Positions 1-64,000 of a DNA stretch of 64,000 nucleotides are shown piece after piece. The position numbers and the translations under genes were made by a program. The notes below the pieces were generated by a model. That model had not been told where the DNA came from. It saw only the letters and a list, made by a program, of their open reading frames with translations, and ran no database searches. Source of the stretch: an uncultured Lachnospiraceae bacterium (lineage in GTDB: Bacteria > Bacillota > Clostridia > Lachnospirales > Lachnospiraceae). The DNA is taken from positions 1 through 64,000 of the forward strand of contig CANOCU010000011.1 of the NCBI GenBank assembly GCA_947564645.1, read 5' to 3'. The stretch's first letter is position 1. Each line of letters begins with the position of its first letter.

Positions 1-214
1 GACAAAACGGGATAATGCTGAAAATAAAACTAATTAATCAGCGGTTCCCTAGTTTATTTTTAATAAAATACCACACTCATTGCGTATAGTCAATTTATGT
101 TTATTCCCCTATACAGGCAAAACCAGAACCTTACACAGTTTATAGGCGGTGTATCTGGGTTAGTTGGATATTCTTTTGCTCATCGTCAGCACATTATCGG
201 CACCAGTTCCTGAC

Positions 215-1630
215 TCATGACTTCTTCTGACCGGTATTCCCTGTCTCGCACTCCGCCTTTACCTTCATCTCCCGCAGTTCCTTCACTACCATCACCACGA
301 TTACCTGTGTCAGTATAAAAGTAAGGCCGTCCGCCACAGGCTGCGCAAGCTGTAACCCCGTCACCCCAAAGATTCTGGGCAGGATCAGTATCGCCGGAAT
401 AAAGAAGAGCCCCTGCTTGCTGACGGCGGTAAGCGTTGCCCGGAAGCTGTAACCGATGGACTGGGTCAGCATGTTTCCGATGATCACGAAGGACTGGAAG
501 GGAAGCAGGCAGCACTGCATCTTCAGTGCCAGCGCGCCGATCCGAACCACCTCCGCATCCTCCCTTCGAAACAGCCGCATGATCGGCGTGGATATGGCAA
601 ACATCACAACCCCCATCGCCAGCAGAAAGACAAGTGCCACACGACGACAGAAAAAGTAAGATTCCAGCACCCTGTCATACCGCTTCGCCCCGAAATTGAA
701 TCCGCATACCGGCTGGAATCCCTGCCCGAAGCCGATCAGGGCGGAATTGATGAACATCATGATCCTTGTGACAATGGACATGGCCGCCACCGCCGCATCG
801 CCGAAACCGGATGCGGCCACATTCAGAAGGACAGACGCCACACTTGCCAAACCCTGTCTTCCAAGAGTCGGCAGGCCAGCGGAAAGGATCTCGCCGTAAA
901 CCCAGCCCTGAAACGTGAAATAACGCGGCAGCGGCTTTAATACATTACCTGAGCGGATCACCAGAACAAGCAGGATCATAAAGCTTACGAACTGGCTGAA
1001 GATCGTAGCGATCGCCGCGCCCGAGATTCCCATATGAAAACCAAAGATCAGGATCGGATCCAGGATCACATTCAGCACGCCTCCCGTGGTAATGCCGATC
1101 ATGGAGAGGGCGGCATTTCCCTGGGAGCGAAGATGATTGTTGAACACAAAGGAAACGGTCATATAAGGCGCGGCGATCAGTATGTAACGTCCATAGTCCT
1201 TCGCATAAGGAGCGATCGTCTCCGTCGCTCCTAAGATCCGCACCAGGCTGTCAATGTTGAGGATCCCCAGAACCGCCAGCACAAGTCCGAAGATAAGCGC
1301 GGTATATACCGCCGTAGAACATGCCCTCTGCGCCTTCTCCTGTTCTCTGGCCCCTAGCATCCTGGAGATATAGTTTCCGCTTCCCATACCGAGCGTAAAC
1401 CCAATCGCCTGGATCATGGCCATCAGAGAGAAATTGACGCCCACAGCGCCCGATGCGCTCGTGCTCAGCTGACTGACAAAAAAAGTGTCCGCCATATTAT
1501 AGATCGAAGTGATCAGCATACTGATGATCGTCGGCACCGCCAGCCTGGAGATCAGACGGCTGACCGGCGTTTCCGTCATCATCCTGTATTTCTCTTCATA
1601 ACTCATTGCATGTAAGTGTTCTTTTTTCAT
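215..1630 (-). CDS. MATE family multidrug/Na+ efflux transporter
   Basis: Predicted 471-residue inner-membrane exporter of the MATE family, which drives export of drugs or metabolites by Na+ or H+ antiport. About twelve hydrophobic segments are visible. The N-terminal pattern (PVSRLISRLAVPTIISMLI, then YNMADTFFVSQL near residue 45) is typical, as is the second-half motif GFGQGFQPVCGFNFGAKR near residue 300. Length matches the family. The ATG follows a GGAG about 10 bases upstream. It appears monocistronic and divergent from the gene at 1856. The substrate cannot be read from sequence. Confidence 0.9.
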   Translation of the reverse strand: MKKEHLHAMSYEEKYRMMTETPVSRLISRLAVPTIISMLITSIYNMADTFFVSQLSTSASGAVGVNFSLMAMIQAIGFTLGMGSGNYISRMLGAREQEKAQRACSTAVYTALIFGLVLAVLGILNIDSLVRILGATETIAPYAKDYGRYILIAAPYMTVSFVFNNHLRSQGNAALSMIGITTGGVLNVILDPILIFGFHMGISGAAIATIFSQFVSFMILLVLVIRSGNVLKPLPRYFTFQGWVYGEILSAGLPTLGRQGLASVASVLLNVAASGFGDAAVAAMSIVTRIMMFINSALIGFGQGFQPVCGFNFGAKRYDRVLESYFFCRRVALVFLLAMGVVMFAISTPIMRLFRREDAEVVRIGALALKMQCCLLPFQSFVIIGNMLTQSIGYSFRATLTAVSKQGLFFIPAILILPRIFGVTGLQLAQPVADGLTFILTQVIVVMVVKELREMKVKAECETGNTGQKKS

Positions 1631-1780
1631 AGTTCCGTTTCTCCATTCTGATTTTTATCCCGTGTTTTCCTATGGATGATTATACCAGAAAAGACAGCAG
1701 ATACGCAAATATCGCTCCTCACACCTGAATCGTCTTTTCATTGTTCTTCTTGAAAGCCGGAAACTTTTTGGTTATATTTA

Positions 1781-1815
1781 TATAGTACGCGAAATTTCTA
1801 ATGCCGTTTACTATA
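1781..1815 (+). repeat. 35-bp palindromic motif, copy A
   Basis: This 35-bp sequence matches the reverse strand of 46664-46698 at 30 of 35 positions, including the non-palindromic centre AAATTTCTAATG. Its ends are TATAGT and ACTATA. It lies 40 bp upstream of the gene at 1856, in the same orientation relative to that gene as the 46664 copy is to its own gene. Function unknown; an operator or a dispersed repeat are the main options. Confidence 0.6.
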
Positions 1816-1855
1816 GATATCCTGCCGGAGACAAAGGAGGGGAACTGACAACCAT

Positions 1856-2773
1856 ATGATCTACCTCATAACAGCAATCTATGCCGAAGCCCATCCTTTC
1901 ATCACCCGCTTTGAACTGAAGAAAGACAGTTCCCATACCCGTTTCCAGGTATTTCGGAACGCCGAAGCGGATCTGTGCCTGGTCATAAGCGGGACCGGCG
2001 CAGTGCCGGCGGCAACGGCAGTCAGCAGCATCTGCACAGAGTATAACGCAGGACCCGGAGATTTTCTCTTAAACGTCGGCATCTGCGCACAGATAAGTAC
2101 AAACAGTACGCCGGGACACGAGGCCAAAAGCACTAACGCCTGCCGGACAGGCGCCCTCTTCCTGTGTAACAAGATCAAAGAGCAGGTTACCGGCAGAACG
2201 TTCTATCCCGATATTCTGTACCGGCATACCTTTGCGGAGGCGCAGATTCTGACAGGCGCCAGGCCCTATCAGGCAGCTTCCCTGCCGCCTGGCCTGCCCG
2301 ACAACAGGACGAAAGATGCCGGATTCTTCCTTTACGATATGGAAGCTGCGGCAGTCTATCAGGCAGGCGCCTACTATTTCGGGCCGCATCAGATGAGCTT
2401 CCTGAAAGTGATATCCGATACCGGAAATACCGGACAGGTTACGTCCGAACTGGTCGAACAGCTGCTTTGCCAGAATATGGACGCCATAGCGGATTACATC
2501 GCGACTCTGCAGACCGCCTCACAGGAATCCGGCAAGGATGAGCACCCGATCCACAAAAGCGCACTGCCGCGGGAGGCGGATCAACTGTGCCTCGATCTGC
2601 ATTGTTCCAGGACGATGGCAGAATCGGTCCGCCAGCATATCCGCTACTGGACACTGGCAGGTATGGATTACCTGACCGTCCTGGAAGAAATGTACCTGGA
2701 AGGCAGACTTCCCTGTAAAGATAAACGAGAGGGTAAACAACGTTTTGAAGAACTTAAGGCCAGATTACTATAA
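1856..2773 (+). CDS. Nucleoside phosphorylase/MTA-SAH nucleosidase-like protein paired with spore photoproduct lyase
   Basis: Predicted 305-residue protein with an N-terminal domain of the PNP/MTAN fold (about residues 1-220). Visible landmarks are TAIYAEAHPF at the start, the GTGAVPAATA phosphate-loop-like segment, the DMEAAAVYQAG motif (the MExAA motif of nucleosidases), and KVISDTGN, where the Asp fits the catalytic SD position. The C-terminal 80 residues look helical and are outside the fold. It overlaps the next gene by 29 bases, so the two are translationally coupled. By family it should cleave a purine nucleoside such as MTA, SAH or 5'-deoxyadenosine; the substrate is inferred. An AAAGGAGGGG site lies 13-14 bases before the ATG, a slightly long spacing. 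Confidence 0.7.
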   Translation: MIYLITAIYAEAHPFITRFELKKDSSHTRFQVFRNAEADLCLVISGTGAVPAATAVSSICTEYNAGPGDFLLNVGICAQISTNSTPGHEAKSTNACRTGALFLCNKIKEQVTGRTFYPDILYRHTFAEAQILTGARPYQAASLPPGLPDNRTKDAGFFLYDMEAAAVYQAGAYYFGPHQMSFLKVISDTGNTGQVTSELVEQLLCQNMDAIADYIATLQTASQESGKDEHPIHKSALPREADQLCLDLHCSRTMAESVRQHIRYWTLAGMDYLTVLEEMYLEGRLPCKDKREGKQRFEELKARLL

Positions 2774-3776
2774 TCCGTTTTTTTCTCATATTTACGTGGA
2801 AAAAGCAGTGCGCACCCACCCCAGGACCAAGCGGATCCTGCAGTGTTTCCCCACGGCAAAGATCATTCTCATCGACCACTATAAAGATGTGTTCTGCCGG
2901 AAAGGACAAAACTACATCCAGCAGCAGCGGTCACAGAACCTGATCCTGGGCGCAAAGCAGGGTCAGCTGCTCTACCGGGGCGCGCCGGTGTGCCAGGATT
3001 TCGGCAACCACAATTTCTATTACACTTCCTGCGTCATGAACTGTGTCTATGACTGTGAATACTGTTATCTGAAGGGCATGTACCCTTCCGGGAATATCGT
3101 CGTATTCGTCAATCTGGAGGATATCTTCGACGCGGTCAGAGCGCGGCTTGAAGAACAGTCCCTGTATCTTTGTGTCTCCTATGATACGGATCTGATGGCT
3201 ATGGAACAGATCACCGGCTATACCGGAGAGTGGATCTCCTTTGCCCAGGCACAGACCGATATGCCGAATCGGCTGACGATCGAGATCCGCACCAAATCAG
3301 CCGACAGACGGTTCTGGCAGACACATGTTCCGGTTCCCGGTATCATCTACGCAGTCACGCTGTCTCCCCAGGCGGTCATTGACGCCTGCGAACACAGGAC
3401 ACCGTCGCTGCGCCAGAGACTGGCCAGCGTAAGAGACGCGATCGCGCGCGGGTTCACGGTACGTCTCTGCTTTGATCCCATGCTCTACTGCAAGGACTGG
3501 GAACTGCAATATGCCGACCTGCTCCGCCAGGTATCCGCCGAGATCGATCTGAATCGGATCAGCGACGTAAGTGTGGGAACCTTCCGCGTATCTCAGGATC
3601 ATCTGAAGAAGATGCGGAAGAACCGCCCCGACTCGGCGGTGGTACAGTTCCCTTACCAGAACGACAACGGCATCTACCACTATACCCCGGCTCTCACGAC
3701 ACAGATGGAAGACTTCCTGTTAGACGCTCTTAAGCAGAAAATACCGGAAGAGAAGATATTTCTATGGAAAAGCTAG
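2745..3776 (+). CDS. splB: Spore photoproduct lyase family radical SAM protein
   Basis: Predicted 343-residue radical SAM enzyme of the SPL family, which repairs the spore photoproduct thymine dimer in germinating spores. The cluster-binding CxxxCxxC is at Cys100, Cys104 and Cys107 (CVYDCEYCYLKG). A further Cys at about 143 (YLCVSYDTD) fits the H-donor Cys141 of the Bacillus enzyme. The start is a TTG with AGAGGG about 11 bases upstream; no ATG lies before the conserved N-terminus. The overlap with the nucleosidase-like gene is a notable context. The family also contains members acting on other substrates, so a role in spore DNA repair is likely but not proven. Confidence 0.85.
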   Translation: MKNLRPDYYNPFFSHIYVEKAVRTHPRTKRILQCFPTAKIILIDHYKDVFCRKGQNYIQQQRSQNLILGAKQGQLLYRGAPVCQDFGNHNFYYTSCVMNCVYDCEYCYLKGMYPSGNIVVFVNLEDIFDAVRARLEEQSLYLCVSYDTDLMAMEQITGYTGEWISFAQAQTDMPNRLTIEIRTKSADRRFWQTHVPVPGIIYAVTLSPQAVIDACEHRTPSLRQRLASVRDAIARGFTVRLCFDPMLYCKDWELQYADLLRQVSAEIDLNRISDVSVGTFRVSQDHLKKMRKNRPDSAVVQFPYQNDNGIYHYTPALTTQMEDFLLDALKQKIPEEKIFLWKS

Positions 3777-3844
3777 GGAACAGGCTGCATAAATTCTCTG
3801 ATGAGCAATTTATGCAGCGTAAAACGCTTCAGAAGGGAGGAACC

Positions 3845-4537
3845 ATGGACGAAGCAGCAATCATCACCGGAGCGTCCTCCGGGATCGGACTAAAGATCAG
3901 CCAGACTCTCTGCCGGCTCGGCTATGAGGTGTTTGGCATCGGAAGAACTTTTAACGGGGAGTTGGAAGACGCACATTTTCACCCGGTCGTCTGCGACCTG
4001 CTGGATACGGATACCCTCTGCGATACCGCCAAGAAGATCGCCCGCACCCACCGCGTGACGGTACTGATCAACAACGCCGGCACGGCTTATTACGGCCTGC
4101 ACGAAGAACTGAACGCTAAGAAGATCAAACAGATGGTACGAACCAATCTTGAGGCGCCCATGATCCTCACCTGCTGCCTGCTTCGGACGCTTAAGCATAA
4201 CAAAGGCTTTGTGATCAATATCTCTTCCGTGACCGCCAACGGATCAAACCCTCACGGATGCGCATATGGCGCCACCAAAGCGGGACTTTCCAGCTTTTCC
4301 CACAGTCTGTTTGATGAGGCAAGAAAATACGGCGTAAAAGTAGTGACCATTTCCCCGGATATGACCAAAACAAATCTTTACCGGAATGCGGATTTTAAAG
4401 AAGGGGAAGAGGCAGGCTCTTACCTGCTGCCGGAGGAAATCGCCGAAGCCGTGGAATACGTTCTGACCAGGCGCGACGGCCTCGTCGTTTCGGACATTAC
4501 CCTGAAGCCGCAGCTGCACCGCATCATGCGCAAATAA
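3845..4537 (+). CDS. SDR family NAD(P)-dependent oxidoreductase
   Basis: Predicted short-chain dehydrogenase of about 230 residues. The start at 3845 is chosen because GAAGGGAGG sits 4 bases before this ATG and the protein then begins directly with the Rossmann motif TGASSGIG. Other family motifs are INNAGTA, the catalytic Ser in INISSV and YGATK (YxxxK). It follows the spl gene by about 70 bases on the same strand, so it may be co-transcribed. Substrate not predictable; SDRs of this short type often act on sugars, ketones or acyl compounds. Confidence 0.85.
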   Translation: MDEAAIITGASSGIGLKISQTLCRLGYEVFGIGRTFNGELEDAHFHPVVCDLLDTDTLCDTAKKIARTHRVTVLINNAGTAYYGLHEELNAKKIKQMVRTNLEAPMILTCCLLRTLKHNKGFVINISSVTANGSNPHGCAYGATKAGLSSFSHSLFDEARKYGVKVVTISPDMTKTNLYRNADFKEGEEAGSYLLPEEIAEAVEYVLTRRDGLVVSDITLKPQLHRIMRK

Positions 4538-4608
4538 TACAAAAAAAGCCCTGTGATCGTCAGGCATCATAGACGACATGACAACCACAAGGTTTCTCAT
4601 TGCACGGT

Positions 4609-4728
4609 CTAAAGGTACGGGTGCATATAAGGTCCCGGCTCCGGTCCGACATACAGTCCATAAGGATCACAGATCCAGTGCACACCGTCGCCGACATTCA
4701 CCCGGCACAACTGGTGTGCCCACTGTTC
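4609..4728 (-). pseudogene. Possible 3' remnant of an unrecognised gene
   Basis: Between the SDR stop and the Rpn-like stop, the minus strand has a 39-codon open stretch with protein-like composition, containing HWICDPYGLY and GPEPGPYMHPYL before a TAG at 4609. A second protein-like stretch (NSDAYDKQHKEKSYKTMRTV) lies just upstream in another frame, so a frameshifted tail of a lost gene would explain both. I do not recognise the family. It could also be a chance open frame. Confidence 0.25.
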
Positions 4729-4779
4729 TCATTGTTTTGTATGACTTCTCTTTATGCTGCTTGTCATAGGCATCGGAGT

Positions 4780-5700
4780 TCACAGAAGCTTTTTCGCCTC
4801 CTCATATCTTCCCACAGTCGTTCCCAGACCCTCACAGGCCTTCTCCAGGGTCACCTGAAAGAACCGCATCGCATTCTCAATATCCGCCACAAGCCGTCTG
4901 GCCTCGCCGCATTTTACGCCTTCTCTTCTTCCTTCTTTTCTTCCGACTGCCAACCCTTCTTCCCGGCCTTTTCTCTCATATTGATCAAACAATTCACACA
5001 CGCTTATCTCATCCTCCTCTCTGATCCCCTGCTCTTTAAGCCATTCCCCTACGCCTTCTGTATCGGTTTCCCCTGAAAGAACCTTGATCATCCTGATCAG
5101 CGCCGCCTTGTGCACGATCTTCCTGTCGGAACGGTACGTCTCACCCTCTGCCAGAAAATCGACCACAATGCGCATATCACTTTGGAATAACCGCCTTGTT
5201 TCTTCCGACAAATGCCGCATTTCATATACGTGCAGCTTCACCCCGTCTATATATCTCCACATCTTCTCCGGAAGCTTTCGTCTTGCAAACAGCCGTCGGA
5301 TATCACGACTGCTGCGCCATCCCGGCTGCCCCCAGTAAAGTACAAGCTCGATCACCGGAAAGATATCCTGTATCTTTCCCTCATACTGCTCTCTGTAAAT
5401 GCCGCCTGTATATCCGGCCTTCCGAAGCAGCATCCTGCCGTCCACTCCGGTCTGGTTCGCGATCAGGTACATTACCCTGACCTGCCCATCGATCAATTCA
5501 TATTTGGATAAGTCCTCGTACTGATCCCTAAGCCGTTCCTTTCCCTGGTAGATCGTCTCCGTCGGCCCCGGCCACAGATTCTCCGCGTCTGTCAATCCCT
5601 GCCCTTGATACAGCAGCACATTGATCGTGTCCGCCGCGATATCCGGGAATGCCATAAATGCCTTCTCGACGATATCCATTTTCTCTTCGGTTTCCTTCAT
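4780..5700 (-). CDS. Rpn family recombination-promoting nuclease-like protein
   Basis: Predicted 306-residue protein resembling the PD-(D/E)XK Rpn/YhgA-like families that are numerous in Lachnospiraceae. Visible features are FPDIAADTINVLLYQGQ near residue 18, PTETIYQGKERLRDQYEDLSKY near 48, VRVMYLIANQTGVDGRM near 75 and PVIELVLYWG near 115, the usual order in this family. The tail has a Lys/Arg/Glu/Gly-rich helix (GLAVGRKEGRREGVK), also common here. These proteins relate to transposase-like nucleases, but no inverted repeats or target duplication flank this one, so it looks like a resident gene. Its cellular job is not known. Confidence 0.75.
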   Translation of the reverse strand: MKETEEKMDIVEKAFMAFPDIAADTINVLLYQGQGLTDAENLWPGPTETIYQGKERLRDQYEDLSKYELIDGQVRVMYLIANQTGVDGRMLLRKAGYTGGIYREQYEGKIQDIFPVIELVLYWGQPGWRSSRDIRRLFARRKLPEKMWRYIDGVKLHVYEMRHLSEETRRLFQSDMRIVVDFLAEGETYRSDRKIVHKAALIRMIKVLSGETDTEGVGEWLKEQGIREEDEISVCELFDQYERKGREEGLAVGRKEGRREGVKCGEARRLVADIENAMRFFQVTLEKACEGLGTTVGRYEEAKKLL

Positions 5701-6084
5701 TATCCCTTCATCCTCCTATCTGCAGAAGATAATAAGAGTCAATGAAAGTCAGCCTTCACAATTCTCACTGTCTGCCAGGATCTTCTGCCATTTTCTGTTT
5801 GTCCGCCAGACTTCCCCACGGAGTATTCTTTGGAAAATAAGCATACGATCATCAGACATCCTCCGATGATAACAGATTTCTAATCAGACAGGAAATCACC
5901 TTCCCAAAACAATCAGAATTGATTCACAGATCACATCTTAAATATGCTTAATTCGATGCTGCTATCATATCATAGAACGAAATATATTTCAATGGTATTC
6001 CGCACTTTTATTCAAAATGTATTTTGTTTCTGTAAGATAAATATCTCTGCGAATTTCCATTGCTCCCCTCCGTATATTTTATTA
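5701..6084. other. Gene-free AT-rich region upstream of the Rpn-like gene
   Basis: No convincing coding frame. It should carry the promoter of the Rpn-like gene, but I could not fix a clear -35/-10 pair. AT content is well above that of neighbouring genes. The palindromic element at 6085 follows. Confidence 0.4.
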
Positions 6085-6184
6085 AAAAATGCAGAATTCC
6101 GCATTTCTTTTCAATAAAATTATGTTGCCCTTTCCTTCAAAGAGCAATATAATAATGAAATATTTTGCGGAATTCTGCATTTTT
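6085..6184. repeat. 100-bp AT-rich imperfect palindrome with 19-bp perfect ends
   Basis: The 19 bases at 6085-6103 (core GCAGAATTCCGC) are the exact reverse complement of 6166-6184. The 62 bases between them are also largely self-complementary: the segment with TTATGTTGCCCTTT mirrors AAAGAGCAATATAA around a small central loop. Composition is far more AT-rich than the flanks. I see no clear target duplication. It may be a MITE-like element or a long transcript hairpin. Confidence 0.6.
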
Positions 6185-6202
6185 CGAGAATCACATTCTC
6201 AC

Positions 6203-6227
6203 GGAATGCGCAGTAACTGCGCATTCC
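6203..6227 (-). terminator. Perfect 12-bp hairpin downstream of gltD
   Basis: GGAATGCGCAGT and ACTGCGCATTCC form a perfect stem around one base, about 30 bases after the gltD stop. No U-tract follows on the minus strand, so intrinsic termination is uncertain; 3'-end stabilisation is an alternative. It shares its core with the hairpin at 24612-24636. Confidence 0.45.
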
Positions 6228-6256
6228 TGACCCGTGAAAAATCAGCTGCTCACTTC

Positions 6257-7750
6257 TCACTGAACATACATATTACTATACCCCATCAGGCTCTCATCTA
6301 CCTCCCTGGCGCACTCCCTGCCCTGCCTGATGGCCTTCACCACCAGTGACTGTCCCGTATGCATATCGCCCGCCACGAACACTTTATCCGCGCTCGTCGC
6401 AAACCTCCCCTCCTCGGTCTTCACATTCGTCCTGCCGTCCACTGCCACCTTAAAAGCATCCGTCACATATTTCTGGCTGCCCAGGAATCCTGCCGCGATC
6501 AACACGATCTGCGCCTCCAGCGTCTTCTCCGAACCCGGCACTTCTTTCATGACCATCCGCCCCGTCTCCGGATCCTTCTCCCATTTCAGGGACACAATCT
6601 TCACCGCTTTCAGATTTCCGCTCTTATCCTTCACGAACTCCTTCACCGTAGACTCATAGATCCGAGGATCATGTCCGTATACGGCAATGGCCTCCTCCTG
6701 ACCGTAATCGGTCTTGCATACCCTGGGCCACTGCGGCCAGGGGTTATTGTCATCCCGGCCATCCGGCGCTTTGGGCATCATCTCGATCTGCGTCACGGAT
6801 TTCGCTCCATGGCGGATCGCCGTACCCACGCAGTCGTTCCCCGTATCACCGCCGCCGATGATCACCACATGCTTATCTTTCGTGTCCACATACTGTTTAT
6901 CCCGGAACTCCGAATCCAGAAGGCTCTTCGTATTCCTGCCCAGAAAATCCACCGCAAAGTAAATCCCCTTCGCATCCCGGCCCGGCGCACTGATATCCCG
7001 CGGCTGGGAGGAGCCACAGCAGAGCACCACCCTGTCGTACTCTTTTAACAGTTTCTCCGCCTTCATGTTCTTCCCCACATCGGCTCCCGTCACGAAGCTG
7101 ACGCCTTCTGCCTCCATGACCTTCACCTTCCTGTCGATCACCTGCTTCTCCAGCTTCATATTCGGAATGCCATACATCAACAATCCACCCACTCTGTCTG
7201 ACCGCTCGAGCACTGTCACACTATGTCCTCTTTTATTTAACTGATCCGCCACGGCCAGGCCAGAAGGTCCGCTTCCCACCACGGCCACCTTTTTTCCCGT
7301 CCTCACCTTAGGCGGTTTGGGCCCCGCATACCCTTTCTCATAAGCATTTTCAATGATGGCATACTCATTTTCCTTCGTGGATACCGGCTCGTCATGCAGG
7401 CCGCACGTGCAGGCCGCCTCACACAGAGCCGGGCAGACTCTGGACGTAAATTCCGGGAAGTTATTCGTCTTATGCAGCCGCTTATAGGCCTCCTCCCAGT
7501 TACCGGTATAGACCAGATCGTTCCACTCCGGCACCAGATTATGCAGCGGACATCCGGAAGTCATCCCGCCAAGCGTCATCCCCGCCTGACAGAACGGCAC
7601 GCCACAGTCCATGCACCGCGCCCCCTGCACCTGCTGTTCCTCCAACGTCAAATGCTCATGAAATTCCTTAAAATGTTTAATGCGCTCCCGCGGCTCCACA
7701 TCCCGCGAAACCCTGCGCTCATACTCCATAAATCCCGTCGGTTTTCCCAT
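6257..7750 (-). CDS. gltD: Glutamate synthase (NADPH) small subunit
   Basis: Predicted 497-residue beta subunit of glutamate synthase. It oxidises NADPH through FAD and passes electrons to GltB for making glutamate from glutamine and 2-oxoglutarate. The N-terminal cysteine clusters are visible (ARCMDCGVPFCQAG, then CPALCEAACTCG), followed by the FAD loop VVGSGPSGLA and the NAD(P) loop IIGGGDTGND. The C-terminal VFVAGDMHTGQSLVVKAI is the usual second FAD contact. It starts 24 bases after the gltB stop, giving a gltB-gltD operon. Length is normal for the family. Confidence 0.97.
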   Translation of the reverse strand: MGKPTGFMEYERRVSRDVEPRERIKHFKEFHEHLTLEEQQVQGARCMDCGVPFCQAGMTLGGMTSGCPLHNLVPEWNDLVYTGNWEEAYKRLHKTNNFPEFTSRVCPALCEAACTCGLHDEPVSTKENEYAIIENAYEKGYAGPKPPKVRTGKKVAVVGSGPSGLAVADQLNKRGHSVTVLERSDRVGGLLMYGIPNMKLEKQVIDRKVKVMEAEGVSFVTGADVGKNMKAEKLLKEYDRVVLCCGSSQPRDISAPGRDAKGIYFAVDFLGRNTKSLLDSEFRDKQYVDTKDKHVVIIGGGDTGNDCVGTAIRHGAKSVTQIEMMPKAPDGRDDNNPWPQWPRVCKTDYGQEEAIAVYGHDPRIYESTVKEFVKDKSGNLKAVKIVSLKWEKDPETGRMVMKEVPGSEKTLEAQIVLIAAGFLGSQKYVTDAFKVAVDGRTNVKTEEGRFATSADKVFVAGDMHTGQSLVVKAIRQGRECAREVDESLMGYSNMYVQ

Positions 7751-7774
7751 CTTATTCTCCTATCCTCTTATCCC

Positions 7775-10700
7775 CTACATCTTCTTATCCGCATAAAACG
7801 CCTCGATCTGCGCCTGCTCCGCACTTAAGCCCTTCGCCTCCATCTGCACGATCAGCTTCAGCATCCTCTCGTAATCATGCGGAATGATCTTCTTGAACTT
7901 CGGCAGGTACTCCCCGAAATGCTCCAGGATCTCCTTCCCCTTAACGGAATTCGTACAGGCCACATGCTCCTTGATCATCTCCTTCAGTTCCGACACGTCA
8001 TACTTGGACGTGATTTCATAGGATGAGACCATCTCCTTATTGGTCTTCGTGTACAAATCGTTATTCTCATCTAGCACATAGGCGATCCCGCCGCTCATGC
8101 CGGCCGCAAAGTTCTTCCCCACGGTTCCGATCACCACCACACGGCCGCCGGTCATATACTCGCAGCCATGGTCTCCCACGCCTTCCACCACCGCGTGGGC
8201 GCCGGAGTTACGCACACAGAACCGCTCGCCTGCCACACCGTTTATATAAGCCTTACCGGAAGTCGCCCCGTACAGCGCCACGTTACCGATGATGATATTC
8301 TCATCCTGCTGGAAACGCGATCCCTTAGGCGGATACACGATCAGCTTGCCGCCGGACAGCCCTTTCCCGAAATAATCGTTGGAATCTCCCACCAACTCCA
8401 GCGTCAGCCCTTTCGGAATAAAAGCCCCAAAGCTCTGGCCGCCCGAGCCGTTGCACAGGATATGATAACTGTCCTCCGCCAGCGTATCCCCAAACCGTCT
8501 GGTGATCTCGGACCCGAAGATCGTGCCGAAGGTCCGGTCCGTATTGCTCACATCCACCGCCAGACTCCGCTTCTGTCCCGTCTCCAGCGCTTTGGAGAGC
8601 TGCTTTAACAGTACCCTCTCATCCAGTGTCTTCTCCAGTTCGAAGTCATACACCTGCTTCGGATCAAAAATAAATTTCTCCTTACTCCCCTCGTAAGGGT
8701 TATTTAAGATCAGACTTAAGTCGATCTGCTTCTGCCGCTTAGTCAGATTCTCCTTCACTTTCAGCAGTTCCGTCCTGCCCACTAGCTCATCCACCGTGCG
8801 CACGCCAAGCTTCGCCATATATTCCCGCAGCTCCTGGGCTATGAACCGCATGAAATTCTCCACGTACTCCGGCTTGCCCGTAAAGCGCTTCCGCAGCTTC
8901 GGATTCTGCGTGGCCACACCCACCGGACAGGTGTCCAGGTTGCAGACCCGCATCATCACGCAGCCCATGGTAACAAGCGGCGCCGTTGCAAAACCAAACT
9001 CCTCCGCACCGAGGATCGCGGCAATGGCCACATCCCGGCCGCTCATCAGCTTGCCGTCCGTCTCGATCCGCACCTTGTTTCGCAGGCCGTTCTGGATCAG
9101 CGTCTGATGCGTCTCCGCCAGACCCAGTTCCCAAGGCAGCCCCGCATTGTGAATGGAATTTCTGGGCGCCGCGCCCGTACCGCCGTCATAGCCGGACACC
9201 AGGATCACCTGCGCCCCCGCCTTGGCCACACCGGCCGCCACGGTTCCCACGCCCGCCTCGGACACCAGCTTCACCGAGATGCGCGCCTTCGTATTGGCGT
9301 TCTTCAAGTCGTAGATCAGCTGCGCCAGATCCTCAATGGAATAGATATCATGATGGGGCGGCGGTGAGATCAGGCTCACACCGGGCGTGGAATGTCTCGT
9401 CTTCGCGATCCACGGATACACCTTGCCGCCGGGCAGATGACCACCCTCGCCGGGTTTCGCGCCCTGCGCCATCTTGATCTGGATCTCCTGGGCGCTGTTT
9501 AAGTATTTGCTGGTCACGCCGAACCGCCCGGATGCCACCTGCTTGATCGCCGAACAACGGTTCAGTCCGTCCGCACCCACTGTCAGCCGCTCGTCATCCT
9601 CCCCGCCCTCGCCGGAGTTGGATTTCCCGTGCAGACGGTTCATGGCGATGGCCATCGTCTCATGCGCTTCCTTCGAGATCGATCCGTAGGACATGGCTCC
9701 GGTCTTAAATCTTGTGACAATCGTGTCAACAGGCTCCACCTCCTCGATAGGCACCGGTTTCTTCGCATAATTGAAATCCATCAGCCCGCGCAGGTTCTTG
9801 ATGCTCTCCTCATTGTTGACCGCCGCCGTATACTGCTTGAAGATCTCATAGTCGCCCCGTCTCGTTGACTCCTGCAGTAAATGAATTGTCTCCGGATTGT
9901 ACAGATGTTCGTCCGCACCGCTGCGCATCTGGTGATGTCCCGGGTTATCCAGCGTCAGATCCGTGGATAGACCAAGCGGGTCAAAAGCCATGGAATGCAG
10001 GGCGTCGGCCTCTTTCTCGATATCCTTTAAGGTGATGCCGCCCACGCGGCATACCGTATTGGTAAAATACTTGTTGATCACTTCCCTGTCGATGCCGATC
10101 GCCTCGAAGATCTTGGAACCCTGGTAGGACTGGATCGTGGAAATGCCCATCTTCGATGCAATCTTCACGATCCCGTGCAGAATGGCGTCGTTATAGTCAT
10201 TGACCGCCGCATAGTAGTCCTTATCCAGCATATGATTGTCGATCAGTTCCTTGATACTCTCCTGCGCCAGATAGGGATTCACCGCGGAAGCGCCAAACCC
10301 CAGCAGTGTAGCGAAGTGATGTACCTCACGGGGTTCCGCGGACTCCAGGATGATATCCACGCTGGTTCTTTTCTTCGTGTTCACCAGATGCTGCTGCAGC
10401 GCGGAGACCGCAAGCAAAGAGGGGATCGCCACCCGGTTCTCATCCACGCCCCGGTCGGACAGGATCAGAATGTTGGCGCCCTCCCGGTACGCCCGGTCCA
10501 CCTCCACGCAAAGCCGGTCGATGGCTTTCTCCAGACTGGTATTCTTATAATAGGTGATCGGCACCACCTCCACCTTGAAGCCCTCGGATTTCATGGTCTT
10601 GATCTTCAGCAGATCCGTATTGGTGAGGATTGGATTATGTACCTTGAGCATGTTGCAGTTCTCCGGCATTTCCTCTAACAGATTGCCGTCCCTGCCCAGA

Positions 10701-12322
10701 TAGACCGTGGTGGAGGTGACCACCTCCTCCCGGATGGCGTCGATGGGCGGATTGGTCACCTGCGCGAAAAGCTGTTTGAAATAATGGAACAGCGGATGAT
10801 GCGCCTTGGACAGCACCGGGATCGGCGTATCCACACCCATGGCCGCCACGGCCTCCGCCCCGTTCTTTGCCATGGGCATGATACTGGTCTTCAATTCCTC
10901 ATAAGTATAGCCGAAAGCCTTCTGCATCCGCTGCCGTTCCTCGTCATTAAACTGCGGCACTCTCTGATTCGGAATCTTCAGATCCTTAAGGGCCACCAGC
11001 TTACTGTCCAGCCACTCGCCGTAAGGACGGGCCGATGCATACTTTTCTTTCAATTCATCGTCGTCGATCACTCTTCCCTCTATGGTATCCACCAACAGCA
11101 TTTTACCCGGATGCAGTCTCTCTTTCTCCACGATCCGGGAAGGATCGATATCCAGCACGCCCACTTCCGAAGACAGGATCAATGTGTCATCGTCCGTGAT
11201 CATATAGCGGGAAGGCCGTAGACCATTCCGGTCAAGCACCGCCCCCATCCTGTCCCCGTCGGAGAAAAGAATCGAGGCCGGGCCGTCCCAGGGCTCCATC
11301 ATGGTCGCATAATATTGATAGAAATCCTTTTTCTTCTGGGACATGGTCTGGTTATTCTCCCAGGGCTCCGGGATCGTGATCATCACCGCCAGCGGCAGCG
11401 GCATCCCGCTCATCACAAGGAACTCCAGCGTATTGTCGAGCATCGCCGAGTCGGAGCCGGAAGCGCTGATGGCCGGCAGGATCTTGTGCATCTGTCCCTG
11501 CAGGTGCTCGGACTCCATATTTTCTTCCCGGGCTAACATCTTGTCGGCATTGCCGCGGATCGTGTTGATCTCACCGTTATGGACGATAAACCGGTTCGGA
11601 TGCGCCCGCTCCCAGCTGGGATTCGTGTTGGTGGAGAAACGGGAATGCACCACCGCGATCGCCGATTCATAATCCCGATCCTGCAGATCCGGGAAAAAGG
11701 TACGCAGCTGCCCCACCAGAAACATTCCCTTATAGACGATTGTCCTACTGGACAGACTGACTACATAAGTCACATCCGTGGACTGCTCAAAAGTCCGCCG
11801 CAATATATATAATTTCCGGTCAAAATCCAATCCCTTCTCCACACCCGCAGGCTTCCTGATAAAAGCCTGCAGGATACAGGGCATACATTCCACCGCCTTA
11901 TGCCCCAACACGTCGGGAACCGTAGGCACCTTGCGCCAGCCAAGAAACTGCAGCCCCTCCTTCTCCGCAATGATCTCGAACATCTTCTTCGACTGGTTAC
12001 GCTGCAGCTCATCCTGCGGAAAGAAGAACATGCCCACGCCGTACTCCCGCTCCTCCCCGATAGAAAAGCCCAGGTCCTTCGTCACCCTGGCCATGAACTT
12101 ATGCGGCATCTGCGTCAGGATCCCGACACCGTCTCCGGTCTTGCCCTCCGCGTCCTTGCCGGCCCTGTGCTCTAAGTTTTCCACGATCTTCAGCGCATTC
12201 TCTACAATGGAGCGGCTCTTTGCGCCCTTGATGTTCACGCAGGCGCCGATCCCGCAGTTATCATGCTCGAACTCCATCCGGTGAAGCGGCGCTTCTGGTA
12301 CTGTCATCTTTGCATCAAACAT
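7775..12322 (-). CDS. gltB: Glutamate synthase large subunit
   Basis: Predicted 1515-residue alpha subunit. Domains in order: glutaminase (class II amidotransferase) starting at the nucleophile Cys23 in HDNCGIGACVN, so a short propeptide is probably removed; a central linker; an FMN-binding synthase barrel with GAKPGEGGHLPGGKV; the 3Fe-4S cysteines in CVMMRVCNLDTCPVGVA; and the C-terminal GXGXG helix. The ATG is preceded by GAGGAGG at good spacing. With gltD it assimilates ammonium downstream of glutamine synthetase. A promoter (12420-12447) and a leader hairpin (12380-12405) lie directly upstream. Confidence 0.98.
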   Translation of the reverse strand: MFDAKMTVPEAPLHRMEFEHDNCGIGACVNIKGAKSRSIVENALKIVENLEHRAGKDAEGKTGDGVGILTQMPHKFMARVTKDLGFSIGEEREYGVGMFFFPQDELQRNQSKKMFEIIAEKEGLQFLGWRKVPTVPDVLGHKAVECMPCILQAFIRKPAGVEKGLDFDRKLYILRRTFEQSTDVTYVVSLSSRTIVYKGMFLVGQLRTFFPDLQDRDYESAIAVVHSRFSTNTNPSWERAHPNRFIVHNGEINTIRGNADKMLAREENMESEHLQGQMHKILPAISASGSDSAMLDNTLEFLVMSGMPLPLAVMITIPEPWENNQTMSQKKKDFYQYYATMMEPWDGPASILFSDGDRMGAVLDRNGLRPSRYMITDDDTLILSSEVGVLDIDPSRIVEKERLHPGKMLLVDTIEGRVIDDDELKEKYASARPYGEWLDSKLVALKDLKIPNQRVPQFNDEERQRMQKAFGYTYEELKTSIMPMAKNGAEAVAAMGVDTPIPVLSKAHHPLFHYFKQLFAQVTNPPIDAIREEVVTSTTVYLGRDGNLLEEMPENCNMLKVHNPILTNTDLLKIKTMKSEGFKVEVVPITYYKNTSLEKAIDRLCVEVDRAYREGANILILSDRGVDENRVAIPSLLAVSALQQHLVNTKKRTSVDIILESAEPREVHHFATLLGFGASAVNPYLAQESIKELIDNHMLDKDYYAAVNDYNDAILHGIVKIASKMGISTIQSYQGSKIFEAIGIDREVINKYFTNTVCRVGGITLKDIEKEADALHSMAFDPLGLSTDLTLDNPGHHQMRSGADEHLYNPETIHLLQESTRRGDYEIFKQYTAAVNNEESIKNLRGLMDFNYAKKPVPIEEVEPVDTIVTRFKTGAMSYGSISKEAHETMAIAMNRLHGKSNSGEGGEDDERLTVGADGLNRCSAIKQVASGRFGVTSKYLNSAQEIQIKMAQGAKPGEGGHLPGGKVYPWIAKTRHSTPGVSLISPPPHHDIYSIEDLAQLIYDLKNANTKARISVKLVSEAGVGTVAAGVAKAGAQVILVSGYDGGTGAAPRNSIHNAGLPWELGLAETHQTLIQNGLRNKVRIETDGKLMSGRDVAIAAILGAEEFGFATAPLVTMGCVMMRVCNLDTCPVGVATQNPKLRKRFTGKPEYVENFMRFIAQELREYMAKLGVRTVDELVGRTELLKVKENLTKRQKQIDLSLILNNPYEGSKEKFIFDPKQVYDFELEKTLDERVLLKQLSKALETGQKRSLAVDVSNTDRTFGTIFGSEITRRFGDTLAEDSYHILCNGSGGQSFGAFIPKGLTLELVGDSNDYFGKGLSGGKLIVYPPKGSRFQQDENIIIGNVALYGATSGKAYINGVAGERFCVRNSGAHAVVEGVGDHGCEYMTGGRVVVIGTVGKNFAAGMSGGIAYVLDENNDLYTKTNKEMVSSYEITSKYDVSELKEMIKEHVACTNSVKGKEILEHFGEYLPKFKKIIPHDYERMLKLIVQMEAKGLSAEQAQIEAFYADKKM

Positions 12323-12379
12323 TGCTTATCCTCCTCTTCGTCAGTCGGCTGTCGGCTGTCATCACACACAAAAAGGCCA

Positions 12380-12405
12380 CAAAGGAAACACATTACGCTC
12401 CTTTG
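12380..12405 (-). promoter_or_regulatory. Leader hairpin of gltB, candidate attenuator
   Basis: In the gltB leader, CAAAGGA and TCCTTTG pair across a 12-base loop, and the transcript then reads UGGCCUUUUUG. A stem followed closely by a U-run inside a 5' leader looks like an attenuator. Nitrogen genes in Clostridia can be controlled by antitermination, for example by ANTAR proteins; that link is inference. Confidence 0.4.
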
Positions 12406-12419
12406 CGACCTGCGAATAT

Positions 12420-12447
12420 ACTATACAACACTTTTTGGCAGTTGTAA
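12420..12447 (-). promoter_or_regulatory. Sigma-A type promoter of gltBD
   Basis: On the minus strand TTACAA (12442-12447) and TATAGT (12420-12425) are separated by 16 bases, about 100 bases upstream of gltB. This separates gltBD transcription from the CPBP gene, whose stop is at 12475. Confidence 0.6.
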
Positions 12448-12474
12448 ATTTAAACTTTTTAGAAAATTGTCAGA

Positions 12475-13401
12475 TTATTTGACATCTTTGTGTATTATCT
12501 GCAAGATGTCAGACTTTTTCACTATGATCAGCATAATCGCCGCCACCACAAACAATGCCGCACAGCACGGTATCGTAAAGAGTTTCTCCTGCAAGACCGC
12601 ATTCTGCGCCATCAGATAAACCACGCAGTTAGCCGCCCCATGAAAAAGAACGGGGATCCGGAAAGCATGACTGCGCTCATACAGATATGCCATTAAGATT
12701 CCCATACAGCATCCATAGATCCCCTGCACCAGATTTCCATGGTAGATTCCAAACAATACACCTGAGGCAAGGATCGCTGCCACCGTTGCAGGATCGGCGC
12801 CTTGTGCCGCTCCTGTTCCCGCCGTATCCGACCTCTGCCCTGCAACTTCTCCGGCTCCCGCCGCTTCATGAAAATACCGCCTCATACGGTTGTAGACTAC
12901 GCCCCGGAAGACAATCTCCTCCGCCAGTGGAGACACCACTGTATAGAGAAACAATCCAACCCCAAACGCCACGTCATACTGCCTCTGGGCTACATCCTGA
13001 TACGCCGACGAATTCTGTACCAGTCCGGTCAATGACAACAATATGTTGAGTCCGACCGAAGAAGAGGCCGCCAGAACGACCGTGACCAGGATCGCCCAGG
13101 CTTTCCGCATTGCCTGTCGTCCGTTAGGTCTGTCAGCATGTCCGTTATGCCGCCTGACCCCATTCCGGTATCCTTGCAGCTCCATACGCAGCGCCGGAAG
13201 CAGAACCAGAGCCCCGGCCAGCATACTCGCTCCGTTAACTATTCCGGTCAATGACGCTTCCCGGACCGTTTCCGCACCGACACTCTGCAGACAATACGTT
13301 AAGATGACAAGAGAAACCATATATACCGCATAATACACCGCAAGCGGCAGTAAAATACTTCCTGTCTTACCAATAACACTCTGCTTACCCTCCTGCCCCA
13401 C
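12475..13401 (-). CDS. CPBP family intramembrane glutamic endopeptidase
   Basis: Predicted polytopic membrane protease of the CPBP/ABI (CAAX protease-like) family, about 308 residues. The glutamate motif EEIVFRG falls near residue 163, FGIYHGN supplies the second-motif His, and LFHGAAN the third. About six to eight hydrophobic segments are visible, with a hydrophilic Arg/Asn/His-rich loop near 80-100. No ATG exists at the N-terminus; the GTG at 13401 is chosen because GGAGGG sits 6 bases before it, while a TTG six bases upstream would abut the site. Substrate unknown. Confidence 0.82.
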   Translation of the reverse strand: MGQEGKQSVIGKTGSILLPLAVYYAVYMVSLVILTYCLQSVGAETVREASLTGIVNGASMLAGALVLLPALRMELQGYRNGVRRHNGHADRPNGRQAMRKAWAILVTVVLAASSSVGLNILLSLTGLVQNSSAYQDVAQRQYDVAFGVGLFLYTVVSPLAEEIVFRGVVYNRMRRYFHEAAGAGEVAGQRSDTAGTGAAQGADPATVAAILASGVLFGIYHGNLVQGIYGCCMGILMAYLYERSHAFRIPVLFHGAANCVVYLMAQNAVLQEKLFTIPCCAALFVVAAIMLIIVKKSDILQIIHKDVK

Positions 13402-13429
13402 TTCCAACCCTCCCCTGTCCTGCCGGTCT

Positions 13430-13446
13430 GTTATGTCGTTTACTAT
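13430..13446 (+). repeat. Half copy of the 35-bp palindromic motif
   Basis: ATGTCGTTTACTATA at 13432-13446 matches the end of the motif at 46664-46698 at 14 of 15 positions. It lies about 30 bases upstream of the CPBP gene start. Confidence 0.45.
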
Positions 13447-13562
13447 AATATATGCAAGACAAGTATAGCAGACAGGAACTGCAAACGCAAACAGGAACTC
13501 CCCCGTCTCCTTTCAGCGTGGTGCAAAGGCCCCGTGAACAGCACCATACAGAATCTACGATA

Positions 13563-14147
13563 TTAGCTTTTATTCCGGTGCAGCAGTCTCATTTTAAAGG
13601 CCCTGATCCTGCTCATATACCGGCTTGTATACAGGATACCCACGATCAGGATGCCAAGCACCAGCCCCAGTGCAAAGCTGGCGATATCCTCATAGACTCC
13701 CGTCGCGGTCAGCCCCTGTATCTCCAGAACCATATAAACCAGAAACGCGGCAACCCCCAGGATAAAAATCCTGTTCATCCGCTTCGTGACACACATCTGT
13801 TCCTCTTTGGTATAATCCGCAACCTTAAGCAGTGTCTCCTCTGTTCTTTTATCGATCATTTCGTTTCTCCCTCCATCTTCCATTCCGCTTCTCGTCTCAT
13901 CTTTCTTTGCATCTTTCCTGGCATCCTTCTGTTCTGTCTTTCTTTCACCGTTCAGCAGCTCTTCCATGTCTACGTCAAAGTACCTGGCAAGCGTGATCAC
14001 CAGATCGAAGTCCGGCATGTTCACCCCGTTTTCCCACCGCGATACGCTGCGGTTCGTCACGCCCAGGACCTCTGACAGCTGCTCCTGCGTCAGTCCCTTT
14101 TCCTTGCGAAGTTCTCTGATCAGTCTGCCGATTTTCTTTTGATCCAT
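13563..14147 (-). CDS. XRE family transcriptional regulator with C-terminal membrane segments
   Basis: Predicted 194-residue protein. Residues 1-64 form an XRE helix-turn-helix (KIGRLIRELRKEKGLTQEQL, then VTNRSVSRWENG). A charged Lys/Asp/Glu linker follows, then two hydrophobic segments near residues 125-170. The start at 14147 is chosen because AAAGGAGGTG lies about 9 bases before that ATG. Small HTH proteins with a membrane tail are frequent in Clostridia and usually regulate a neighbouring gene or themselves. Its target cannot be seen here. Confidence 0.8.
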   Translation of the reverse strand: MDQKKIGRLIRELRKEKGLTQEQLSEVLGVTNRSVSRWENGVNMPDFDLVITLARYFDVDMEELLNGERKTEQKDARKDAKKDETRSGMEDGGRNEMIDKRTEETLLKVADYTKEEQMCVTKRMNRIFILGVAAFLVYMVLEIQGLTATGVYEDIASFALGLVLGILIVGILYTSRYMSRIRAFKMRLLHRNKS

Positions 14148-14225
14148 GGTTCCCGGCACCTCCTTTCCGTACACAGCATAGCAAAAAAAGCGAAATCATA
14201 ACACGACACAGAGCGAGAATCCCCC

Positions 14226-14900
14226 TTACTTTAGCAATATCTCCCCCAGCTCCTCCACGCTCTCGACAATCTCATCCGCCCCGGCTTCCTCCAGTTCACC
14301 TGCCGCCGCATACCCATAGGTCACCCCTATGCAGGCAAGTCCAAACTGCTTTGCCCCCTGGACGTCAAACTTCCTGTCGCCTACCATGACGGCATCCGTG
14401 ATCTGCCCGGAAGCCGCTCTCATAAGTCCGTCCTCTCCTAGCAGCCGCCGCAGCGCTTCCTCCACCACTTCCTCCTTCTGTACCCGGCTGCCGTCCAGTT
14501 CGCTTCCCACCACCACCTCAAAATAGGGCAGCATTTCAAAGCGTTCCAGAATCCGCTTCACGAACACTTCCGGCTTGCTGGATGCCACCGCCAGATGACA
14601 GCCGGCCGCCTGCAGTCTGGCTAACATCTGTACGATCCCCGGATAGGCTTCATTCTCAAACAGCCCGTCCACAGCATACCGTTCCCTGTAATAGGCTACG
14701 GCCTTCGCCCCTGTCTCCTCATCCAATCCGCAGAACTCCCGGAAACTGTCCATGAGCGGCGGCCCGATAAAAGGCTCCAGCGCGTCGGCATCCGGCACCT
14801 CCCTGCCGAGTTTGCGCAGCGCATACTGTACGCAGCCCGTAATGCCCAGTTTCGGATCCGTCAATGTGCCGTCCAGATCAAATAATATGTAGTGATACAT
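14226..14900 (-). CDS. HAD family hydrolase, phosphoglycolate phosphatase-like
   Basis: Predicted 224-residue HAD subfamily IA phosphatase. The nucleophile motif is FDLDGTLTD (Asp8, Asp10), the cap follows, motif II is VASSKPE, and motif IV is VMVGDRKFDVQGA. The cap segment with FIGPPLMDSF near residue 45 is typical of the Gph/PgmB-like group that dephosphorylates phosphoglycolate or nucleotides. It stands alone, ending about 50 bases before the XRE gene start. Substrate unproven. Confidence 0.85.
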   Translation of the reverse strand: MYHYILFDLDGTLTDPKLGITGCVQYALRKLGREVPDADALEPFIGPPLMDSFREFCGLDEETGAKAVAYYRERYAVDGLFENEAYPGIVQMLARLQAAGCHLAVASSKPEVFVKRILERFEMLPYFEVVVGSELDGSRVQKEEVVEEALRRLLGEDGLMRAASGQITDAVMVGDRKFDVQGAKQFGLACIGVTYGYAAAGELEEAGADEIVESVEELGEILLK

Positions 14901-14965
14901 GCTTTTTCTTCTCCTTCATCGTTATCCATTCGGTATCATGCTCCCCATATGGGAACCTATAGAAA

Positions 14966-15009
14966 GACTCCCCGCCAGACGATCACTTACGCGAAGGGTG
15001 CGGGGAGTC
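14966..15009 (-). terminator. Terminator-like hairpin after the GH127 locus
   Basis: GACTCCCCGC and GCGGGGAGTC form a perfect 10-bp stem with a 24-base loop, followed on the minus strand by TTTCT. It is the first strong hairpin after the carbohydrate locus. Confidence 0.6.
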
Positions 15010-15053
15010 CGATGACTACTATTATAAATATCTTTTCATAAAAAGCAAGGCCT

Positions 15054-16965
15054 TTACGCTTCCGGCATCCATACCCGCATCTGGTTCTCTCCGCGGTTTC
15101 CCCATGCAAAATAAGGGACGGCTGTCAGTTCCTGAGGCTCGAATACCGGCCTGTTCTCTGAATAAAGTTCCTTTCCTGTTACCATTCTGCCGCCCTTTGC
15201 TTTCAGCAGGACCATTCCGGACAGCACGCCTTCCGTACAGATCCCGGCAGTGATCTCCCCCTCCTTCAGAAGACGCAGTTCCTGGAGATCCGCCCCGTTG
15301 TCCACGCCCTCGAAGCAGTACACGATGGGCCCGCGCATGAGAGCGACACAGTTTTCATTATCCCGTACTTTCGTGTTGCAGTAGATTCTTCTGACCGGCA
15401 TTGCAAAGGAAATATCGATTCTGTCTCCTCTCTGCCATTCGCGGGTAATATACAGATACCCTTCCTCCATCCTGGTATTGTCCGGCGCCGTGCCGTTTAG
15501 CAGGATCTTTGCGTCTTTCGCGTAGGCCGGGATTCTGATCGCCAGTGTGAAGCTGCCTTTACCCGGTTTCGGATCAACAGCATAGGAAACCTCCCCTTCC
15601 CACGGGAACCGGCTCTTCACTTCAAGGACCGCCTGATCAAATTCCGCTCTGCCACCCACATACAAATGGGAATAAATCGTCTGATCGGACTGACTCCACG
15701 CATATTTTCCGAGGGACATCACCAGTCTGACCAGATTCGGCGGGCAGCAGGCACAGCATACCACCCCGGCCTCTGGGGCAGCACATGCTTGTAGCCGTGC
15801 AGTTTCCCCGAGATCCCCGGATTCACCTCCAGCGGATTTACATAGAAGAACCGCATTCCGTCCAGCTGCATACCGCTTAAGATTCCATTATATACTGTCC
15901 GTTCCAGCACCTCGGCATATCGGTCAGACGGCCGGATATCCAGCATCTTTTTGGCAAAAAAAGCCAGCCCTATGGATGCGCAGGTCTCCGCATAAGCCAT
16001 GTCCCCCGGCAGGTCATAATCAATCGTAAAAGCCTCCCCCTCACCGGTAGAACCGATACCTCCCGTCAGATACATTCTCTTCTGTGTGATATTATCCCAA
16101 AGTATCTCGCAGGCAGCAAGCAGCTCCTTCTCCCCTGTGGCATGGGCCAGATCCGCCATGGCCGTATACATATAGACGGCCCGCACACTGTGCCCCTCCG
16201 CGGTCTTCTGCTCCCGCACCGGCGCAAAGCACTGGTTATAAAAGGTATCTTCCGGATCCGTCCCGAAGTGCACCCAGCCGCGCTTTTCCTTCTCTTCCTT
16301 GAAGAAATTCGGATTCTTTCCTCTCTCATCAAGGAAATACTGTGCAAGATCACGGTATTTCTCCTTGCCCGTCGCATGATACAGCTTCATCAGCCCGATC
16401 TCAATCTCCTGATGACCCGGTATCCCCGGCTGCTTATCCGCACCGAAACGAGACGCTATATGATCCGCCATCCGTTCCATCACCTGTAAAAGCCGGTCTT
16501 TGCCCGTCGCGTCAAAGTAAGCCGCAGCTGCCTCCATCATATGACGCAGTACAATTCATGGCATTCCTGCAGATTCTGCCATCTGTGCTCCGGCTCCTTG
16601 ATGGTAAAGTAGGTGTTCAGATAGCCGTCCGGCCGCTGGGCCTTCTCGATCACCGCAATGATCTCATCCGCCCTTTTCTCCAGTTCCGCATCAGGCTTTA
16701 CGATCAGCGAATAGGCGACGCCTTCCAGCCACTTGGCCACATCGCTGTCCTGGAAGACCATGCCGTAGAACTCCCCTTCCTCCATACCGGCTGCGATCCG
16801 GAAGTTGGCAAGCGCATGACTCTTCTCTACCCCTTCCACTTCATCATTCAGCACCTGCTCCTGGAAGGGAATCACAACGTCCGCGATCAGTCTCTGCCTT
16901 TCCGACCAGAAATTGTCCTCCACCTTTACCTGAGAAAGATTGACTTCCTGTATTTTCTGTTCCAT
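15054..16965 (-). pseudogene. GH127 beta-L-arabinofuranosidase, broken by two frameshifts
   Basis: Three consecutive frames together cover a full GH127 enzyme of about 640 residues (HypBA1 type), which removes beta-L-arabinofuranose from plant glycans. The first frame (16965-16537) ends just after QECHELYC. At about 16544 four bases appear to be missing compared with the expected CAGHMMEAA reading. The second frame (to 15719) holds YAETCAS, matching the Glu-x-Cys zinc ligands of HypBA1, and ends after QRPGWY. At about 15757 one base is missing (TATGGC to TATGC). The third frame resumes with CACCPPN, which carries the nucleophile Cys pair. No single frame contains all catalytic residues. The ATG has a GGGAG site. 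It is either a true pseudogene or an assembly error. Confidence 0.85.
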
Positions 16966-17033
16966 ACTTTTTCTCCCTTACAAAAATATTCTGTTCCCGC
17001 TTTATTCTCCATTTATACTGAGCCTCAGATAAA

Positions 17034-19607
17034 TCAGCCGTGCGTATACCGTCCCGGGAAATACACCTCACCGTCACCGCCGCCTGACGCCGTCTTCTGA
17101 CAGGCAATGAGTTCCTGACGCCCGCCCTCTTCCGGAATCGTCAACATCCGTACTGTCACGCCGCTCTCATACCATGCCGCTGCACGGACACGGATTCCCT
17201 CCTGACCGATCGTCACCTCTTTGATATATCCGCCTTCCGCTTCCAACAGCCACCGGCCCGGCACGTAATAGAGTCGTCTCGACACCCCGTCCCGCAGCGT
17301 CACACGCTCTTCGTCGTTCTCTCTGTCGATCCTGCATCCTAAACCGAGCCTGCCAAGGACCGAGTGGTCCAGTACAATAGAGCACGCCGTCCGGAGTGCA
17401 CCGAAATAGCCGATCCCTGCTTCTCCGGAGAGCGCCACGCACCCTTTCTTCAAGGGCATACCACCTTTAAAAGGCTGACCCGTGTGATTGATCCGTGAGG
17501 CAATGGTAATCCAGCCCGACGCTCCTTTATTGGCCGCATCTTCATCCCAGTATCCGCCCGAATTATAAAACAGCCACCCGGACAGATACGACCCGTAATA
17601 GGAAAGGATCCATTCCTCCTTCACATATCCGCAGTTTAAGGTATGATCCAGGATCGGGACGGCTCCCAGCTGCGTCATATAGCTGCTGTTCCATCCCGTA
17701 TCTCCTCCGGCCCGCAGATCCGTATTGTACAGAAACCACACCGGCTGTTTCCCCCGGTTCGCATAAGCGGCCTTTGCCGCCGAACTCATGATATGCTCGC
17801 TGCCGATACGCTTACCATAAGCGTACACCGCCTCAAAGGCCGTGGAGTCATACACCATCTCCGACCCGAAGGGATAGGTCTTCGAAGCAAAGAAAGCCGC
17901 CTTCGTATCGAAAATCTTCTTCAGCTGTTCCGCCTCCCGCTCCATGCCTTCTTCCCGCAGGCTCTCTTCCAGCATAAGCGGCAGCGTCATCTCACCCATA
18001 TTGCCATACTGCGTCGCCCCCACGCCGTCCGGAAACATCCAGTAGCGGAACATGGCCGCTGTGTACTCATACGCCATCTCAAGATATTCCGATGCCGGAC
18101 GCAATTCTTCCGGACCGCCCGCTTTCCGGATCCGGTACATATTGTACAGGATATTGATCACATGCACATAATTGAAAGCCCGCCAGACATCATCCGCACC
18201 TCTTCCCGCCCATGGCTCGAACATGGTATACCAGGGCACCATCCGGTGGACACGCCATCCCGGCTGCTCCGTCAGCCTTTTTAGCAGGAAGTCTTCCACG
18301 AAAACATGCAGCACGCGGATCTCTTCCTCCGCCGGCAGATACACGTTCTTCTCCGACAGGAAAAGACCGCTGGCCAGTCCCGGATCGTCACTGCCTCCTC
18401 TCCACCAGTCCTCATGGTAGGGATTGAAAGTACTGTTGATCCGTCTGCGGTTTGCCATATCCCACATCAGAAGACCGTGATAGCAGGGATCCGTCTCGTC
18501 TGTTTCCAGATGGTTTGCGGCGATGAAACCGGCATGTCTGCAGATCATATCCCCCACGTCCTCGGTTCCGAAGAAGCAGTAACGCGATACATTACCGCCG
18601 TTTGTCACCTGCACATATCTTTTGCCGTAGCCGCCGAAGCGGATCCGGCTGATCCTCCACCCGTTCTTCTCATAGCTTTCCAGCACCTGATCCTCTGCCG
18701 CACACACGGACACTACAGCCTCCACCGGCCTTGTCATGACCAGGAAATCGTCGCTGATCGGACCCACCATGCCGGGCACTGCCCGCAGGACCGTCAGGGC
18801 AAGCGACGCCAACCGGTCATCAATCTGTTTCTCCGACTCCAGAAAGGTCAGCACGAACGGAAATTCTCTTGTCTCCCCGGGCTGCAGACGAATCCGACGG
18901 CTGATGTCCGGACCGATCATGGAACGAGCGGATGCCACATAGGCTCTGACCAGCCCCTCATAACCGTAACCGTCCCCATACCGTTGTCTGAAAAGTTCAT
19001 CGTCCTGCTCCTGCCGCAGATCGATCAGCCCGTCATCCCCCAGCGGCGCCAGAAGCAGCACCGGCGCATTGCCGCTTGACTTCTCCCAATACAGATAAGA
19101 AGAATGTCCCGTGATACAGGTATGGCGCAACGCACAACGATCATACTTAAAGTCATCGTTGTTCCGGAAATACTGGTTCATCAGAAGCGGCAGATTCAGA
19201 TCCGTAAAAAAGACTTCCTCCTCCGAATGATTCGTAAAGCAGAGCGTCCAGTAAAGCTGCTCCTCCTCCATCTGAAAATCCGATACCAGAGACAGGATCT
19301 GCGCACCCTTGTCATCCGTTATCGCCGGATACGCTATCCTGATCCCGTTCTCTCTCTGCGTCACCCCGGCTCTCGCTTTAAGCCTCCCTGTGGAAAAGTG
19401 GTACGCATTCTGCCCTGCGGTAAACATGCCTCCTGCATTGCCAAGCCACTGACAGTCCTCCACGTCATACTCCGGAAATTCCTCCGGCGTCAGCACAAAA
19501 TCCGCCTTGTGGCCGTCATAAGGAGAGGTAAGAGAGCATATCCCCGCCCCTCCCTGGTCAAAGACCGCTGTCATATTCCGGTTCTGTAACCGAATCCTTT
19601 CGTTCAT
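17034..19607 (-). CDS. Large DUF5695-like protein, probable glycan-active enzyme
   Basis: Predicted 857-residue protein resembling the DUF5695 family by length and layout; this is a tentative match. The N-terminal half (about 1-350) looks beta-rich. The middle holds MVPWYTMFEPWAGRGADDVW and aromatic, Asn- and Gly-rich helices with GVGATQYGNMGE and GGDTGWNSSYMTQLG, suggestive of an alpha/alpha toroid glycosidase fold. The start at 19607 is chosen because AGGAATGG precedes that ATG by about 8 bases. No signal peptide, so it is cytoplasmic, as is the adjacent GH127. It lies between the transporter and GH127 genes, so it probably acts on imported oligosaccharides. No experimental function is known to me. 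Confidence 0.65.
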   Translation of the reverse strand: MNERIRLQNRNMTAVFDQGGAGICSLTSPYDGHKADFVLTPEEFPEYDVEDCQWLGNAGGMFTAGQNAYHFSTGRLKARAGVTQRENGIRIAYPAITDDKGAQILSLVSDFQMEEEQLYWTLCFTNHSEEEVFFTDLNLPLLMNQYFRNNDDFKYDRCALRHTCITGHSSYLYWEKSSGNAPVLLLAPLGDDGLIDLRQEQDDELFRQRYGDGYGYEGLVRAYVASARSMIGPDISRRIRLQPGETREFPFVLTFLESEKQIDDRLASLALTVLRAVPGMVGPISDDFLVMTRPVEAVVSVCAAEDQVLESYEKNGWRISRIRFGGYGKRYVQVTNGGNVSRYCFFGTEDVGDMICRHAGFIAANHLETDETDPCYHGLLMWDMANRRRINSTFNPYHEDWWRGGSDDPGLASGLFLSEKNVYLPAEEEIRVLHVFVEDFLLKRLTEQPGWRVHRMVPWYTMFEPWAGRGADDVWRAFNYVHVINILYNMYRIRKAGGPEELRPASEYLEMAYEYTAAMFRYWMFPDGVGATQYGNMGEMTLPLMLEESLREEGMEREAEQLKKIFDTKAAFFASKTYPFGSEMVYDSTAFEAVYAYGKRIGSEHIMSSAAKAAYANRGKQPVWFLYNTDLRAGGDTGWNSSYMTQLGAVPILDHTLNCGYVKEEWILSYYGSYLSGWLFYNSGGYWDEDAANKGASGWITIASRINHTGQPFKGGMPLKKGCVALSGEAGIGYFGALRTACSIVLDHSVLGRLGLGCRIDRENDEERVTLRDGVSRRLYYVPGRWLLEAEGGYIKEVTIGQEGIRVRAAAWYESGVTVRMLTIPEEGGRQELIACQKTASGGGDGEVYFPGRYTHG

Positions 19608-19685
19608 ATTTATATCCATTCCTTTCGCTTCGCTCAGGCACAAAACATAGTGAAAACGACTTCTCATTTTCATTCTTGCACCTTC

Positions 19686-20576
19686 CTATCCCTTCACCGC
19701 ACCAATGATGATACCCTTATTCATAAATTTCTGTAAAAACGGATACAGGATCACCATCGGCAGGATCGAGATCACAATGATTGCGCTCTTTAACTGCCTC
19801 TCATCTACCGCACCCGCACTGCCGAAAGTATTCTTCACGGTCTGCGTAATATTGCTTTGCTGATTGTTCACCAGAAGTTCCCGCAGGATCATCTGCAGCC
19901 CCCACTTGTCGGGCTTCTGCAGATACAGAAGGTTGTCATACCATGCCTGCCAGTGCCCCACTGCGATCCACAATCCCACCGTCACCAGAACCGGCTTGGA
20001 AAGCGGCATAATGATCTGCCAGAAGATCCTCGTATAACCCGCGCCGTCGATCCTGGCCGACTCCTCCAGCGAATCCGGCACCGACAGGAAGAAGTTCCGC
20101 ATGATAAAAATATTATAGGGCGTCGCCAATCCCGGCAGGATCAATGCCCAGAAGGAATTCGTCAAGTGCAGCTGCTGTGTGATCAGCAGATACCCCGGGA
20201 TCAGACCGCCGGAGAACAGCATGGTAAACAGGATCAGAAATGTGATTCCCTTATTGCATGGAAAATCCTTCTTCGTCAGCGGGTAAGACGCCATCGCCGT
20301 AACAAGCAGGCTGCAGGCCGTCCCCACAACCGTCCTCAGGATCGTGTTGCCATATCCCCGCCAGATATCCTTATAGTGCAGGAGCACCTTATAACTTGAC
20401 AGGTCAAAACTCTTCGGATACCACTGCGCTTCCACGGAATACAGATACTTCCTTTTGGCAAAAGACAGGATAAACTGATTCCAGAAGGGATAGATCGTGA
20501 TCACGATCACAAACAGCATCAAACAGGTATTCAGGACCGTAAATATAAGATTACCTGCCGTCATTCTTCTCTTCAT
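19686..20576 (-). CDS. Carbohydrate ABC transporter permease, LplC type
   Basis: Predicted 296-residue inner-membrane permease with six hydrophobic segments. The EAA motif is visible as EESARIDGAGYTRIFWQIIMPLSKP (in two parts around residue 180), and the C-terminus ends KGIIIGAVKG, typical of the LplC/YtcP group. The start at 20576 is preceded by GAGGAGG. It follows the other permease closely. This group imports oligosaccharides with a shared ATPase; none is encoded nearby. Confidence 0.9.
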   Translation of the reverse strand: MKRRMTAGNLIFTVLNTCLMLFVIVITIYPFWNQFILSFAKRKYLYSVEAQWYPKSFDLSSYKVLLHYKDIWRGYGNTILRTVVGTACSLLVTAMASYPLTKKDFPCNKGITFLILFTMLFSGGLIPGYLLITQQLHLTNSFWALILPGLATPYNIFIMRNFFLSVPDSLEESARIDGAGYTRIFWQIIMPLSKPVLVTVGLWIAVGHWQAWYDNLLYLQKPDKWGLQMILRELLVNNQQSNITQTVKNTFGSAGAVDERQLKSAIIVISILPMVILYPFLQKFMNKGIIIGAVKG

Positions 20577-20592
20577 CTTCACTTCCTCCTCT

Positions 20593-21546
20593 CTACCAAA
20601 GGGTAAATTCCTCTCCATTGATCTTCTTCGCCGCAAAATTCGTACCCAGCACCATGATCAGCGCGATCACCGATTTAAAAAGTCCCACCGCCGTAGAAAG
20701 GGAATAATCCCGCTTCTGGATACCCAGCTCATAGACGTATGTATCGATAATATCCGCCACACTTTTTACGGAAGGGTTTACCAGGTTAAAGATCTGGTCG
20801 AACCCCGCATTCAATACACCGCCCATGGACAGGATCAGATTGATCGTGATCACCGGCACCAGACAGGGCAGTGTGATGTAGAGCATCTTCTTGATCCTGC
20901 CGGCTCCGTCCAGCGAAGCCGCCTCATACAGCTGCGGGTCGATACCCGAAAGCGCCGATATGTAAATAATGGATCCCCAGCCGAACCCTTTCCAGATATC
21001 CGTACTCACAAGGATCGTCCTGAAATATTCCTTCTTGCTGAGCCAGATCTGCGCTTCCCCGCCGAAGGCCGTCACGATCTGATTGATGACGCCGTTGGCC
21101 GAGAACATTTCCCTGATGATACCCGCCATAACGATCCATGAGATAAAATAAGGCAGATATGAGGCCGTCTGCGTCAGCTTCTTAAACCATTTGGTCCTGA
21201 TCTCATTCAGCAGCAGTGCAAAGAGAATGGGTGGGAAAAAACCGATCACCAGCTTTAACAGGCTTATGACAAGCGTATTACCCAGGACTTCCCAGAATCT
21301 GTCGCTGGAAAACAGCCTGTTGAAATAGTAAAGCCCTACCCAGTCACTTCCCATGATCCCTTTGGAAATGCTGTAATCCTTGAATGCCAGTACCACACCG
21401 TACATCGGTACATAGCAGAAAACCGCAAAGAAGAGCAGCGCCGGCAGGATCATCACGATCAGTGCCCGGTACTTCATCACTCTTTTGCCAAGCGGTTCCA
21501 GTCTCTTATTCTGTATCTTAGTCTCTGCTGTCTTCATCGTTCCCAC
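20593..21546 (-). CDS. Carbohydrate ABC transporter permease, LplB type
   Basis: Predicted 317-residue permease with six membrane segments. The EAA loop reads YEAASLDGAGRIKKMLYITLP near residue 215. The GTG at 21546 or the in-frame ATG three codons later could both be the start; an AGGGGG lies 12 bases before the GTG. It sits between the broken binding-protein gene and the LplC-type permease, completing an LplABC-like transporter. YVPMYGVVLAFKDY near residue 45 is characteristic of this permease type. Confidence 0.9.
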   Translation of the reverse strand: MGTMKTAETKIQNKRLEPLGKRVMKYRALIVMILPALLFFAVFCYVPMYGVVLAFKDYSISKGIMGSDWVGLYYFNRLFSSDRFWEVLGNTLVISLLKLVIGFFPPILFALLLNEIRTKWFKKLTQTASYLPYFISWIVMAGIIREMFSANGVINQIVTAFGGEAQIWLSKKEYFRTILVSTDIWKGFGWGSIIYISALSGIDPQLYEAASLDGAGRIKKMLYITLPCLVPVITINLILSMGGVLNAGFDQIFNLVNPSVKSVADIIDTYVYELGIQKRDYSLSTAVGLFKSVIALIMVLGTNFAAKKINGEEFTLW

Positions 21547-21612
21547 GGTTCTCGTAGTCCCCCTTTCTACAGAAGGGCAGACCGTACTCTGCCCCTCATT
21601 TTTACGATTCCA

Positions 21613-23201
21613 TCACTTGAAATGCTCATCATAGACCTGCTGTGCTTCCGCCAGAGCGTCCGCGCCGCCCTTCTCTTTCCATTCCGCAACAACGGCATCG
21701 AACTCTTCTATGTCTCTCTCCCCGGTGATCATCTCGGCGAACACCACGTTCATATCCGGCAGTTCCGGGCTGACATCGCTCCAGACAGGCAGATAGTAGC
21801 TTCCCAGAACGTCATATTTTCCTTCGATCATCTCCAGCGTTTCTTTCCGAATGGCATTCACTTGTGCTGTATAATCCATCTCGTCATGCAGATCCGGGTC
21901 ATACTGGAACTGCTCTAAGGACGGGAATCTATATTCGTCGCCGATGCCGTACTGCATCCTCGCATCCTCGGTGGCATAACTCTCCGTATAGGCCCGTTCC
22001 CCGTTCTCGTCCTTCGTGAAGGTCTCTCCTTCTATTCCCCAGATCTCCGCTTCATGCCAGGCAGGATCTCCTGCAATGGCGTCAAATACCTGCAGATATT
22101 TCGCCATCTTCTCCGGCTGCTCTTCCATATGTTTGCCAAAGATTATCCCTACACCGGCAAGCGGATTGAACTGCATGATGCCCTTTTGACCGTCTGCCCC
22201 TTCCATACCGGTGGCAATACTCCAGGACGCCTCGGGCTCCGCTTCCTTGAGCGCACTCCACCAGCCGTCCGGCGTGAGGATCGACAGCCAGTTCTGCCAG
22301 CTGCATCCTACCACGGAGCTGACAACCTTATTCTTGGCTCCTTCAAAGTCGATGGTCATCCATTCCGGGTCGATCACGCCCATATCATACAGTTCCTTGA
22401 TATACTTCAAGGCTTCCTTGGTCTCCGGCTCGATCTCTCCTCTTGTGATGGTGCCGTCCTCCTTCGCGTACCAGATCCCCGGATACGTTCCGAAGGCCGC
22501 GAAGATCGGGCTGAACGCCCAGTCGGCATTACCGGTGATGCCGATATAACCGTAAGTATCATCCACACCGTTTCCGTCCGGATCATCAAAAGTGAAGGCT
22601 TTCATGACCTCCGTAAATTCATCCAACGTCTCCGGCGCCTGCAGACCCAGATTGTCCAGCCAGTCCTGACGGTACGCCATCAGGCAGAACCGGCCCAGAT
22701 CCACCTTCGCATCCGGGATCGCATACACTTCCCCATCGACCGAGTACAGATTCAACGGATCCTCTGTCATGATATCACTGTATTTCTCCGCCCATTTCAT
22801 GTAGTTGGGCATATTCTCCTTCACCATCTCCGGATCCAGCTTTGCGACCAGTCCCTGCTTCACCAGATCGTTCAGCATGGAAGTGGATACCGTCTGGTCA
22901 CGGAACCAGTCCGGGCAGTCATCCCCTGCCAGGGAAAGAGTCAGCCACTCCGAATAGTCCGTACCGCCCTCGTTTCGATACATCATCTCAATATCGACAT
23001 CGAATTCATCTTCTTAATGTACCAGGCGTCCGGATGATCGATGGCATCCCGGCTGCTGGTCCATAGCTGCAGCGTCATCCTGCCGCCTTCCTCCGCATCC
23101 GCAGACTGCGAGGAACCGCTCTGACTCTCCCCGCCGCAGCCCGCAAGCATGGATGCAAGTACTGCCGTACCCAGTAAAATTGAAATACGCTTCTTTCTCA
23201 T
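21613..23201 (-). pseudogene. LplA-type solute-binding lipoprotein, frameshifted near the N-terminus
   Basis: The frame from 23201 (MRKKRIS, with AGGAGAGAA upstream) encodes a lipoprotein signal with lipobox LAGC, a Ser/Gly linker and LQLWTSSRDAIDHPDAWYIKK, then ends at a TGA near 22984. The remaining 457 residues continue in the next frame from MMYRNEGGTDY. Inserting one base at about 23006 restores KKMEFDVDIEMMYRNE, the expected sequence, so one base is missing (ATGGAATTC to ATGAATTC). Reading through gives a protein of about 528 residues, normal for LplA. Without this protein the transporter could not bind its sugar. True mutation or assembly error cannot be told apart here. Confidence 0.85.
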
Positions 23202-23250
23202 TTCTCTCCTCCATAGTGTGTTTGTTTGTTGATAGTGATTGTTCATTTTT

Positions 23251-23258
23251 AAACGTTT
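23251..23258. promoter_or_regulatory. LacI-type operator core, proximal
   Basis: AAACGTTT within TTTAAACGTTTCAAT, 49 bases upstream of the binding-protein start. It shares the core of the second site at 23317, centred 66 bp away, a spacing compatible with looping by a LacI dimer pair. Confidence 0.5.
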
Positions 23259-23316
23259 CAATTTATTTTCTGTAAAATATGCCGTTATGCGACATATTTC
23301 GAAGGATATATTATTG

Positions 23317-23324
23317 AAACGTTT
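23317..23324. promoter_or_regulatory. LacI-type operator core, distal
   Basis: AAACGTTT within TTGAAACGTTTTTC, between the divergent binding-protein and LacI genes. Both genes could be controlled from this pair. A possible promoter for the binding protein (TTCGAA, 18 bases, TATTTT on the minus strand) lies between the sites. Confidence 0.5.
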
Positions 23325-23532
23325 TTCTATATGTCCATTATAACCACGCTTTTTTGTCCTTGTCAACAAGTTTTTCATAATTTTACCATATTTTCTTGTT
23401 TTCTCCTCCTTTCTGTGATACTATTTTTATAACGTTCAACCAAAGTAATATGTAAATTGATAACGGAATCTGTTTTGATCAGATCGTGCACCATAGATTT
23501 ATGCATAACGGAAAGGTATGGAATAAGATCCT

Positions 23533-24585
23533 ATGACAACAATACATGACGTAGCAAGACTGGCCGGTGTCTCCATCGGCACAGTATCCAATGTTCTGAA
23601 TCAGAATAAGAAAGTATCTCCGGAGACCTCCGCACGCGTGACCAACGCCATCCGCGAACTGAACTATATTCCCAATACGATCGCCCAGAGCCTGAAGACC
23701 AGTCAGAACCGCGTGATCGGCATCATAGCGGAGGACATAAGAGCCTTTTCCTCCGGAGATATCATCGATGGGCTTTGTGAATTTTTCGAAAAAAATGATT
23801 ATAGTGTAAATCTGTGCAATCTTCGCGTCAATAACAGAGTCGAACACGAACAGGCTTTTCTCTATCAGGATCTGGAAGAAACCAACAGCTTTCAGCGCAG
23901 TGTCACGAAAGCCGTCAATCTGCTGACCGCATCCAGAGTGAGCGGCCTGATCTATATAGGCGTTCATCCCCGGGATGTGGGACATATCCTCCCCAGGCTG
24001 AATGTTCCTGTGGTCTATACCTACGCCTATACGCAGAACGACGATTACTGCGTCAATTATGACGATTACCAGGGCGCCCATCTGGCCGTAGAGCAGCTGA
24101 TCGACAAGGGACACTCTAAGATCGCCCTGATCTGCGGCTCCATCGATTCCATTCCTGCCCACAAACGCCTTATGGGTTACCAGAATGCACTGATGGAGCA
24201 CAATCTGCCGTTCCGTCCCGAATACATGCGTGCAGGCAACTGGCACTATATGGACGGCTACAAACAGTGTCTGGAACTTCTTGCGCTTCCCGACCCGCCT
24301 ACCGCCCTCTTCTCCATGAGTGACCTGATGGCTTACGGCGCCATCAATGCTGCGCTGGACCGGAATCTGAGAATACCGGACGATATCTCCATCCACGGCT
24401 TCGACAACCTGAAGCACTCTGCCTATACCCACCCGGCTCTTTCCACCATTGCCCTGCCGCTTTGGGAAATGGGACAAAGAGCCGCCCGAATCATGCTGGA
24501 TATCCTGCGCGGCAATCCGCCTGCAGAGCACGGCGTCCTGATTCCCTGCACATCCGTCGGTCGGGACAGCATCCGGGAAATCTGA
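23533..24585 (+). CDS. LacI family transcriptional regulator of the arabinoside locus
   Basis: Predicted 350-residue repressor. Residues 3-50 form the LacI helix-turn-helix (TIHDVARLAGVSIGTVSNVL) with the hinge helix PNTIAQSLK; the rest is a periplasmic-binding-protein-like sensor domain (VIGIIAEDI, then HGFDNL near 295). It is transcribed away from the transporter and GH127 genes, and two AAACGTTT palindromes lie between them, so it most likely represses the locus until its sugar is present. The gene is intact, unlike two of its probable targets. The effector is unknown. Confidence 0.92.
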   Translation: MTTIHDVARLAGVSIGTVSNVLNQNKKVSPETSARVTNAIRELNYIPNTIAQSLKTSQNRVIGIIAEDIRAFSSGDIIDGLCEFFEKNDYSVNLCNLRVNNRVEHEQAFLYQDLEETNSFQRSVTKAVNLLTASRVSGLIYIGVHPRDVGHILPRLNVPVVYTYAYTQNDDYCVNYDDYQGAHLAVEQLIDKGHSKIALICGSIDSIPAHKRLMGYQNALMEHNLPFRPEYMRAGNWHYMDGYKQCLELLALPDPPTALFSMSDLMAYGAINAALDRNLRIPDDISIHGFDNLKHSAYTHPALSTIALPLWEMGQRAARIMLDILRGNPPAEHGVLIPCTSVGRDSIREI

Positions 24586-24611
24586 AATCTCCCCTGTTGC
24601 TATCCACGATC

Positions 24612-24636
24612 CAAATACGCATAAACTGCGCATTTG
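24612..24636 (+). terminator. Hairpin downstream of the LacI gene
   Basis: CAAATACGCA and TGCGCATTTG pair at 9 of 10 positions, with one G-U, 27 bases after the LacI stop. The core ACTGCGCATT also occurs in the hairpin 3' of gltD. No U-tract follows. Confidence 0.35.
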
Positions 24637-24662
24637 CGCTCCGATGCAATAATCTAACATAT

Positions 24663-24702
24663 AAAAAACGGAATCCTTATTTCAAATGAAGTAAGGATTC
24701 CG
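24663..24702 (-). terminator. Intrinsic terminator of the 178-residue protein gene
   Basis: TAAGGATTCCG and CGGAATCCTTA form a perfect 11-bp stem followed on the minus strand by six T residues, about 25 bases after the stop at 24726. Confidence 0.85.
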
Positions 24703-24725
24703 CTCTCCATAGGTTCCCATATTTC

Positions 24726-25262
24726 TCACGCCGTCATAAACATCTCATACGCCCGCAGCGCCTGCTGCATCTGATAGTTTATGTTCCCGCCGTTTGCGTC
24801 CGCCGCCAGGTCCGTATCCGCTTCCACGGCGGCCTGCTCTACGGGCCGTATGTCCTCTGCCCCGGACAGATCAAACCGTGCCGCCGAAGTCATACCCGCA
24901 TCCTTAGCTGCAGCCATCGTCTGCCGCGATGCCTCTTTTGCCGCACCCTGTACAGCGCCGGCATCAGCGCCCGCTTCCGTTGGCCGCATGATCTTAGCCG
25001 CAATATTCTGTCCGCGCCGCATCTGCATATCCAGAATCCCCTGGAAGTCAAGAGTCTGCCCCTTCCGCAACGGGTTCTCGTTAAGACTCTCGTCCGCCAG
25101 TTCACTGTAATCGATCTTCTTATCCAGAACATCATCCGATATCCGGGAAAGCTTATTCATGCTGGCCGAACTTACGGTATTCGCATTATACACATACGGC
25201 TGAAAACGCACTGCACTCATCGCACTCATTGCCCCGTATGCACTGATCGCCCCGATCGCCAT
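24726..25262 (-). CDS. Conserved-looking 178-residue protein of unknown function
   Basis: I do not recognise a named family. The protein has an Ala/Met-rich start (MAIGAISAYGAMSAMSAVRF), a middle with SRISDDVLDKKIDYSELAD and NPLRKGQTLDFQGILDMQM, and an amphipathic C-terminal helix (YQMQQALRAYEMF). It is Ala-rich, without a signal peptide or clear membrane segment, and lacks catalytic-looking motifs. An own terminator follows, and AGAGAGG precedes the ATG, so it is a real monocistronic gene. The end helix recalls flagellar rod or secreted-substrate ends, but that is only a resemblance. Confidence 0.6.
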   Translation of the reverse strand: MAIGAISAYGAMSAMSAVRFQPYVYNANTVSSASMNKLSRISDDVLDKKIDYSELADESLNENPLRKGQTLDFQGILDMQMRRGQNIAAKIMRPTEAGADAGAVQGAAKEASRQTMAAAKDAGMTSAARFDLSGAEDIRPVEQAAVEADTDLAADANGGNINYQMQQALRAYEMFMTA

Positions 25263-25400
25263 AGTCTTTACCTCTCTTCAATACATGATTCAAAACTTAC
25301 ATCTGTATCCATTTTATTACGTCTGCCCCGAATATACAAGTCCAATTTTTCAAAAGTAACTTGTTCTACACTGCCGCAGAAAGAAACATCGGATACTACG

Positions 25401-25429
25401 TGAAATTCCTTCGATTTCATTGTATAATC
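25401..25429 (+). promoter_or_regulatory. Sigma-A type promoter of the beta-CASP gene
   Basis: GTGAAA (25401-25406), 17 bases, TATAAT (25424-25429), 30 bases before the ATG at 25460. It excludes translation starts further upstream. Confidence 0.6.
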
Positions 25430-25459
25430 TATATAGCAAACAGGAAAGGACCTCCCTTC

Positions 25460-28036
25460 ATGAATCTAAATTTTCTCGGCGGCGCCATGGAAATCGGCGG
25501 CAGCTGCATTTATCTTAACATAGCAGGCAAAGGCATTCTGTTGGATGCCGGTATCCGGCAGGGGGCCGCGAAAGATCCTCTCCCGGATTTCCGCTCGCTG
25601 CAGGATGCGGGCGGCCCGGACGCCATCCTCATCAGCCATGCGCATATGGACCATATCGGCACCCTGCCTCTTGTCAGCAAGGCCTATCCGAATGCGCCGA
25701 TCTACATGACGGCCATGACCGCCGACCTGACCAGAGTGCTTCTGTATGACAGCCTGAAGATCATGAACAACAGAGAGGGGGAGATTCCCCACTATTCCGA
25801 GCAGGATGTGCTGTCCATGTTGGGGCGCATTCATCCCCTGGGCTACCAGACGCCGTTTCCGATCCTGGACGGCGTAACGCTGACGCTCTATCCGGCGGGC
25901 CATATCGCGGGCGCCTCCTGCATCTACCTTGTCACGGAGGAAGGCAGCCTGTTCTACTCCGGCGATTTCTCCGCCTTTTCCCAGCGCACCGTGGAGGGAA
26001 TCAGCATCCCCAAACTGCGGCCGGACGTTGCCATTGTGGAGACTACCTACGGTAACCGCCTGCATTCCAACAGACAGGTGGAAGAGAAAAGACTGGTGGA
26101 GCTGGTGCGGGAATGTCTCTCGCAGAACAGGAAGATCCTCATCCCGGCTTTTGCCCTGGGACGCGCGCAGGAAGTACTGCTGATCCTCCGCGCCGCCATC
26201 CAGAATCAGGAGATTCCCGCGGTGCCGGTCTATGTGGACGGCATGGTCCGGGATATCAACATCATGTATACGAGGAATCCCACCTATCTGAAGAACGCCC
26301 TCGGAAAGCGCATTCTGAAAGGCAGCGAACCTTTTTATACAAAAGAGATCCAGGCCGTCGCGCCCATGCAGAAGCGGGAGGAGCTCCTGTCGGGAAGTGA
26401 GCCCGTCATCTTCCTCGCAAGCTCCGGTATGCTCACCGGCGGTCCCAGCGTCCAGTATGCACAGAAGCTGGCCGCCTCAGAAGATGCCTGCATCATCATC
26501 ACCGGCTATCAGGACGAAGAGTCCCCCGGCAGACAGCTTCTCAATCTGCTGGAGGATCCCGCCGATGCCAATCTGACCTTAAACGGCAGCACCGTTCCCG
26601 TAAAATGCCGGATCGAGCAGGTCGGTCTATCCGCCCACGGAGACAAGATGGAGATCCAGAGTCTGTTGGAACGACTCTCGTCGCGGCATATTTTCCTGGT
26701 GCACGGCAATCGCGACGCCATGGAGGAACTGGGCAGCGAACTGGCCGGACAGGATTACCGCAGGCATGTCTATCTGCCGGAATGCGGCCAGTCCTACGAG
26801 GTCGTTCTGCACAATAAGCGGAAGCAGGCGTCCTTCGTTCCTGCCTTTACCATGCAGAAAAGAAACGCCTACACGCCGGCCGACGATAAGCTGCTGTGGG
26901 AATACTGGCGGGAACATTATCCGGACAGGCATTTTGCCGTCTCGCAGCTTGCCCACATCTGGTATGGAAGGGAGATCACGCAGGACTTAGTCCTGCAGTC
27001 CATGCAGGAAGCGCTTGGAACGAGCTGCTATTTCGCGCCGAACAGCCGCCGGCTCTTCCTCTGGGACGCCGTGACGCCGGAAGAAGCGGCGGAAAGTCTG
27101 AAGCCGAAGGAACTGACCCAGCAGGCATTATCCCTGTACATCGAACAGTTCTTCGGGCATTTCTCCTACCGGAAGATCGGTTACCATTTCGACCGCCGGG
27201 AGATCGTCCTGCAGTTCGACTATCCGGATGCACAGGATCTTACGGCCTTCCGGGATGCGGCGGCGGCCTTTGCCGAAGCCACCGGCTGGACGGCCCGGCC
27301 CAACCCTGCCACTAATCACAATGCCGCCTCCCTGCTGCTCTCGGCACTGTATGGAGACCGGCTGGAGAAGCTGTCTTACCATACCGACCGGAAAACCTAC
27401 ACGATCGGTCTGAGCGGAGAAGCGGACGAGCAGGATCAAAGCGCCGCTGCCTGTTTCCAGGAGACTACAGGCTGGAGTCTTATCGTAAACGGAGAATCTT
27501 TGGCATGTCGCCCGAACGCTTCCGCCCCGGAAACGGCAGACGGCTCTGCTTCCGGCAGAAGTGCCGGATCCGAAACCGGCAATTCCTTCTTCCGCCCCGG
27601 CGATCCAAATCTGAAACCGGCGGAACAGAACCTGGCCTTCTCCTGCATCGACCTGGCTTTCGAAGGGCAGCCCCACCGGCCGGACCGCAAAAGCTTACGA
27701 CACGACCATGAGGGCAGTTATCTGGAGCTTAGCTTTATCTCTCCCGCCGTCGGATACCGCTACCCGGAACTGCTGCAGTCCCTGGCCGATCAGACCGGCT
27801 GGCGCATCTGTGTCGGGGATAAGGTAAACCAGAATGAATTGCTTAAGATCGCCCAGCTTCTGTGTATGCAGTACGGGATTCCCTCTGGCAAGAATCCGTC
27901 CTATCTGCCGGAACGCAGAGTCGTTCAGGTCAAGATTAAAAGCACCGCCGGAGCCGAGACAGACTCCGAAAGCACGGCCCGGGCAGCCGCGGAATTTCTG
28001 GCACGGACAGGGTGCGAGATTCTATTTATAAAATAA
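25460..28036 (+). CDS. Metallo-beta-lactamase/beta-CASP ribonuclease-like protein with a repeated C-terminal extension
   Basis: Predicted 858-residue protein. Residues 1-460 are an MBL plus beta-CASP module of the CPSF/RNase J type: SHAHMDH at 59-65, YSGDFS, the ETTYGNR segment, ASSGMLTGG and the closing GLSAHGD and VHGNRD motifs. It therefore probably binds two Zn ions and cleaves RNA. The remaining 400 residues are unusual: several units of about 80-100 residues each carry an ATGW/TTGW/QTGW pattern followed by a conserved Asn or Val stretch. The start at 25460 is supported by GGAAAGG and a promoter just upstream. RNA processing is the best guess; the extension may bind RNA. Confidence 0.8.
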   Translation: MNLNFLGGAMEIGGSCIYLNIAGKGILLDAGIRQGAAKDPLPDFRSLQDAGGPDAILISHAHMDHIGTLPLVSKAYPNAPIYMTAMTADLTRVLLYDSLKIMNNREGEIPHYSEQDVLSMLGRIHPLGYQTPFPILDGVTLTLYPAGHIAGASCIYLVTEEGSLFYSGDFSAFSQRTVEGISIPKLRPDVAIVETTYGNRLHSNRQVEEKRLVELVRECLSQNRKILIPAFALGRAQEVLLILRAAIQNQEIPAVPVYVDGMVRDINIMYTRNPTYLKNALGKRILKGSEPFYTKEIQAVAPMQKREELLSGSEPVIFLASSGMLTGGPSVQYAQKLAASEDACIIITGYQDEESPGRQLLNLLEDPADANLTLNGSTVPVKCRIEQVGLSAHGDKMEIQSLLERLSSRHIFLVHGNRDAMEELGSELAGQDYRRHVYLPECGQSYEVVLHNKRKQASFVPAFTMQKRNAYTPADDKLLWEYWREHYPDRHFAVSQLAHIWYGREITQDLVLQSMQEALGTSCYFAPNSRRLFLWDAVTPEEAAESLKPKELTQQALSLYIEQFFGHFSYRKIGYHFDRREIVLQFDYPDAQDLTAFRDAAAAFAEATGWTARPNPATNHNAASLLLSALYGDRLEKLSYHTDRKTYTIGLSGEADEQDQSAAACFQETTGWSLIVNGESLACRPNASAPETADGSASGRSAGSETGNSFFRPGDPNLKPAEQNLAFSCIDLAFEGQPHRPDRKSLRHDHEGSYLELSFISPAVGYRYPELLQSLADQTGWRICVGDKVNQNELLKIAQLLCMQYGIPSGKNPSYLPERRVVQVKIKSTAGAETDSESTARAAAEFLARTGCEILFIK

Positions 28037-28101
28037 GAAAACGTCCATCGATAACCTGTGCATTCGCCTGGCCTGAATCCGCACAGCCTGCAATATCAAA
28101 C

Positions 28102-28125
28102 AAGGGAGCCTGCACCGACTCCCTT
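28102..28125 (+). terminator. Terminator between convergent genes
   Basis: AAGGGAG and CTCCCTT pair around a 10-base loop, followed by TCTTTCTT on the + strand, 66 bases after the beta-CASP stop. It also lies 3' of the converging DUF2130 gene and may serve both. Confidence 0.6.
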
Positions 28126-28162
28126 CTTTCTTCCGCTCAGACGCCTTAACCCGCATCCTGGC

Positions 28163-29398
28163 TTACTGCTCTTCCCTCTTCAATTCGTCAAACTTCTCCC
28201 GCACGCTGGGCGCATTCTTCGTCAGTCTCTTGATCGTCAGATCCTCCGCCTTGTTATTCGCCAACCGCAGGTTATTCTCCGACGAAAGCAGTGCGTCTTT
28301 CGTCTTCTGCAGATGTGTGATCGTCTTATCGATCTCGTCGATCGCCGTCTTGAACTTGTCGCTGGCCAGCCTGTAATTGCGCGCAAAGCCATCCTTAAAG
28401 GCGTTCATATTCTCTTCAAAATGCAAAAGATCGATCTGCTGATGCTTCGTCACCTCCAGTTCCTGCCGGTACTGCAGGGAATTCAGCGCCGCATTGCGCA
28501 GCAGCGTGATGATCGGGATAAAGAACTGGGGGCGGATCACATACATTTTCTCATATTTATAAGAGACATCCACGATACCGCCGTTATACAGGTCGTTATC
28601 GATTTCCAACAGGGAGACTAAGATCGCATACTCGCACCCCTTCTCCCGTCTGTCCTTATCCAGTTCCTTCAGGAAATCCTCGTTCTTATGTTTGGTGGCC
28701 GTCTCGTCCATCTCGTTCTTCATCTCGAACATAATGGAGAGGAACTCGACGCCGTCCGCCGCCTCTCTGAAGATAAAATCCCCCTTGCTGCCGGTCCGCG
28801 CATCATTGTCCTTCTCAAAGTAAGCTCTTGGAAACGCCGTCATCCGCAGCGCATTAAACTGGTTCAGACAGTGCTGCTCCAGGCTCTCTCCGATCATCTT
28901 CGTCGACTGCCTGGCCTTAAAATCCTTATAGTATTCGATCTGTTCGTCCTTCAGCCGCAGTCTGTCCTCATACTGTTTCTGCAGGGCCTGTTCCTTTAAC
29001 TGGCTCTCCGTCTCCTTCCCCGACAGCCGGCTTCGCAGCTCCGTGATCTGTGTCGCCTTCTCGGAGAGTTCCCTGTCCTTCTTCTGCACCGCCTCCGAGA
29101 CAGCCAGCTTCTTCTGCGTCTCGCTGTTGTCAAGCTGTGCTCTCAGCAGTGCAATCTCCCTCTCCTTCTCGGACAGCGCCGCTTCTTTCGAAGAAAGCGC
29201 TCTGTCAAAGGCCTCCTTCTGCTTCATCTGCGCCAGTTCCAGATCCTTTTTCTTCAGATCTTCCAGTTCTTTCTCCCGCTGCCGCAGTTCCCTGTCAAAT
29301 TCCTGATCCCTGACCTGCTGCACGATCTGCGCATAACCGGACTCATCCACCGCAAAGACCTCGCCGCAGTTCGGACACTTAATCTTCTGCATTGACAT
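28163..29398 (-). CDS. DUF2130 domain protein with zinc ribbon and long coiled coil
   Basis: Predicted 411-residue protein. Residues 5-20 contain a CPNCG half zinc ribbon. Residues 30-180 are a charged Glu/Lys/Gln-rich coiled coil. The DUF2130 core follows (GESLEQHCLNQFN, FEKDNDARTGSKGDFIF near 205, IMFEMKNEMDETATKHKNE near 225, CEYAILVSLLE near 260), which resembles a restriction-endonuclease-like fold with Asp, Glu and Lys in the right order. Function is unknown; a nucleic-acid role is inferred from the fold resemblance. It is a single gene, convergent with the beta-CASP gene. Confidence 0.85.
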   Translation of the reverse strand: MSMQKIKCPNCGEVFAVDESGYAQIVQQVRDQEFDRELRQREKELEDLKKKDLELAQMKQKEAFDRALSSKEAALSEKEREIALLRAQLDNSETQKKLAVSEAVQKKDRELSEKATQITELRSRLSGKETESQLKEQALQKQYEDRLRLKDEQIEYYKDFKARQSTKMIGESLEQHCLNQFNALRMTAFPRAYFEKDNDARTGSKGDFIFREAADGVEFLSIMFEMKNEMDETATKHKNEDFLKELDKDRREKGCEYAILVSLLEIDNDLYNGGIVDVSYKYEKMYVIRPQFFIPIITLLRNAALNSLQYRQELEVTKHQQIDLLHFEENMNAFKDGFARNYRLASDKFKTAIDEIDKTITHLQKTKDALLSSENNLRLANNKAEDLTIKRLTKNAPSVREKFDELKREEQ

Positions 29399-29540
29399 TC
29401 ATTCCTTCCCGATACTGCCTGCCGTTCCATAATGCCCGGCGCCCTCTCCCCGCTGCCGCCAGAAAGCGCCGCAATAATCCGGCGAAGTGCCACTCCCTGG
29501 TACTCTGTACTAGTACAACAAATATTAATTATTCGTAGTA

Positions 29541-30131
29541 CTAATCAATCTCCTGCGCATCCACATCCAGCGCCTCGGCTTCCTGCCGCAGCACCTTCGC
29601 CGTCTTCGAGACCCTGGATACGATCCACAGATCCGACACCCCGTCATAGATAAGGAAGAATCCGATCAGCGTCACCACCGTATCCAACGCCGCAAAAGGC
29701 TTGAAGATAAGCAGCGCACCAAATCCCACCGTCACCAGGCCCAGGATCAGTGCCACCCACCATTTGTCATATTTCTCCTTACAGAGCGCCACCGCCTGCT
29801 GCAGATTGTTCAGACCGTGCACCGCGATCACGATCCCCACGATGATGGGAATGATCGCCAACACCTTCTCCGGCTTGATCACGATCCAGACTCCGACCAC
29901 GGCAAATATGATCCCCACGATCATATTCATCTGCGTGTACATGCTGCCGTCTCTGTCAAAAAAGCTCTCCGCCAGCCGCACCAGTCCGCCCAGGATCAGC
30001 ACCGAGCCGATGGCAATGCACACGATATGCATCGACATCCCCGGCCAGATGGCAAGCACCAGCCCCAACGCGATACATAAGATAGCTGAGATCACCACAT
30101 TTTTCTTCAGTTTCTTTAACAGGCTGCCCAT
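29541..30131 (-). CDS. HdeD-like DUF308 membrane protein
   Basis: Predicted 196-residue membrane protein with six hydrophobic segments and a short charged C-terminal tail. The repeated pattern of Gly-rich helices (GLVLAIWPG near 25, GGLVRLAESFF near 48, GFGALLIFKPFAAL near 145) matches HdeD/DUF308 proteins, some of which help acid resistance in enterobacteria. The role in Bacillota is unknown. An AGGAGGGGG site precedes the ATG. A half copy of the palindromic motif lies just upstream. Confidence 0.85.
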   Translation of the reverse strand: MGSLLKKLKKNVVISAILCIALGLVLAIWPGMSMHIVCIAIGSVLILGGLVRLAESFFDRDGSMYTQMNMIVGIIFAVVGVWIVIKPEKVLAIIPIIVGIVIAVHGLNNLQQAVALCKEKYDKWWVALILGLVTVGFGALLIFKPFAALDTVVTLIGFFLIYDGVSDLWIVSRVSKTAKVLRQEAEALDVDAQEID

Positions 30132-30150
30132 AATATCCCCCTCCTATAGT

Positions 30151-30170
30151 TATAAGTAAACGACATAACA
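30151..30170 (-). repeat. Half copy of the palindromic motif upstream of the HdeD-like gene
   Basis: Read on the minus strand this is TGTTATGTCGTTTACTTATA, which matches the copy at 13430 almost fully apart from one inserted base. It lies about 20 bases upstream of the HdeD-like start. Confidence 0.4.
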
Positions 30171-30248
30171 TATTTTTGCTTTCGATCCTGTTGCTTCTAT
30201 TTTATTCCTTTTGGGCAGTAAACACAACCGCAGATTTTTCTATACCTT

Positions 30249-30734
30249 CTATATCTTAAGAAATCCTTTTCTCTCCATCAGCTTATAGATCCCGAATCCC
30301 AGCGCAACCCCCAGGCAGTTTAGCAGAATATCATCCACATCAAAAGCCCCGAAGGCGCTGAACAGCTGAAAAGTCTCGATCCCCAGCACGAAGGTAAAGG
30401 CATTCACGAACATAGCGGAAAACTTCCTGCCGTCCTGGGATACCAGCGGAAACAGAAAGCCGAAGGGCACAAAGGCCAGGACATTTCCCGCCAAATTCTC
30501 CACACTATTTAGTTTATAGGCATAATCTATATACATCTTGATCGTATGAAACGGCACGAAATTGGCCGTCCCCAGCCCTTCCAGAATCACGCCCTTCTGC
30601 CACGTATCGGCGATGGCCCGCAGCTGTTCAAAGGGGTATTTGAAGATAATGACCTTGATGACCACCACGATATAAAGGGCGAAAAGAAATTTCAGGAAGC
30701 GCTTTGATTTCAGTTTCTCTAGTTCAATCCTCAT
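30249..30734 (-). CDS. VanZ family protein
   Basis: Predicted 161-residue membrane protein with four hydrophobic segments. NFVPFHTI near residue 55, the NVLAFVPFGFLFPL segment near 85 and FDVDDILLNCLGVALGF near 130 are the standard VanZ-family landmarks. VanZ of Enterococcus gives low-level teicoplanin resistance, but most family members have no known link with glycopeptides. Its ATG overlaps the stop of the dehydrogenase gene by four bases (ATGA), so the two are translationally coupled. Confidence 0.88.
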   Translation of the reverse strand: MRIELEKLKSKRFLKFLFALYIVVVIKVIIFKYPFEQLRAIADTWQKGVILEGLGTANFVPFHTIKMYIDYAYKLNSVENLAGNVLAFVPFGFLFPLVSQDGRKFSAMFVNAFTFVLGIETFQLFSAFGAFDVDDILLNCLGVALGFGIYKLMERKGFLKI

Positions 30735-31717
30735 TTAATCTCCCATGGATTCTCTTTTCCTTCCATATGGCATCTGCAACTCATCAGAGAGTCCCTGACC
30801 ACCGTTTCCACATAGTTTCTGGTATAAAAAGCCATATGGTGCGACACTGTCACATTCGGAAAGCTTCTGAGCAATGCAAGCTCCTTATTCTTTAATATAT
30901 CCGATTTGTGGTCATAATAGTATAGTCCGAACTCATTTTCCACCACATCCAGTCCCGCGGCGCCGATCTTGCCCGCCTCGATGGCCTCGATAAAAGCGTC
31001 CGAATCGATCAGCGCGCCTCTGGCCGTGTTGATAATTACCACGCCGTCCTTCATCTGCGCTATGGTATCCGCACCGATCAGATGGAAATTGTCTTCCGTC
31101 AGCGGCGTATGCAGCGTGATCACATCCGCCTCCTTCCAGATCCGGGCAAGCGGCACATAAGAGGCGTACTGTCTGACTTCTTCCTTCTCATACAGATCAT
31201 GCGCCAGAATACGGCAGCCGAACCCGGACAGGCTGCGGACCACCGTCGCACCGATTCGTCCCGTTCCGATGACTCCTACGGTCAGATCCTTTAACTCCCT
31301 GCCGTTTAAGCCCGCCAGCGTATAATCCTGCAGCGCGGTCCGTCCCAGGATCGCACCCATCTTGCGGATGGACATCAGGATCAGCATCACCGTATAGTCG
31401 GCTACTCCATGCGGGCCGTAAGGCGCGTTTCCCACCCGGATGCCGCATTCCTTCGCCGCCTCCAGATCGATATGATCGTAACCGATCGTTCTTGTAGTGA
31501 TATATTCTATCCCCTGTTCCCGAAACGCCCGCATCAGCTGCGCGTCGATCTTAGAGGTGATCACATCCACGCAGCGGCTGCCCTGACACAGAGAAACATT
31601 GTCAAGATCCGGCGCATCCGCACACAACACAACTTCCATTCCCAATTCTTTTGCATATTCCAGAAACAGGTCCTTCTCGTCAAAGGCCCTGCAATTATAT
31701 ACCGTTACCTGCATCAT
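30731..31717 (-). CDS. D-2-hydroxyacid dehydrogenase (D-lactate dehydrogenase/VanH-like)
   Basis: Predicted 328-residue NAD-dependent enzyme of the D-LDH group, reducing pyruvate or a related 2-oxoacid. The N-terminal RTIGYDHIDLEAA near residue 75, the NAD loop VGVIGTGRIGATV near 148, catalytic Arg in INTARGALID near 230, Glu in VVENEFGLYY near 258 and His in VSHHMAF near 293 are all visible. This set is shared by fermentative LdhA and VanH. A fermentative role is likeliest because no D-Ala-D-Lac ligase gene (vanA) is present. Coupled to the VanZ-like gene. Confidence 0.88.
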   Translation of the reverse strand: MMQVTVYNCRAFDEKDLFLEYAKELGMEVVLCADAPDLDNVSLCQGSRCVDVITSKIDAQLMRAFREQGIEYITTRTIGYDHIDLEAAKECGIRVGNAPYGPHGVADYTVMLILMSIRKMGAILGRTALQDYTLAGLNGRELKDLTVGVIGTGRIGATVVRSLSGFGCRILAHDLYEKEEVRQYASYVPLARIWKEADVITLHTPLTEDNFHLIGADTIAQMKDGVVIINTARGALIDSDAFIEAIEAGKIGAAGLDVVENEFGLYYYDHKSDILKNKELALLRSFPNVTVSHHMAFYTRNYVETVVRDSLMSCRCHMEGKENPWEIK

Positions 31718-31791
31718 CCGTTCGTCCTTCTTTCTTTGTCCTGATCTTACCTGTCATTTCCTTAAGCCGGCGCGCAGCGTCCGGCACTTCT

Positions 31792-33090
31792 CTACTTCTT
31801 ATCGATCTTCTTCGAGATGATCTTCTTGATAATAAGCGGCTCCTCGATCTTGATCTTAGCCGCCTCCTCCAGTTCGCGCTCTTCCTCCTCGACGCTTTTC
31901 AGCTTCGACTGGTAACTGCGCTCCACTTCCCGCTCGTATTCCTCCACAATCGCGATATCCTCCGGCCGGATCCGCCGGAACTTGTTAAATCCCGCCGCCA
32001 GGATCTTCAGGCTCTGCCTGGTGGTGTCGAAAGCGCCGTCCTCATAGAGATTGATCACGATGATACCGATCGGCACCGCCAGGATCATCCCCATCACGCC
32101 AGCCACCTTATACCCGATAAACAGCAGAAACAGCGTGGGAATCGCATCCACACCGATGGAATCCCCCACGATCTTCGGCTGGATCACCTGCCGCACAAGC
32201 TGTCCCGACAGCCAGATGATGATCAGCCCCACTGCCATCTTATAGTCTTTACTTAAGATCTCGATCACTGCCCAGGGAAGCATCACCGTCCCCGTACCGA
32301 AGACCGGCAGGAAGTCCAGAAAGGCAATGCCCAGCGCTACTAGCGGCACATACCGCACCTTTAAGATAAACAGCCCGATCACCAGCATCACATAGATCCA
32401 ACACTCGATCTTAAACTGCGCCTTGAAGTAACCGCCCACCGCGTTGCGGAAGCTCCGGCGGATCAAGTCAAACCGGTAAAGCACCGCACCCGGCACATAC
32501 TTTTTCATGATATTTGCCATGTATCCCTTGTCCGCCACGAAGAAATAGGCGGAAAGTATACACATGATGACCCCTAAGAAGATATCCGGCAGCTGTTTGG
32601 CCACATTTCCCACCGCCTCGAAGGTCGGCGAACCGATGCCCTCGATGATACCGCCAAAATAAGTGCCCATCTCCGAGCCAAGATTATCCAGCGTTCTCTG
32701 TGTTTCTGCCGGCAGCTTATTGAAGATCCCCTCCAGATTATCTCCGACTTCATTGAACTCCTCCACGATGCTTTCCCACAGCATGGGCAGTTCATTGACG
32801 AAATTAATACCCTCTTTCATGAGCTTTGCTCCGACCGCATAGAACAGCAGGATCACCACCGCAAGCACGGCCACGATCACGATCACCGACGCACCCTTCC
32901 GCCGTATCTTCATCCGCTCCTCGAAGAAACGCACCACCGGCGAAGCGATCAGCGAAATAATCCACCCGATGATAAACGGCATAAAGAAAATGATGCACCG
33001 CGGCAGCAGAAAAATACACAAAAGCAGTATGATCAGCGCCGTCAGCAGGTTCAATATCACCTTAAGGTATGTCCTGATCGATTGTCTCAT
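31792..33090 (-). CDS. AI-2E family transporter
   Basis: Predicted 432-residue membrane protein with about eight hydrophobic segments in the AI-2E/PerM arrangement: two N-terminal helices, a long hydrophilic extracytoplasmic loop (about 70-150), and a C-terminal set including FLPVFGTGTVMLPWAVIE near 265. The tail after residue 380 is a charged coiled coil of Glu/Lys. ATG at 33090 is chosen over the preceding TTG because GGAGGA is 6 bases before it. Family members export autoinducer-2 or act as Na+/H+ antiporters; the substrate here is not predictable. Confidence 0.88.
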   Translation of the reverse strand: MRQSIRTYLKVILNLLTALIILLLCIFLLPRCIIFFMPFIIGWIISLIASPVVRFFEERMKIRRKGASVIVIVAVLAVVILLFYAVGAKLMKEGINFVNELPMLWESIVEEFNEVGDNLEGIFNKLPAETQRTLDNLGSEMGTYFGGIIEGIGSPTFEAVGNVAKQLPDIFLGVIMCILSAYFFVADKGYMANIMKKYVPGAVLYRFDLIRRSFRNAVGGYFKAQFKIECWIYVMLVIGLFILKVRYVPLVALGIAFLDFLPVFGTGTVMLPWAVIEILSKDYKMAVGLIIIWLSGQLVRQVIQPKIVGDSIGVDAIPTLFLLFIGYKVAGVMGMILAVPIGIIVINLYEDGAFDTTRQSLKILAAGFNKFRRIRPEDIAIVEEYEREVERSYQSKLKSVEEEERELEEAAKIKIEEPLIIKKIISKKIDKK

Positions 33091-33143
33091 CAAAATTCCT
33101 CCATTCCAAGTTAAGCCGCCCCTCTGTTTATCGTACCGTATTG

Positions 33144-33743
33144 CTACTTCTCTTCCTCAGCCTCCAGCATCTGATCCAGAAGCTCGTAGATCTCCTCCCG
33201 TCCCTGCTTCGACAGCGAAGAATAAGGAATGACCGTCGTATCCTCCACCACCGCCAGCGTATCACAGATCAGCTTCACCTGCTTTGGCACCTGGCTTCTC
33301 TTGATCTTATCCAGCTTCGTGGCAATGATGATCGGTTTATATCCTCTGTCCAGGATCCAGTCATACATGATCCTGTCATTCTCGGAAGGCGCATGTCTGA
33401 TATCAATCAGAAGAAACACCGCACAGATCTTCTTCGACTGATGCAGATAATCCTCGATCAGCTTCCCCCACTGCGCCTTCACTTTCTCATTGGCCGTGGC
33501 ATATCCGTATCCCGGCAGATCGACGAAATACATCTGGCCGTTGATATTATAATAGTTGATCGTCTGCGTCTTCCCCGGCTGGGAACTGGTACGCGCCAGA
33601 GACTTGCGGTTCATCAGCCCGTTGATCAGCGACGACTTCCCCACATTACTCTTCCCCGCAAAAGCCACCTCCGGCAGCACATTCTCCGGCAGCGTGCTCG
33701 TGATCCCACACACCGTCTCCAAATTTACATTCCTGATTACCAT
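33144..33743 (-). CDS. engB: Ribosome biogenesis GTP-binding protein YihA/YsxC/EngB
   Basis: Predicted 199-residue GTPase needed for large ribosomal subunit assembly. G1 GKSNVGKSS (about residue 30), G2 around the Thr of KTQTINYY, G3 DLPGYG and G4 TKLDK are all in place. The start at 33743 is chosen because GGGAGA lies shortly before it and the conserved N-terminus (VIRNVNLETVCG) begins there; a longer frame would overlap lon. It directly follows lon, 41 bases after the lon stop, as in many Bacillota. Confidence 0.95.
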   Translation of the reverse strand: MVIRNVNLETVCGITSTLPENVLPEVAFAGKSNVGKSSLINGLMNRKSLARTSSQPGKTQTINYYNINGQMYFVDLPGYGYATANEKVKAQWGKLIEDYLHQSKKICAVFLLIDIRHAPSENDRIMYDWILDRGYKPIIIATKLDKIKRSQVPKQVKLICDTLAVVEDTTVIPYSSLSKQGREEIYELLDQMLEAEEEK

Positions 33744-33784
33744 CTTTTTCTCCCTATATACTTCTGGTAGAGCGTCCTTCTTAA

Positions 33785-36232
33785 TCACACCAGCGCATGC
33801 CCAACAACCTCTTCCATACACTCTACCAGACAAATCTCTAAACCGTCTGTAATCTCCTGATCCAGTTCCGCGATATCTTTCTCATTTTCCTTCGGAACGA
33901 GCACCTTATGTACCCCCGCCGTCCTGGCCGCCAGTATCTTCTCCTTCAACCCGCCGATGGGCAGCACCCTTCCGCGAAGAGTGACTTCACCGGTCATCGC
34001 CACATCCGCCCGCACCGGCCTTCCCGTCACGGCGGACAGGATCGCCGTCGCCATGGTAATACCCGCCGACGGTCCGTCTTTCGGCACGGCTCCCTCCGGA
34101 ATATGCAGATGGAAATCCCGCTTCCGGAACAGCTTTTCCTCGATCTGGTATTGTTCTCCTACCGACCGCACATAACTGAGCGCGATGCGCGCGGATTCCT
34201 TCATCACATCGCCCATCTGACCGGTTAAGTCAATCTTCCCCTCTCCGGGCATCATGTTCACCTCGATCTGCAGGGTATCGCCTCCCACGCTAGTCCAGGC
34301 CAGTCCGCGCACGATGCCGACCTCATCCTTACCCGCGATCTTATCCTGCCGGTACTTGGGCTTGCCAAGATAGTGCTCCAGATTATCCACGGTAATTTCG
34401 ACTTTTGCAGTCAATCCTTTCATTTCTTTCTCATGCATACCGGGAACAGCCTCCGGGACTGCCTGCTGCCGTCTTTCCAGGATCTGCCGTGCCTCCTTCC
34501 GGCATACGGCTCCGATCTGCCGCTCTAAGCCGCGCACGCCGGCTTCCCTCGTATAACGGCTGATCATGGCTCGAAGCGCCTCGTCCGTAAACGTTATCTC
34601 ATCCTCTCTGATCCCGTTCTTATATAGCTGCTTCTCCACCAGATGTTCTCTGGCGATATGGAATTTCTCATTGGCCGTATAGCTGTTGATCTCGATCAGC
34701 TCCATGCGGTCAAGCAGCGGCCGCGGAATCGTATCCGTGCTGTTTGCCGTAGCGATAAACAATACCTCCGACAGATCGATGGGTATCTCCACGTAATGAT
34801 CTCGAAACGCCCCGTTCTGCTCCCCGTCCAGCACTTCCAGCAGCGCCGAGCTCGGATCGCCCTTATAATCGCTGCTCACCTTGTCGATCTCGTCCAGAAG
34901 CAGCAGCGGATTCTTCACGCCGGCCTGTCTGACCGCATTGGTGATCCTGCCCGGCATGGCGCCCACATAGGTCTTACGGTGTCCTCTGATCTCGGCTTCG
35001 TCCCGGATACCGCCCAGACAGATACGGACGTACTTCTTATTTAACGCTGCCGCCACGCTGCGGGCGATGGAGGTCTTGCCGGTGCCCGGCGGTCCCACAA
35101 GACAGATGATCGGACTCCGGCCCTTGCCGGTCAGCGCCCGTACGGCCAGATATTCCAGTATCCGCTCTTTTACCTTCGTGAGTCCGTAATGATCGTCATT
35201 CAGGATCTTCTCCGCCCGCGCCAGATCGCTGCTGTCCCTGGAAGCCTTATCCCAGGGCAGTTCCAGCAGGGTCTCGATATAAGCCCGCTCCACCGCCGCC
35301 TCCGAATTACTGCCGATCACATTCTTATAGCGGCTGATCTCCTTACGAATCTTGTCTTTCACTTCCTTTTTCGCCTTCAGCTTCTCCACTGCGGCCTCGA
35401 ACTGCTCCACATCGGAGTCCGTATTGTTCTCCCCCAGCTCCTCCTTAATATAGTATAACTGTTCCCGCAGGATATAATCTCTCTGGTTCTTGTCGATCCG
35501 CTCCCTGATGTCCTTCGCAAGCTCATTCTTGATCCGGGTGATATCCACTTCCTTCACCAGCAGGTCGGTCAGAATAACAAACCGCTCTTTCACGGATACC
35601 GCCCCAAGGATCGCCTGCTTATCCGCCACCGCCAGCGGCATGTTGATGGTGATACAGTCGAGCAAGCGCCCCAGCGGCATCTCTTCCTCGATCTGATCCG
35701 CCACTGCCTTGCCCACCTTGGGAAAGCATGTATAGTATGCCGCAAAAGATTCCTTGACCGTTCTGGTCATTGCCTCCAGTTCCGCTTCCGTCAGCTCTGT
35801 CATATCGTCGTTTTCAAGCGACACCTCTGCCATAATATAATCATTTTCCTGTGCAAACCGGTGTACTCTGCCTCTGGCCTTCCCTTCCACCAGCACCCGC
35901 AGGATATGACCCGGCAGCTTCGTCACCTGTCTGATCACCGTGACCGTGCCAACCTCGTAGATATCCCCGAACCCCGGGTCTTCCGCCTCCACATTCTTCT
36001 GCGTTACCGCAAGAAGCCGTTGGTCCGCTAACATCGACTGCTCTACCGCCTCGATCGACTTGGCCGCGCTCAGATCAAAATGAATGACCATCCCTGGCAG
36101 GATCGACAGCCCGCGGAGCGTCACGGCTGGAAGATATTCCGTCCCGGCCCCCGTCTCTCTATAGTTCAGATAAGACAGCGCTCCCTTATCGAAAGCATCA
36201 TATTCCCTGCCATTTTCTGTGTCTCTGCTCAT
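33785..36232 (-). CDS. lon: ATP-dependent protease Lon
   Basis: Predicted 815-residue AAA+ serine protease that degrades damaged and regulatory proteins. The N-terminal LON substrate-binding domain spans about 35-240, followed by the AAA module with Walker [10 protein letters not shown] near 395, Walker [10 protein letters not shown], and the C-terminal protease domain with the Ser of PKDGPSAG near 715 and the Lys of [10 protein letters not shown] near 758. Length is typical. It belongs to the tig-clpP-clpX-lon-engB block. Confidence 0.97.
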
Positions 36233-36358
36233 ACATTATTCCCTCTTTTCGTAACGGTTCCGACAGCATATCTCATACCGCGCCCCTGGCGTTTTCCTGT
36301 AATGACAACAAACGCCGCCTGTATTCCGGCGACGTTTTCTTTCTACAAAACAGCTTAT

Positions 36359-37615
36359 TTACTCGGCACGCATCAGTCTGTTGCGATAGACGATACGGGG
36401 TTTGCCCTTGCCATCCACAACATCCTTTGTCAAAATACACTCCGCGATATTGTCGTCCGACGGAATCTCATACATAACGTCCATCAGTACATCTTCCATG
36501 ATGGAACGCAGTCCTCTGGCGCCTGTCTTGCGCTCATAGGCAAGACGCGCGATCTCCTGCGCCGCCTCGTCCTCCACGCCCAGTCTGACTTCATCAAACT
36601 CAAACAGCTTCTTATACTGCTTGATCAGCGCATTCTTGGGTTCCTTCAAAATGCGCACCAGAGCCTCCTGATCCAGATCATCCAATGTAACGGTGATCGG
36701 AACACGTCCGATAAATTCCGGGATCAGGCCAAACTTCATCAGATCCTGGGCTGATACTTCCTTCAGCACCGCCCCGATATCCTTACTGCTCTTCTCTGCG
36801 ATCTGCGCATTGAATCCGATGGAATTACGGTCCAGACGCTCCTCCACGATCTTCTCCAATCCGTCAAACGCGCCGCCGCAGAGGAACAGGATATTGGAGG
36901 TGTCGATCTGGATCAGCTCCTGATGCGGATGCTTCCTGCCGCCCTGAGGGGGAACACTCGCCACCGTACCCTCTATGATCTTCAGAAGCGCCTGCTGTAC
37001 ACCCTCACCGGACACGTCCCTTGTAATGGACACATTCTCGCTCTTCTTCGTAATCTTATCGATCTCGTCGATATAGATGATCCCGTACTGTGCTCTCTCG
37101 ATGTCGTAATCCGCCGCCTGGATCAGCTTGAGCAGGATATTCTCCACATCCTCACCCACATAGCCGGCCTCGGTCAGTGTAGTGGCATCCGCGATCGCGA
37201 ACGGCACATTGATGATCTTCGCCAGTGTCTGCGCCAGGTACGTCTTGCCGGAACCGGTAGGCCCCACCATGATGATGTTGCTCTTCTGCAGCTCCACACC
37301 GTCATCCTCTTCCGGCGCCAGTACCCGCTTATAATGGTTGTAGACAGAGACAGCCAGTACTTTCTTGGCATCCTCCTGCCCGATCACATAATCGTCCAGA
37401 AAATGCTTGATCTCCACCGGTTTCAGGAGATTGATCTCCATCTCCTCTGCTTCCGGCTCTTCCTCATATTCCTCTTCGATGATATCGGCGCAGATCTCCA
37501 CACACTCGTCGCAAATATAGACACCCGCCGGACCCGCGATCAGCTTCTTGACCTGGCCCTGTGTCTTATTGCAAAAAGAACACCTCACCCTGTCATCAGA
37601 ATTCTTTCCTGCCAT
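36359..37615 (-). CDS. clpX: ATP-dependent Clp protease ATP-binding subunit ClpX
   Basis: Predicted 418-residue AAA+ unfoldase that feeds substrates to ClpP. The N-terminal zinc-binding domain has CSFC at about 13-16 and CDECVEIC near 35-42. Walker A is [11 protein letters not shown] near 120, Walker [10 protein letters not shown] near 190, and the GYVGEDVE pore-1 loop is present; the LGF/IGF-type ClpP-docking loop corresponds to RNSIGFNAQ near 270. It lies directly downstream of clpP, as usual. A weak GC hairpin follows the stop. Confidence 0.97.
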
Positions 37616-37737
37616 TTTAATGCTCCATGCCTTTCTTCTTCATTATTTAGCGGCCATAAGACCCTTAAGCCTCACAGCCGCTACCCCTTTTGACCCCATG
37701 CCCGTGAGGATTGTTTCCCTGTTCCTTACATCTGCTG

Positions 37738-38331
37738 CTATACAGCGCTGGCATGATTGGTGATGATACGGTCGATCAGGCCATAAGAAAGCGCTTCCTC
37801 GGCAGTCTTCCAGTTATCTCTCTCCGTATCTGCCATGATCACCTCGAAATCCTGGCCCGTGTTCTCGGCCATGATCCTCGCCATCTTCTCCTTCGTGGCC
37901 AGGATATGCTTTGCCGTGATCTCAATCTCCGTAGCCTGTCCCTGCGCGCCGCCCGCCGGCTGATGGATCATGATCTCCGCATTGGGAAGAGCCATTCTTT
38001 TACCCTTGGTTCCGCCCGCCAACAGGAACGCTCCCATGCTGGCTGCCATGCCGATACATACGGTGCTCACATCACACTTAATGAAATTCATTGTGTCATA
38101 AATCGCCATTCCAGCCGTGATCACGCCGCCCGGACTGTTGATATACAGATGAATATCTTTCTCTGGATCTTCCGACTCTAAGAAAAGCAGCTGTGCCACG
38201 ATCACACTCGCCGATGCGTCATTCACTTCCTCTCCCAGAAAGATGATCCTCTCTTTCAATAATCTCGAATAAATGTCATAAGAGCGTTCTCCTCTGGAAG
38301 TCTGCTCAATGACATAAGGTATTAAAGCCAT
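37738..38331 (-). CDS. clpP: ATP-dependent Clp protease proteolytic subunit ClpP
   Basis: Predicted 197-residue serine protease forming the tetradecameric ClpP barrel. The catalytic triad is Ser98 (GMAASMGAF), His123 (MIHQPAGG) and Asp172 (DTERDN), at the standard spacing. The N-terminal [21 protein letters not shown] is diagnostic. It begins 33 bases after the tig stop, consistent with a tig-clpP operon; clpX follows 122 bases later. Confidence 0.98.
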
Positions 38332-38364
38332 GTTAATTCCTCCGCTTCCTTATACACTATCTTC

Positions 38365-39651
38365 TTATTCCTCTACCGCATGCTCGGCCACGAACTCAGC
38401 AGCTTTTCTGACAGCCAGATCCTGCATGATGTTCTTCTTCTCTCTTTCGCCCATAAGCTCCTTCACCTTATCGATCTCCATCTGGTAAACTTCAGCCATG
38501 GTCTTCATCTCTTCGTCATAATCTTCTTCGGTAACCACGATGTTCTCAGCTTTGGCGATCGCCTCCAATACCAGTCTGGATTTGATCCGCTCCTCCGCCT
38601 GGGGCTTCACCTGCTCGATCAGCTTCTCATACGTCGCGCCCGTAAACTGCATGTACTGCTCCATGCTCATACCCTGCATCGTGATCCGCTGAGCAAACTC
38701 GTCCACCATCTGTCTCTGCTGCGTCTCAAGCATCGCCTCCGGAATCTCCATCTCGCTTGCCTTCACTGCCGCCTCAACAGCCTCATTTTCTCTGGTCGCC
38801 CTGGCGTCCTTCTCCTTCTTCTCGGTCAGGTTCTTCTTTACATCTTCCTTATATTCTTCCAGTGTATCAAATTCCGATATCTCACTCGCAAATTCGTCAT
38901 CCAGTTCCGGAAGTTCCTTCTCCTTGATCTCCTGCACCGTGCACTTGAACACGGCTTCCTTGCCCTGCAGTTCCTCTGCCTGATAGTCCTCCGGGAAAGT
39001 AACCTTTACTTCCACTTCCTTACCGATCTCCGCGCCCACAAGCTGCTCTTCGAACCCGGGGATAAACGCGCCGGAACCGATGGTCAGCGGATAGTTCTCT
39101 CCCTTGCCGCCGTCAAAAGCCACACCGTCCACGAAGCCTTCGAAATCGATCACCGTCATATCACCGTCTTTGACCGGTCTGTCTTCTACCGTGATATTTC
39201 TCGCATTGTTATCGCGTTCTCTGTTGATCTCCGCCATCACGTCTTCTTCCGTGACTTCCCTGTCGATCTTCTCAATCTTCACACCCTTGTATTCACCTAG
39301 CTTTACATCAGGCTTCAGCGCCACCGTCGCCGTAAAGATAAAAGGCTTACCCCCTTCGATCTGTGTCACCTCAATCTTCGGAGAAGATACGATGTCCTCC
39401 TCGCACTCATCCACTGCCTTATCGTAGGCATCCGGGATCAGATCGTTGGCCGCATCCTCATAGAATACTTCCTTACCGTACATTTTCTCCACCATCATAC
39501 GCGGCACTTTCCCTTTTCGAAAGCCCGGAATGCTGATCTGCTTCTTCTGCTTCTGATAAACTTTCTCGATCGCCTTCTCAAGATCCTCTGCGCTTACTTC
39601 GATCGTAAGCTTCGCCATGTTCTTTTCTAATTTTTCTACCTGTAAGCTCAT
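38365..39651 (-). CDS. tig: Trigger factor, ribosome-associated chaperone
   Basis: Predicted 428-residue chaperone/prolyl isomerase that meets nascent chains at the ribosome exit. The N-terminal ribosome-binding segment contains GFRKGKVPR near residue 45 (signature FRxGxxP), the FKBP-type PPIase domain covers about 150-245 (DFEGFVDGVAFDGG, IPGFEEQLVG), and the C-terminal helical arm follows. The start at 39651 is chosen because GAAGGAGG lies 9 bases upstream and the family N-terminus (SLQVEKLEKNMAKL) begins there. Confidence 0.96.
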   Translation of the reverse strand: MSLQVEKLEKNMAKLTIEVSAEDLEKAIEKVYQKQKKQISIPGFRKGKVPRMMVEKMYGKEVFYEDAANDLIPDAYDKAVDECEEDIVSSPKIEVTQIEGGKPFIFTATVALKPDVKLGEYKGVKIEKIDREVTEEDVMAEINRERDNNARNITVEDRPVKDGDMTVIDFEGFVDGVAFDGGKGENYPLTIGSGAFIPGFEEQLVGAEIGKEVEVKVTFPEDYQAEELQGKEAVFKCTVQEIKEKELPELDDEFASEISEFDTLEEYKEDVKKNLTEKKEKDARATRENEAVEAAVKASEMEIPEAMLETQQRQMVDEFAQRITMQGMSMEQYMQFTGATYEKLIEQVKPQAEERIKSRLVLEAIAKAENIVVTEEDYDEEMKTMAEVYQMEIDKVKELMGEREKKNIMQDLAVRKAAEFVAEHAVEE

Positions 39652-39726
39652 TGTATGGGTTCCTCCTTCAAATGCCTCTGCGACATGCGGAAGCCCTCGT
39701 CTGCTCCTAGTCACAGTCATTTAAGC

Positions 39727-39737
39727 ATTATAGCACA
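39727..39737 (-). promoter_or_regulatory. Extended -10 promoter of tig
   Basis: The minus strand reads TTGTGCTATAAT, an extended -10 (TGC TATAAT) without a strong -35, about 75 bases upstream of the tig ATG. It would drive tig and clpP. Confidence 0.55.
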
Positions 39738-39810
39738 ACCTTTTGAAAAATACCAGATGGTTTTTTCTATAGTTACGCGGTTTTTCAATGGTTTTATGGC
39801 AGAGAATGAG

Positions 39811-39853
39811 AAAAAGGGCATAAAGTCCTTCCATACCTATAGACTTTACACCC
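39811..39853 (-). terminator. Terminator of the flagellin gene
   Basis: On the minus strand GGGTGTAAAGTC pairs with GACTTTATGCCC, with two G-U wobbles, followed by five T residues. It lies about 125 bases after the flagellin stop and before tig. Confidence 0.65.
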
Positions 39854-39979
39854 TGCTCCATTTCCTTCCTCTATCTATACAATACGCATAACTCCCCTAT
39901 GTCTGTACCTCTCTGATCGCGACCCGGCAATGCTCACACGTAATCTGTCGTCTGCATCAGCTCTCCGGGGATCGAAAAG

Positions 39980-41125
39980 CTACTGCAATAACGCCAGCGC
40001 GCTCTGGTTACTCTGATTCGCCTGGCTCAACATGGACTGCCCGGCCTGCACGAGAATGTTGTTGTTGGCATACTTCACCATCTCCGTGGCAATATCCGTA
40101 TCCCGGATAGCCGATTCCGCCGATGTGGTGTTCTCCACGATATTGTCCAGATTGCTGATCGTATGCTCTAAGCGGTTCTGAATCGCGCCCAGATCGGAGC
40201 GGGTTCTGGATACGTCCTCGATCGCGCTTTTGGCGAAGGCGTTGAGGGCCTGGAAGTCACGGACATCAGGTGCCCTGCCGGACAGATCTTCTTCCGTACC
40301 GCCTGTCGATCCGGAAAAACTGCTTCCATCGGTCGTCAATCTGTTCTTCACGCTTTCATCTGTGATCGAACTATAAGAAAAGCTGTGAAAAATAGTCAGA
40401 TCTCTCGCCGCCAGAAGATGTGAATGCCCTGCCACACTCCAGGGTTGGACCGTATTTAAATTCACATACTGTATTTTTGCATGAGTGCTGGTTCCCGGCC
40501 AGGCATACTGATAATAGAGCCCGTCCGGTGTCTCATTCCCTATCGGTGGCAAATCCTGTCCTTTACACAATGGTGTACTATCATTCGTCTGATAGCAGAT
40601 TCCTTTCGACAGTGCACTGGCAATCAGATCGTTCGTACACATATTCCCTATCGTGATCGCGATATGCTGTCCTGACTCTGCGCCAACCTGTAATCCGATT
40701 CCCTTAAAAGTGCCGTCCAGCAGATTCTGCTCATTAAAGGTCGTCGTGGACTGCACCCTGTCAATCTCGCTCATCAGCTGTCTGACTTCCATCTGAACAT
40801 AACTTCTGTCCGTGGTAGTCAGCGTTCCGTTGGCTCCCTTCACCGCAAGCTCATTCATCCGCTGCAGCATATCGTGAACCTCGTTCAAAGCGCCCTCCGC
40901 CGTCTGCACACAGGAAATGCCATCCGACGCATTGGCCGACGCCTGTGTAAGTCCTCTGATCTGGCGGCGCATCTTCTCCGATATGGACAAGCCTGCCGCA
41001 TCGTCCGCCGCACGGTTGATCTTATACCCGGAAGACAGCTTCTCCGTTGACTTCGCCTGACTCTTATTCGTCAGGTTAAACATGCGATTTGAATTCATCG
41101 CCGTGATATTATGTTTGACGACCAT
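39980..41125 (-). CDS. fliC: Flagellin
   Basis: Predicted 381-residue flagellar filament subunit. The conserved N-terminal D0/D1 region (VVKHNITAMNSNRMFNLTN, GYKINRAADDAAGLSISEKM) and C-terminal D1/D0 region (RSDLGAIQNRLEHTISNLDN, ANNNILVQAGQSMLSQANQS, ending LLQ) are complete. The middle (about 170-285) is a variable insert with two Cys (ICYQ and LCKG, near 200-210) and aromatic/Ser/Thr-rich sequence, likely surface-exposed. No other flagellar gene is in the window. A sigma-28-like promoter is upstream and a terminator downstream, so it is a single-gene unit. The Cys pair in the exposed insert is unusual for a flagellin. Confidence 0.95.
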   Translation of the reverse strand: MVVKHNITAMNSNRMFNLTNKSQAKSTEKLSSGYKINRAADDAAGLSISEKMRRQIRGLTQASANASDGISCVQTAEGALNEVHDMLQRMNELAVKGANGTLTTTDRSYVQMEVRQLMSEIDRVQSTTTFNEQNLLDGTFKGIGLQVGAESGQHIAITIGNMCTNDLIASALSKGICYQTNDSTPLCKGQDLPPIGNETPDGLYYQYAWPGTSTHAKIQYVNLNTVQPWSVAGHSHLLAARDLTIFHSFSYSSITDESVKNRLTTDGSSFSGSTGGTEEDLSGRAPDVRDFQALNAFAKSAIEDVSRTRSDLGAIQNRLEHTISNLDNIVENTTSAESAIRDTDIATEMVKYANNNILVQAGQSMLSQANQSNQSALALLQ

Positions 41126-41188
41126 AACCTTACTCTCCTATCATCCACCCTCTTTAGATTTCGAATTCCCCCATATCCGGTTAAATAT

Positions 41189-41215
41189 ATATCGGCTCAT
41201 ATCATGACGTACTTA
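41189..41215 (-). promoter_or_regulatory. Sigma-28 (FliA/SigD) type promoter of flagellin
   Basis: The minus strand reads TAAG, 15 bases, GCCGATAT. The consensus is TAAA-N15-GCCGATAA, so each box differs at one position. It lies about 65 bases upstream of the flagellin ATG. Confidence 0.8.
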
Positions 41216-41276
41216 ACACTATATTGCAAGGGAAATGGAAATATTCGGCACAATATTCTTTAAAACGCTCTTTTAA

Positions 41277-42791
41277 CTAACAATATATCTTCCTTCCCTG
41301 TAGCAATTCCGCGTCTTCTTCTCTATGGGTCGTGACCAGCAGCGTCCTTTCTCCAAGCTGCTTTGTAAGATATTCCGCACAACGCGCGCGGGTCTCCTCA
41401 TCCAGTCCCGTAAACGGTTCATCCATGATCAGTATGTCCGCTCCCGACAGCACTGCGCGTAACAGCACCACACGCCTGCGCATTCCGCCGCTCAAACTGT
41501 TGACCGGTTTGGTCAGGCAATCTTCCGGTAGAATCCTTGCCGCCTGCGCCCTGACATACTCTGTCAGCTGCTTCTTTGACATATGCGACAAATCACATGC
41601 GCCCGTCCTGCCTGTCTCCCTTCTGCTTCTCCTCTCCATCCCCAACAGAATATTGCATACTGCATCGTACTCCTCGCAAAGCCTGTCGTCCTGAAAAACC
41701 ATGCCGATGCGGTCAGGCATTCCCGAGATCTCGCCCTGCTGCGCCTGCTCTAAACCTGTCAGTATCTTAAGCAGGGTAGTCTTGCCTGCGCCGGAAGGAG
41801 CCATCAGCAAGTACCGGCCGCCTGCCTCCATCGTCAGACTAAAGTCCTCTATTACCGGCTGTCCATTGTAAGATTTCCTGATATGCCGCATCCGGATCAA
41901 TCCCGCCTCTCCCGCTTTGTCCGGGATATCGGTCCTTCTTTCTTTCTTCTCGGATTCGTTGCCGGCTCTCTGCCCGGTCCGCGTCCCCGCCTGCAGACAC
42001 TCTCCCGGTCCGAAGACAGGATATGGACGCCACAGCGCAAATCTATGAAAAAGCCATAACACCGCCTTCTCAAAAAGAAAACTGACCAGCACGATCGTCA
42101 CCGTCCATGCAAACAAGCCTGCCGTATCCAGATAGATCTTTGCCATGTAAAGCCGCTCTCCCAGCGACGACTCCGTCAAACCGATGATCTCTGCCGCCAC
42201 ACCGGATTTCCAGCTCATGCCCAGGGATATTTTCAGACAGCTTTCCAGATACGGCATCAGCGCCGGTCTGTACAGATAGAATAGCTTCTTTCCCCGGCTC
42301 ATGCCAAACACACGGGCCATCTCCAACAGCTTCCTGTCCGTGCTTTTCAGACCGGCTATGGTATTCACATAGACATTCGGAAACACGATCAGAAAGCTGA
42401 TTAGCAAGCTCAGACGCCCGGCGCCGAACCAGATCAGCAGGAGCACCACAAAGGAGGCCACCGGGACGGACTTAAGCGCCGCCATCACCGGCGACAGCAT
42501 CTCCTCCACCCAGGACATGCAATACCCCACTGCTCCCATCGCTATCCCCGCAAAAAGAGCCAGGAAAAATCCCAGCCCGATTCCCGACAGCGAGTGAAAG
42601 ATCACGGGAAAAAAATCGGGACGCAGCAGATTCTTCTCAAAAGCGCACAGAACCTGCACGGGCCCCGCCAACAGAATCGGATTGTCCGCCAGATGCGCCG
42701 CCGCCTGCCAGATGCCCAGCCAGAAGAATAGAATGATCGCTTTTCGTATCCGCTTATGTGTCCCTTTCATTTGGCGCTCCTGTTTCTCCAC
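41277..42791 (-). CDS. Fused ABC transporter permease and ATPase, nitrate/sulfonate/thiamine-precursor type
   Basis: Predicted 504-residue single-chain transporter. Residues 15-250 are an SsuC/TauC-like permease with six membrane segments and the EAA loop around 150-180 (EMARVFGMSRGKKLF). A polar linker (about 262-295) joins an ABC ATPase: Walker A APSGAGKTT at 331-339, Q-loop FQDD at 366, signature LSGGM at 433, Walker B ILIMDEP at 453-459 and His489. In most bacteria these are two genes, as in ssuC and ssuB. The lipoprotein gene is directly upstream with a 32-base gap, so the unit is complete. The substrate, possibly a sulfonate, pyrimidine or similar small molecule, is not determinable. 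Confidence 0.85.
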   Translation of the reverse strand: MEKQERQMKGTHKRIRKAIILFFWLGIWQAAAHLADNPILLAGPVQVLCAFEKNLLRPDFFPVIFHSLSGIGLGFFLALFAGIAMGAVGYCMSWVEEMLSPVMAALKSVPVASFVVLLLIWFGAGRLSLLISFLIVFPNVYVNTIAGLKSTDRKLLEMARVFGMSRGKKLFYLYRPALMPYLESCLKISLGMSWKSGVAAEIIGLTESSLGERLYMAKIYLDTAGLFAWTVTIVLVSFLFEKAVLWLFHRFALWRPYPVFGPGECLQAGTRTGQRAGNESEKKERRTDIPDKAGEAGLIRMRHIRKSYNGQPVIEDFSLTMEAGGRYLLMAPSGAGKTTLLKILTGLEQAQQGEISGMPDRIGMVFQDDRLCEEYDAVCNILLGMERRSRRETGRTGACDLSHMSKKQLTEYVRAQAARILPEDCLTKPVNSLSGGMRRRVVLLRAVLSGADILIMDEPFTGLDEETRARCAEYLTKQLGERTLLVTTHREEDAELLQGRKIYC

Positions 42792-42823
42792 TTCCAGATA
42801 ACTTCACTCTCATCTGCGCCTCC

Positions 42824-44074
42824 CTATCTCACATAGTAGAACCCATCCCCCGGCAGACCGCCGCCCACCGACTCGGGATCCTGCTCCCACAGCACCTCCA
42901 GGTACCCGGACAGCGCTGTCTTCATTTCCTCTCCGTCAATATAGGTGATATTGCACTCCGGCAGGGCTTTTGCCGCCACCGGCGCCTTGTCGATGATGCC
43001 GGCTTCGGCCACCAGCTGCGCCGTCTCCTCCACATACTCGTTGGCATAAGCCGCGCTGGCCGCATGTTCTTCCAGGAATCTGTCTACCGCCTCCGGCTCC
43101 TCCGTCAAAAAGGCATTGCGTACCACGGTTACGCCGGTTACAAGGCTGCTGCCGCCCTCCTTCTGCACCGCGGCCCACTGCTGCGTCAGGTCAAGCACCA
43201 CCGCCAGCTTCTCATTCTGCGCACAGGCTGCCGTCACGAAGGGCTGCGGCAGCACTCCCACCGCCTCCGGCATCTCCGCTAACATCGCCGCCACTTCCGT
43301 TGCCTCCGATTTATATTCCAATGTCACATCCGACGCCGTAAGACCGTTTTCCTTTAAAAGGTACTGCATCACATAATCCGGCGTGGTTCCCTTACCTGTC
43401 ATATAGACGGTCTTTCCCTTTAAATCCCTGATCTCCCTGATCTTCTCATTGCCCGATACCGCGTACAGCACGCCCAGCGTGTTGATATCGATCACCGACA
43501 CGTCGCCTTCCGCCCGGTTGTACAGCACGCTAGCCATATTGGCCGGTATCAGGACGATATCCAGATCTCCGGAAAGCATGGCCGGCAGCAGTTCGTCCGC
43601 CGCGGCTGTCATGGTAAATTCATAGCGATCGACTGTCTCGCCCTTTTTGGCCTGCTGCATAAGATAGACCAGTCCCATGGATGTGGGCCCTTTCAGAGAA
43701 CCGATCCGCAGTGTGGCGCTTTCACCGCCCTCTGTCCCGTCTCCATCGGATACCGGTTCTCCTGCTTCCTGCCCTGCGCCCTCCTGCTTTGCCGCATCCT
43801 GACTACCGGATGCTCCGTCCTGTCCGGCAGCAGTGTCTGCACCTTCTGCCGCGTCACCTGCCGGATTCGATCCGTCTTCCGGTTCGGTTCCTTTTTCCTC
43901 CTCCCCATTAACTGTTTCGGTCTCCGTTCCAGTTTCGGCCTCTGTTCCGACCTCTGTTATGGTCTCTGTTATGGTCTCTGTCCCGGCATCGGTCCCTTTG
44001 TCCGTTCCGCATCCTGTCAGCATTGCCACACACAATGCCACACCCATCCATATCGCTGCCCTCTTCTTTTTCAT
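42824..44074 (-). CDS. SsuA/NMT1-like solute-binding lipoprotein with low-complexity linker
   Basis: Predicted 416-residue lipoprotein: signal with lipobox LTGC (Cys22), then about 90 residues of Thr/Glu/Gly/Asp/Ala repeats (GTETITETITEVGTEAETGT and onward), then a binding domain starting at TLRIGSLKGPTSMGLVYLMQ, the classic NMT1/SsuA first strand. The motifs DIVLIPANMASVLYNRA and YAVSGNEKIREIRDLKGKTV also fit. The repeat linker probably spans the cell wall. It pairs with the fused permease-ATPase just downstream. Confidence 0.88.
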   Translation of the reverse strand: MKKKRAAIWMGVALCVAMLTGCGTDKGTDAGTETITETITEVGTEAETGTETETVNGEEEKGTEPEDGSNPAGDAAEGADTAAGQDGASGSQDAAKQEGAGQEAGEPVSDGDGTEGGESATLRIGSLKGPTSMGLVYLMQQAKKGETVDRYEFTMTAAADELLPAMLSGDLDIVLIPANMASVLYNRAEGDVSVIDINTLGVLYAVSGNEKIREIRDLKGKTVYMTGKGTTPDYVMQYLLKENGLTASDVTLEYKSEATEVAAMLAEMPEAVGVLPQPFVTAACAQNEKLAVVLDLTQQWAAVQKEGGSSLVTGVTVVRNAFLTEEPEAVDRFLEEHAASAAYANEYVEETAQLVAEAGIIDKAPVAAKALPECNITYIDGEEMKTALSGYLEVLWEQDPESVGGGLPGDGFYYVR

Positions 44075-44192
44075 CTTCCTGCTCCCTGCCTTTTTATAAA
44101 ATCCTGCTTTCCCTAATCTCCCTGACTATCTGTAAGCAAACTCCCGGATTTGGAAAAACTTACGCCTGCACCTCTTCAATGACGATGTTTTC

Positions 44193-45314
44193 TCACAGTA
44201 TCGTCTTCAAATACGCTGCGATCACTTCCGCCGCCCTAGCATGTGCCTTCTCCCCCGGATGCTGTCTTGATCCGAAAGTCTCTTCCGTCGTATCCGGCAG
44301 CAACAGAAATGCCATATTGCCGTCGCCGGTCGTCTCCTGATAGCGGTTCATGGCTTCCCTGATCGCCGGCGCAAGCTCATCCCCCAGCATACCGTATACC
44401 CAGAGAATATGGGATGTGGGGTTGTTTCGCCGTATCATCACAAGGAAGTCGGTAACCGCCTGCCGGAAGCGCTCCAAGGATGCCGGATGACAGGCCCCGT
44501 CCTCTCCCCTGTACAGCTTAAAAGTCTCTCCTGTCACAGGATCCGTCCACACCGGCTGATCGAACGCGCCCGCATCGTTCGTTCCCAGATTGACAATGAC
44601 CGCATCCGCCTTCCAGCTGCGGAAATCATAAGGCTTCGCCGCGCCCAGCTTTTCATTCGTCTCTCCCTTTGCCAGACCACAGATCTGCTCATAGCAGGAG
44701 GGAATATTGTGCCGCGGATCATTATCCCAGCCGCACAGCACGCCCCAGCCGCCCTGGGAGATCAGACGGCATTCCGCATCCAACGCATCGGCCACCATGC
44801 GCGTGTAATTCCGGCTGTTTCCCATATACATGGCAATCCAGTCCATATCTTCCCTGGCCCCGTATAAGCCCTCACCGGAAGTAATGCTGTCGCCGATAAA
44901 TTCCAGCTTACAGCTGCGCTCCCTCACCGGCAGGAATACGCCGTCGCTGCGAAATCCGTGGATCAGCAGATGACAGGCATCGTCCTCCGACATAGCCTGC
45001 AGCTCCCGGAAAAATCCGACATTCTTCACCGCCTCCGGGCTCATGCCCCGGAAAAGGCAAAGCGAGTATGTACCGGGCATCAGCATCTGACGGCTCATAA
45101 ATGCCCCGTTTAACGATATCCAGGCCCACGGCTCATACATTGCGTAATCCACTTCGATCTCGATCCACAGCTCCGTTCCCGTCACATTCACCTCAACGCC
45201 GCTTCCCTGAAAAAACAGCGGCAGCGGATCCTGCGTCTCGTCTGTCCGGCCGTGAATCTTATAGGATGTGAGCTCCTTTAGCGTATACGATCTTAATCTG
45301 TCATTCTTATTCAT
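44193..45314 (-). CDS. SGNH/GDSL-type esterase, CE2-like
   Basis: Predicted 373-residue hydrolase. An N-terminal beta-sandwich of about 120 residues is followed by an SGNH domain with block I IGDSITSGEG (catalytic Ser), block III VNLGTNDAG and block V RQHPGEKAH (catalytic His, Asp lacking from the usual DxxH position). This layout matches CE2 acetyl-esterases acting on acetylated glucomannan or xylan, but no signal peptide is present, so it would act on imported oligosaccharides. The start at 45314 follows AGGGAGGG. Substrate inferred. Confidence 0.8.
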   Translation of the reverse strand: MNKNDRLRSYTLKELTSYKIHGRTDETQDPLPLFFQGSGVEVNVTGTELWIEIEVDYAMYEPWAWISLNGAFMSRQMLMPGTYSLCLFRGMSPEAVKNVGFFRELQAMSEDDACHLLIHGFRSDGVFLPVRERSCKLEFIGDSITSGEGLYGAREDMDWIAMYMGNSRNYTRMVADALDAECRLISQGGWGVLCGWDNDPRHNIPSCYEQICGLAKGETNEKLGAAKPYDFRSWKADAVIVNLGTNDAGAFDQPVWTDPVTGETFKLYRGEDGACHPASLERFRQAVTDFLVMIRRNNPTSHILWVYGMLGDELAPAIREAMNRYQETTGDGNMAFLLLPDTTEETFGSRQHPGEKAHARAAEVIAAYLKTIL

Positions 45315-45498
45315 GTGCACAGTCCCTCCCTGTATTCTGTATTCCATATTCTGTGTAGTGTATTCTTTATTGCGTGTTCTGTTTTCTGTGTTCTGCGTTC
45401 TGTTTTCTGTGTTCTGTTTCCTTGTCTTTCTTTTTTACCTTTGCTTCCGTCCTCTTTCACACTTTCGTATCCATTATAACAGATATTTCCCCAAAAGC

Positions 45499-45551
45499 AA
45501 AAGGGGAGCCATCGCCCCCGCAGATCCCCGATCTGCGAAAGCGACGGCTCC
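45499..45551 (-). terminator. Nested terminator of the SASP gene
   Basis: GGAGCCGTCGC pairs with GCGATGGCTCC with one G-U, enclosing a 7-bp hairpin CGCAGAT/ATCTGCG; TTTTGCTTTT follows on the minus strand. It lies just after the SASP stop. Confidence 0.85.
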
Positions 45552-45573
45552 TCACTTTTGTCTCCTGGTCAGC

Positions 45574-45771
45574 TTATTTCATCTGCTCTTCCTGGCTCTT
45601 GATCATTCTACGAACCATCTCACCGCCGATAGAACCAGCCTCTTTGGATGTCAGGTCACCATTGTAACCTTCCTTCAAGTTTACACCCAACTCAGATGCA
45701 ACCTCAGTCTTGAAACGATCCATTGCTGCCTTAGCTTCAGGAACTTCTACTCTATTCGTCTTGTTGCTTGC
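45574..45771 (-). CDS. sspA: Alpha/beta-type small acid-soluble spore protein
   Basis: Predicted 65-residue DNA-binding protein that coats spore DNA. The family motif around the GPR protease site (KTEVASELGV) and the second motif (GYNGDLTSKEAGSIGGEMV) are intact. The ATG at 45771 follows TTCGGAGGTGAAAG. A strong terminator is downstream, so it is a single-gene unit. This is direct evidence that the host sporulates or descends from a sporulating line. Expression should depend on sigma-G; only a weak -10-like CATTCAA is visible upstream. The specific symbol is approximate. Confidence 0.93.
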   Translation of the reverse strand, partial: ASNKTNRVEVPEAKAAMDRFKTEVASELGVNLKEGYNGDLTSKEAGSIGGEMVRRMIKSQEEQMK

Positions 45772-45851
45772 CATTTCTTTCACCTCCGAAATACTTTTGA
45801 ATGAAATTCTTGATTCCATCCATAATCTATATTATTGAGATAAGCGCTGCC

Positions 45852-46055
45852 GTTTATACGCTTATCCCAGATACTTTTGCCCTTTTCGGATCTTATGGAC
45901 CAGAAAAAAACTGCGATTCTGTTTGGAATCTCGTTGTCTGTTAAAGCGTTCACTTTATCGCTTATCTTGATGTTAGTATGTTCGGATCGATTGAAAATAT
46001 TATGGTAAGTTTTGCCATGATTTTGACGTCTGCGGCCTCTTGGTCACCGTATCCG
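45852..46055. other. Intergenic region between DJ-1 and SASP genes
   Basis: No coding frame supported. It includes an 8-bp hairpin GATAAGCG/CGCTTATC at 45839-45866, upstream of SASP, and AT-rich sequence likely to hold the SASP promoter. Confidence 0.35.
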
Positions 46056-46607
46056 TCACGCCTCGTATACGATCTGCGCCACCATCTTCTGCGCCGCCTC
46101 CGCACCCTGCAGCTTCTCCAAAACCGCCAGGGCAAACGGCACCGCCGCGCCCATGCCGCGCCCGGTAACGATATTGCCGTCGATGACCGCAGGCTGCCTC
46201 ATCACCTCAGCGCCTTCCAGATGACTCTCGAATGAAGGGTAAGAGCAGGCCCTGCGTCCTTGCAGATGACCTCTGTGTCCCAGAATACTCGGTGCCGCGC
46301 AGATCGCCGCCACAGGTTTGCCCTGCGCCACAAAAGCATCCACCTGTGCCATCAATGCCTCGCAGGCTTCCAGATTCTGCGTACCCAGGCCGCCGCCCGG
46401 CAATACGATCATATCCAGTTCTGCAAAATGAATCTCCGAAAGTACCGCATCCATCGCGACCGAGATCGCATGAGAGCCTGTCACACTACGCTCTTTCGTA
46501 ATGGAGACCATCGGCGTCTCCACATCCGCCCGCCGCAGAATATCCACCACCGTTAACGCCTCGATCTCCTCATATCCCGTTGCAAAAAAAACTGCTGCTC
46601 TGCTCAT
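46056..46607 (-). CDS. DJ-1/PfpI family protein
   Basis: Predicted 183-residue protein of the DJ-1/YajL subgroup. The N-terminal strand AAVFFATGYEEIEALTVVDILRRA, in two parts, contains the conserved Glu (EEIEA), and the nucleophile Cys lies in AAICAAPSILG near residue 100. Family members act as chaperones, deglycases or thiazole-related proteins; the function here is not fixed. The start at 46607 follows GGAGGAG. A copy of the 35-bp palindrome lies 57 bases upstream. Confidence 0.9.
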   Translation of the reverse strand: MSRAAVFFATGYEEIEALTVVDILRRADVETPMVSITKERSVTGSHAISVAMDAVLSEIHFAELDMIVLPGGGLGTQNLEACEALMAQVDAFVAQGKPVAAICAAPSILGHRGHLQGRRACSYPSFESHLEGAEVMRQPAVIDGNIVTGRGMGAAVPFALAVLEKLQGAEAAQKMVAQIVYEA

Positions 46608-46663
46608 CGTTACTCTCCTCCGTTCTTCTATTCCTATAGCAGACATCCGTTCATTATGCCACT

Positions 46664-46698
46664 TATAGTGAACGACATTAGAAATTTCGTTCACTATA
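46664..46698 (-). repeat. 35-bp palindromic motif, copy E (perfect 12-bp arms)
   Basis: Arms TATAGTGAACGA and TCGTTCACTATA are exact inverted repeats around an 11-base spacer CATTAGAAATT. The spacer, although not palindromic, is conserved in the copy at 1781. Upstream of the DJ-1 gene. Confidence 0.65.
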
Positions 46699-46780
46699 CC
46701 ATATGGTTAAGCTATGTCAATTCAGCTTAAAATAATCATACACAACAAATCTGTAAATGGCAAGAGCGAGCGGCTGATAC

Positions 46781-46809
46781 TTTACACCCCGCCGTGCCCT
46801 TGCTATAAT
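46781..46809 (+). promoter_or_regulatory. Sigma-A promoter of the small protein-CYTH operon
   Basis: TTTACA (46781-46786), 17 bases, TATAAT (46804-46809), 40 bases before the ATG at 46850. Confidence 0.75.
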
Positions 46810-46849
46810 GAAAGCAATCCCAATATATTATCAGAAAGAAGGTGTCCCT

Positions 46850-47038
46850 ATGCCAAGTGCAGCAGATATTATACGAGATTCCATCACAGAGTTCTCAAGA
46901 TTGCAGAACTGGATGTTATCCGTCAAGGATAAGGATCCGGTAACATACCGTTCGATGTATGATCGCTATATAGAACTCAAAGTCACATTGTCCAGTCTGG
47001 GGGTTAATCTTGCAGAACTCGACAAGATCAAAGAATAA
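46850..47038 (+). CDS. 62-residue conserved-looking small protein
   Basis: Predicted 62-residue soluble protein, helical throughout (AADIIRDSITEFSRLQNWML, then RSMYDRYIELKVTLSS), with no membrane segment and no Cys. I do not recognise a named family. The ATG at 46850 is chosen because AGAAGGTG lies about 6 bases upstream, and a strong promoter precedes it. It is 24 bases upstream of the CYTH gene, likely co-transcribed. The balanced amphipathic helices suggest a small dimeric or accessory protein. Confidence 0.65.
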   Translation: MPSAADIIRDSITEFSRLQNWMLSVKDKDPVTYRSMYDRYIELKVTLSSLGVNLAELDKIKE

Positions 47039-47062
47039 GAATCAACAGAGACAGGAGCCATT

Positions 47063-47554
47063 ATGGAGATCGAACGAAAATTTACCGTCAGAAACCTGCC
47101 GGAAAACCTGGCAGACTACCCCTACCACAAGATCGAGCAGGCTTATCTGAACACCGACCCGGTTGTCAGGATCCGAAGACAGGACGATGACTACTACCTG
47201 ACCTATAAGGGTAAGGGCCTGCTCGCAAGAGAAGAGTACAATCTCCCGTTAAACCGGGATTCCTACTACCATCTGCGCGAAAAGGCGGATGGAAATGTGA
47301 TATCCAAGAAACGTTATGTCATACCGATCGGGCATCCGACATTTACGTCAGATTATTCCGAAGACATTGACCCGAACAGTCTATTTGTAGAACTGGATCT
47401 TTTTGATCCACCCTTTGCCCCTCTCGTCATCGCGGAAGTGGAATTTCCGGATGAGGCTGCGGCGAATGCCTTTCTGCCCTTTGACTGGTTTGATCAGGAC
47501 GTGACGCAGGATCCGGCCTACCATAATTCCGTGCTCAGCCGGCGTACTTTCTGA
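47063..47554 (+). CDS. CYTH domain protein (triphosphatase/adenylate cyclase-like)
   Basis: Predicted 163-residue CYTH protein. It begins with the signature MEIERKF (ExExK), then shows VRIRRQDDDYYLTYKGKG with alternating Arg/Lys/Glu of the tunnel, and VIAEVEFPDEAAANAF near the end. The family hydrolyses inorganic triphosphate or makes cAMP; most Bacillota members resemble triphosphatases. AGACAGGAG precedes the ATG. It shares an operon with the 62-residue protein. Confidence 0.9.
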   Translation: MEIERKFTVRNLPENLADYPYHKIEQAYLNTDPVVRIRRQDDDYYLTYKGKGLLAREEYNLPLNRDSYYHLREKADGNVISKKRYVIPIGHPTFTSDYSEDIDPNSLFVELDLFDPPFAPLVIAEVEFPDEAAANAFLPFDWFDQDVTQDPAYHNSVLSRRTF

Positions 47555-47586
47555 TATGCTTAGCTCCGCTCCGGGTCTTCATACGG

Positions 47587-47621
47587 CGGGCAGATGCGGC
47601 ACTCAACTCTGCATCTGCCCG
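47587..47621. terminator. 11-bp hairpin between convergent genes
   Basis: CGGGCAGATGC and GCATCTGCCCG form a perfect stem with a 13-base loop between the CYTH stop and the LacI stop. No long U-run on either side, so termination strength is uncertain. Confidence 0.55.
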
Positions 47622-47631
47622 GATGACACTA

Positions 47632-48672
47632 TCAATGCTCCTGTAATCTTGCAGCAGATTCTCTCTCCACCAGTTCCGCGGAGAAGATGATCTGCTGATG
47701 TTCTTTGCGCTCGGCGATCACATCGAACAGCAGCCGGATGGCTTCCTTCGCCATCTCTTCCACAGGCTGTTTGATCGTAGTCAGCTTCGGATTATAGTAT
47801 TCCCCGATCTCCATCCCGTCATAACCCACCACCGAGATATCCTCCGGGATCCGCAGTCCCGCTTCCAGAACCGCCCGGCAGGCGCCGATGGCCAAAGAGT
47901 CTGCCGCCGCATAGATCGCGGTCACTTCACGCCCCGACTGCAGCAGCTTCCTTGTCGTCAGATAACCGTTCTCCATACAATAATGATCCACGTCTTCCTG
48001 CACATAGCAGATCAGATCCTCCGGCACTTCCAGTCCTCTCTCCACATAAGCGCTCCAGTATCCCTCCATGCGGCTGCGCCCGATGGTCTCATCCATGTTC
48101 TCGGTAATGAAAGCGATCCGTCTGTGGCCCAGATCCAACAGATATTCCGTCATCTTCTTGCTCTCCAGACAGTCGTCCACCGCGATATTGGAGAATCTCA
48201 CCTCACCGGCCTGCTCGAAAGTCTCGACGCTGATCGCGCAGAAAATAAAAGGCACTTTCAACTTATCCAGCTTCTCCTGCGAATGCCGGAACATCCCGCC
48301 GAGGAAAACGATGCCCCGCAGCCGCTTTTCCTTCTCCAATTCCAATGCCACGTCCAGTTCGTCCTCCTGCGCTTCCACATGCCGCAATACCAGCGCGTAC
48401 CGCTTACGCTTCGCCTCGTCCTCGATGATCTCTATCATTTTACTGAAAAAAGGGTTCGTGATGCCCTTCACCAGCATAGCGATGCATTTGGCATCCGTGC
48501 GCTTCAGATTGCGCGCACTGTTGTTGGGAATAAAGCCCGTTCGCTCGATCACGTCCATGATCTTCTTCCTGGTCTCCGGATTGATATCCGGATGATTGTT
48601 CATCGCCCGCGACACCGTGCTCACTCCCACGCCGCACTCTCTCGCAATGTCCTTGATCGTTATCTCTGCCAT
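47632..48672 (-). CDS. LacI family transcriptional regulator of the maltodextrin locus
   Basis: Predicted 346-residue repressor. The helix-turn-helix is at 4-25 (TIKDIARECGVGVSTVSRAM) with hinge PNNSARNLKRT, followed by the sensor domain (CIAMLVKGITNPFF, VVGYDGMEIGEYYNPKLTTI). It follows malQ after a terminator, on the same strand. Operator-like GGTAACGAT palindromes lie at the promoter of the binding protein at the other end of the locus, so it probably represses maltose/maltodextrin uptake, like MalR. Effector inferred. Confidence 0.9.
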   Translation of the reverse strand: MAEITIKDIARECGVGVSTVSRAMNNHPDINPETRKKIMDVIERTGFIPNNSARNLKRTDAKCIAMLVKGITNPFFSKMIEIIEDEAKRKRYALVLRHVEAQEDELDVALELEKEKRLRGIVFLGGMFRHSQEKLDKLKVPFIFCAISVETFEQAGEVRFSNIAVDDCLESKKMTEYLLDLGHRRIAFITENMDETIGRSRMEGYWSAYVERGLEVPEDLICYVQEDVDHYCMENGYLTTRKLLQSGREVTAIYAAADSLAIGACRAVLEAGLRIPEDISVVGYDGMEIGEYYNPKLTTIKQPVEEMAKEAIRLLFDVIAERKEHQQIIFSAELVERESAARLQEH

Positions 48673-48707
48673 ATGTCATCACTTCCCATTCTTTATATTA
48701 ATAGGTT

Positions 48708-48748
48708 AAAAAAGGCTGACAGTCCTGTTCCTTCCGTAACTGTCAGCC
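48708..48748 (-). terminator. Terminator after malQ
   Basis: GGCTGACAGT and ACTGTCAGCC form a perfect 10-bp stem followed on the minus strand by six T residues, between malQ and the LacI gene. Confidence 0.88.
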
Positions 48749-48760
48749 GCTCCTTGCAGT

Positions 48761-50236
48761 CTATACCCTGCTGTATAATCTGGTCATATCGTAAATGCGC
48801 TCCGCCAGCTCTGACGTAAATTCTCCCGGCAGCATCCTCCATTTCCAGTTCGTCCCCAATGTGGACGGCATGTTGATCCTCGCCTCCGTGCCAAGTCCCA
48901 GATAATCCTGCATCGGGATCACACAGGTATCGGACACGCTGGCCATCGCCGCGCGGATAAACGCCCACTGCACATCCTTACTGCTGCGGATATGCAGATA
49001 CTTCCTGGCAAACGCCTTATCCTTGCGGTTCAGCTGCGTATACCAGCCGACTGTGGTGTCATTGTCATGCGTCCCTGTATATACGATGCTGTTCTTATCG
49101 TAATTGTGCGGCAGATAATCGCTCTCTTCTCTGGAGTCAAAAGCAAACTGCAGTATTTTCATGCCCGGATAACCGGTCTTTTTCACAAGTTTTATGACCG
49201 TATCGGTCAAAAATCCCAGATCCTCCGCGATCACGGCCTTATTTCCCAGCTTCGCCTTCATCGTCTTAAAGATGTCATAGCCGGGGCCTGCTTCCCAGTG
49301 TCCAAATTCCGCCGTCTCATCACCGTAAGGGATTGAATAATATTCGTCGAAGCCGCGGAAGTGATCGATCCGCACCACGTCATAAAGCTTATAACAGTAG
49401 GCGATCCGCTTCATCCACCAGGCGTACGCCGTCTCTTTATGATACTCCCAGCGGTACAGCGGGTTCCCCCACAGCTGCCCCGTCGCCGAGAAAGCATCCG
49501 GCGGGCATCCTGCCACCGCCACAGGCGTCAGCGTGTCATCCAGCTGGAACAGCTCCGGGTTGGCCCAGGTGTCCGCACTGTCAAACGCCACATAGATCGG
49601 AATGTCACCGATGATCTGTATCTTCTTCTTATTCGCATATTCTTTCAGTGCGAACCACTGCTTCGCGAACAGATACTGCTGGAATTTATAGAATTCCACT
49701 TCTTCCGCATATTCCTCGCGGTATCGCTTCATGGCTTCCGGTCTGCGGAGTTTAATGTCCTCATCCCACTCGCTCCAGCTCTTCCCGTCAAAGGAATTCT
49801 TCACCGCCATATAAAGTGCGTAATCGTCAAGCCAGTAGCCATTCTCCTCCACAAAATCCTGGTAAGCCTTCTCCTGCTCCAAATGGCTGTTATGAAAAGC
49901 GCTCTTCAACACCTTGAATCTGGACAGGTAGATCTTCTCATAATCAATATATCTTTCATTATCCCCAAAATCGCATTTTACACAATCTTCTTCGGTCAGA
50001 TATCCTTCCCCGATCAGTGTTTCCAGATCAATATAGTAGGGATTCCCCGCAAATGTAGAGAAAGACTGATAAGGAGAATCTCCATATCCTGTCGGTCCCA
50101 GCGGAAGGATCTGCCAATAGGACTGTCCCGCCTTCTCCAACAAATCTATAAACTCATAGGCCTGTTTTGAAAATGTGCCAATCCCGTATCTGGACGGAAT
50201 ACTCGATACAGGTAATAAAATTCCACTTTTTCTCAT
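48761..50236 (-). CDS. malQ: 4-alpha-glucanotransferase
   Basis: Predicted 491-residue GH77 enzyme that disproportionates maltodextrins. Visible landmarks: the N-terminal RKSGILLPVSSIPSRYGIGT, the acceptor-site DIPIYVAFDSADTWANPELF near 225, the nucleophile region DVVRIDHFRGFDEYYSIP near 315, the acid/base region VIAEDLGFLT near 360 and YTGTHDNDTT near 415. It lies downstream of the permease genes and upstream of the LacI gene, which fits use of imported maltodextrins. Confidence 0.97.
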   Translation of the reverse strand: MRKSGILLPVSSIPSRYGIGTFSKQAYEFIDLLEKAGQSYWQILPLGPTGYGDSPYQSFSTFAGNPYYIDLETLIGEGYLTEEDCVKCDFGDNERYIDYEKIYLSRFKVLKSAFHNSHLEQEKAYQDFVEENGYWLDDYALYMAVKNSFDGKSWSEWDEDIKLRRPEAMKRYREEYAEEVEFYKFQQYLFAKQWFALKEYANKKKIQIIGDIPIYVAFDSADTWANPELFQLDDTLTPVAVAGCPPDAFSATGQLWGNPLYRWEYHKETAYAWWMKRIAYCYKLYDVVRIDHFRGFDEYYSIPYGDETAEFGHWEAGPGYDIFKTMKAKLGNKAVIAEDLGFLTDTVIKLVKKTGYPGMKILQFAFDSREESDYLPHNYDKNSIVYTGTHDNDTTVGWYTQLNRKDKAFARKYLHIRSSKDVQWAFIRAAMASVSDTCVIPMQDYLGLGTEARINMPSTLGTNWKWRMLPGEFTSELAERIYDMTRLYSRV

Positions 50237-50400
50237 GACTGCAACAATCCTTTCCCAACGATATCCGTACCGGCCCCTTTACCTGTCTGTCACTCATAGT
50301 ATTCCCGGTATCGTTTCCATTCTACACGTTTCCCCTCATTCCCGCAAGACAAATTTGCAAATTTCGCCTTAATTCGACGAAGAATCTATAGCTTATTTTA

Positions 50401-50409
50401 CCCCCCCCC
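50401..50409. repeat. Nine-base C tract upstream of malQ
   Basis: A run of nine C residues lies about 165 bases upstream of malQ. Such tracts slip easily in replication and are also prone to assembly error. Whether it lies in a promoter is unclear. Confidence 0.5.
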
Positions 50410-50445
50410 GAATTATTTTTGTCAAGCAAGTATTTGGCAGCCTAC

Positions 50446-50603
50446 CGTTTCCGAGTAACAGCTCAGCCCAGGACTTTGCACTTGCTGCAAAGTCCGTGAA
50501 AATAAGTAAGTTGGGCCAAGGGAATCTGCCCCTCGCCGAAGGCGACCTGGAATGGGCAGATTCCGTAACAGAGAAGCCGAAGGCTGAACTGTTACGTTTC
50601 CGA
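50446..50603. mobile_element. Candidate MITE with 8-bp target duplication
   Basis: A 141-bp body (50455-50595) starts GTAACAGCTCAGCC and ends GGCTGAACTGTTAC, inverted repeats matching at 13 of 14 positions. It is flanked by GTTTCCGA on both sides (50447-50454 and 50596-50603), and the direct repeat can be read as nine bases with the preceding C. The body folds into three hairpins: GGACTTTGCA/TGCAAAGTCC, GGAATCTGCCC/GGGCAGATTCC, and GTAACAG/CTGTTAC at its end. No coding frame. It lies between the permease stop and malQ. Confidence 0.65.
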
Positions 50604-50627
50604 CATTCTGCCAGCCACGAGTCATAA

Positions 50628-51464
50628 TCAACCCTTTACGGCGCCTGCCACAATACCTTCGATGATATATTTCTGGCACATGAAGTAGAAGATAACGATC
50701 GGGATCAGCGCGATCACGATGGTCGCCATCAGGTGACCGTAGTCGATGGAACCGTAACCGCTTCTCAGATACTGGATCGCAACCGGAATGGTCCTGTACT
50801 TCGTGCCGATGATCAGATACGGAAGCAGGAAGTCATTCCAGATCCACATCGCATTCAGGATCGCGATGGTGATGGAGATCGGTTTCAGCACCGGAAATAC
50901 CACCTTCACAAACATGGTCAGCGGATTACAGCCGTCGATCAGACCGGCCTCTTCCAGCTCGATCGGAATACCCTTCACGAAGCCGGTAAACATGAACACC
51001 GCCATACTGGAACCAAATCCCAGATACAGTACGTTAATGCCGACAAAATTGTCCAGGTGCGTCATATTCGCCACCTTGGTCATCGTGTACATGACCATCT
51101 GGAAAGGCACTACCATACTTGCAATAAACATAAAGTAAATAAAGGATGTCAGCTTATTCTTCACTCTGGTGATATACCACGCTGTCATGGAACAGAAAAC
51201 AATGATCATGATAACGGAAACCACCGTGATAAACAGGGAGTAACCGATACTGTCCATGAAATGGATTTTCGTCAGACCTTCGATGTAGTTCTTCAGGCCG
51301 CGGAAGCTCTCGCTGTTGGGCAGCGCAAACGGTGAAGTCGAAATATACAGCTTATTCTTCAAAGAGTTCATGATCACCAGCGCGATCGGAATGATAAAGA
51401 TTACTGACAAAATCGTAAGGATAACATAAATGAGTATGTTTGCCGCTTTTCTCTTTTCCTGCAT
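50628..51464 (-). CDS. Carbohydrate ABC transporter permease, MalG-like
   Basis: Predicted 278-residue permease with six membrane segments. EAA loop: EEAGLIDGCNPLTMFVKVVFP near residue 170. The C-terminus (YIIEGIVAGAVKG) is typical of the MalG/LacG group. It starts one base after the partner permease stop, so the two are tightly coupled. Uptake of maltodextrins is inferred from malQ. No ATPase gene is nearby; a shared MsmK-type ATPase elsewhere is expected. Confidence 0.92.
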   Translation of the reverse strand: MQEKRKAANILIYVILTILSVIFIIPIALVIMNSLKNKLYISTSPFALPNSESFRGLKNYIEGLTKIHFMDSIGYSLFITVVSVIMIIVFCSMTAWYITRVKNKLTSFIYFMFIASMVVPFQMVMYTMTKVANMTHLDNFVGINVLYLGFGSSMAVFMFTGFVKGIPIELEEAGLIDGCNPLTMFVKVVFPVLKPISITIAILNAMWIWNDFLLPYLIIGTKYRTIPVAIQYLRSGYGSIDYGHLMATIVIALIPIVIFYFMCQKYIIEGIVAGAVKG

Positions 51465-51465
51465 C

Positions 51466-52311
51466 TTACTCCACCTCCTTAGACTGTGTAATGCGAAGCT
51501 GTATCAATGAGATGACCAATACCAACACTGTAAATACGACCGCTTTGGCCTGACCGACACCGGCGAAACCTGTACGGTTGTAATAAGTATTGAAGATATC
51601 CATCGCCAGCATCGCTGTCTGGTTTGCCGGTGCACCGCCTGTCAACGCCAGGTTCTGGTCGTACATCTTGAAACAGTCTGTCAGAGCCAGGAACGTACAG
51701 GTCGTAATGGATGTCATAACAAGCGGAATAATGATCTTCTTTAAAGTCTGCACATAGTTAGCGCCGTCGATCTTGGCCGCCTCCAGGATATCGCCCGAAA
51801 TAGACTGGATTCCTGCAATATAGATGATCATCAGATAACCGATCTTCTGCCAGTTGTACAGAATAATGATACCCCAGTAACCGAAGGTCGAGTTAAAAGT
51901 CAGATCCACACCCGCCACACGGATCAGAATACCATTCAACAGAAGCTGCCAGATATAACCAAGGATGATACCGCCGATCAGGTTCGGCATGAAGAAGATC
52001 GTACGGTACACGTTAGTACCCTTAAGCCCCTTCGTCAGAAGCAGCGCCAGCGCGAAAGCCAGCACATTCGTGGATACCACACCCACAATGGCAACCTTAA
52101 CGGTAAACCACAGCGCAGAAAGGAATCCGGCGCTGTCACGGAACACATACAGATAATTGGATAACCCTACCCATTTTGCGGAGCCGATCGTCTTGAAATT
52201 ACAGAAAGACAGATACAGGCCCATAAAAAAAGGAATCACGAATGCAATGATAAATGCCAACAATGTTGGAAGTACAAAAATCGGAAAATACTTTTTATAG
52301 TTTTTTTGCAT
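51466..52311 (-). CDS. Carbohydrate ABC transporter permease, MalF-like
   Basis: Predicted 281-residue permease with six membrane segments. EAA loop: LEAAKIDGANYVQTLKKIIIP near residue 180. The N-terminal LAFIIAFVIPFFMGLYLSF and GLSNYLYVF are typical of sugar permease partner 1. It forms a two-gene set with the MalG-like gene. A 304-base region with hairpins separates it from the binding protein upstream, which would allow different expression levels. Confidence 0.92.
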   Translation of the reverse strand: MQKNYKKYFPIFVLPTLLAFIIAFVIPFFMGLYLSFCNFKTIGSAKWVGLSNYLYVFRDSAGFLSALWFTVKVAIVGVVSTNVLAFALALLLTKGLKGTNVYRTIFFMPNLIGGIILGYIWQLLLNGILIRVAGVDLTFNSTFGYWGIIILYNWQKIGYLMIIYIAGIQSISGDILEAAKIDGANYVQTLKKIIIPLVMTSITTCTFLALTDCFKMYDQNLALTGGAPANQTAMLAMDIFNTYYNRTGFAGVGQAKAVVFTVLVLVISLIQLRITQSKEVE

Positions 52312-52394
52312 GGTTCTCTCCTTTCCCCCTATATTTCACACATTACTATTTTCTTCCGGATCACTCGTTTTTTAAATTTCTTTCGGATTTTTTC

Positions 52395-52541
52395 GCAAAA
52401 AGAGCGCCTTATTCCAATGGCTGCTGTAGTCAACGACATCAGAAATCCCGCTTCGGCCCTGCAAAAGCTTCCGTATATGGCTCTGGCTGTCGTTTCCTAT
52501 TTATTTCTGGCGTACCATAAAACAAGGCGCTCTCGTTTTGC
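52395..52541. repeat. 147-bp imperfect palindrome between binding protein and permease genes
   Basis: GCAAAAAGAGCGCCTT at 52395-52410 pairs with AAGGCGCTCTCGTTTTGC at 52524-52541 with a 2-base bulge. Inside, AACGACA/TGTCGTT-type and CAGAAAT/ATTTCTG-type segments can also pair. On the minus strand the closing arm is followed by GAAAAAATCC. Its left half contains 52425-52450, which matches the 35-bp motif at 21 of 26 positions. No coding frame. Confidence 0.5.
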
Positions 52542-52565
52542 AAAAGCTATTTACCGGAATACCCT

Positions 52566-52589
52566 GCTGTCTGTCTCCGGACAGACAGC
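52566..52589 (-). terminator. Hairpin directly after the binding-protein gene
   Basis: GCTGTCTGTC and GACAGACAGC form a perfect 10-bp stem with a 4-base loop, 27 bases after the stop at 52616. It lacks a U-run; it likely blocks exonucleases or partly terminates, so that binding protein exceeds permease. Confidence 0.5.
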
Positions 52590-52615
52590 GTATGGATATC
52601 CTCCGTTGTCATTCC

Positions 52616-54055
52616 TTAGTTGCCGTTAGCCGCGTTGGTGATGTCTCTCTCGACAGCCCACTCGGAAACAGCGTCCGCAACAACATCTTCCCATGTCTTC
52701 TGACCCTGAGCGTACATCAGCAGGCTTGCACCGAAGCTGTCTTTCCATGTCTGGTCAGGAATCAGGTTACAGGTTGTGCTGTATGCAGTCTTACCTGCTG
52801 CGGAGATCTCAGCCTCGCTGCCGAACAGCGGGTTGGTGTACTCTGCGCCTTCCATGCAGGAGAAAGGTGTTACAAGCTGCAGCTTCTGTGCTACCAGGTT
52901 CTTACCCGTATCAGAAGAGAACAGCCATGTCAGGAAATCGATCGCTGCCAGCTGATCTTCCTCCGGAAGCTGGGAGTTGATGCAGAAGGACTGGGAACCG
53001 CCTACGCAAAGACCCATGTTCTCCTCGCCTGCCGCGCCGGATGTGATCGGGATGAAGCGAACCTTGTCATCCTTTACAACCTTGCCTTCTGTGTTCAGGA
53101 TCGTGTTCCATGCCCAGTCACCGTTCTGGATCATCGCGCACTGTCCGAGTGCGAACTCAGCCATGGAATCGTCAACTGTTCTCGTACCGACAAGACTCGG
53201 CTCGATCACGGAGTTGTTCAGGTACAGGTCAAGGATGTTCTTGAAGTTCTCAGCATTTGCAAATGTGAACTCCGGTACGGCGCCGTTGATATCAACGTCT
53301 GCGCCCCACTCCCAGTAAAGCGGGATGTTCATCAGATGTGTCTGGTATCTCCAGTCATCACCCTGCTTCAAAGATGTGGAACCGAACACGCCCTGGATAC
53401 CCAGCTCGTCTTTCAGCGCTGTCATGTCTTCTACAACTGCCTTCAATGCATCGAAGGTATACAGTTCATCCAGAGAAGTGTACTCTGTAGATTTATTCGG
53501 GGATGCGAAATATGCATCTGTGATCTCGCTGTTAACGATGATACCCCAGCCTTCCAGCACGTAGCACAGTGCCAGAACCTTGCCGTCTTCCTGCATCGTG
53601 TACTTCTGATCCGTCACATAGGAGTAAAGCTCTGTGTCAGACCAGTCACGGCAGTACTCTTTCCAGTTGCCAAGAGCCGTTACGTTCTCTACTACGAAGA
53701 TGCCAGGCGCCTCGGAGCTGTCCATTCTTGCTGTCAGTGTGGACTCATACTGTCCGGAAGCCGCTGTCTCGATCTGAACGTCGATGCCTGTCTCAGCAGT
53801 ATAGGCCGCCGCTACTTCCTGCATTGCATCTGAGATCTCAGGTTTGAAATTCAGCATACGTACGGTCCCGCTGTAATCGCTGGATGCTGCTGCGGAATCC
53901 CCGGCCGCTTCTCCATCGCCCGCATCAGCAGCCGGCGCCTCTGTTCCTGCATCCGAGCCGGAATCTGCAGCCGGTGCATCAGAACCGCCGCATCCTGCAA
54001 GCAGGGAGGAAACCATCGCTGCACACAACAATGCGCTTACCAGTTTCTTTTTCAT
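52616..54055 (-). CDS. Maltodextrin-type extracellular solute-binding lipoprotein
   Basis: Predicted 479-residue lipoprotein. The start at 54055 (KKKLVSALLCAA) follows GAGAGGGA; the lipobox is LAGC and an Asp/Ala/Gly/Ser spacer follows. The binding domain (TVRMLNFKPEISDAMQEVAA near 65, GQYESTLTARMDSSEAPGIFVVE near 100) is a cluster 1 (MalE-like) fold. It is first in the transporter set, downstream of an operator-rich promoter. The ligand is inferred from malQ as maltose/maltodextrin. Confidence 0.93.
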   Translation of the reverse strand: MKKKLVSALLCAAMVSSLLAGCGGSDAPAADSGSDAGTEAPAADAGDGEAAGDSAAASSDYSGTVRMLNFKPEISDAMQEVAAAYTAETGIDVQIETAASGQYESTLTARMDSSEAPGIFVVENVTALGNWKEYCRDWSDTELYSYVTDQKYTMQEDGKVLALCYVLEGWGIIVNSEITDAYFASPNKSTEYTSLDELYTFDALKAVVEDMTALKDELGIQGVFGSTSLKQGDDWRYQTHLMNIPLYWEWGADVDINGAVPEFTFANAENFKNILDLYLNNSVIEPSLVGTRTVDDSMAEFALGQCAMIQNGDWAWNTILNTEGKVVKDDKVRFIPITSGAAGEENMGLCVGGSQSFCINSQLPEEDQLAAIDFLTWLFSSDTGKNLVAQKLQLVTPFSCMEGAEYTNPLFGSEAEISAAGKTAYSTTCNLIPDQTWKDSFGASLLMYAQGQKTWEDVVADAVSEWAVERDITNAANGN

Positions 54056-54103
54056 ATTGTTTCCCTCTCTTTCATGAGTGTTTTTTATGTACGGCAACGT
54101 TTT

Positions 54104-54150
54104 CGGTAACGATGTCGGTAACGATATCGGCATCGTTACCAGTAACGTTT
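54104..54150. promoter_or_regulatory. LacI/MalR-type operator cluster
   Basis: Contains the palindrome GGTAACGAT (54117-54125)/ATCGTTACC (54132-54140), a direct copy CGGTAACGATG at 54104-54114, and AACGTTT at 54144-54150; another AACGTTT lies at 54096-54102. They sit just after the predicted transcription start, so bound repressor would block elongation. Confidence 0.65.
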
Positions 54151-54166
54151 CCGCTTTTATGGATTA

Positions 54167-54195
54167 AGTATATAACCTTGCCGAACATTTGACAA
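54167..54195 (-). promoter_or_regulatory. Sigma-A promoter of the maltodextrin transporter
   Basis: On the minus strand TTGTCA (54190-54195), 17 bases, TATACT (54167-54172). It lies upstream of the operator cluster. Confidence 0.75.
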
Positions 54196-54352
54196 TGGGG
54201 AAAATTAAACTTCGCCGTTTTTCACAGAAACCAATTGTTGGAATTGTGCAGATTATACAAAAACAGGACTGTTGACGAGAAAAAAGGCTTGCTTCACAGG
54301 ATCCGGAAGCAGAAATCTGTTCTGTTGCCTACGATAATTAACGGGGAGAAAC

Positions 54353-55171
54353 TTATAATTTCTCCCCCAGCTCCTTAACGGATGTAAAGATCAGATGCGG
54401 CAGCACGTCAGACTGACGCACATCTTCCATCGACGCCTCGCCGCTCAGGACGAGCACGCTCTTAAGCCCGTTGTTAATGCCGGCCGCGATATCCGTATAA
54501 AGCCTGTCCCCTACCATCGCGATCTCTTCTCTTGCCATATGCACCCTGGTAGCCAGATAGGCGATGATATCCTCATTGGGCTTACCGATGATCCGGTCCG
54601 GGTAACGGAAGGCCGAGGCATGGATAAAGGCGTGGATCGCCCCCGCATCGGGGATAAAGCCCGTCTCCGTGGGACAATTATAGTCGGGGTGGGTCGCCAG
54701 ATAAGGAAGGCCCGCCCTCACATGATCGCACACCCTGCACATTTTCCGGTAATCCAAAGAAGTGTCGAAAGCCGTCACCACCACATCCGGGCATTCTTCT
54801 TCCAACACGATCCCTGCCTGCATAAATTCTTCCTGCAGCAGGGGATTCCCCAGAAGGAATACTTTTGCCCCCGGATAATGCTGCTTCAGATAGAAGATCG
54901 TCGCCTGCCCGGAAGTCACGATCTTCTCCTCCCCCACATCCAGTCCCATCCTGTGCAGCTTCTCCACATAGACTGCCGCATTCTTCGATGAGTTGTTGGT
55001 CACGAACACATATCGCCTGCCCGTCTCCTCGATCTTTCGCAGGAACGCCTGCGCTCCTTCGATCCACCTCTCTCCCAGATAGATCGTCCCGTCCATATCC
55101 AGCGCGAAACATTTTATCCCCGCCAGGATCTGCTCCCTGTCTTCATTGATCTTCGGAATCTCTCTCTCCAT
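54353..55171 (-). CDS. HAD-IIA family hydrolase (NagD/PldP-like)
   Basis: Predicted 272-residue phosphatase with the C2 cap. The nucleophile motif is FALDMDGTIYLGE (Asp24, Asp26), motif II VTNNSSKNA near 60, and motif IV AMVGDRLYTDIAAGI near 215. NagD-type enzymes dephosphorylate sugar or nucleotide monophosphates; the substrate is not predictable. It is a single gene with a 7-9 bp hairpin overlapping its stop. It is not near other sugar genes on its own strand. Confidence 0.9.
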   Translation of the reverse strand: MEREIPKINEDREQILAGIKCFALDMDGTIYLGERWIEGAQAFLRKIEETGRRYVFVTNNSSKNAAVYVEKLHRMGLDVGEEKIVTSGQATIFYLKQHYPGAKVFLLGNPLLQEEFMQAGIVLEEECPDVVVTAFDTSLDYRKMCRVCDHVRAGLPYLATHPDYNCPTETGFIPDAGAIHAFIHASAFRYPDRIIGKPNEDIIAYLATRVHMAREEIAMVGDRLYTDIAAGINNGLKSVLVLSGEASMEDVRQSDVLPHLIFTSVKELGEKL

Positions 55172-55282
55172 GCTCTCCTGCCTTTCCTTATAAAACGGTT
55201 CCTATGCCTGTCCGGTCTTATCTCCACTTGTTTTTTTCCACTTTATTATAGCACGCCTTAGGAATATATGTTACTCTATTCT

Positions 55283-55300
55283 TATAGTAAACGAAATTTC
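55283..55300 (+). repeat. Half copy of the palindromic motif upstream of the DUF6062 gene
   Basis: TATAGTAAACGAAATTTC matches the copy at 46664 (read on the minus strand) at 17 of 18 positions. It lies 20 bases upstream of the gene at 55320, in the same orientation as the two full copies. Confidence 0.5.
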
Positions 55301-55319
55301 CGCGAAAGAAGGTATTTTC

Positions 55320-56081
55320 ATGAAAGAGAAACTATACACCATCCCCTTAAACGACGCCATGAACGCAGGCGACGAGTGCCCTTTTTGTTTCATCGAACGC
55401 AACGTGGAACAGGATCTGTTGGACTTCGTCCTCGGCTCCGGGTCTTCTTATATGGAGAGCGATATCCGGGAACAGACCGACAACGCCGGCTTCTGCCGCG
55501 CACACTTCAAGAAAATGTTTGATTACGGCAACACCCTGGGCAATGCCTGGATCCTCAAGACCCACTATGTACAGATGAATAAGGAGCTGCAGCAGCAGTT
55601 TAAAAGCTTCACCCCCGGTAAGACTTCTCTGAAGGATAAATTCCGCAAGCATACGGAAAGCCAGAATCCCATCGGCCTCTGGGTCGCGGAGAAGGAACGC
55701 TCCTGCTATATCTGCAACCGCTATGCCGATACCTATGAGCGCTATCTGGACACCTTTTTCGTCATGTATAAGAAAGATCAGGAATTCCGTGACAAAGTGA
55801 AAAGCAGTAAGGGCTTCTGCCTGCATCATTTCGGGGATCTGTGCGAAGGCGCGGACAGCCGCCTCAATGATAAAGAGAAGGCCGACTTCTACGATATGGT
55901 ATTCCCGTTGATGGAACAGAATATGGCGCGTCTTGCGGAGGATGTCTCCTGGCTGGTGGAGAAATTCGATTACCGCAACAAGGATGCCGACTGGAAGAAC
56001 TCTAAGGACGCCATCCAGCGCGGTATGCAGAAATTAAAAGGCGGATACCCTGCGGACCCGCCCTATAAGATGAATAAATAA
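55320..56081 (+). CDS. DUF6062 family protein
   Basis: Predicted 253-residue soluble protein of unknown function, matching DUF6062 as found in Clostridia. It has CPFCFIE near residue 21, a Cys-His set FCRAHFKKMF near 60, CYICNRY near 128 and FCLHHFGDLC near 165, so two paired CxxC plus Cys/His pairs could bind zinc or a cofactor. The remainder is helical. AGAAGG precedes the ATG. Single gene. Confidence 0.8.
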   Translation: MKEKLYTIPLNDAMNAGDECPFCFIERNVEQDLLDFVLGSGSSYMESDIREQTDNAGFCRAHFKKMFDYGNTLGNAWILKTHYVQMNKELQQQFKSFTPGKTSLKDKFRKHTESQNPIGLWVAEKERSCYICNRYADTYERYLDTFFVMYKKDQEFRDKVKSSKGFCLHHFGDLCEGADSRLNDKEKADFYDMVFPLMEQNMARLAEDVSWLVEKFDYRNKDADWKNSKDAIQRGMQKLKGGYPADPPYKMNK

Positions 56082-56098
56082 TACAAAGATGCTGTCAT

Positions 56099-56131
56099 GA
56101 TAAGTGCGTCAGCCATATCGACGCACTTATC
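56099..56131. terminator. 12-bp hairpin after the DUF6062 gene
   Basis: GATAAGTGCGTC and GACGCACTTATC form a perfect stem with a 9-base loop between the two convergent genes. It lacks a U-run. Confidence 0.5.
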
Positions 56132-56184
56132 TGTAAAATGATCAAAACCTGTCTGCGAGATCTGCTGTAACTCCGATTCCAATA

Positions 56185-56589
56185 TCAGACTGCATCCATA
56201 GAACCGTCGCTGTCATCGTCGTCAAAGAATTCTTCCACTTTCACCTCAGCCTTGTCTGCCGTCTCCTTGACTTTATCCGCAACATCCTTAACCTTGTCAG
56301 CCGCCTCTTTTGCCTCGCCCACAATCTTATCCGTAGCCTCAGCCTTCGCCGCGTTCAGCCCTTCCTTGAATTCCTCTGCTTTCTCCAGATCCAGATCTAC
56401 ATAATTGCGCTCGGCATCCTTCGCCGCCTCATCGTCCTCCAGATCGTCATCAAAATCATCGAAATCATCATCGTCATCAAAGTCATCATCTACAGAAGAT
56501 TCTTTATTCTGCAAACAATAGTAAACACCTGCCGCAACGGCTCCTACAGCAGCTGTCACCATTAAAAACTTACCAAATTTTTTCGCCAT
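56185..56589 (-). CDS. Small acidic membrane-anchored protein
   Basis: Predicted 134-residue protein. It has one N-terminal hydrophobic helix (KFLMVTAAVGAVAAGVYYC), then two Asp-rich runs (near 34-52 and near the C-terminus) and a central Lys/Ala/Glu amphipathic helix with repeats of ADKVKD/ADKVKE, similar to YtxH or LEA-like apolipoprotein helices. Function unknown. The composition suggests a disordered, anchored polyanion. AGGAGAACCCTC lies upstream of the ATG. Confidence 0.65.
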   Translation of the reverse strand: MAKKFGKFLMVTAAVGAVAAGVYYCLQNKESSVDDDFDDDDDFDDFDDDLEDDEAAKDAERNYVDLDLEKAEEFKEGLNAAKAEATDKIVGEAKEAADKVKDVADKVKETADKAEVKVEEFFDDDDSDGSMDAV

Positions 56590-56774
56590 GAGGGTTCTCC
56601 TTTCACCTGCTCTTATACCACTATATTAATACTATTTTATCAAAATGAAAAGGGAATATGTATAAATTTTTTCTTATTATTTACCAGTCGCTGCAAGTCA
56701 GCACGGTCAGCACGGTCGGCAGCTACAACATCTTGTGTCTGAAAATTTTTGTAAAACTAGTTTTTCCGGTGACA

Positions 56775-56803
56775 TTGAATCCCCTTCCTTTTTATGCTAT
56801 ATT
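56775..56803 (+). promoter_or_regulatory. Sigma-A promoter of the TetR gene
   Basis: TTGAAT (56775-56780), 17 bases, TATATT (56798-56803), about 45 bases before the ATG at 56849. Confidence 0.7.
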
Positions 56804-56848
56804 AAAATTCGACTGATAAAGTCAATTTTTGGACCGATGGAGTATGGA

Positions 56849-57454
56849 ATGAACGAGAAATTTTTTGATCTGAAAAAGGAAAAACAGGACCGCATGATCA
56901 ACGCCGCCTTAAAAGTATTTGCCTCAAACGGGTATAAACATGCAAGCACAGACGATATCGTAGCGGAGGCAGGAATCAGCAAGGGCCTGCTCTTTCACTA
57001 TTTCGGAAGCAAATTGGGATTGTACACTTTCCTGTTCGATTACAGCACCCGTTTCCTGAAACTGGAATTGACTACGGGAGTATTGTCTTCCGCCGACGAT
57101 TACTTTGAGATCCGCAAGCAGATGGAATTTGCCAAAATGCAGGTCCTAAGAAACTACCCCTATATGCAGCAGTTTCTGGAACGCTGTGCTGCCGAGAACG
57201 TGGGAGAGGCCCTGATGGCTACCGAAAGGCAGCGCAATGTTCTTTCGGATATCTACGCAGTCCTGAAGAACCAGGCTGATCGCTCCCGCTTTCTGGACGA
57301 CGTATCCTTTGAGAAACTGGACACCATGTTGGATTATACGATCAGCGGTCTGATGAACGCCCGTTTCCGCGAGGCAGCCTTTCAGCCGGAAATGCTGTAT
57401 ATGGAGATCGTATCCTATCTGGATATGTTAAAGAAGATTACATACAAAAAGTAA
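56849..57454 (+). CDS. TetR/AcrR family transcriptional regulator
   Basis: Predicted 201-residue regulator. The helix-turn-helix is at about 12-50 (INAALKVFASNGYKHASTDD, then ISKGLLFHYFGSKLGLY), followed by a ligand domain. The ATG at 56849 is chosen because TGGAG lies about 5 bases before it and the family start (KKEKQDRMINAA) follows soon after; the promoter excludes a longer start. It is convergent with the MocR gene with a 20-base gap. Target unknown. Confidence 0.9.
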   Translation: MNEKFFDLKKEKQDRMINAALKVFASNGYKHASTDDIVAEAGISKGLLFHYFGSKLGLYTFLFDYSTRFLKLELTTGVLSSADDYFEIRKQMEFAKMQVLRNYPYMQQFLERCAAENVGEALMATERQRNVLSDIYAVLKNQADRSRFLDDVSFEKLDTMLDYTISGLMNARFREAAFQPEMLYMEIVSYLDMLKKITYKK

Positions 57455-57474
57455 TATGCCAAAATGATATGACG

Positions 57475-58884
57475 CTACAGCCAGACACTTTTCAGCAAAG
57501 CCAGGCCTTTGCTGATCTCTTCTGGCGTCAGCGACGCATAACCCAGGATCATCATTGCCCGCATACCGTCCGTTTCCCCCATTCTGAAATCACACATCCG
57601 GTAAACTCTCACGCCAGCTTCTTTTGCACGCAGGGCCAGATCCGCTTCGTCCCGCCCTCTCCTGTCTGCCAGGATCACATGCAGACCTGCATTGCCGCCG
57701 GATACGTCGAAAGCTCTCCCAAACTCCCGCAGTTCACCAAGCAACAAGTCACGTTTCATGCGATACTGTTTCCGCATCTTATTCAGATACCGCTCAAAAT
57801 AACCGTCCTGTATAAATTCATTCAGGATCGTCTGGTCGATCCTCGACACGGTAGAAGAATAGAAGCTGTATCCTCTGCGATACTGCTCTAACAGCGGGTA
57901 GGGAAGCACCATATAGCTTATCCTGATGGCCGGCGCGATCGCCTTGGAGAACGTTCCGATATAAACCACATTTCCGTTTCTGTCAGATGACTGCAGGGAG
58001 GGAAGCGGTTTGCCTTTATAGCGGAACTCACTGTCATAATCATCCTCGATCAGATAGCGCCCTTCTTTCTCTGCGGCCCATTTGAGCAGTTCCATCCGCC
58101 TGCCGATCGGCATGGAGATCCCTGTCGGATACTGATGCGACGGCATCACATAGGCAACCTGCGCATCCGTCCTTCTGAGGTGCTCCACGCTGATCCCGTT
58201 CTCATCCATCGGAATCAAAGAAACCGGATAGGCACAGGATTGAAAGATCTGATATGCCTTCCGGTAAGTCGGATCCTCCATCGCCACATGCACATGCCGC
58301 CCCAGGATCTTTTCCAACAAAAGAAGCAGGTAATCATTCCCTGCTCCTATAATGATCTGTTCCGGCTCACAGTTCACCCCGCGTGATCCATGCAGATAAC
58401 GGCATATCGTTGTCCGCAATTCCCGGTCTCCCTGAGGCTCCCCGAGCGAAAACATATCGCTGTTCGCATCCACAAGAATATTTTTGGTTATTTTCTTCCA
58501 CGTCGCATAGGGAAAAAACCGCATGTCAATAGCAGTCGGGGAAAAATCAATCTCTCCCGACCGCTGTCTGTCCGTCTTACACAAGTCACGTTTCCTCTGC
58601 TGTGAAAACGCGTCGATCACACATAATCCCTCGACTGCACTGACAAAGTATCCCTGCCGCGGTCTTGCCTCCAGGTATCCTTCGGATACAAGCTGTCCAT
58701 ATGCCATATCGACCGTAGTCCTGGATACCTGCAGATATTCGGCAAAAAACCTGGCTGACGGCAGTTTTTCATTGCGCAGCAGATTCCCGGCTCTGATCTC
58801 ATCGCGGATAAACTCATAAATCTGCTCGTATAAAGTCTTATCGCTTTCCGGCTGCAGTTGGATGTGGATCGGTAATTCTTTCAT
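57475..58884 (-). CDS. MocR/GabR-type PLP-dependent transcriptional regulator
   Basis: Predicted 469-residue fusion of a GntR-type helix-turn-helix (residues 1-75: TLYEQIYEFIRDEIRAGNLL, SRTTVDMAYGQLVSEGYLEA) and a class I aminotransferase-like domain (110-469) with PLP-binding Lys in IGTFSKAIAPAIR near 310. Family members, such as PdxR and GabR, regulate vitamin B6, GABA or amino-acid genes. It starts 15 bases after the DUF2225 stop, so it is at the end of that operon. Confidence 0.92.
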   Translation of the reverse strand: MKELPIHIQLQPESDKTLYEQIYEFIRDEIRAGNLLRNEKLPSARFFAEYLQVSRTTVDMAYGQLVSEGYLEARPRQGYFVSAVEGLCVIDAFSQQRKRDLCKTDRQRSGEIDFSPTAIDMRFFPYATWKKITKNILVDANSDMFSLGEPQGDRELRTTICRYLHGSRGVNCEPEQIIIGAGNDYLLLLLEKILGRHVHVAMEDPTYRKAYQIFQSCAYPVSLIPMDENGISVEHLRRTDAQVAYVMPSHQYPTGISMPIGRRMELLKWAAEKEGRYLIEDDYDSEFRYKGKPLPSLQSSDRNGNVVYIGTFSKAIAPAIRISYMVLPYPLLEQYRRGYSFYSSTVSRIDQTILNEFIQDGYFERYLNKMRKQYRMKRDLLLGELREFGRAFDVSGGNAGLHVILADRRGRDEADLALRAKEAGVRVYRMCDFRMGETDGMRAMMILGYASLTPEEISKGLALLKSVWL

Positions 58885-58899
58885 ACAAATTCCTGCCGC

Positions 58900-59757
58900 T
58901 TATTTCTGCGCGGCATTCTTCTCCTTCATTTTCGCCATCACCATCTCTTTGAGCTCTCTTGCCTTATCCTTCATACGGGGATTCGCCGCAGACTGTATGA
59001 TGCCTGCGATCAATCTGCTGGATACGTCATACTGTTCGAACCGCATTGCCGTAACCGCGATCAGATAATCAACAGTCGGCTCATCCATGCCGCACATGGG
59101 AAAGCTCTCCGACTGTCTTGCCGCAATAAAGCCATCCAGCGCATTGTGCAAAAATTCGTTTTCTTCTTCCTCACACTGTTTCTTTAGCGCCTCATAATCA
59201 GGCAGATTCTTGTCAAGATGCTCCGCCTTACCGCGCAGAAGCCATGCCGTTTTCAGACAGATATAAGCCTTCTCGCTGGATTTTGTCTGCTTTACGATCG
59301 CGTTGGCCAATGCCAGTTTATAGCGTTCCAACGCCTCATCGTATGTATAGACTTCCTTCATCTCCTTCTGGGGCTGGAAAGTCTCGGAAATCGTCTTCTT
59401 GATATTCTTAGCCTGGGGAGCAGTGATAAACTTAAAGAATCTGCTCAGCGCCGTATAACCGCAGAAGGGACACATGATGACATCGTACTTTAACATGTCA
59501 ATCTGGTCATAACGTGGACGCAGATCCAGATCACTGCCCGCCAGTTTTGCCTTCCCTACCTTGACCGTCCTGGTCTTAAATTCCTTATCACAGATTGGGC
59601 AGGTGCAGGACTTATCAAAAAGAAAATCCTGTTCCTGCAGAGCCTGCGGCTTCGGCTTCCCCGCTTCTGTGATCTCCGCTTTCTTCGGCTCTTCATATAA
59701 CTCCATATTCTCCAGCTTGCCCAAACCAAAACGTGCTAATCCTGACAATATTCCCAT
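58900..59757 (-). CDS. DUF2225 domain protein with zinc fingers
   Basis: Predicted 285-residue protein. Two CxxC pairs (CPICDKEF near 55 and CPFCGYTA near 97) are typical of DUF2225. The rest is helical and TPR-like (YDEALERYKLALANAI near 138, CLKTAWLLRGKAEHLDK near 165). Function is not established. It starts 63 bases after glnS and overlaps the operon with MocR. Length matches the family. Confidence 0.85.
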   Translation of the reverse strand: MGILSGLARFGLGKLENMELYEEPKKAEITEAGKPKPQALQEQDFLFDKSCTCPICDKEFKTRTVKVGKAKLAGSDLDLRPRYDQIDMLKYDVIMCPFCGYTALSRFFKFITAPQAKNIKKTISETFQPQKEMKEVYTYDEALERYKLALANAIVKQTKSSEKAYICLKTAWLLRGKAEHLDKNLPDYEALKKQCEEEENEFLHNALDGFIAARQSESFPMCGMDEPTVDYLIAVTAMRFEQYDVSSRLIAGIIQSAANPRMKDKARELKEMVMAKMKEKNAAQK

Positions 59758-59820
59758 ATTACATCCTCCTGATCCGTAAATAGTAATGTTATCTGCCTTC
59801 CCGAAAATTCCCCTTTTCTC

Positions 59821-61533
59821 TCAGTCCTGCTTCTTCGGAAGCACATACGAGCTTTTCAGAGACACGATCCTGTTGAACACGAGCGCATCCGGTCTGCTGT
59901 CCTTACAGTCGACGCAGAAAAATCCCTGTCTGACAAACTGAAAGCTCTCATAAGCTTTGGCATTCCTGACAGAAGGCTCAATATAGCATTCCTTCAGGAC
60001 CGTCAGTGAATTTGGATTCAGATTCAGGCTGCCATCCTCATTATAGACACCCTTCTCCTCATCGATGATGTTCTCATACAGCCTTACCTCGGCCCGCACT
60101 GCCTCGGCTGCAGACACCCAGTGGATCGTTCCCTTCACCTTACGTCCGTCAGGACTGTTACCGCCCTTGGAAGCCGGATCATAAGTGCAGTGAACCACCG
60201 TCACCTTACCGTCACCGTCTTTCTCATAGCTGACACATTTTACAAAGTAAGCGCCCATCAAACGCACTTCATTGCCCGGATACAGTCTGAAGTATTTCTT
60301 CGGCGGCTCTTCCATAAAATCGTCTCTGTCAATATATAACACCCCGGAAAAGGGAACCTCCCTTTTGCCAAGCGCTTCATTCTCCGGATTATTGACGATT
60401 AAGAGCTCTTCCGTCTGTCCCTCCGGATAGTTATCGATCACCAGCTTCACCGGATCGAGCGCTGCCATTACACGAGGACGCTTCATCTTTAGATCCTCTC
60501 TGATACAATACTCCAGCATGGAATATTCTGCCGAGGAATTGGCCTTGGATACACCGCACAGATCTACAAACAGCCTGATCGATTCGGGCGTGAATCCCCT
60601 TCTTCTGAGCGCCGCGATGGATACCAGTCTGGGATCATCCCAACCGTCCACAATGCCGTCCTCTACCAGTTTCTTAATATACCGTTTACCGGTGACCACA
60701 TTGGTCAGATACATTTTGGCAAATTCGATCTGCTTGGGCGGATGCGGATACTCCAACTCTTCGACCACCCAGTTATAAAGCGGTCTGTGATCCTCAAATT
60801 CCAGCGTACAGATGGAATGCGTAATGCCCTCAATGGCGTCTTCGATCGGATGGGCATAATCATACATCGGGTAGATACACCATTTATCCTTCGTATTCTG
60901 GTGGGACAAATGCGCTACACGATACAGGATCGGATCCCGCATGTTGATGTTCGGGGATGCCATATCGATCTTGGCGCGAAGCGTCTTCTCGCCGTCGGCA
61001 TATCTGCCCTCCTTCATCTCTTCAAACAGCCGCAGATTCTCCTCGATGCTGCGCTCCCTGTTCGGATCATTCTTCCCCGGCTCTGTCAGGGTGCCGCGAT
61101 ATTCCCGCATCTGCTCCGCAGTCAGGTCAGACACATATGCCTTGCCTTTCCTGATCAGCTTAAGCGCCCCCTCATACATCTCGTCAAAATAGTCGGATGC
61201 AAAGAATAGTCTGTCCTCGAAATCCGCTCCGAGCCACCTTACATCCTCCTTGATCGATTCTACAAACTCACTCTTCTCCTTCGTCGGATTGGTATCGTCA
61301 AAACGCAGGTTGAATTTACCGCCATACTGCTGTGCCAGTCCGGCATTCAACAATATGCTCTTCGCATGTCCGATATGCAGATATCCGTTCGGCTCAGGCG
61401 GAAATCTTGTATTGACAGTATCACAGGTACCCTCGGCCAGATCCTTGTCAATGATCTGCTCAATAAAATTCCTGGATACCACTTCTTTGTCTTCCTTCTC
61501 GTTCGTCTGTGCTGTCATATTCTTCTCGCTCAT
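59821..61533 (-). CDS. glnS: Glutamine--tRNA ligase
   Basis: Predicted 570-residue class I synthetase that charges tRNA-Gln directly. The HIGH motif appears as [13 protein letters not shown] near residue 45, [19 protein letters not shown] near 290, and the anticodon-binding C-terminus ([21 protein letters not shown]) is complete. The second class I signature (MSK in E. coli GlnRS) reads VTGKRY here. The start at 61533 is chosen because AGGGAG lies 5 bases before it. Most Bacillota use GatCAB to make Gln-tRNA, so presence of GlnRS is unusual but known in parts of Clostridia. Confidence 0.93.
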
Positions 61534-61687
61534 GGTTACTCCCTGCGGCCGCCTGTATCTATATGCCCCTGGCAGGCCGTCCTTCCTATTTATACCCTGC
61601 CGGCGGATGATTCCCACAAAAAGCTTGTGAAATCGCCGGCTAACCGTATTGTAACATAGCCGGCTCAAAATAGAAAGCAGAAAATCT

Positions 61688-62362
61688 CTACGGTCTGCCT
61701 CCCCTTTTGATCCCGAATTTTTCTCTCATGCGCAGAAGCGAATCTATCTGCTCATCCGAGAGCAGATTCTGCTTCCCCAATATCTTCTCCGTGATCAGCA
61801 GAATGTTGGCATAATACTCCATAGTCTCCATTCTGTAATAAGCCGCATAGGGTTCCTCCGCCCAGGTCACTGCTCCGTGATTGGCCAACAGCACACCGTT
61901 GTGGGTATGGCAGTACGGGGCGATCGCCTCCGGCACCGCCTGACTGCCAAGCTCCGCATAGGGAGCAATGGGCACATCCCCCAGCGTAATGACCGCTTCG
62001 GCCAGAACCGGCGTCGAAAGCGGTATGCCCGCTATGGCATAACAGGTACACAACATCGGATGTGCATGGCACACGGATCGAATATCTTCATTCTCCTGAT
62101 AAGCCCGCAGATGCATCTTCAATTCCGACGAAGGCTTATAACTTCCTTCCAGAAGATTCCCCTCCAGATCCACCTTGACAAGCATCTTTTTCTTCATATA
62201 GCCCTTGGAAACGCCAGTGGGCGTGGCCCACACCTCATTGTCTCCGGTTTTTATGGATATATTCCCGTCATTTGCCGCCACGAAACCGCGCACATACATT
62301 CTCTGTCCGATATCCAGGATGGCTTTCTTCGCCTGCTTCTCTGATAAATATTCCATAGGCAC
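61688..62362 (-). CDS. Class II aldolase (FucA/DrdA-like)
   Basis: Predicted 224-residue zinc-dependent aldolase. Zinc ligands His99 and His101 (CHAHPML) and His162 (ANHGAVTW) and the catalytic Glu80 (KPSSE) are in place. Similar proteins include FucA, MtnB and DrdA. The upstream gene mtnA is 25 bases away, so the pair fits the DHAP shunt, in which the aldolase splits 5-deoxyribulose-1-phosphate or methylthioribulose-1-phosphate into DHAP and an aldehyde. MtnB dehydratase is the alternative. Confidence 0.82.
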
Positions 62363-62387
62363 CTCGCTTACAAATCACATCTTTCTT

Positions 62388-63488
62388 TTATGAAAATGGC
62401 CCTTTTTGCTTCCGACAAAATATCTCCTGCAGGGATTCCGTATAGGGCGCCCTGGCGATCCCGTATTCCGTCACGATCCCTGCGATCAGATCATGGTCCG
62501 TCACATCGAAGGCCGGATTGAAGACTTTGACGCCGGCAGGCGCCATCGGCTTCTCATACCACATATCAGTCACTTCATGAGCCGGCCGCTGTTCGATCAC
62601 GATATCCGCCCCTGTCGGCGTACTCATATCGATGGTGGAAGTCGGCGCACAGATATATACCGGTACATGATAACGCGCAGCCACCGTCGCCACCACGGAA
62701 GTACCGATCTTGTTGGCCGTATCCCCGTTAGCCGCTACACGGTCACATCCCACAAACACCGCATTGACCCAGCCGTTTCGCATCACCGTTGCCGACATAT
62801 TATCACAGATCAGCGTCACATCCACCCCTGACGCGTACAGCTCATAAGCCGTAAGCCTCGCACCCTGCAGAAGCGGCCTCGTCTCGTCGGCATACACACG
62901 GAAATCATATCCTCTCTCCTGCCCCAGATAAATGGGCGCCGTAGCGGTACCGTACCTGCATGTGGCCAGCTGCCCCGCATTGCAGTGCGTCAATATACCG
63001 TCCCCCGGTTTTACCAGCGTCAGACCATACTCGCCGATAGCCCTGCATACGCGGATATCTTCCTCTTTCAGTAAGACGGCCTCCTCCTTCAGTTTTACCT
63101 TGATCTCTGACACCGGCAGTTCTTTATGCTTTAGGCAGACCTGCTCCATCCTGCCAAGCGCCCATGAAAGATTGACCGCCGTGGGCCGCGCAGAGTTTAA
63201 ATACTCTTTGTGCCGGCACAGTTCCTGATAAAAGACCTCATAGTCATCGGTTCTGATCCCCTTTGCAAGCAGATACAGACCGAAAGCCGCCGCCACGCCG
63301 ATCGCCGGCGCTCCCCGTACCTTCAACAGATAAATGGCATCCCAGATCTCCTTGCCGGTATGTAAACTGATCAGTTCGGCAGCTCCCGGAAGTTTGGTCT
63401 GATCCAGAATGACCAGCGCGTCGTTGTCATCATCCAAAGCCACCGTTTCATACTCCATAATGTTCTTCATTTCCTTTTCAACACTCAT
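62388..63488 (-). CDS. mtnA: S-methyl-5-thioribose-1-phosphate isomerase
   Basis: Predicted 366-residue isomerase of the MtnA group within the eIF2B-like fold. Catalytic residues Cys169 (GILTHCNAGQLAT) and Asp249 (VFVGCDRVAANGDTANKIGT) are present, as is KVRGAPAIGVAAAFG near 56. The start at 63488 follows ACAGGAGGGA. With the aldolase it would convert methylthioribose-1-P or 5-deoxyribose-1-P. No mtnK kinase or mtnN is adjacent, so the rest of the route must be elsewhere. Confidence 0.93.
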   Translation of the reverse strand: MSVEKEMKNIMEYETVALDDDNDALVILDQTKLPGAAELISLHTGKEIWDAIYLLKVRGAPAIGVAAAFGLYLLAKGIRTDDYEVFYQELCRHKEYLNSARPTAVNLSWALGRMEQVCLKHKELPVSEIKVKLKEEAVLLKEEDIRVCRAIGEYGLTLVKPGDGILTHCNAGQLATCRYGTATAPIYLGQERGYDFRVYADETRPLLQGARLTAYELYASGVDVTLICDNMSATVMRNGWVNAVFVGCDRVAANGDTANKIGTSVVATVAARYHVPVYICAPTSTIDMSTPTGADIVIEQRPAHEVTDMWYEKPMAPAGVKVFNPAFDVTDHDLIAGIVTEYGIARAPYTESLQEIFCRKQKGPFS

Positions 63489-63596
63489 CTTTCCCTCCTG
63501 TGGATATTGTATATTGTCGGCGCTGCCTGCAATATCCCTTAATATCATTTCATAGCCTATGGCAGACCCTGCTTCGTACCATAATCATCCCATCCG

Positions 63597-64000
63597 CTAA
63601 AGCATCAGATAGAAACTGACCGGAAACAGCTTCTCCAGTATTGTAAAAACCGGCAGATACGTTCCCAGCCTGATAATAACCGGCGCGCATAACAGACTCC
63701 CCAATGCCAGGATCGGAATGGCTGCCGCGATCGCCTCCGTTGTGCGAAGCAGTACTCTCAATACCACACAATACAGAACAATAATGATCTGATAGAGCAG
63801 GAGATCTCCCACCTGTTTCCACCACATTTCCCCGTTCCACACGGTAAGGATCCTGCCTGGCATAAGATCGCCGCCAAAACGGATTCCGTCATTTATCCAC
63901 AGGCAGAGTATCACTGGCACCGAAAGAAACAGGGTTGGCACCCATATATCAACCAAATAAGTCAATACGTTTGGCGCCAGACGCAGAAACCTCTGCTCCT
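63597..64000 (-). CDS. Membrane protein, C-terminal part, gene cut by the window end
   Basis: The frame stays open to the end of the window without a convincing ATG start; only the last 134 residues are present. It has three to four hydrophobic segments (VPTLFLSVPVILCLWI, LLLYQIIIVLYCVVL, IAAAIPILALGSLLCAPVII) with Arg/Glu between them and ends FPVSFYLML. Composition resembles C-terminal ends of ABC-2-type permease proteins, a weak match. Confidence 0.6.
   Translation of the reverse strand, partial: EQRFLRLAPNVLTYLVDIWVPTLFLSVPVILCLWINDGIRFGGDLMPGRILTVWNGEMWWKQVGDLLLYQIIIVLYCVVLRVLLRTTEAIAAAIPILALGSLLCAPVIIRLGTYLPVFTILEKLFPVSFYLML

Follow-up and report, generated by a model that had tools for sequence, protein, structure and literature searches.

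A dispersed three-hairpin MITE of Lachnospiraceae with IS66-type ends and an 8-bp target duplication

ISDge4 is an IS66 element of the ISBst12 group that was seen to transpose. Its ends, GTGACTACTCAGCA and GTAACTGCTCAGCA, follow the pattern GTAAC..(T/C)TCAGC and are bordered by an 8-bp direct repeat, and its description claims the first report of active transposition in the ISBst12 group of IS66 (PMC12898284). Other published IS66 ends begin with GTAAGCG or GTAACCG (PMC12888890). MITEPsy1 of Pseudomonas syringae is described as a non-autonomous element of 100 nt with ends resembling those of a resident insertion sequence (ISPsy2) and a 4-nt duplication, and its movement was shown experimentally (PMC3189936). 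CREE of Neisseria (PMC2649163), BOX/RUP of pneumococcus (PMC3049150; SPRITE in PMC10969869) and QMITE2 of Coxiella (PMC10969869) are described as bacterial MITEs with structured cores: they are short and multicopy, have inverted ends or a conserved core, and form stable hairpins in the transcript. REP palindromes are small and dispersed (PMC3733652).

The element analysed here shares features with each of these. Like ISDge4, it carries ends of the GTAAC..(T/C)TCAGC type and an 8-bp duplication; unlike elements of the ISBst12 group, it codes for nothing, measures 141 bp and has no autonomous partner found in its own assembly. Its shortness, inverted ends, hairpins and copy number recall CREE, BOX/RUP, SPRITE and QMITE2. 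CREE, BOX/RUP and QMITE2 have other ends and other hosts by their descriptions, whereas this element has IS66-type ends and the 8-bp duplication; compared with the accessible descriptions of those three, it is further marked by two-sided covariation over three hairpins and an orientation bias. It differs from MITEPsy1 in the length of the duplication and in that its movement is inferred from sequence. Solo 31-bp right hairpins of the family look like REP palindromes, but two such solo copies carry their own 8-bp duplication and the right-hairpin sequence of the MITE. The parts of the literature covered by our search contained no earlier IS66 MITE, and a term search of the main text of the MITE review PMC10969869 gave no mention of IS66. 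The element is of an ordinary kind, a well-supported MITE, and of a new family as far as the literature searched reaches.

The stretch of DNA under study (the window, 64,000 nucleotides) comes from an uncultured Lachnospiraceae bacterium. An earlier note on it had proposed a candidate MITE with inverted ends matching at 13 of 14 positions and GTTTCCGA on both sides, and both the ends and the duplication were confirmed at 50447-50603. The body, of subfamily A, occupies 141 bp on the plus strand (50455-50595) and is enclosed by a left (50447-50454) and a right (50596-50603) copy of GTTTCCGA, delimited by repeat comparison and by the family-wide length of 8. The left terminal inverted repeat, GTAACAGCTCAGCC (50455-50468, plus strand; family consensus GTAACAGTTCAGCC), pairs at 13/14 positions with the right one (50582-50595), which reads GTAACAGTTCAGCC on the minus strand, a sequence shared with the right terminus of an IS66-like element. 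The flanks match over 9 bp in the window (CGTTTCCGA), the ninth base being the element's own last C together with a chance C; the duplication was set at 8 bp because other copies show that length.

A further end copy, GTAACAGAGAAGCC, lies inside the element (50565-50578, plus strand) as an alternative pairing partner of the right end. The GTAACAG copies at 50455 and 50565 and the CTGTTAC at 50589 are all present as had been described, and the alternative pairing proposed from them exists in most copies, whose right end can pair either with the left end or with the GTAACAG inside the element. The left end of subfamily B is unchanged, whereas its right end and internal copy have changed together. 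The claim that the element has no coding frame had to be qualified: an 85-aa open frame with a GTG start spans it on the minus strand (50422-50679), yet this frame is unlikely to be coding because duplication-bearing copies have lengths that differ by single bases, among them 137, 139, 141, 142, 143, 144 and 145 bp. According to the ORF list, the short (141 bp) element also lacks an IS66 transposase gene; it can therefore be at most an IS66 derivative and not an IS66 member.

The element lies between two genes on the minus strand, to both of which it is antisense. The gene at 48761-50236 (491 aa) is presumably malQ-like and that at 50628-51464 (278 aa) presumably a sugar ABC permease-like gene, the names being those of the earlier note together with general resemblance. 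The permease stop is separated by 24 bp from the right duplication copy, and the left end of the element by 218 bp from the malQ-like start. When the permease end and its flank were used as query, matches were obtained in 51 of 77 genus genomes, three of them close (G052, 93%; G074, 92%; G062, 90%). None of these three closest orthologous loci carries the element at the corresponding place, and the window element is therefore read as an insertion. The empty site of G052 and G074 forms a hairpin of 12 and 13 bp, respectively, behind the permease gene in centroid folds, the folded stretch of G062 not reaching this host hairpin. Remnants of its arms could be located in the window by the orthologous-locus alignment and folds, TGGCAG on the left (50435-50440) and CTGCCA on the right (50608-50613); the element and its duplication now occupy the former loop between them.

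Hairpins as a general insertion target were also considered and rejected: of the 61 insertions whose duplication has no more than one mismatch, 59 were examined, and as a set they showed no preference. The mean hairpin score was 4.8 against 4.7 in controls (p 0.33), and the fold energy was -11.3 against -12.8 in controls (one-sided p 0.985 for stronger folding). A decayed copy in another genus, L328:1514, keeps hairpin 1 and sits inside an apparent terminator hairpin. A run of nine C, a possible slippage tract that is absent from the three orthologous loci, was seen upstream of the malQ-like gene (50401-50409).

Searching the element's own genome (4.1 Mb, 140 contigs) gave 35 matches to the body, of which 15 were full length: five copies of subfamily A (141 bp), the window copy among them, and ten of subfamily B (143 bp), near-identical to one another. 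An exact 8-bp duplication borders 12 of the 15; two further copies agree at 7 of 8 positions and one shows none. Two copies, L021 and L023, have the same flanks and may come from a single site that entered the assembly two times or from a region that was duplicated, so that 11 of 14 distinct sites carry the exact duplication. Over 123 distinct end pairs, taken from loci mostly fetched for their match to the element and including some wrong pairings, exactly identical flanks of lengths 4 to 12 were counted 0, 0, 0, 1, 48, 1, 0, 0 and 0 times. The target duplication is thus fixed at 8 bp, since 48 of the 123 pairs fall on this length and at most one on any other.

The mobility inferred in the earlier note accordingly finds comparative support, and neither of the two refuting conditions named there came true: the element recurs many times, at different sites and with 8-bp duplications, and the closest orthologous loci, three in number, lack it. 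A chance or stable intergenic repeat, or a terminator that does not move, could be suggested by the position between two tandem genes and by the strong hairpins inside. Such a reading is refuted by the 8-bp duplications at unrelated sites and by the empty orthologous sites, and we regard it as having next to no probability. The comparative data give good support to a mobile origin, and the 141-bp body is one copy of a MITE, a repeat family of short, non-coding and dispersed elements.

Within the genus, element matches were obtained in 28 of 77 genomes, the element's own included. At the family level, with copy L002 as query, they were found in at least 34 of 397 sampled genomes and at least 30 of 334 genera, again with its own included; two candidates were scored per genome, which makes these counts lower bounds, and some of the matches are short. 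The left 45 bp compared against named genomes gave 59 stretches, including those in Parablautia muri, Hominisplanchenecus murintestinalis, Lachnospiraceae bacterium COE1 and several MAGs. Viral contigs gave no match to an exact 28-base pattern, and plasmids and phages gave no match to the element. Among five genomes in which end-like sites were counted, the 6.1-Mb genome G043 had the highest number (270 sites, 120 + 150, with at most one mismatch). In the MAG JAAWOG, six stretches (L195, L202, L205, L207, L221 and L223) begin 52-55 bp before the core, as if the assembly had broken inside near-identical copies, the whole-contig status being known for L195 only.

The explanation that we favour, with a probability of roughly 0.85, is a non-autonomous DNA transposon on which an ISBst12-type transposase of the IS66 family would act in trans. 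This enzyme would recognise ends of the type GTAAC-(AG/TA/TG)-TTCAG and join the element to target cuts made 8 bp apart, and repair would then give rise to the 8-bp duplication. The end pattern and the duplication length suggest IS66, and the MITE ends begin with 5'-GTAA as the published IS66 ends do. The genome G442, from another genus, contains two copies, L291 and L292, of an IS66-like element (PF03050, E 3.6e-19). Over their last 1116 bp the two show 4 mismatches; each terminates in ...GGCTGAACTGTTAC, beyond which they diverge, 13 of the 40 following bases being equal. Their right end is identical to the MITE right end GTAACAGTTCAGCC at 14/14 positions, and the contigs break before the left end. 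L268 contains GTAACTATTCAGCC, the sequence with which subfamily B closes on its right; the neighbouring ORF is incomplete, the contig stopping after 172 aa of it, and has its sole match, just under the cut-off, to DUF6444. In L134 this domain precedes that of IS66. The end reads GTAACTATTCAG or GTAACTGTTCAG in several ISBst12-like elements of the family, and single-ORF relatives in Lachnospiraceae carry PF03050. In the genus, PF03050 matches were present in 30 of 77 genomes, the element's own assembly not being among them, and five IS66 elements with GTAAGCG or GTAAACG ends have an exact 8-bp duplication (L107, L140, L149, L150 and L151).

The same searches leave some room for a driver from another DDE family that makes 8-bp duplications. 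No IS66 gene was detected in the own draft assembly with PF03050, the L134 transposase or the L292 transposase piece as query, and the transposase searches covered IS66 only. The 14/14 end identity with two IS66-like copies argues against such a driver, as does the pattern shared with the published ISBst12-group ends (PMC12898284), and we consider it improbable. Multi-copy elements are often missing from draft assemblies such as this one, with its 140 contigs and a completeness of 91%, but the IS66 gene may also be truly absent from the genome. None of the contigs examined shows an IS66 element that has MITE-type ends at left and right together with an 8-bp duplication. Two complete-looking ISBst12-like elements, L134 and L262, showed no duplication. 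The genus relatives L134, L144 and L159 end in GTAACTATTCAG and not in GTAACAGTTCAG, and among further genus relatives of these transposases (L135-L138, L293, L298 and L299) no end of the MITE type was found.

Derivatives of the element could also be recognised. Solo 31-bp right hairpins with their own 8-bp duplication, as judged by eye, occur at L034 (= L048; tatctgtt) and L039 (ggcggaag). Deletion or recombination between the two GTAACAG copies, which lie 110 bp apart, would leave a 31-bp solo palindrome with the duplication kept. The solo palindromes and half elements probably result from deletions, of which this would be one example. Longer variants with an intact duplication were noted at L213:701-1041 (341 bp) and L173:6273-6614 (342 bp), and forms of 159-160 bp with an added apical hairpin at L071, L190 and L229, both arms differing between L229 and L071. 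The own genome further contains elements with the same end type and other interiors, at L088, L089 and L091 (C37:14224-14397, C38:16852-17027 and C135:744-919) and also at L095 (position 2065) and L090 (position 2017). Their sizes are 174-176 bp, about 49 bp and 140 bp. Since the ends are common to them and the interiors differ, several MITE families seem to use a single type of end.

The interior of the window element folds into three hairpins on the plus strand. Hairpin 1 (50471-50495; GGACTTTGCA/TGCAAAGTCC) contains the most conserved interior sequence, hairpin 2 (50521-50564; GGAATCTGCCC/GGGCAGATTCC) encloses an inner hairpin (50533-50537/50541-50545), and hairpin 3 (50565-50595) is a 31-bp palindrome made of the internal copy and the right end. 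The folding energy is -64.4 kcal/mol on the plus strand (z -5.25) and -70.0 kcal/mol on the minus strand (z -6.72), none of 200 shuffles being as good in either case. Of the three strong nested hairpins claimed previously, the strength holds on both strands, but on the plus strand the hairpins stand in a row, with the inner hairpin in the middle one.

Hairpin 2, as the best interior inverted repeat, takes 38 different stems among 67 distinct elements, for example GAATCTGCCC/GGGCAGATTC, GAATCCAGCCC/GGGCTGGATTC and GCATCAAGCC/GGCTTGATGC; the list holds one repeat per element by construction, and the diversity of the stems is the result. Independently of any covariance model, the interior inverted-repeat score reached the shuffled 95th percentile in 55 of 60 elements and fell below it in five. 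Set A1 comprised 55 of 82 elements, with length outliers, elements with more than 3 duplication mismatches and near-identical subfamily B copies left out. A covariance model was built from 24 chosen sequences with a structure specified by the author; the window copy, itself among the 24, scored 169.3 bits. In the alignment fitted to this model (109 matches, 102 distinct), which leans to the specified structure, two-sided changes were found in 36 of 37 hairpin pairs, 96.5% of cells were paired (0 of 500 shuffles as high) and compensated cells numbered 347 against 58.6 in shuffles. Sliding the partners as a control lowered pairing to 28-43%. A plain MAFFT alignment evaluated with RNAalifold gave two-sided changes in 4 of 25 pairs, a low count because hairpin 2 is misaligned there. 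Chance covariation is unlikely since the effect is large and the stems are independent; on the modelled alignment, the three-hairpin interior is predicted to be kept by compensatory change. The hairpin-1 sequence and an unpaired GTGA(R)AA after it are strongly conserved. No Rfam match at E<=1 was obtained within 50300-50700.

Copies located between co-directed genes lie predominantly in sense orientation, 41 against 14 antisense (p 3.6e-4), or 41 against 11 with a stricter ORF cut-off (p 3.6e-5); the window copy belongs to the antisense minority. These counts used 92 of the 109 model matches, repeat loci and weak matches being left out; for seven of the 92 the flank was too short, and one was dropped as a duplicate in the main count. 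Merging the sole orthologous-insertion pair found left the count unchanged, and a simpler first count had given 24 against 4 among 54 sites. ORFs were called by a simple rule and not by a gene finder. A first context count placed 15 of 54 sites inside an ORF; after our own correction rule for too-early starts and for sites at gene ends, 5 (or 3) of 92 copies were so placed. With the stricter cut-off, sense copies lie at a median of 35 bp from the upstream gene end and 69 bp from the next start.

This orientation bias speaks for a strand-specific effect, RNA being one possible target. The interior may then be a functional RNA module of intercistronic regions or 3'-UTRs that tunes read-through or the stability of the mRNA; the transposase would have dispersed it, and its plus-strand fold would be conserved because it acts as RNA. 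The two-sided changes with their shuffle and sliding controls, the conserved GTGA(R)AA and hairpin-1 sequence, and a slight excess of G-U pairs over A-C cells (67 against 50, in the best 94 rows, 87 distinct) fit such a module. G-U makes up just 2.2% of the 3074 standard pairs, whereas in typical structured RNAs it accounts for about 10% or more. The supporting alignment is fitted to the structure while the plain one yields 4/25 pairs, the window copy is antisense, Rfam gave no match in the region searched and no U run follows hairpin 3 within the element. On balance we consider the RNA module possible but rather unlikely.

The scarcity of G-U pairs also suggests an upkeep of the palindromes at the DNA level, and the compensatory changes could have arisen by template switching at palindromes, with one arm corrected from the other, or through a transposase that needs cruciforms or single-stranded hairpins, with no function of the RNA. 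Few wobbles, a comparable count of A-C cells, folds that are strong on either strand and a right hairpin that contains the transposon end itself are consistent with such processes. They do not by themselves explain the orientation bias, nor the one-sided conservation of hairpin 1, its loop and the trailing GTGA, and the counts of G-U pairs and A-C cells become 64 and 30 when the outermost pair of hairpin 2 is left aside. We hold an origin in DNA processes to be quite plausible, at a little under an even chance. The broadest reading, in which IS66-type transposases would have dispersed a conserved three-hairpin RNA module through Lachnospiraceae, where it acts on the transcript and host selection keeps it mostly in sense orientation close behind gene ends, compensatory change preserving the pairing across many genera, is put forward as a speculative and rather unlikely proposal.

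The MITE provides gut Lachnospiraceae with a countable small mobile element whose empty sites are recognisable, by which insertions near genes can be traced. Its covarying fold and orientation bias make it possible to test whether selection acts on a MITE interior as RNA or whether DNA processes maintain its symmetry, and the element would extend the ISBst12 group of IS66 to MITEs.
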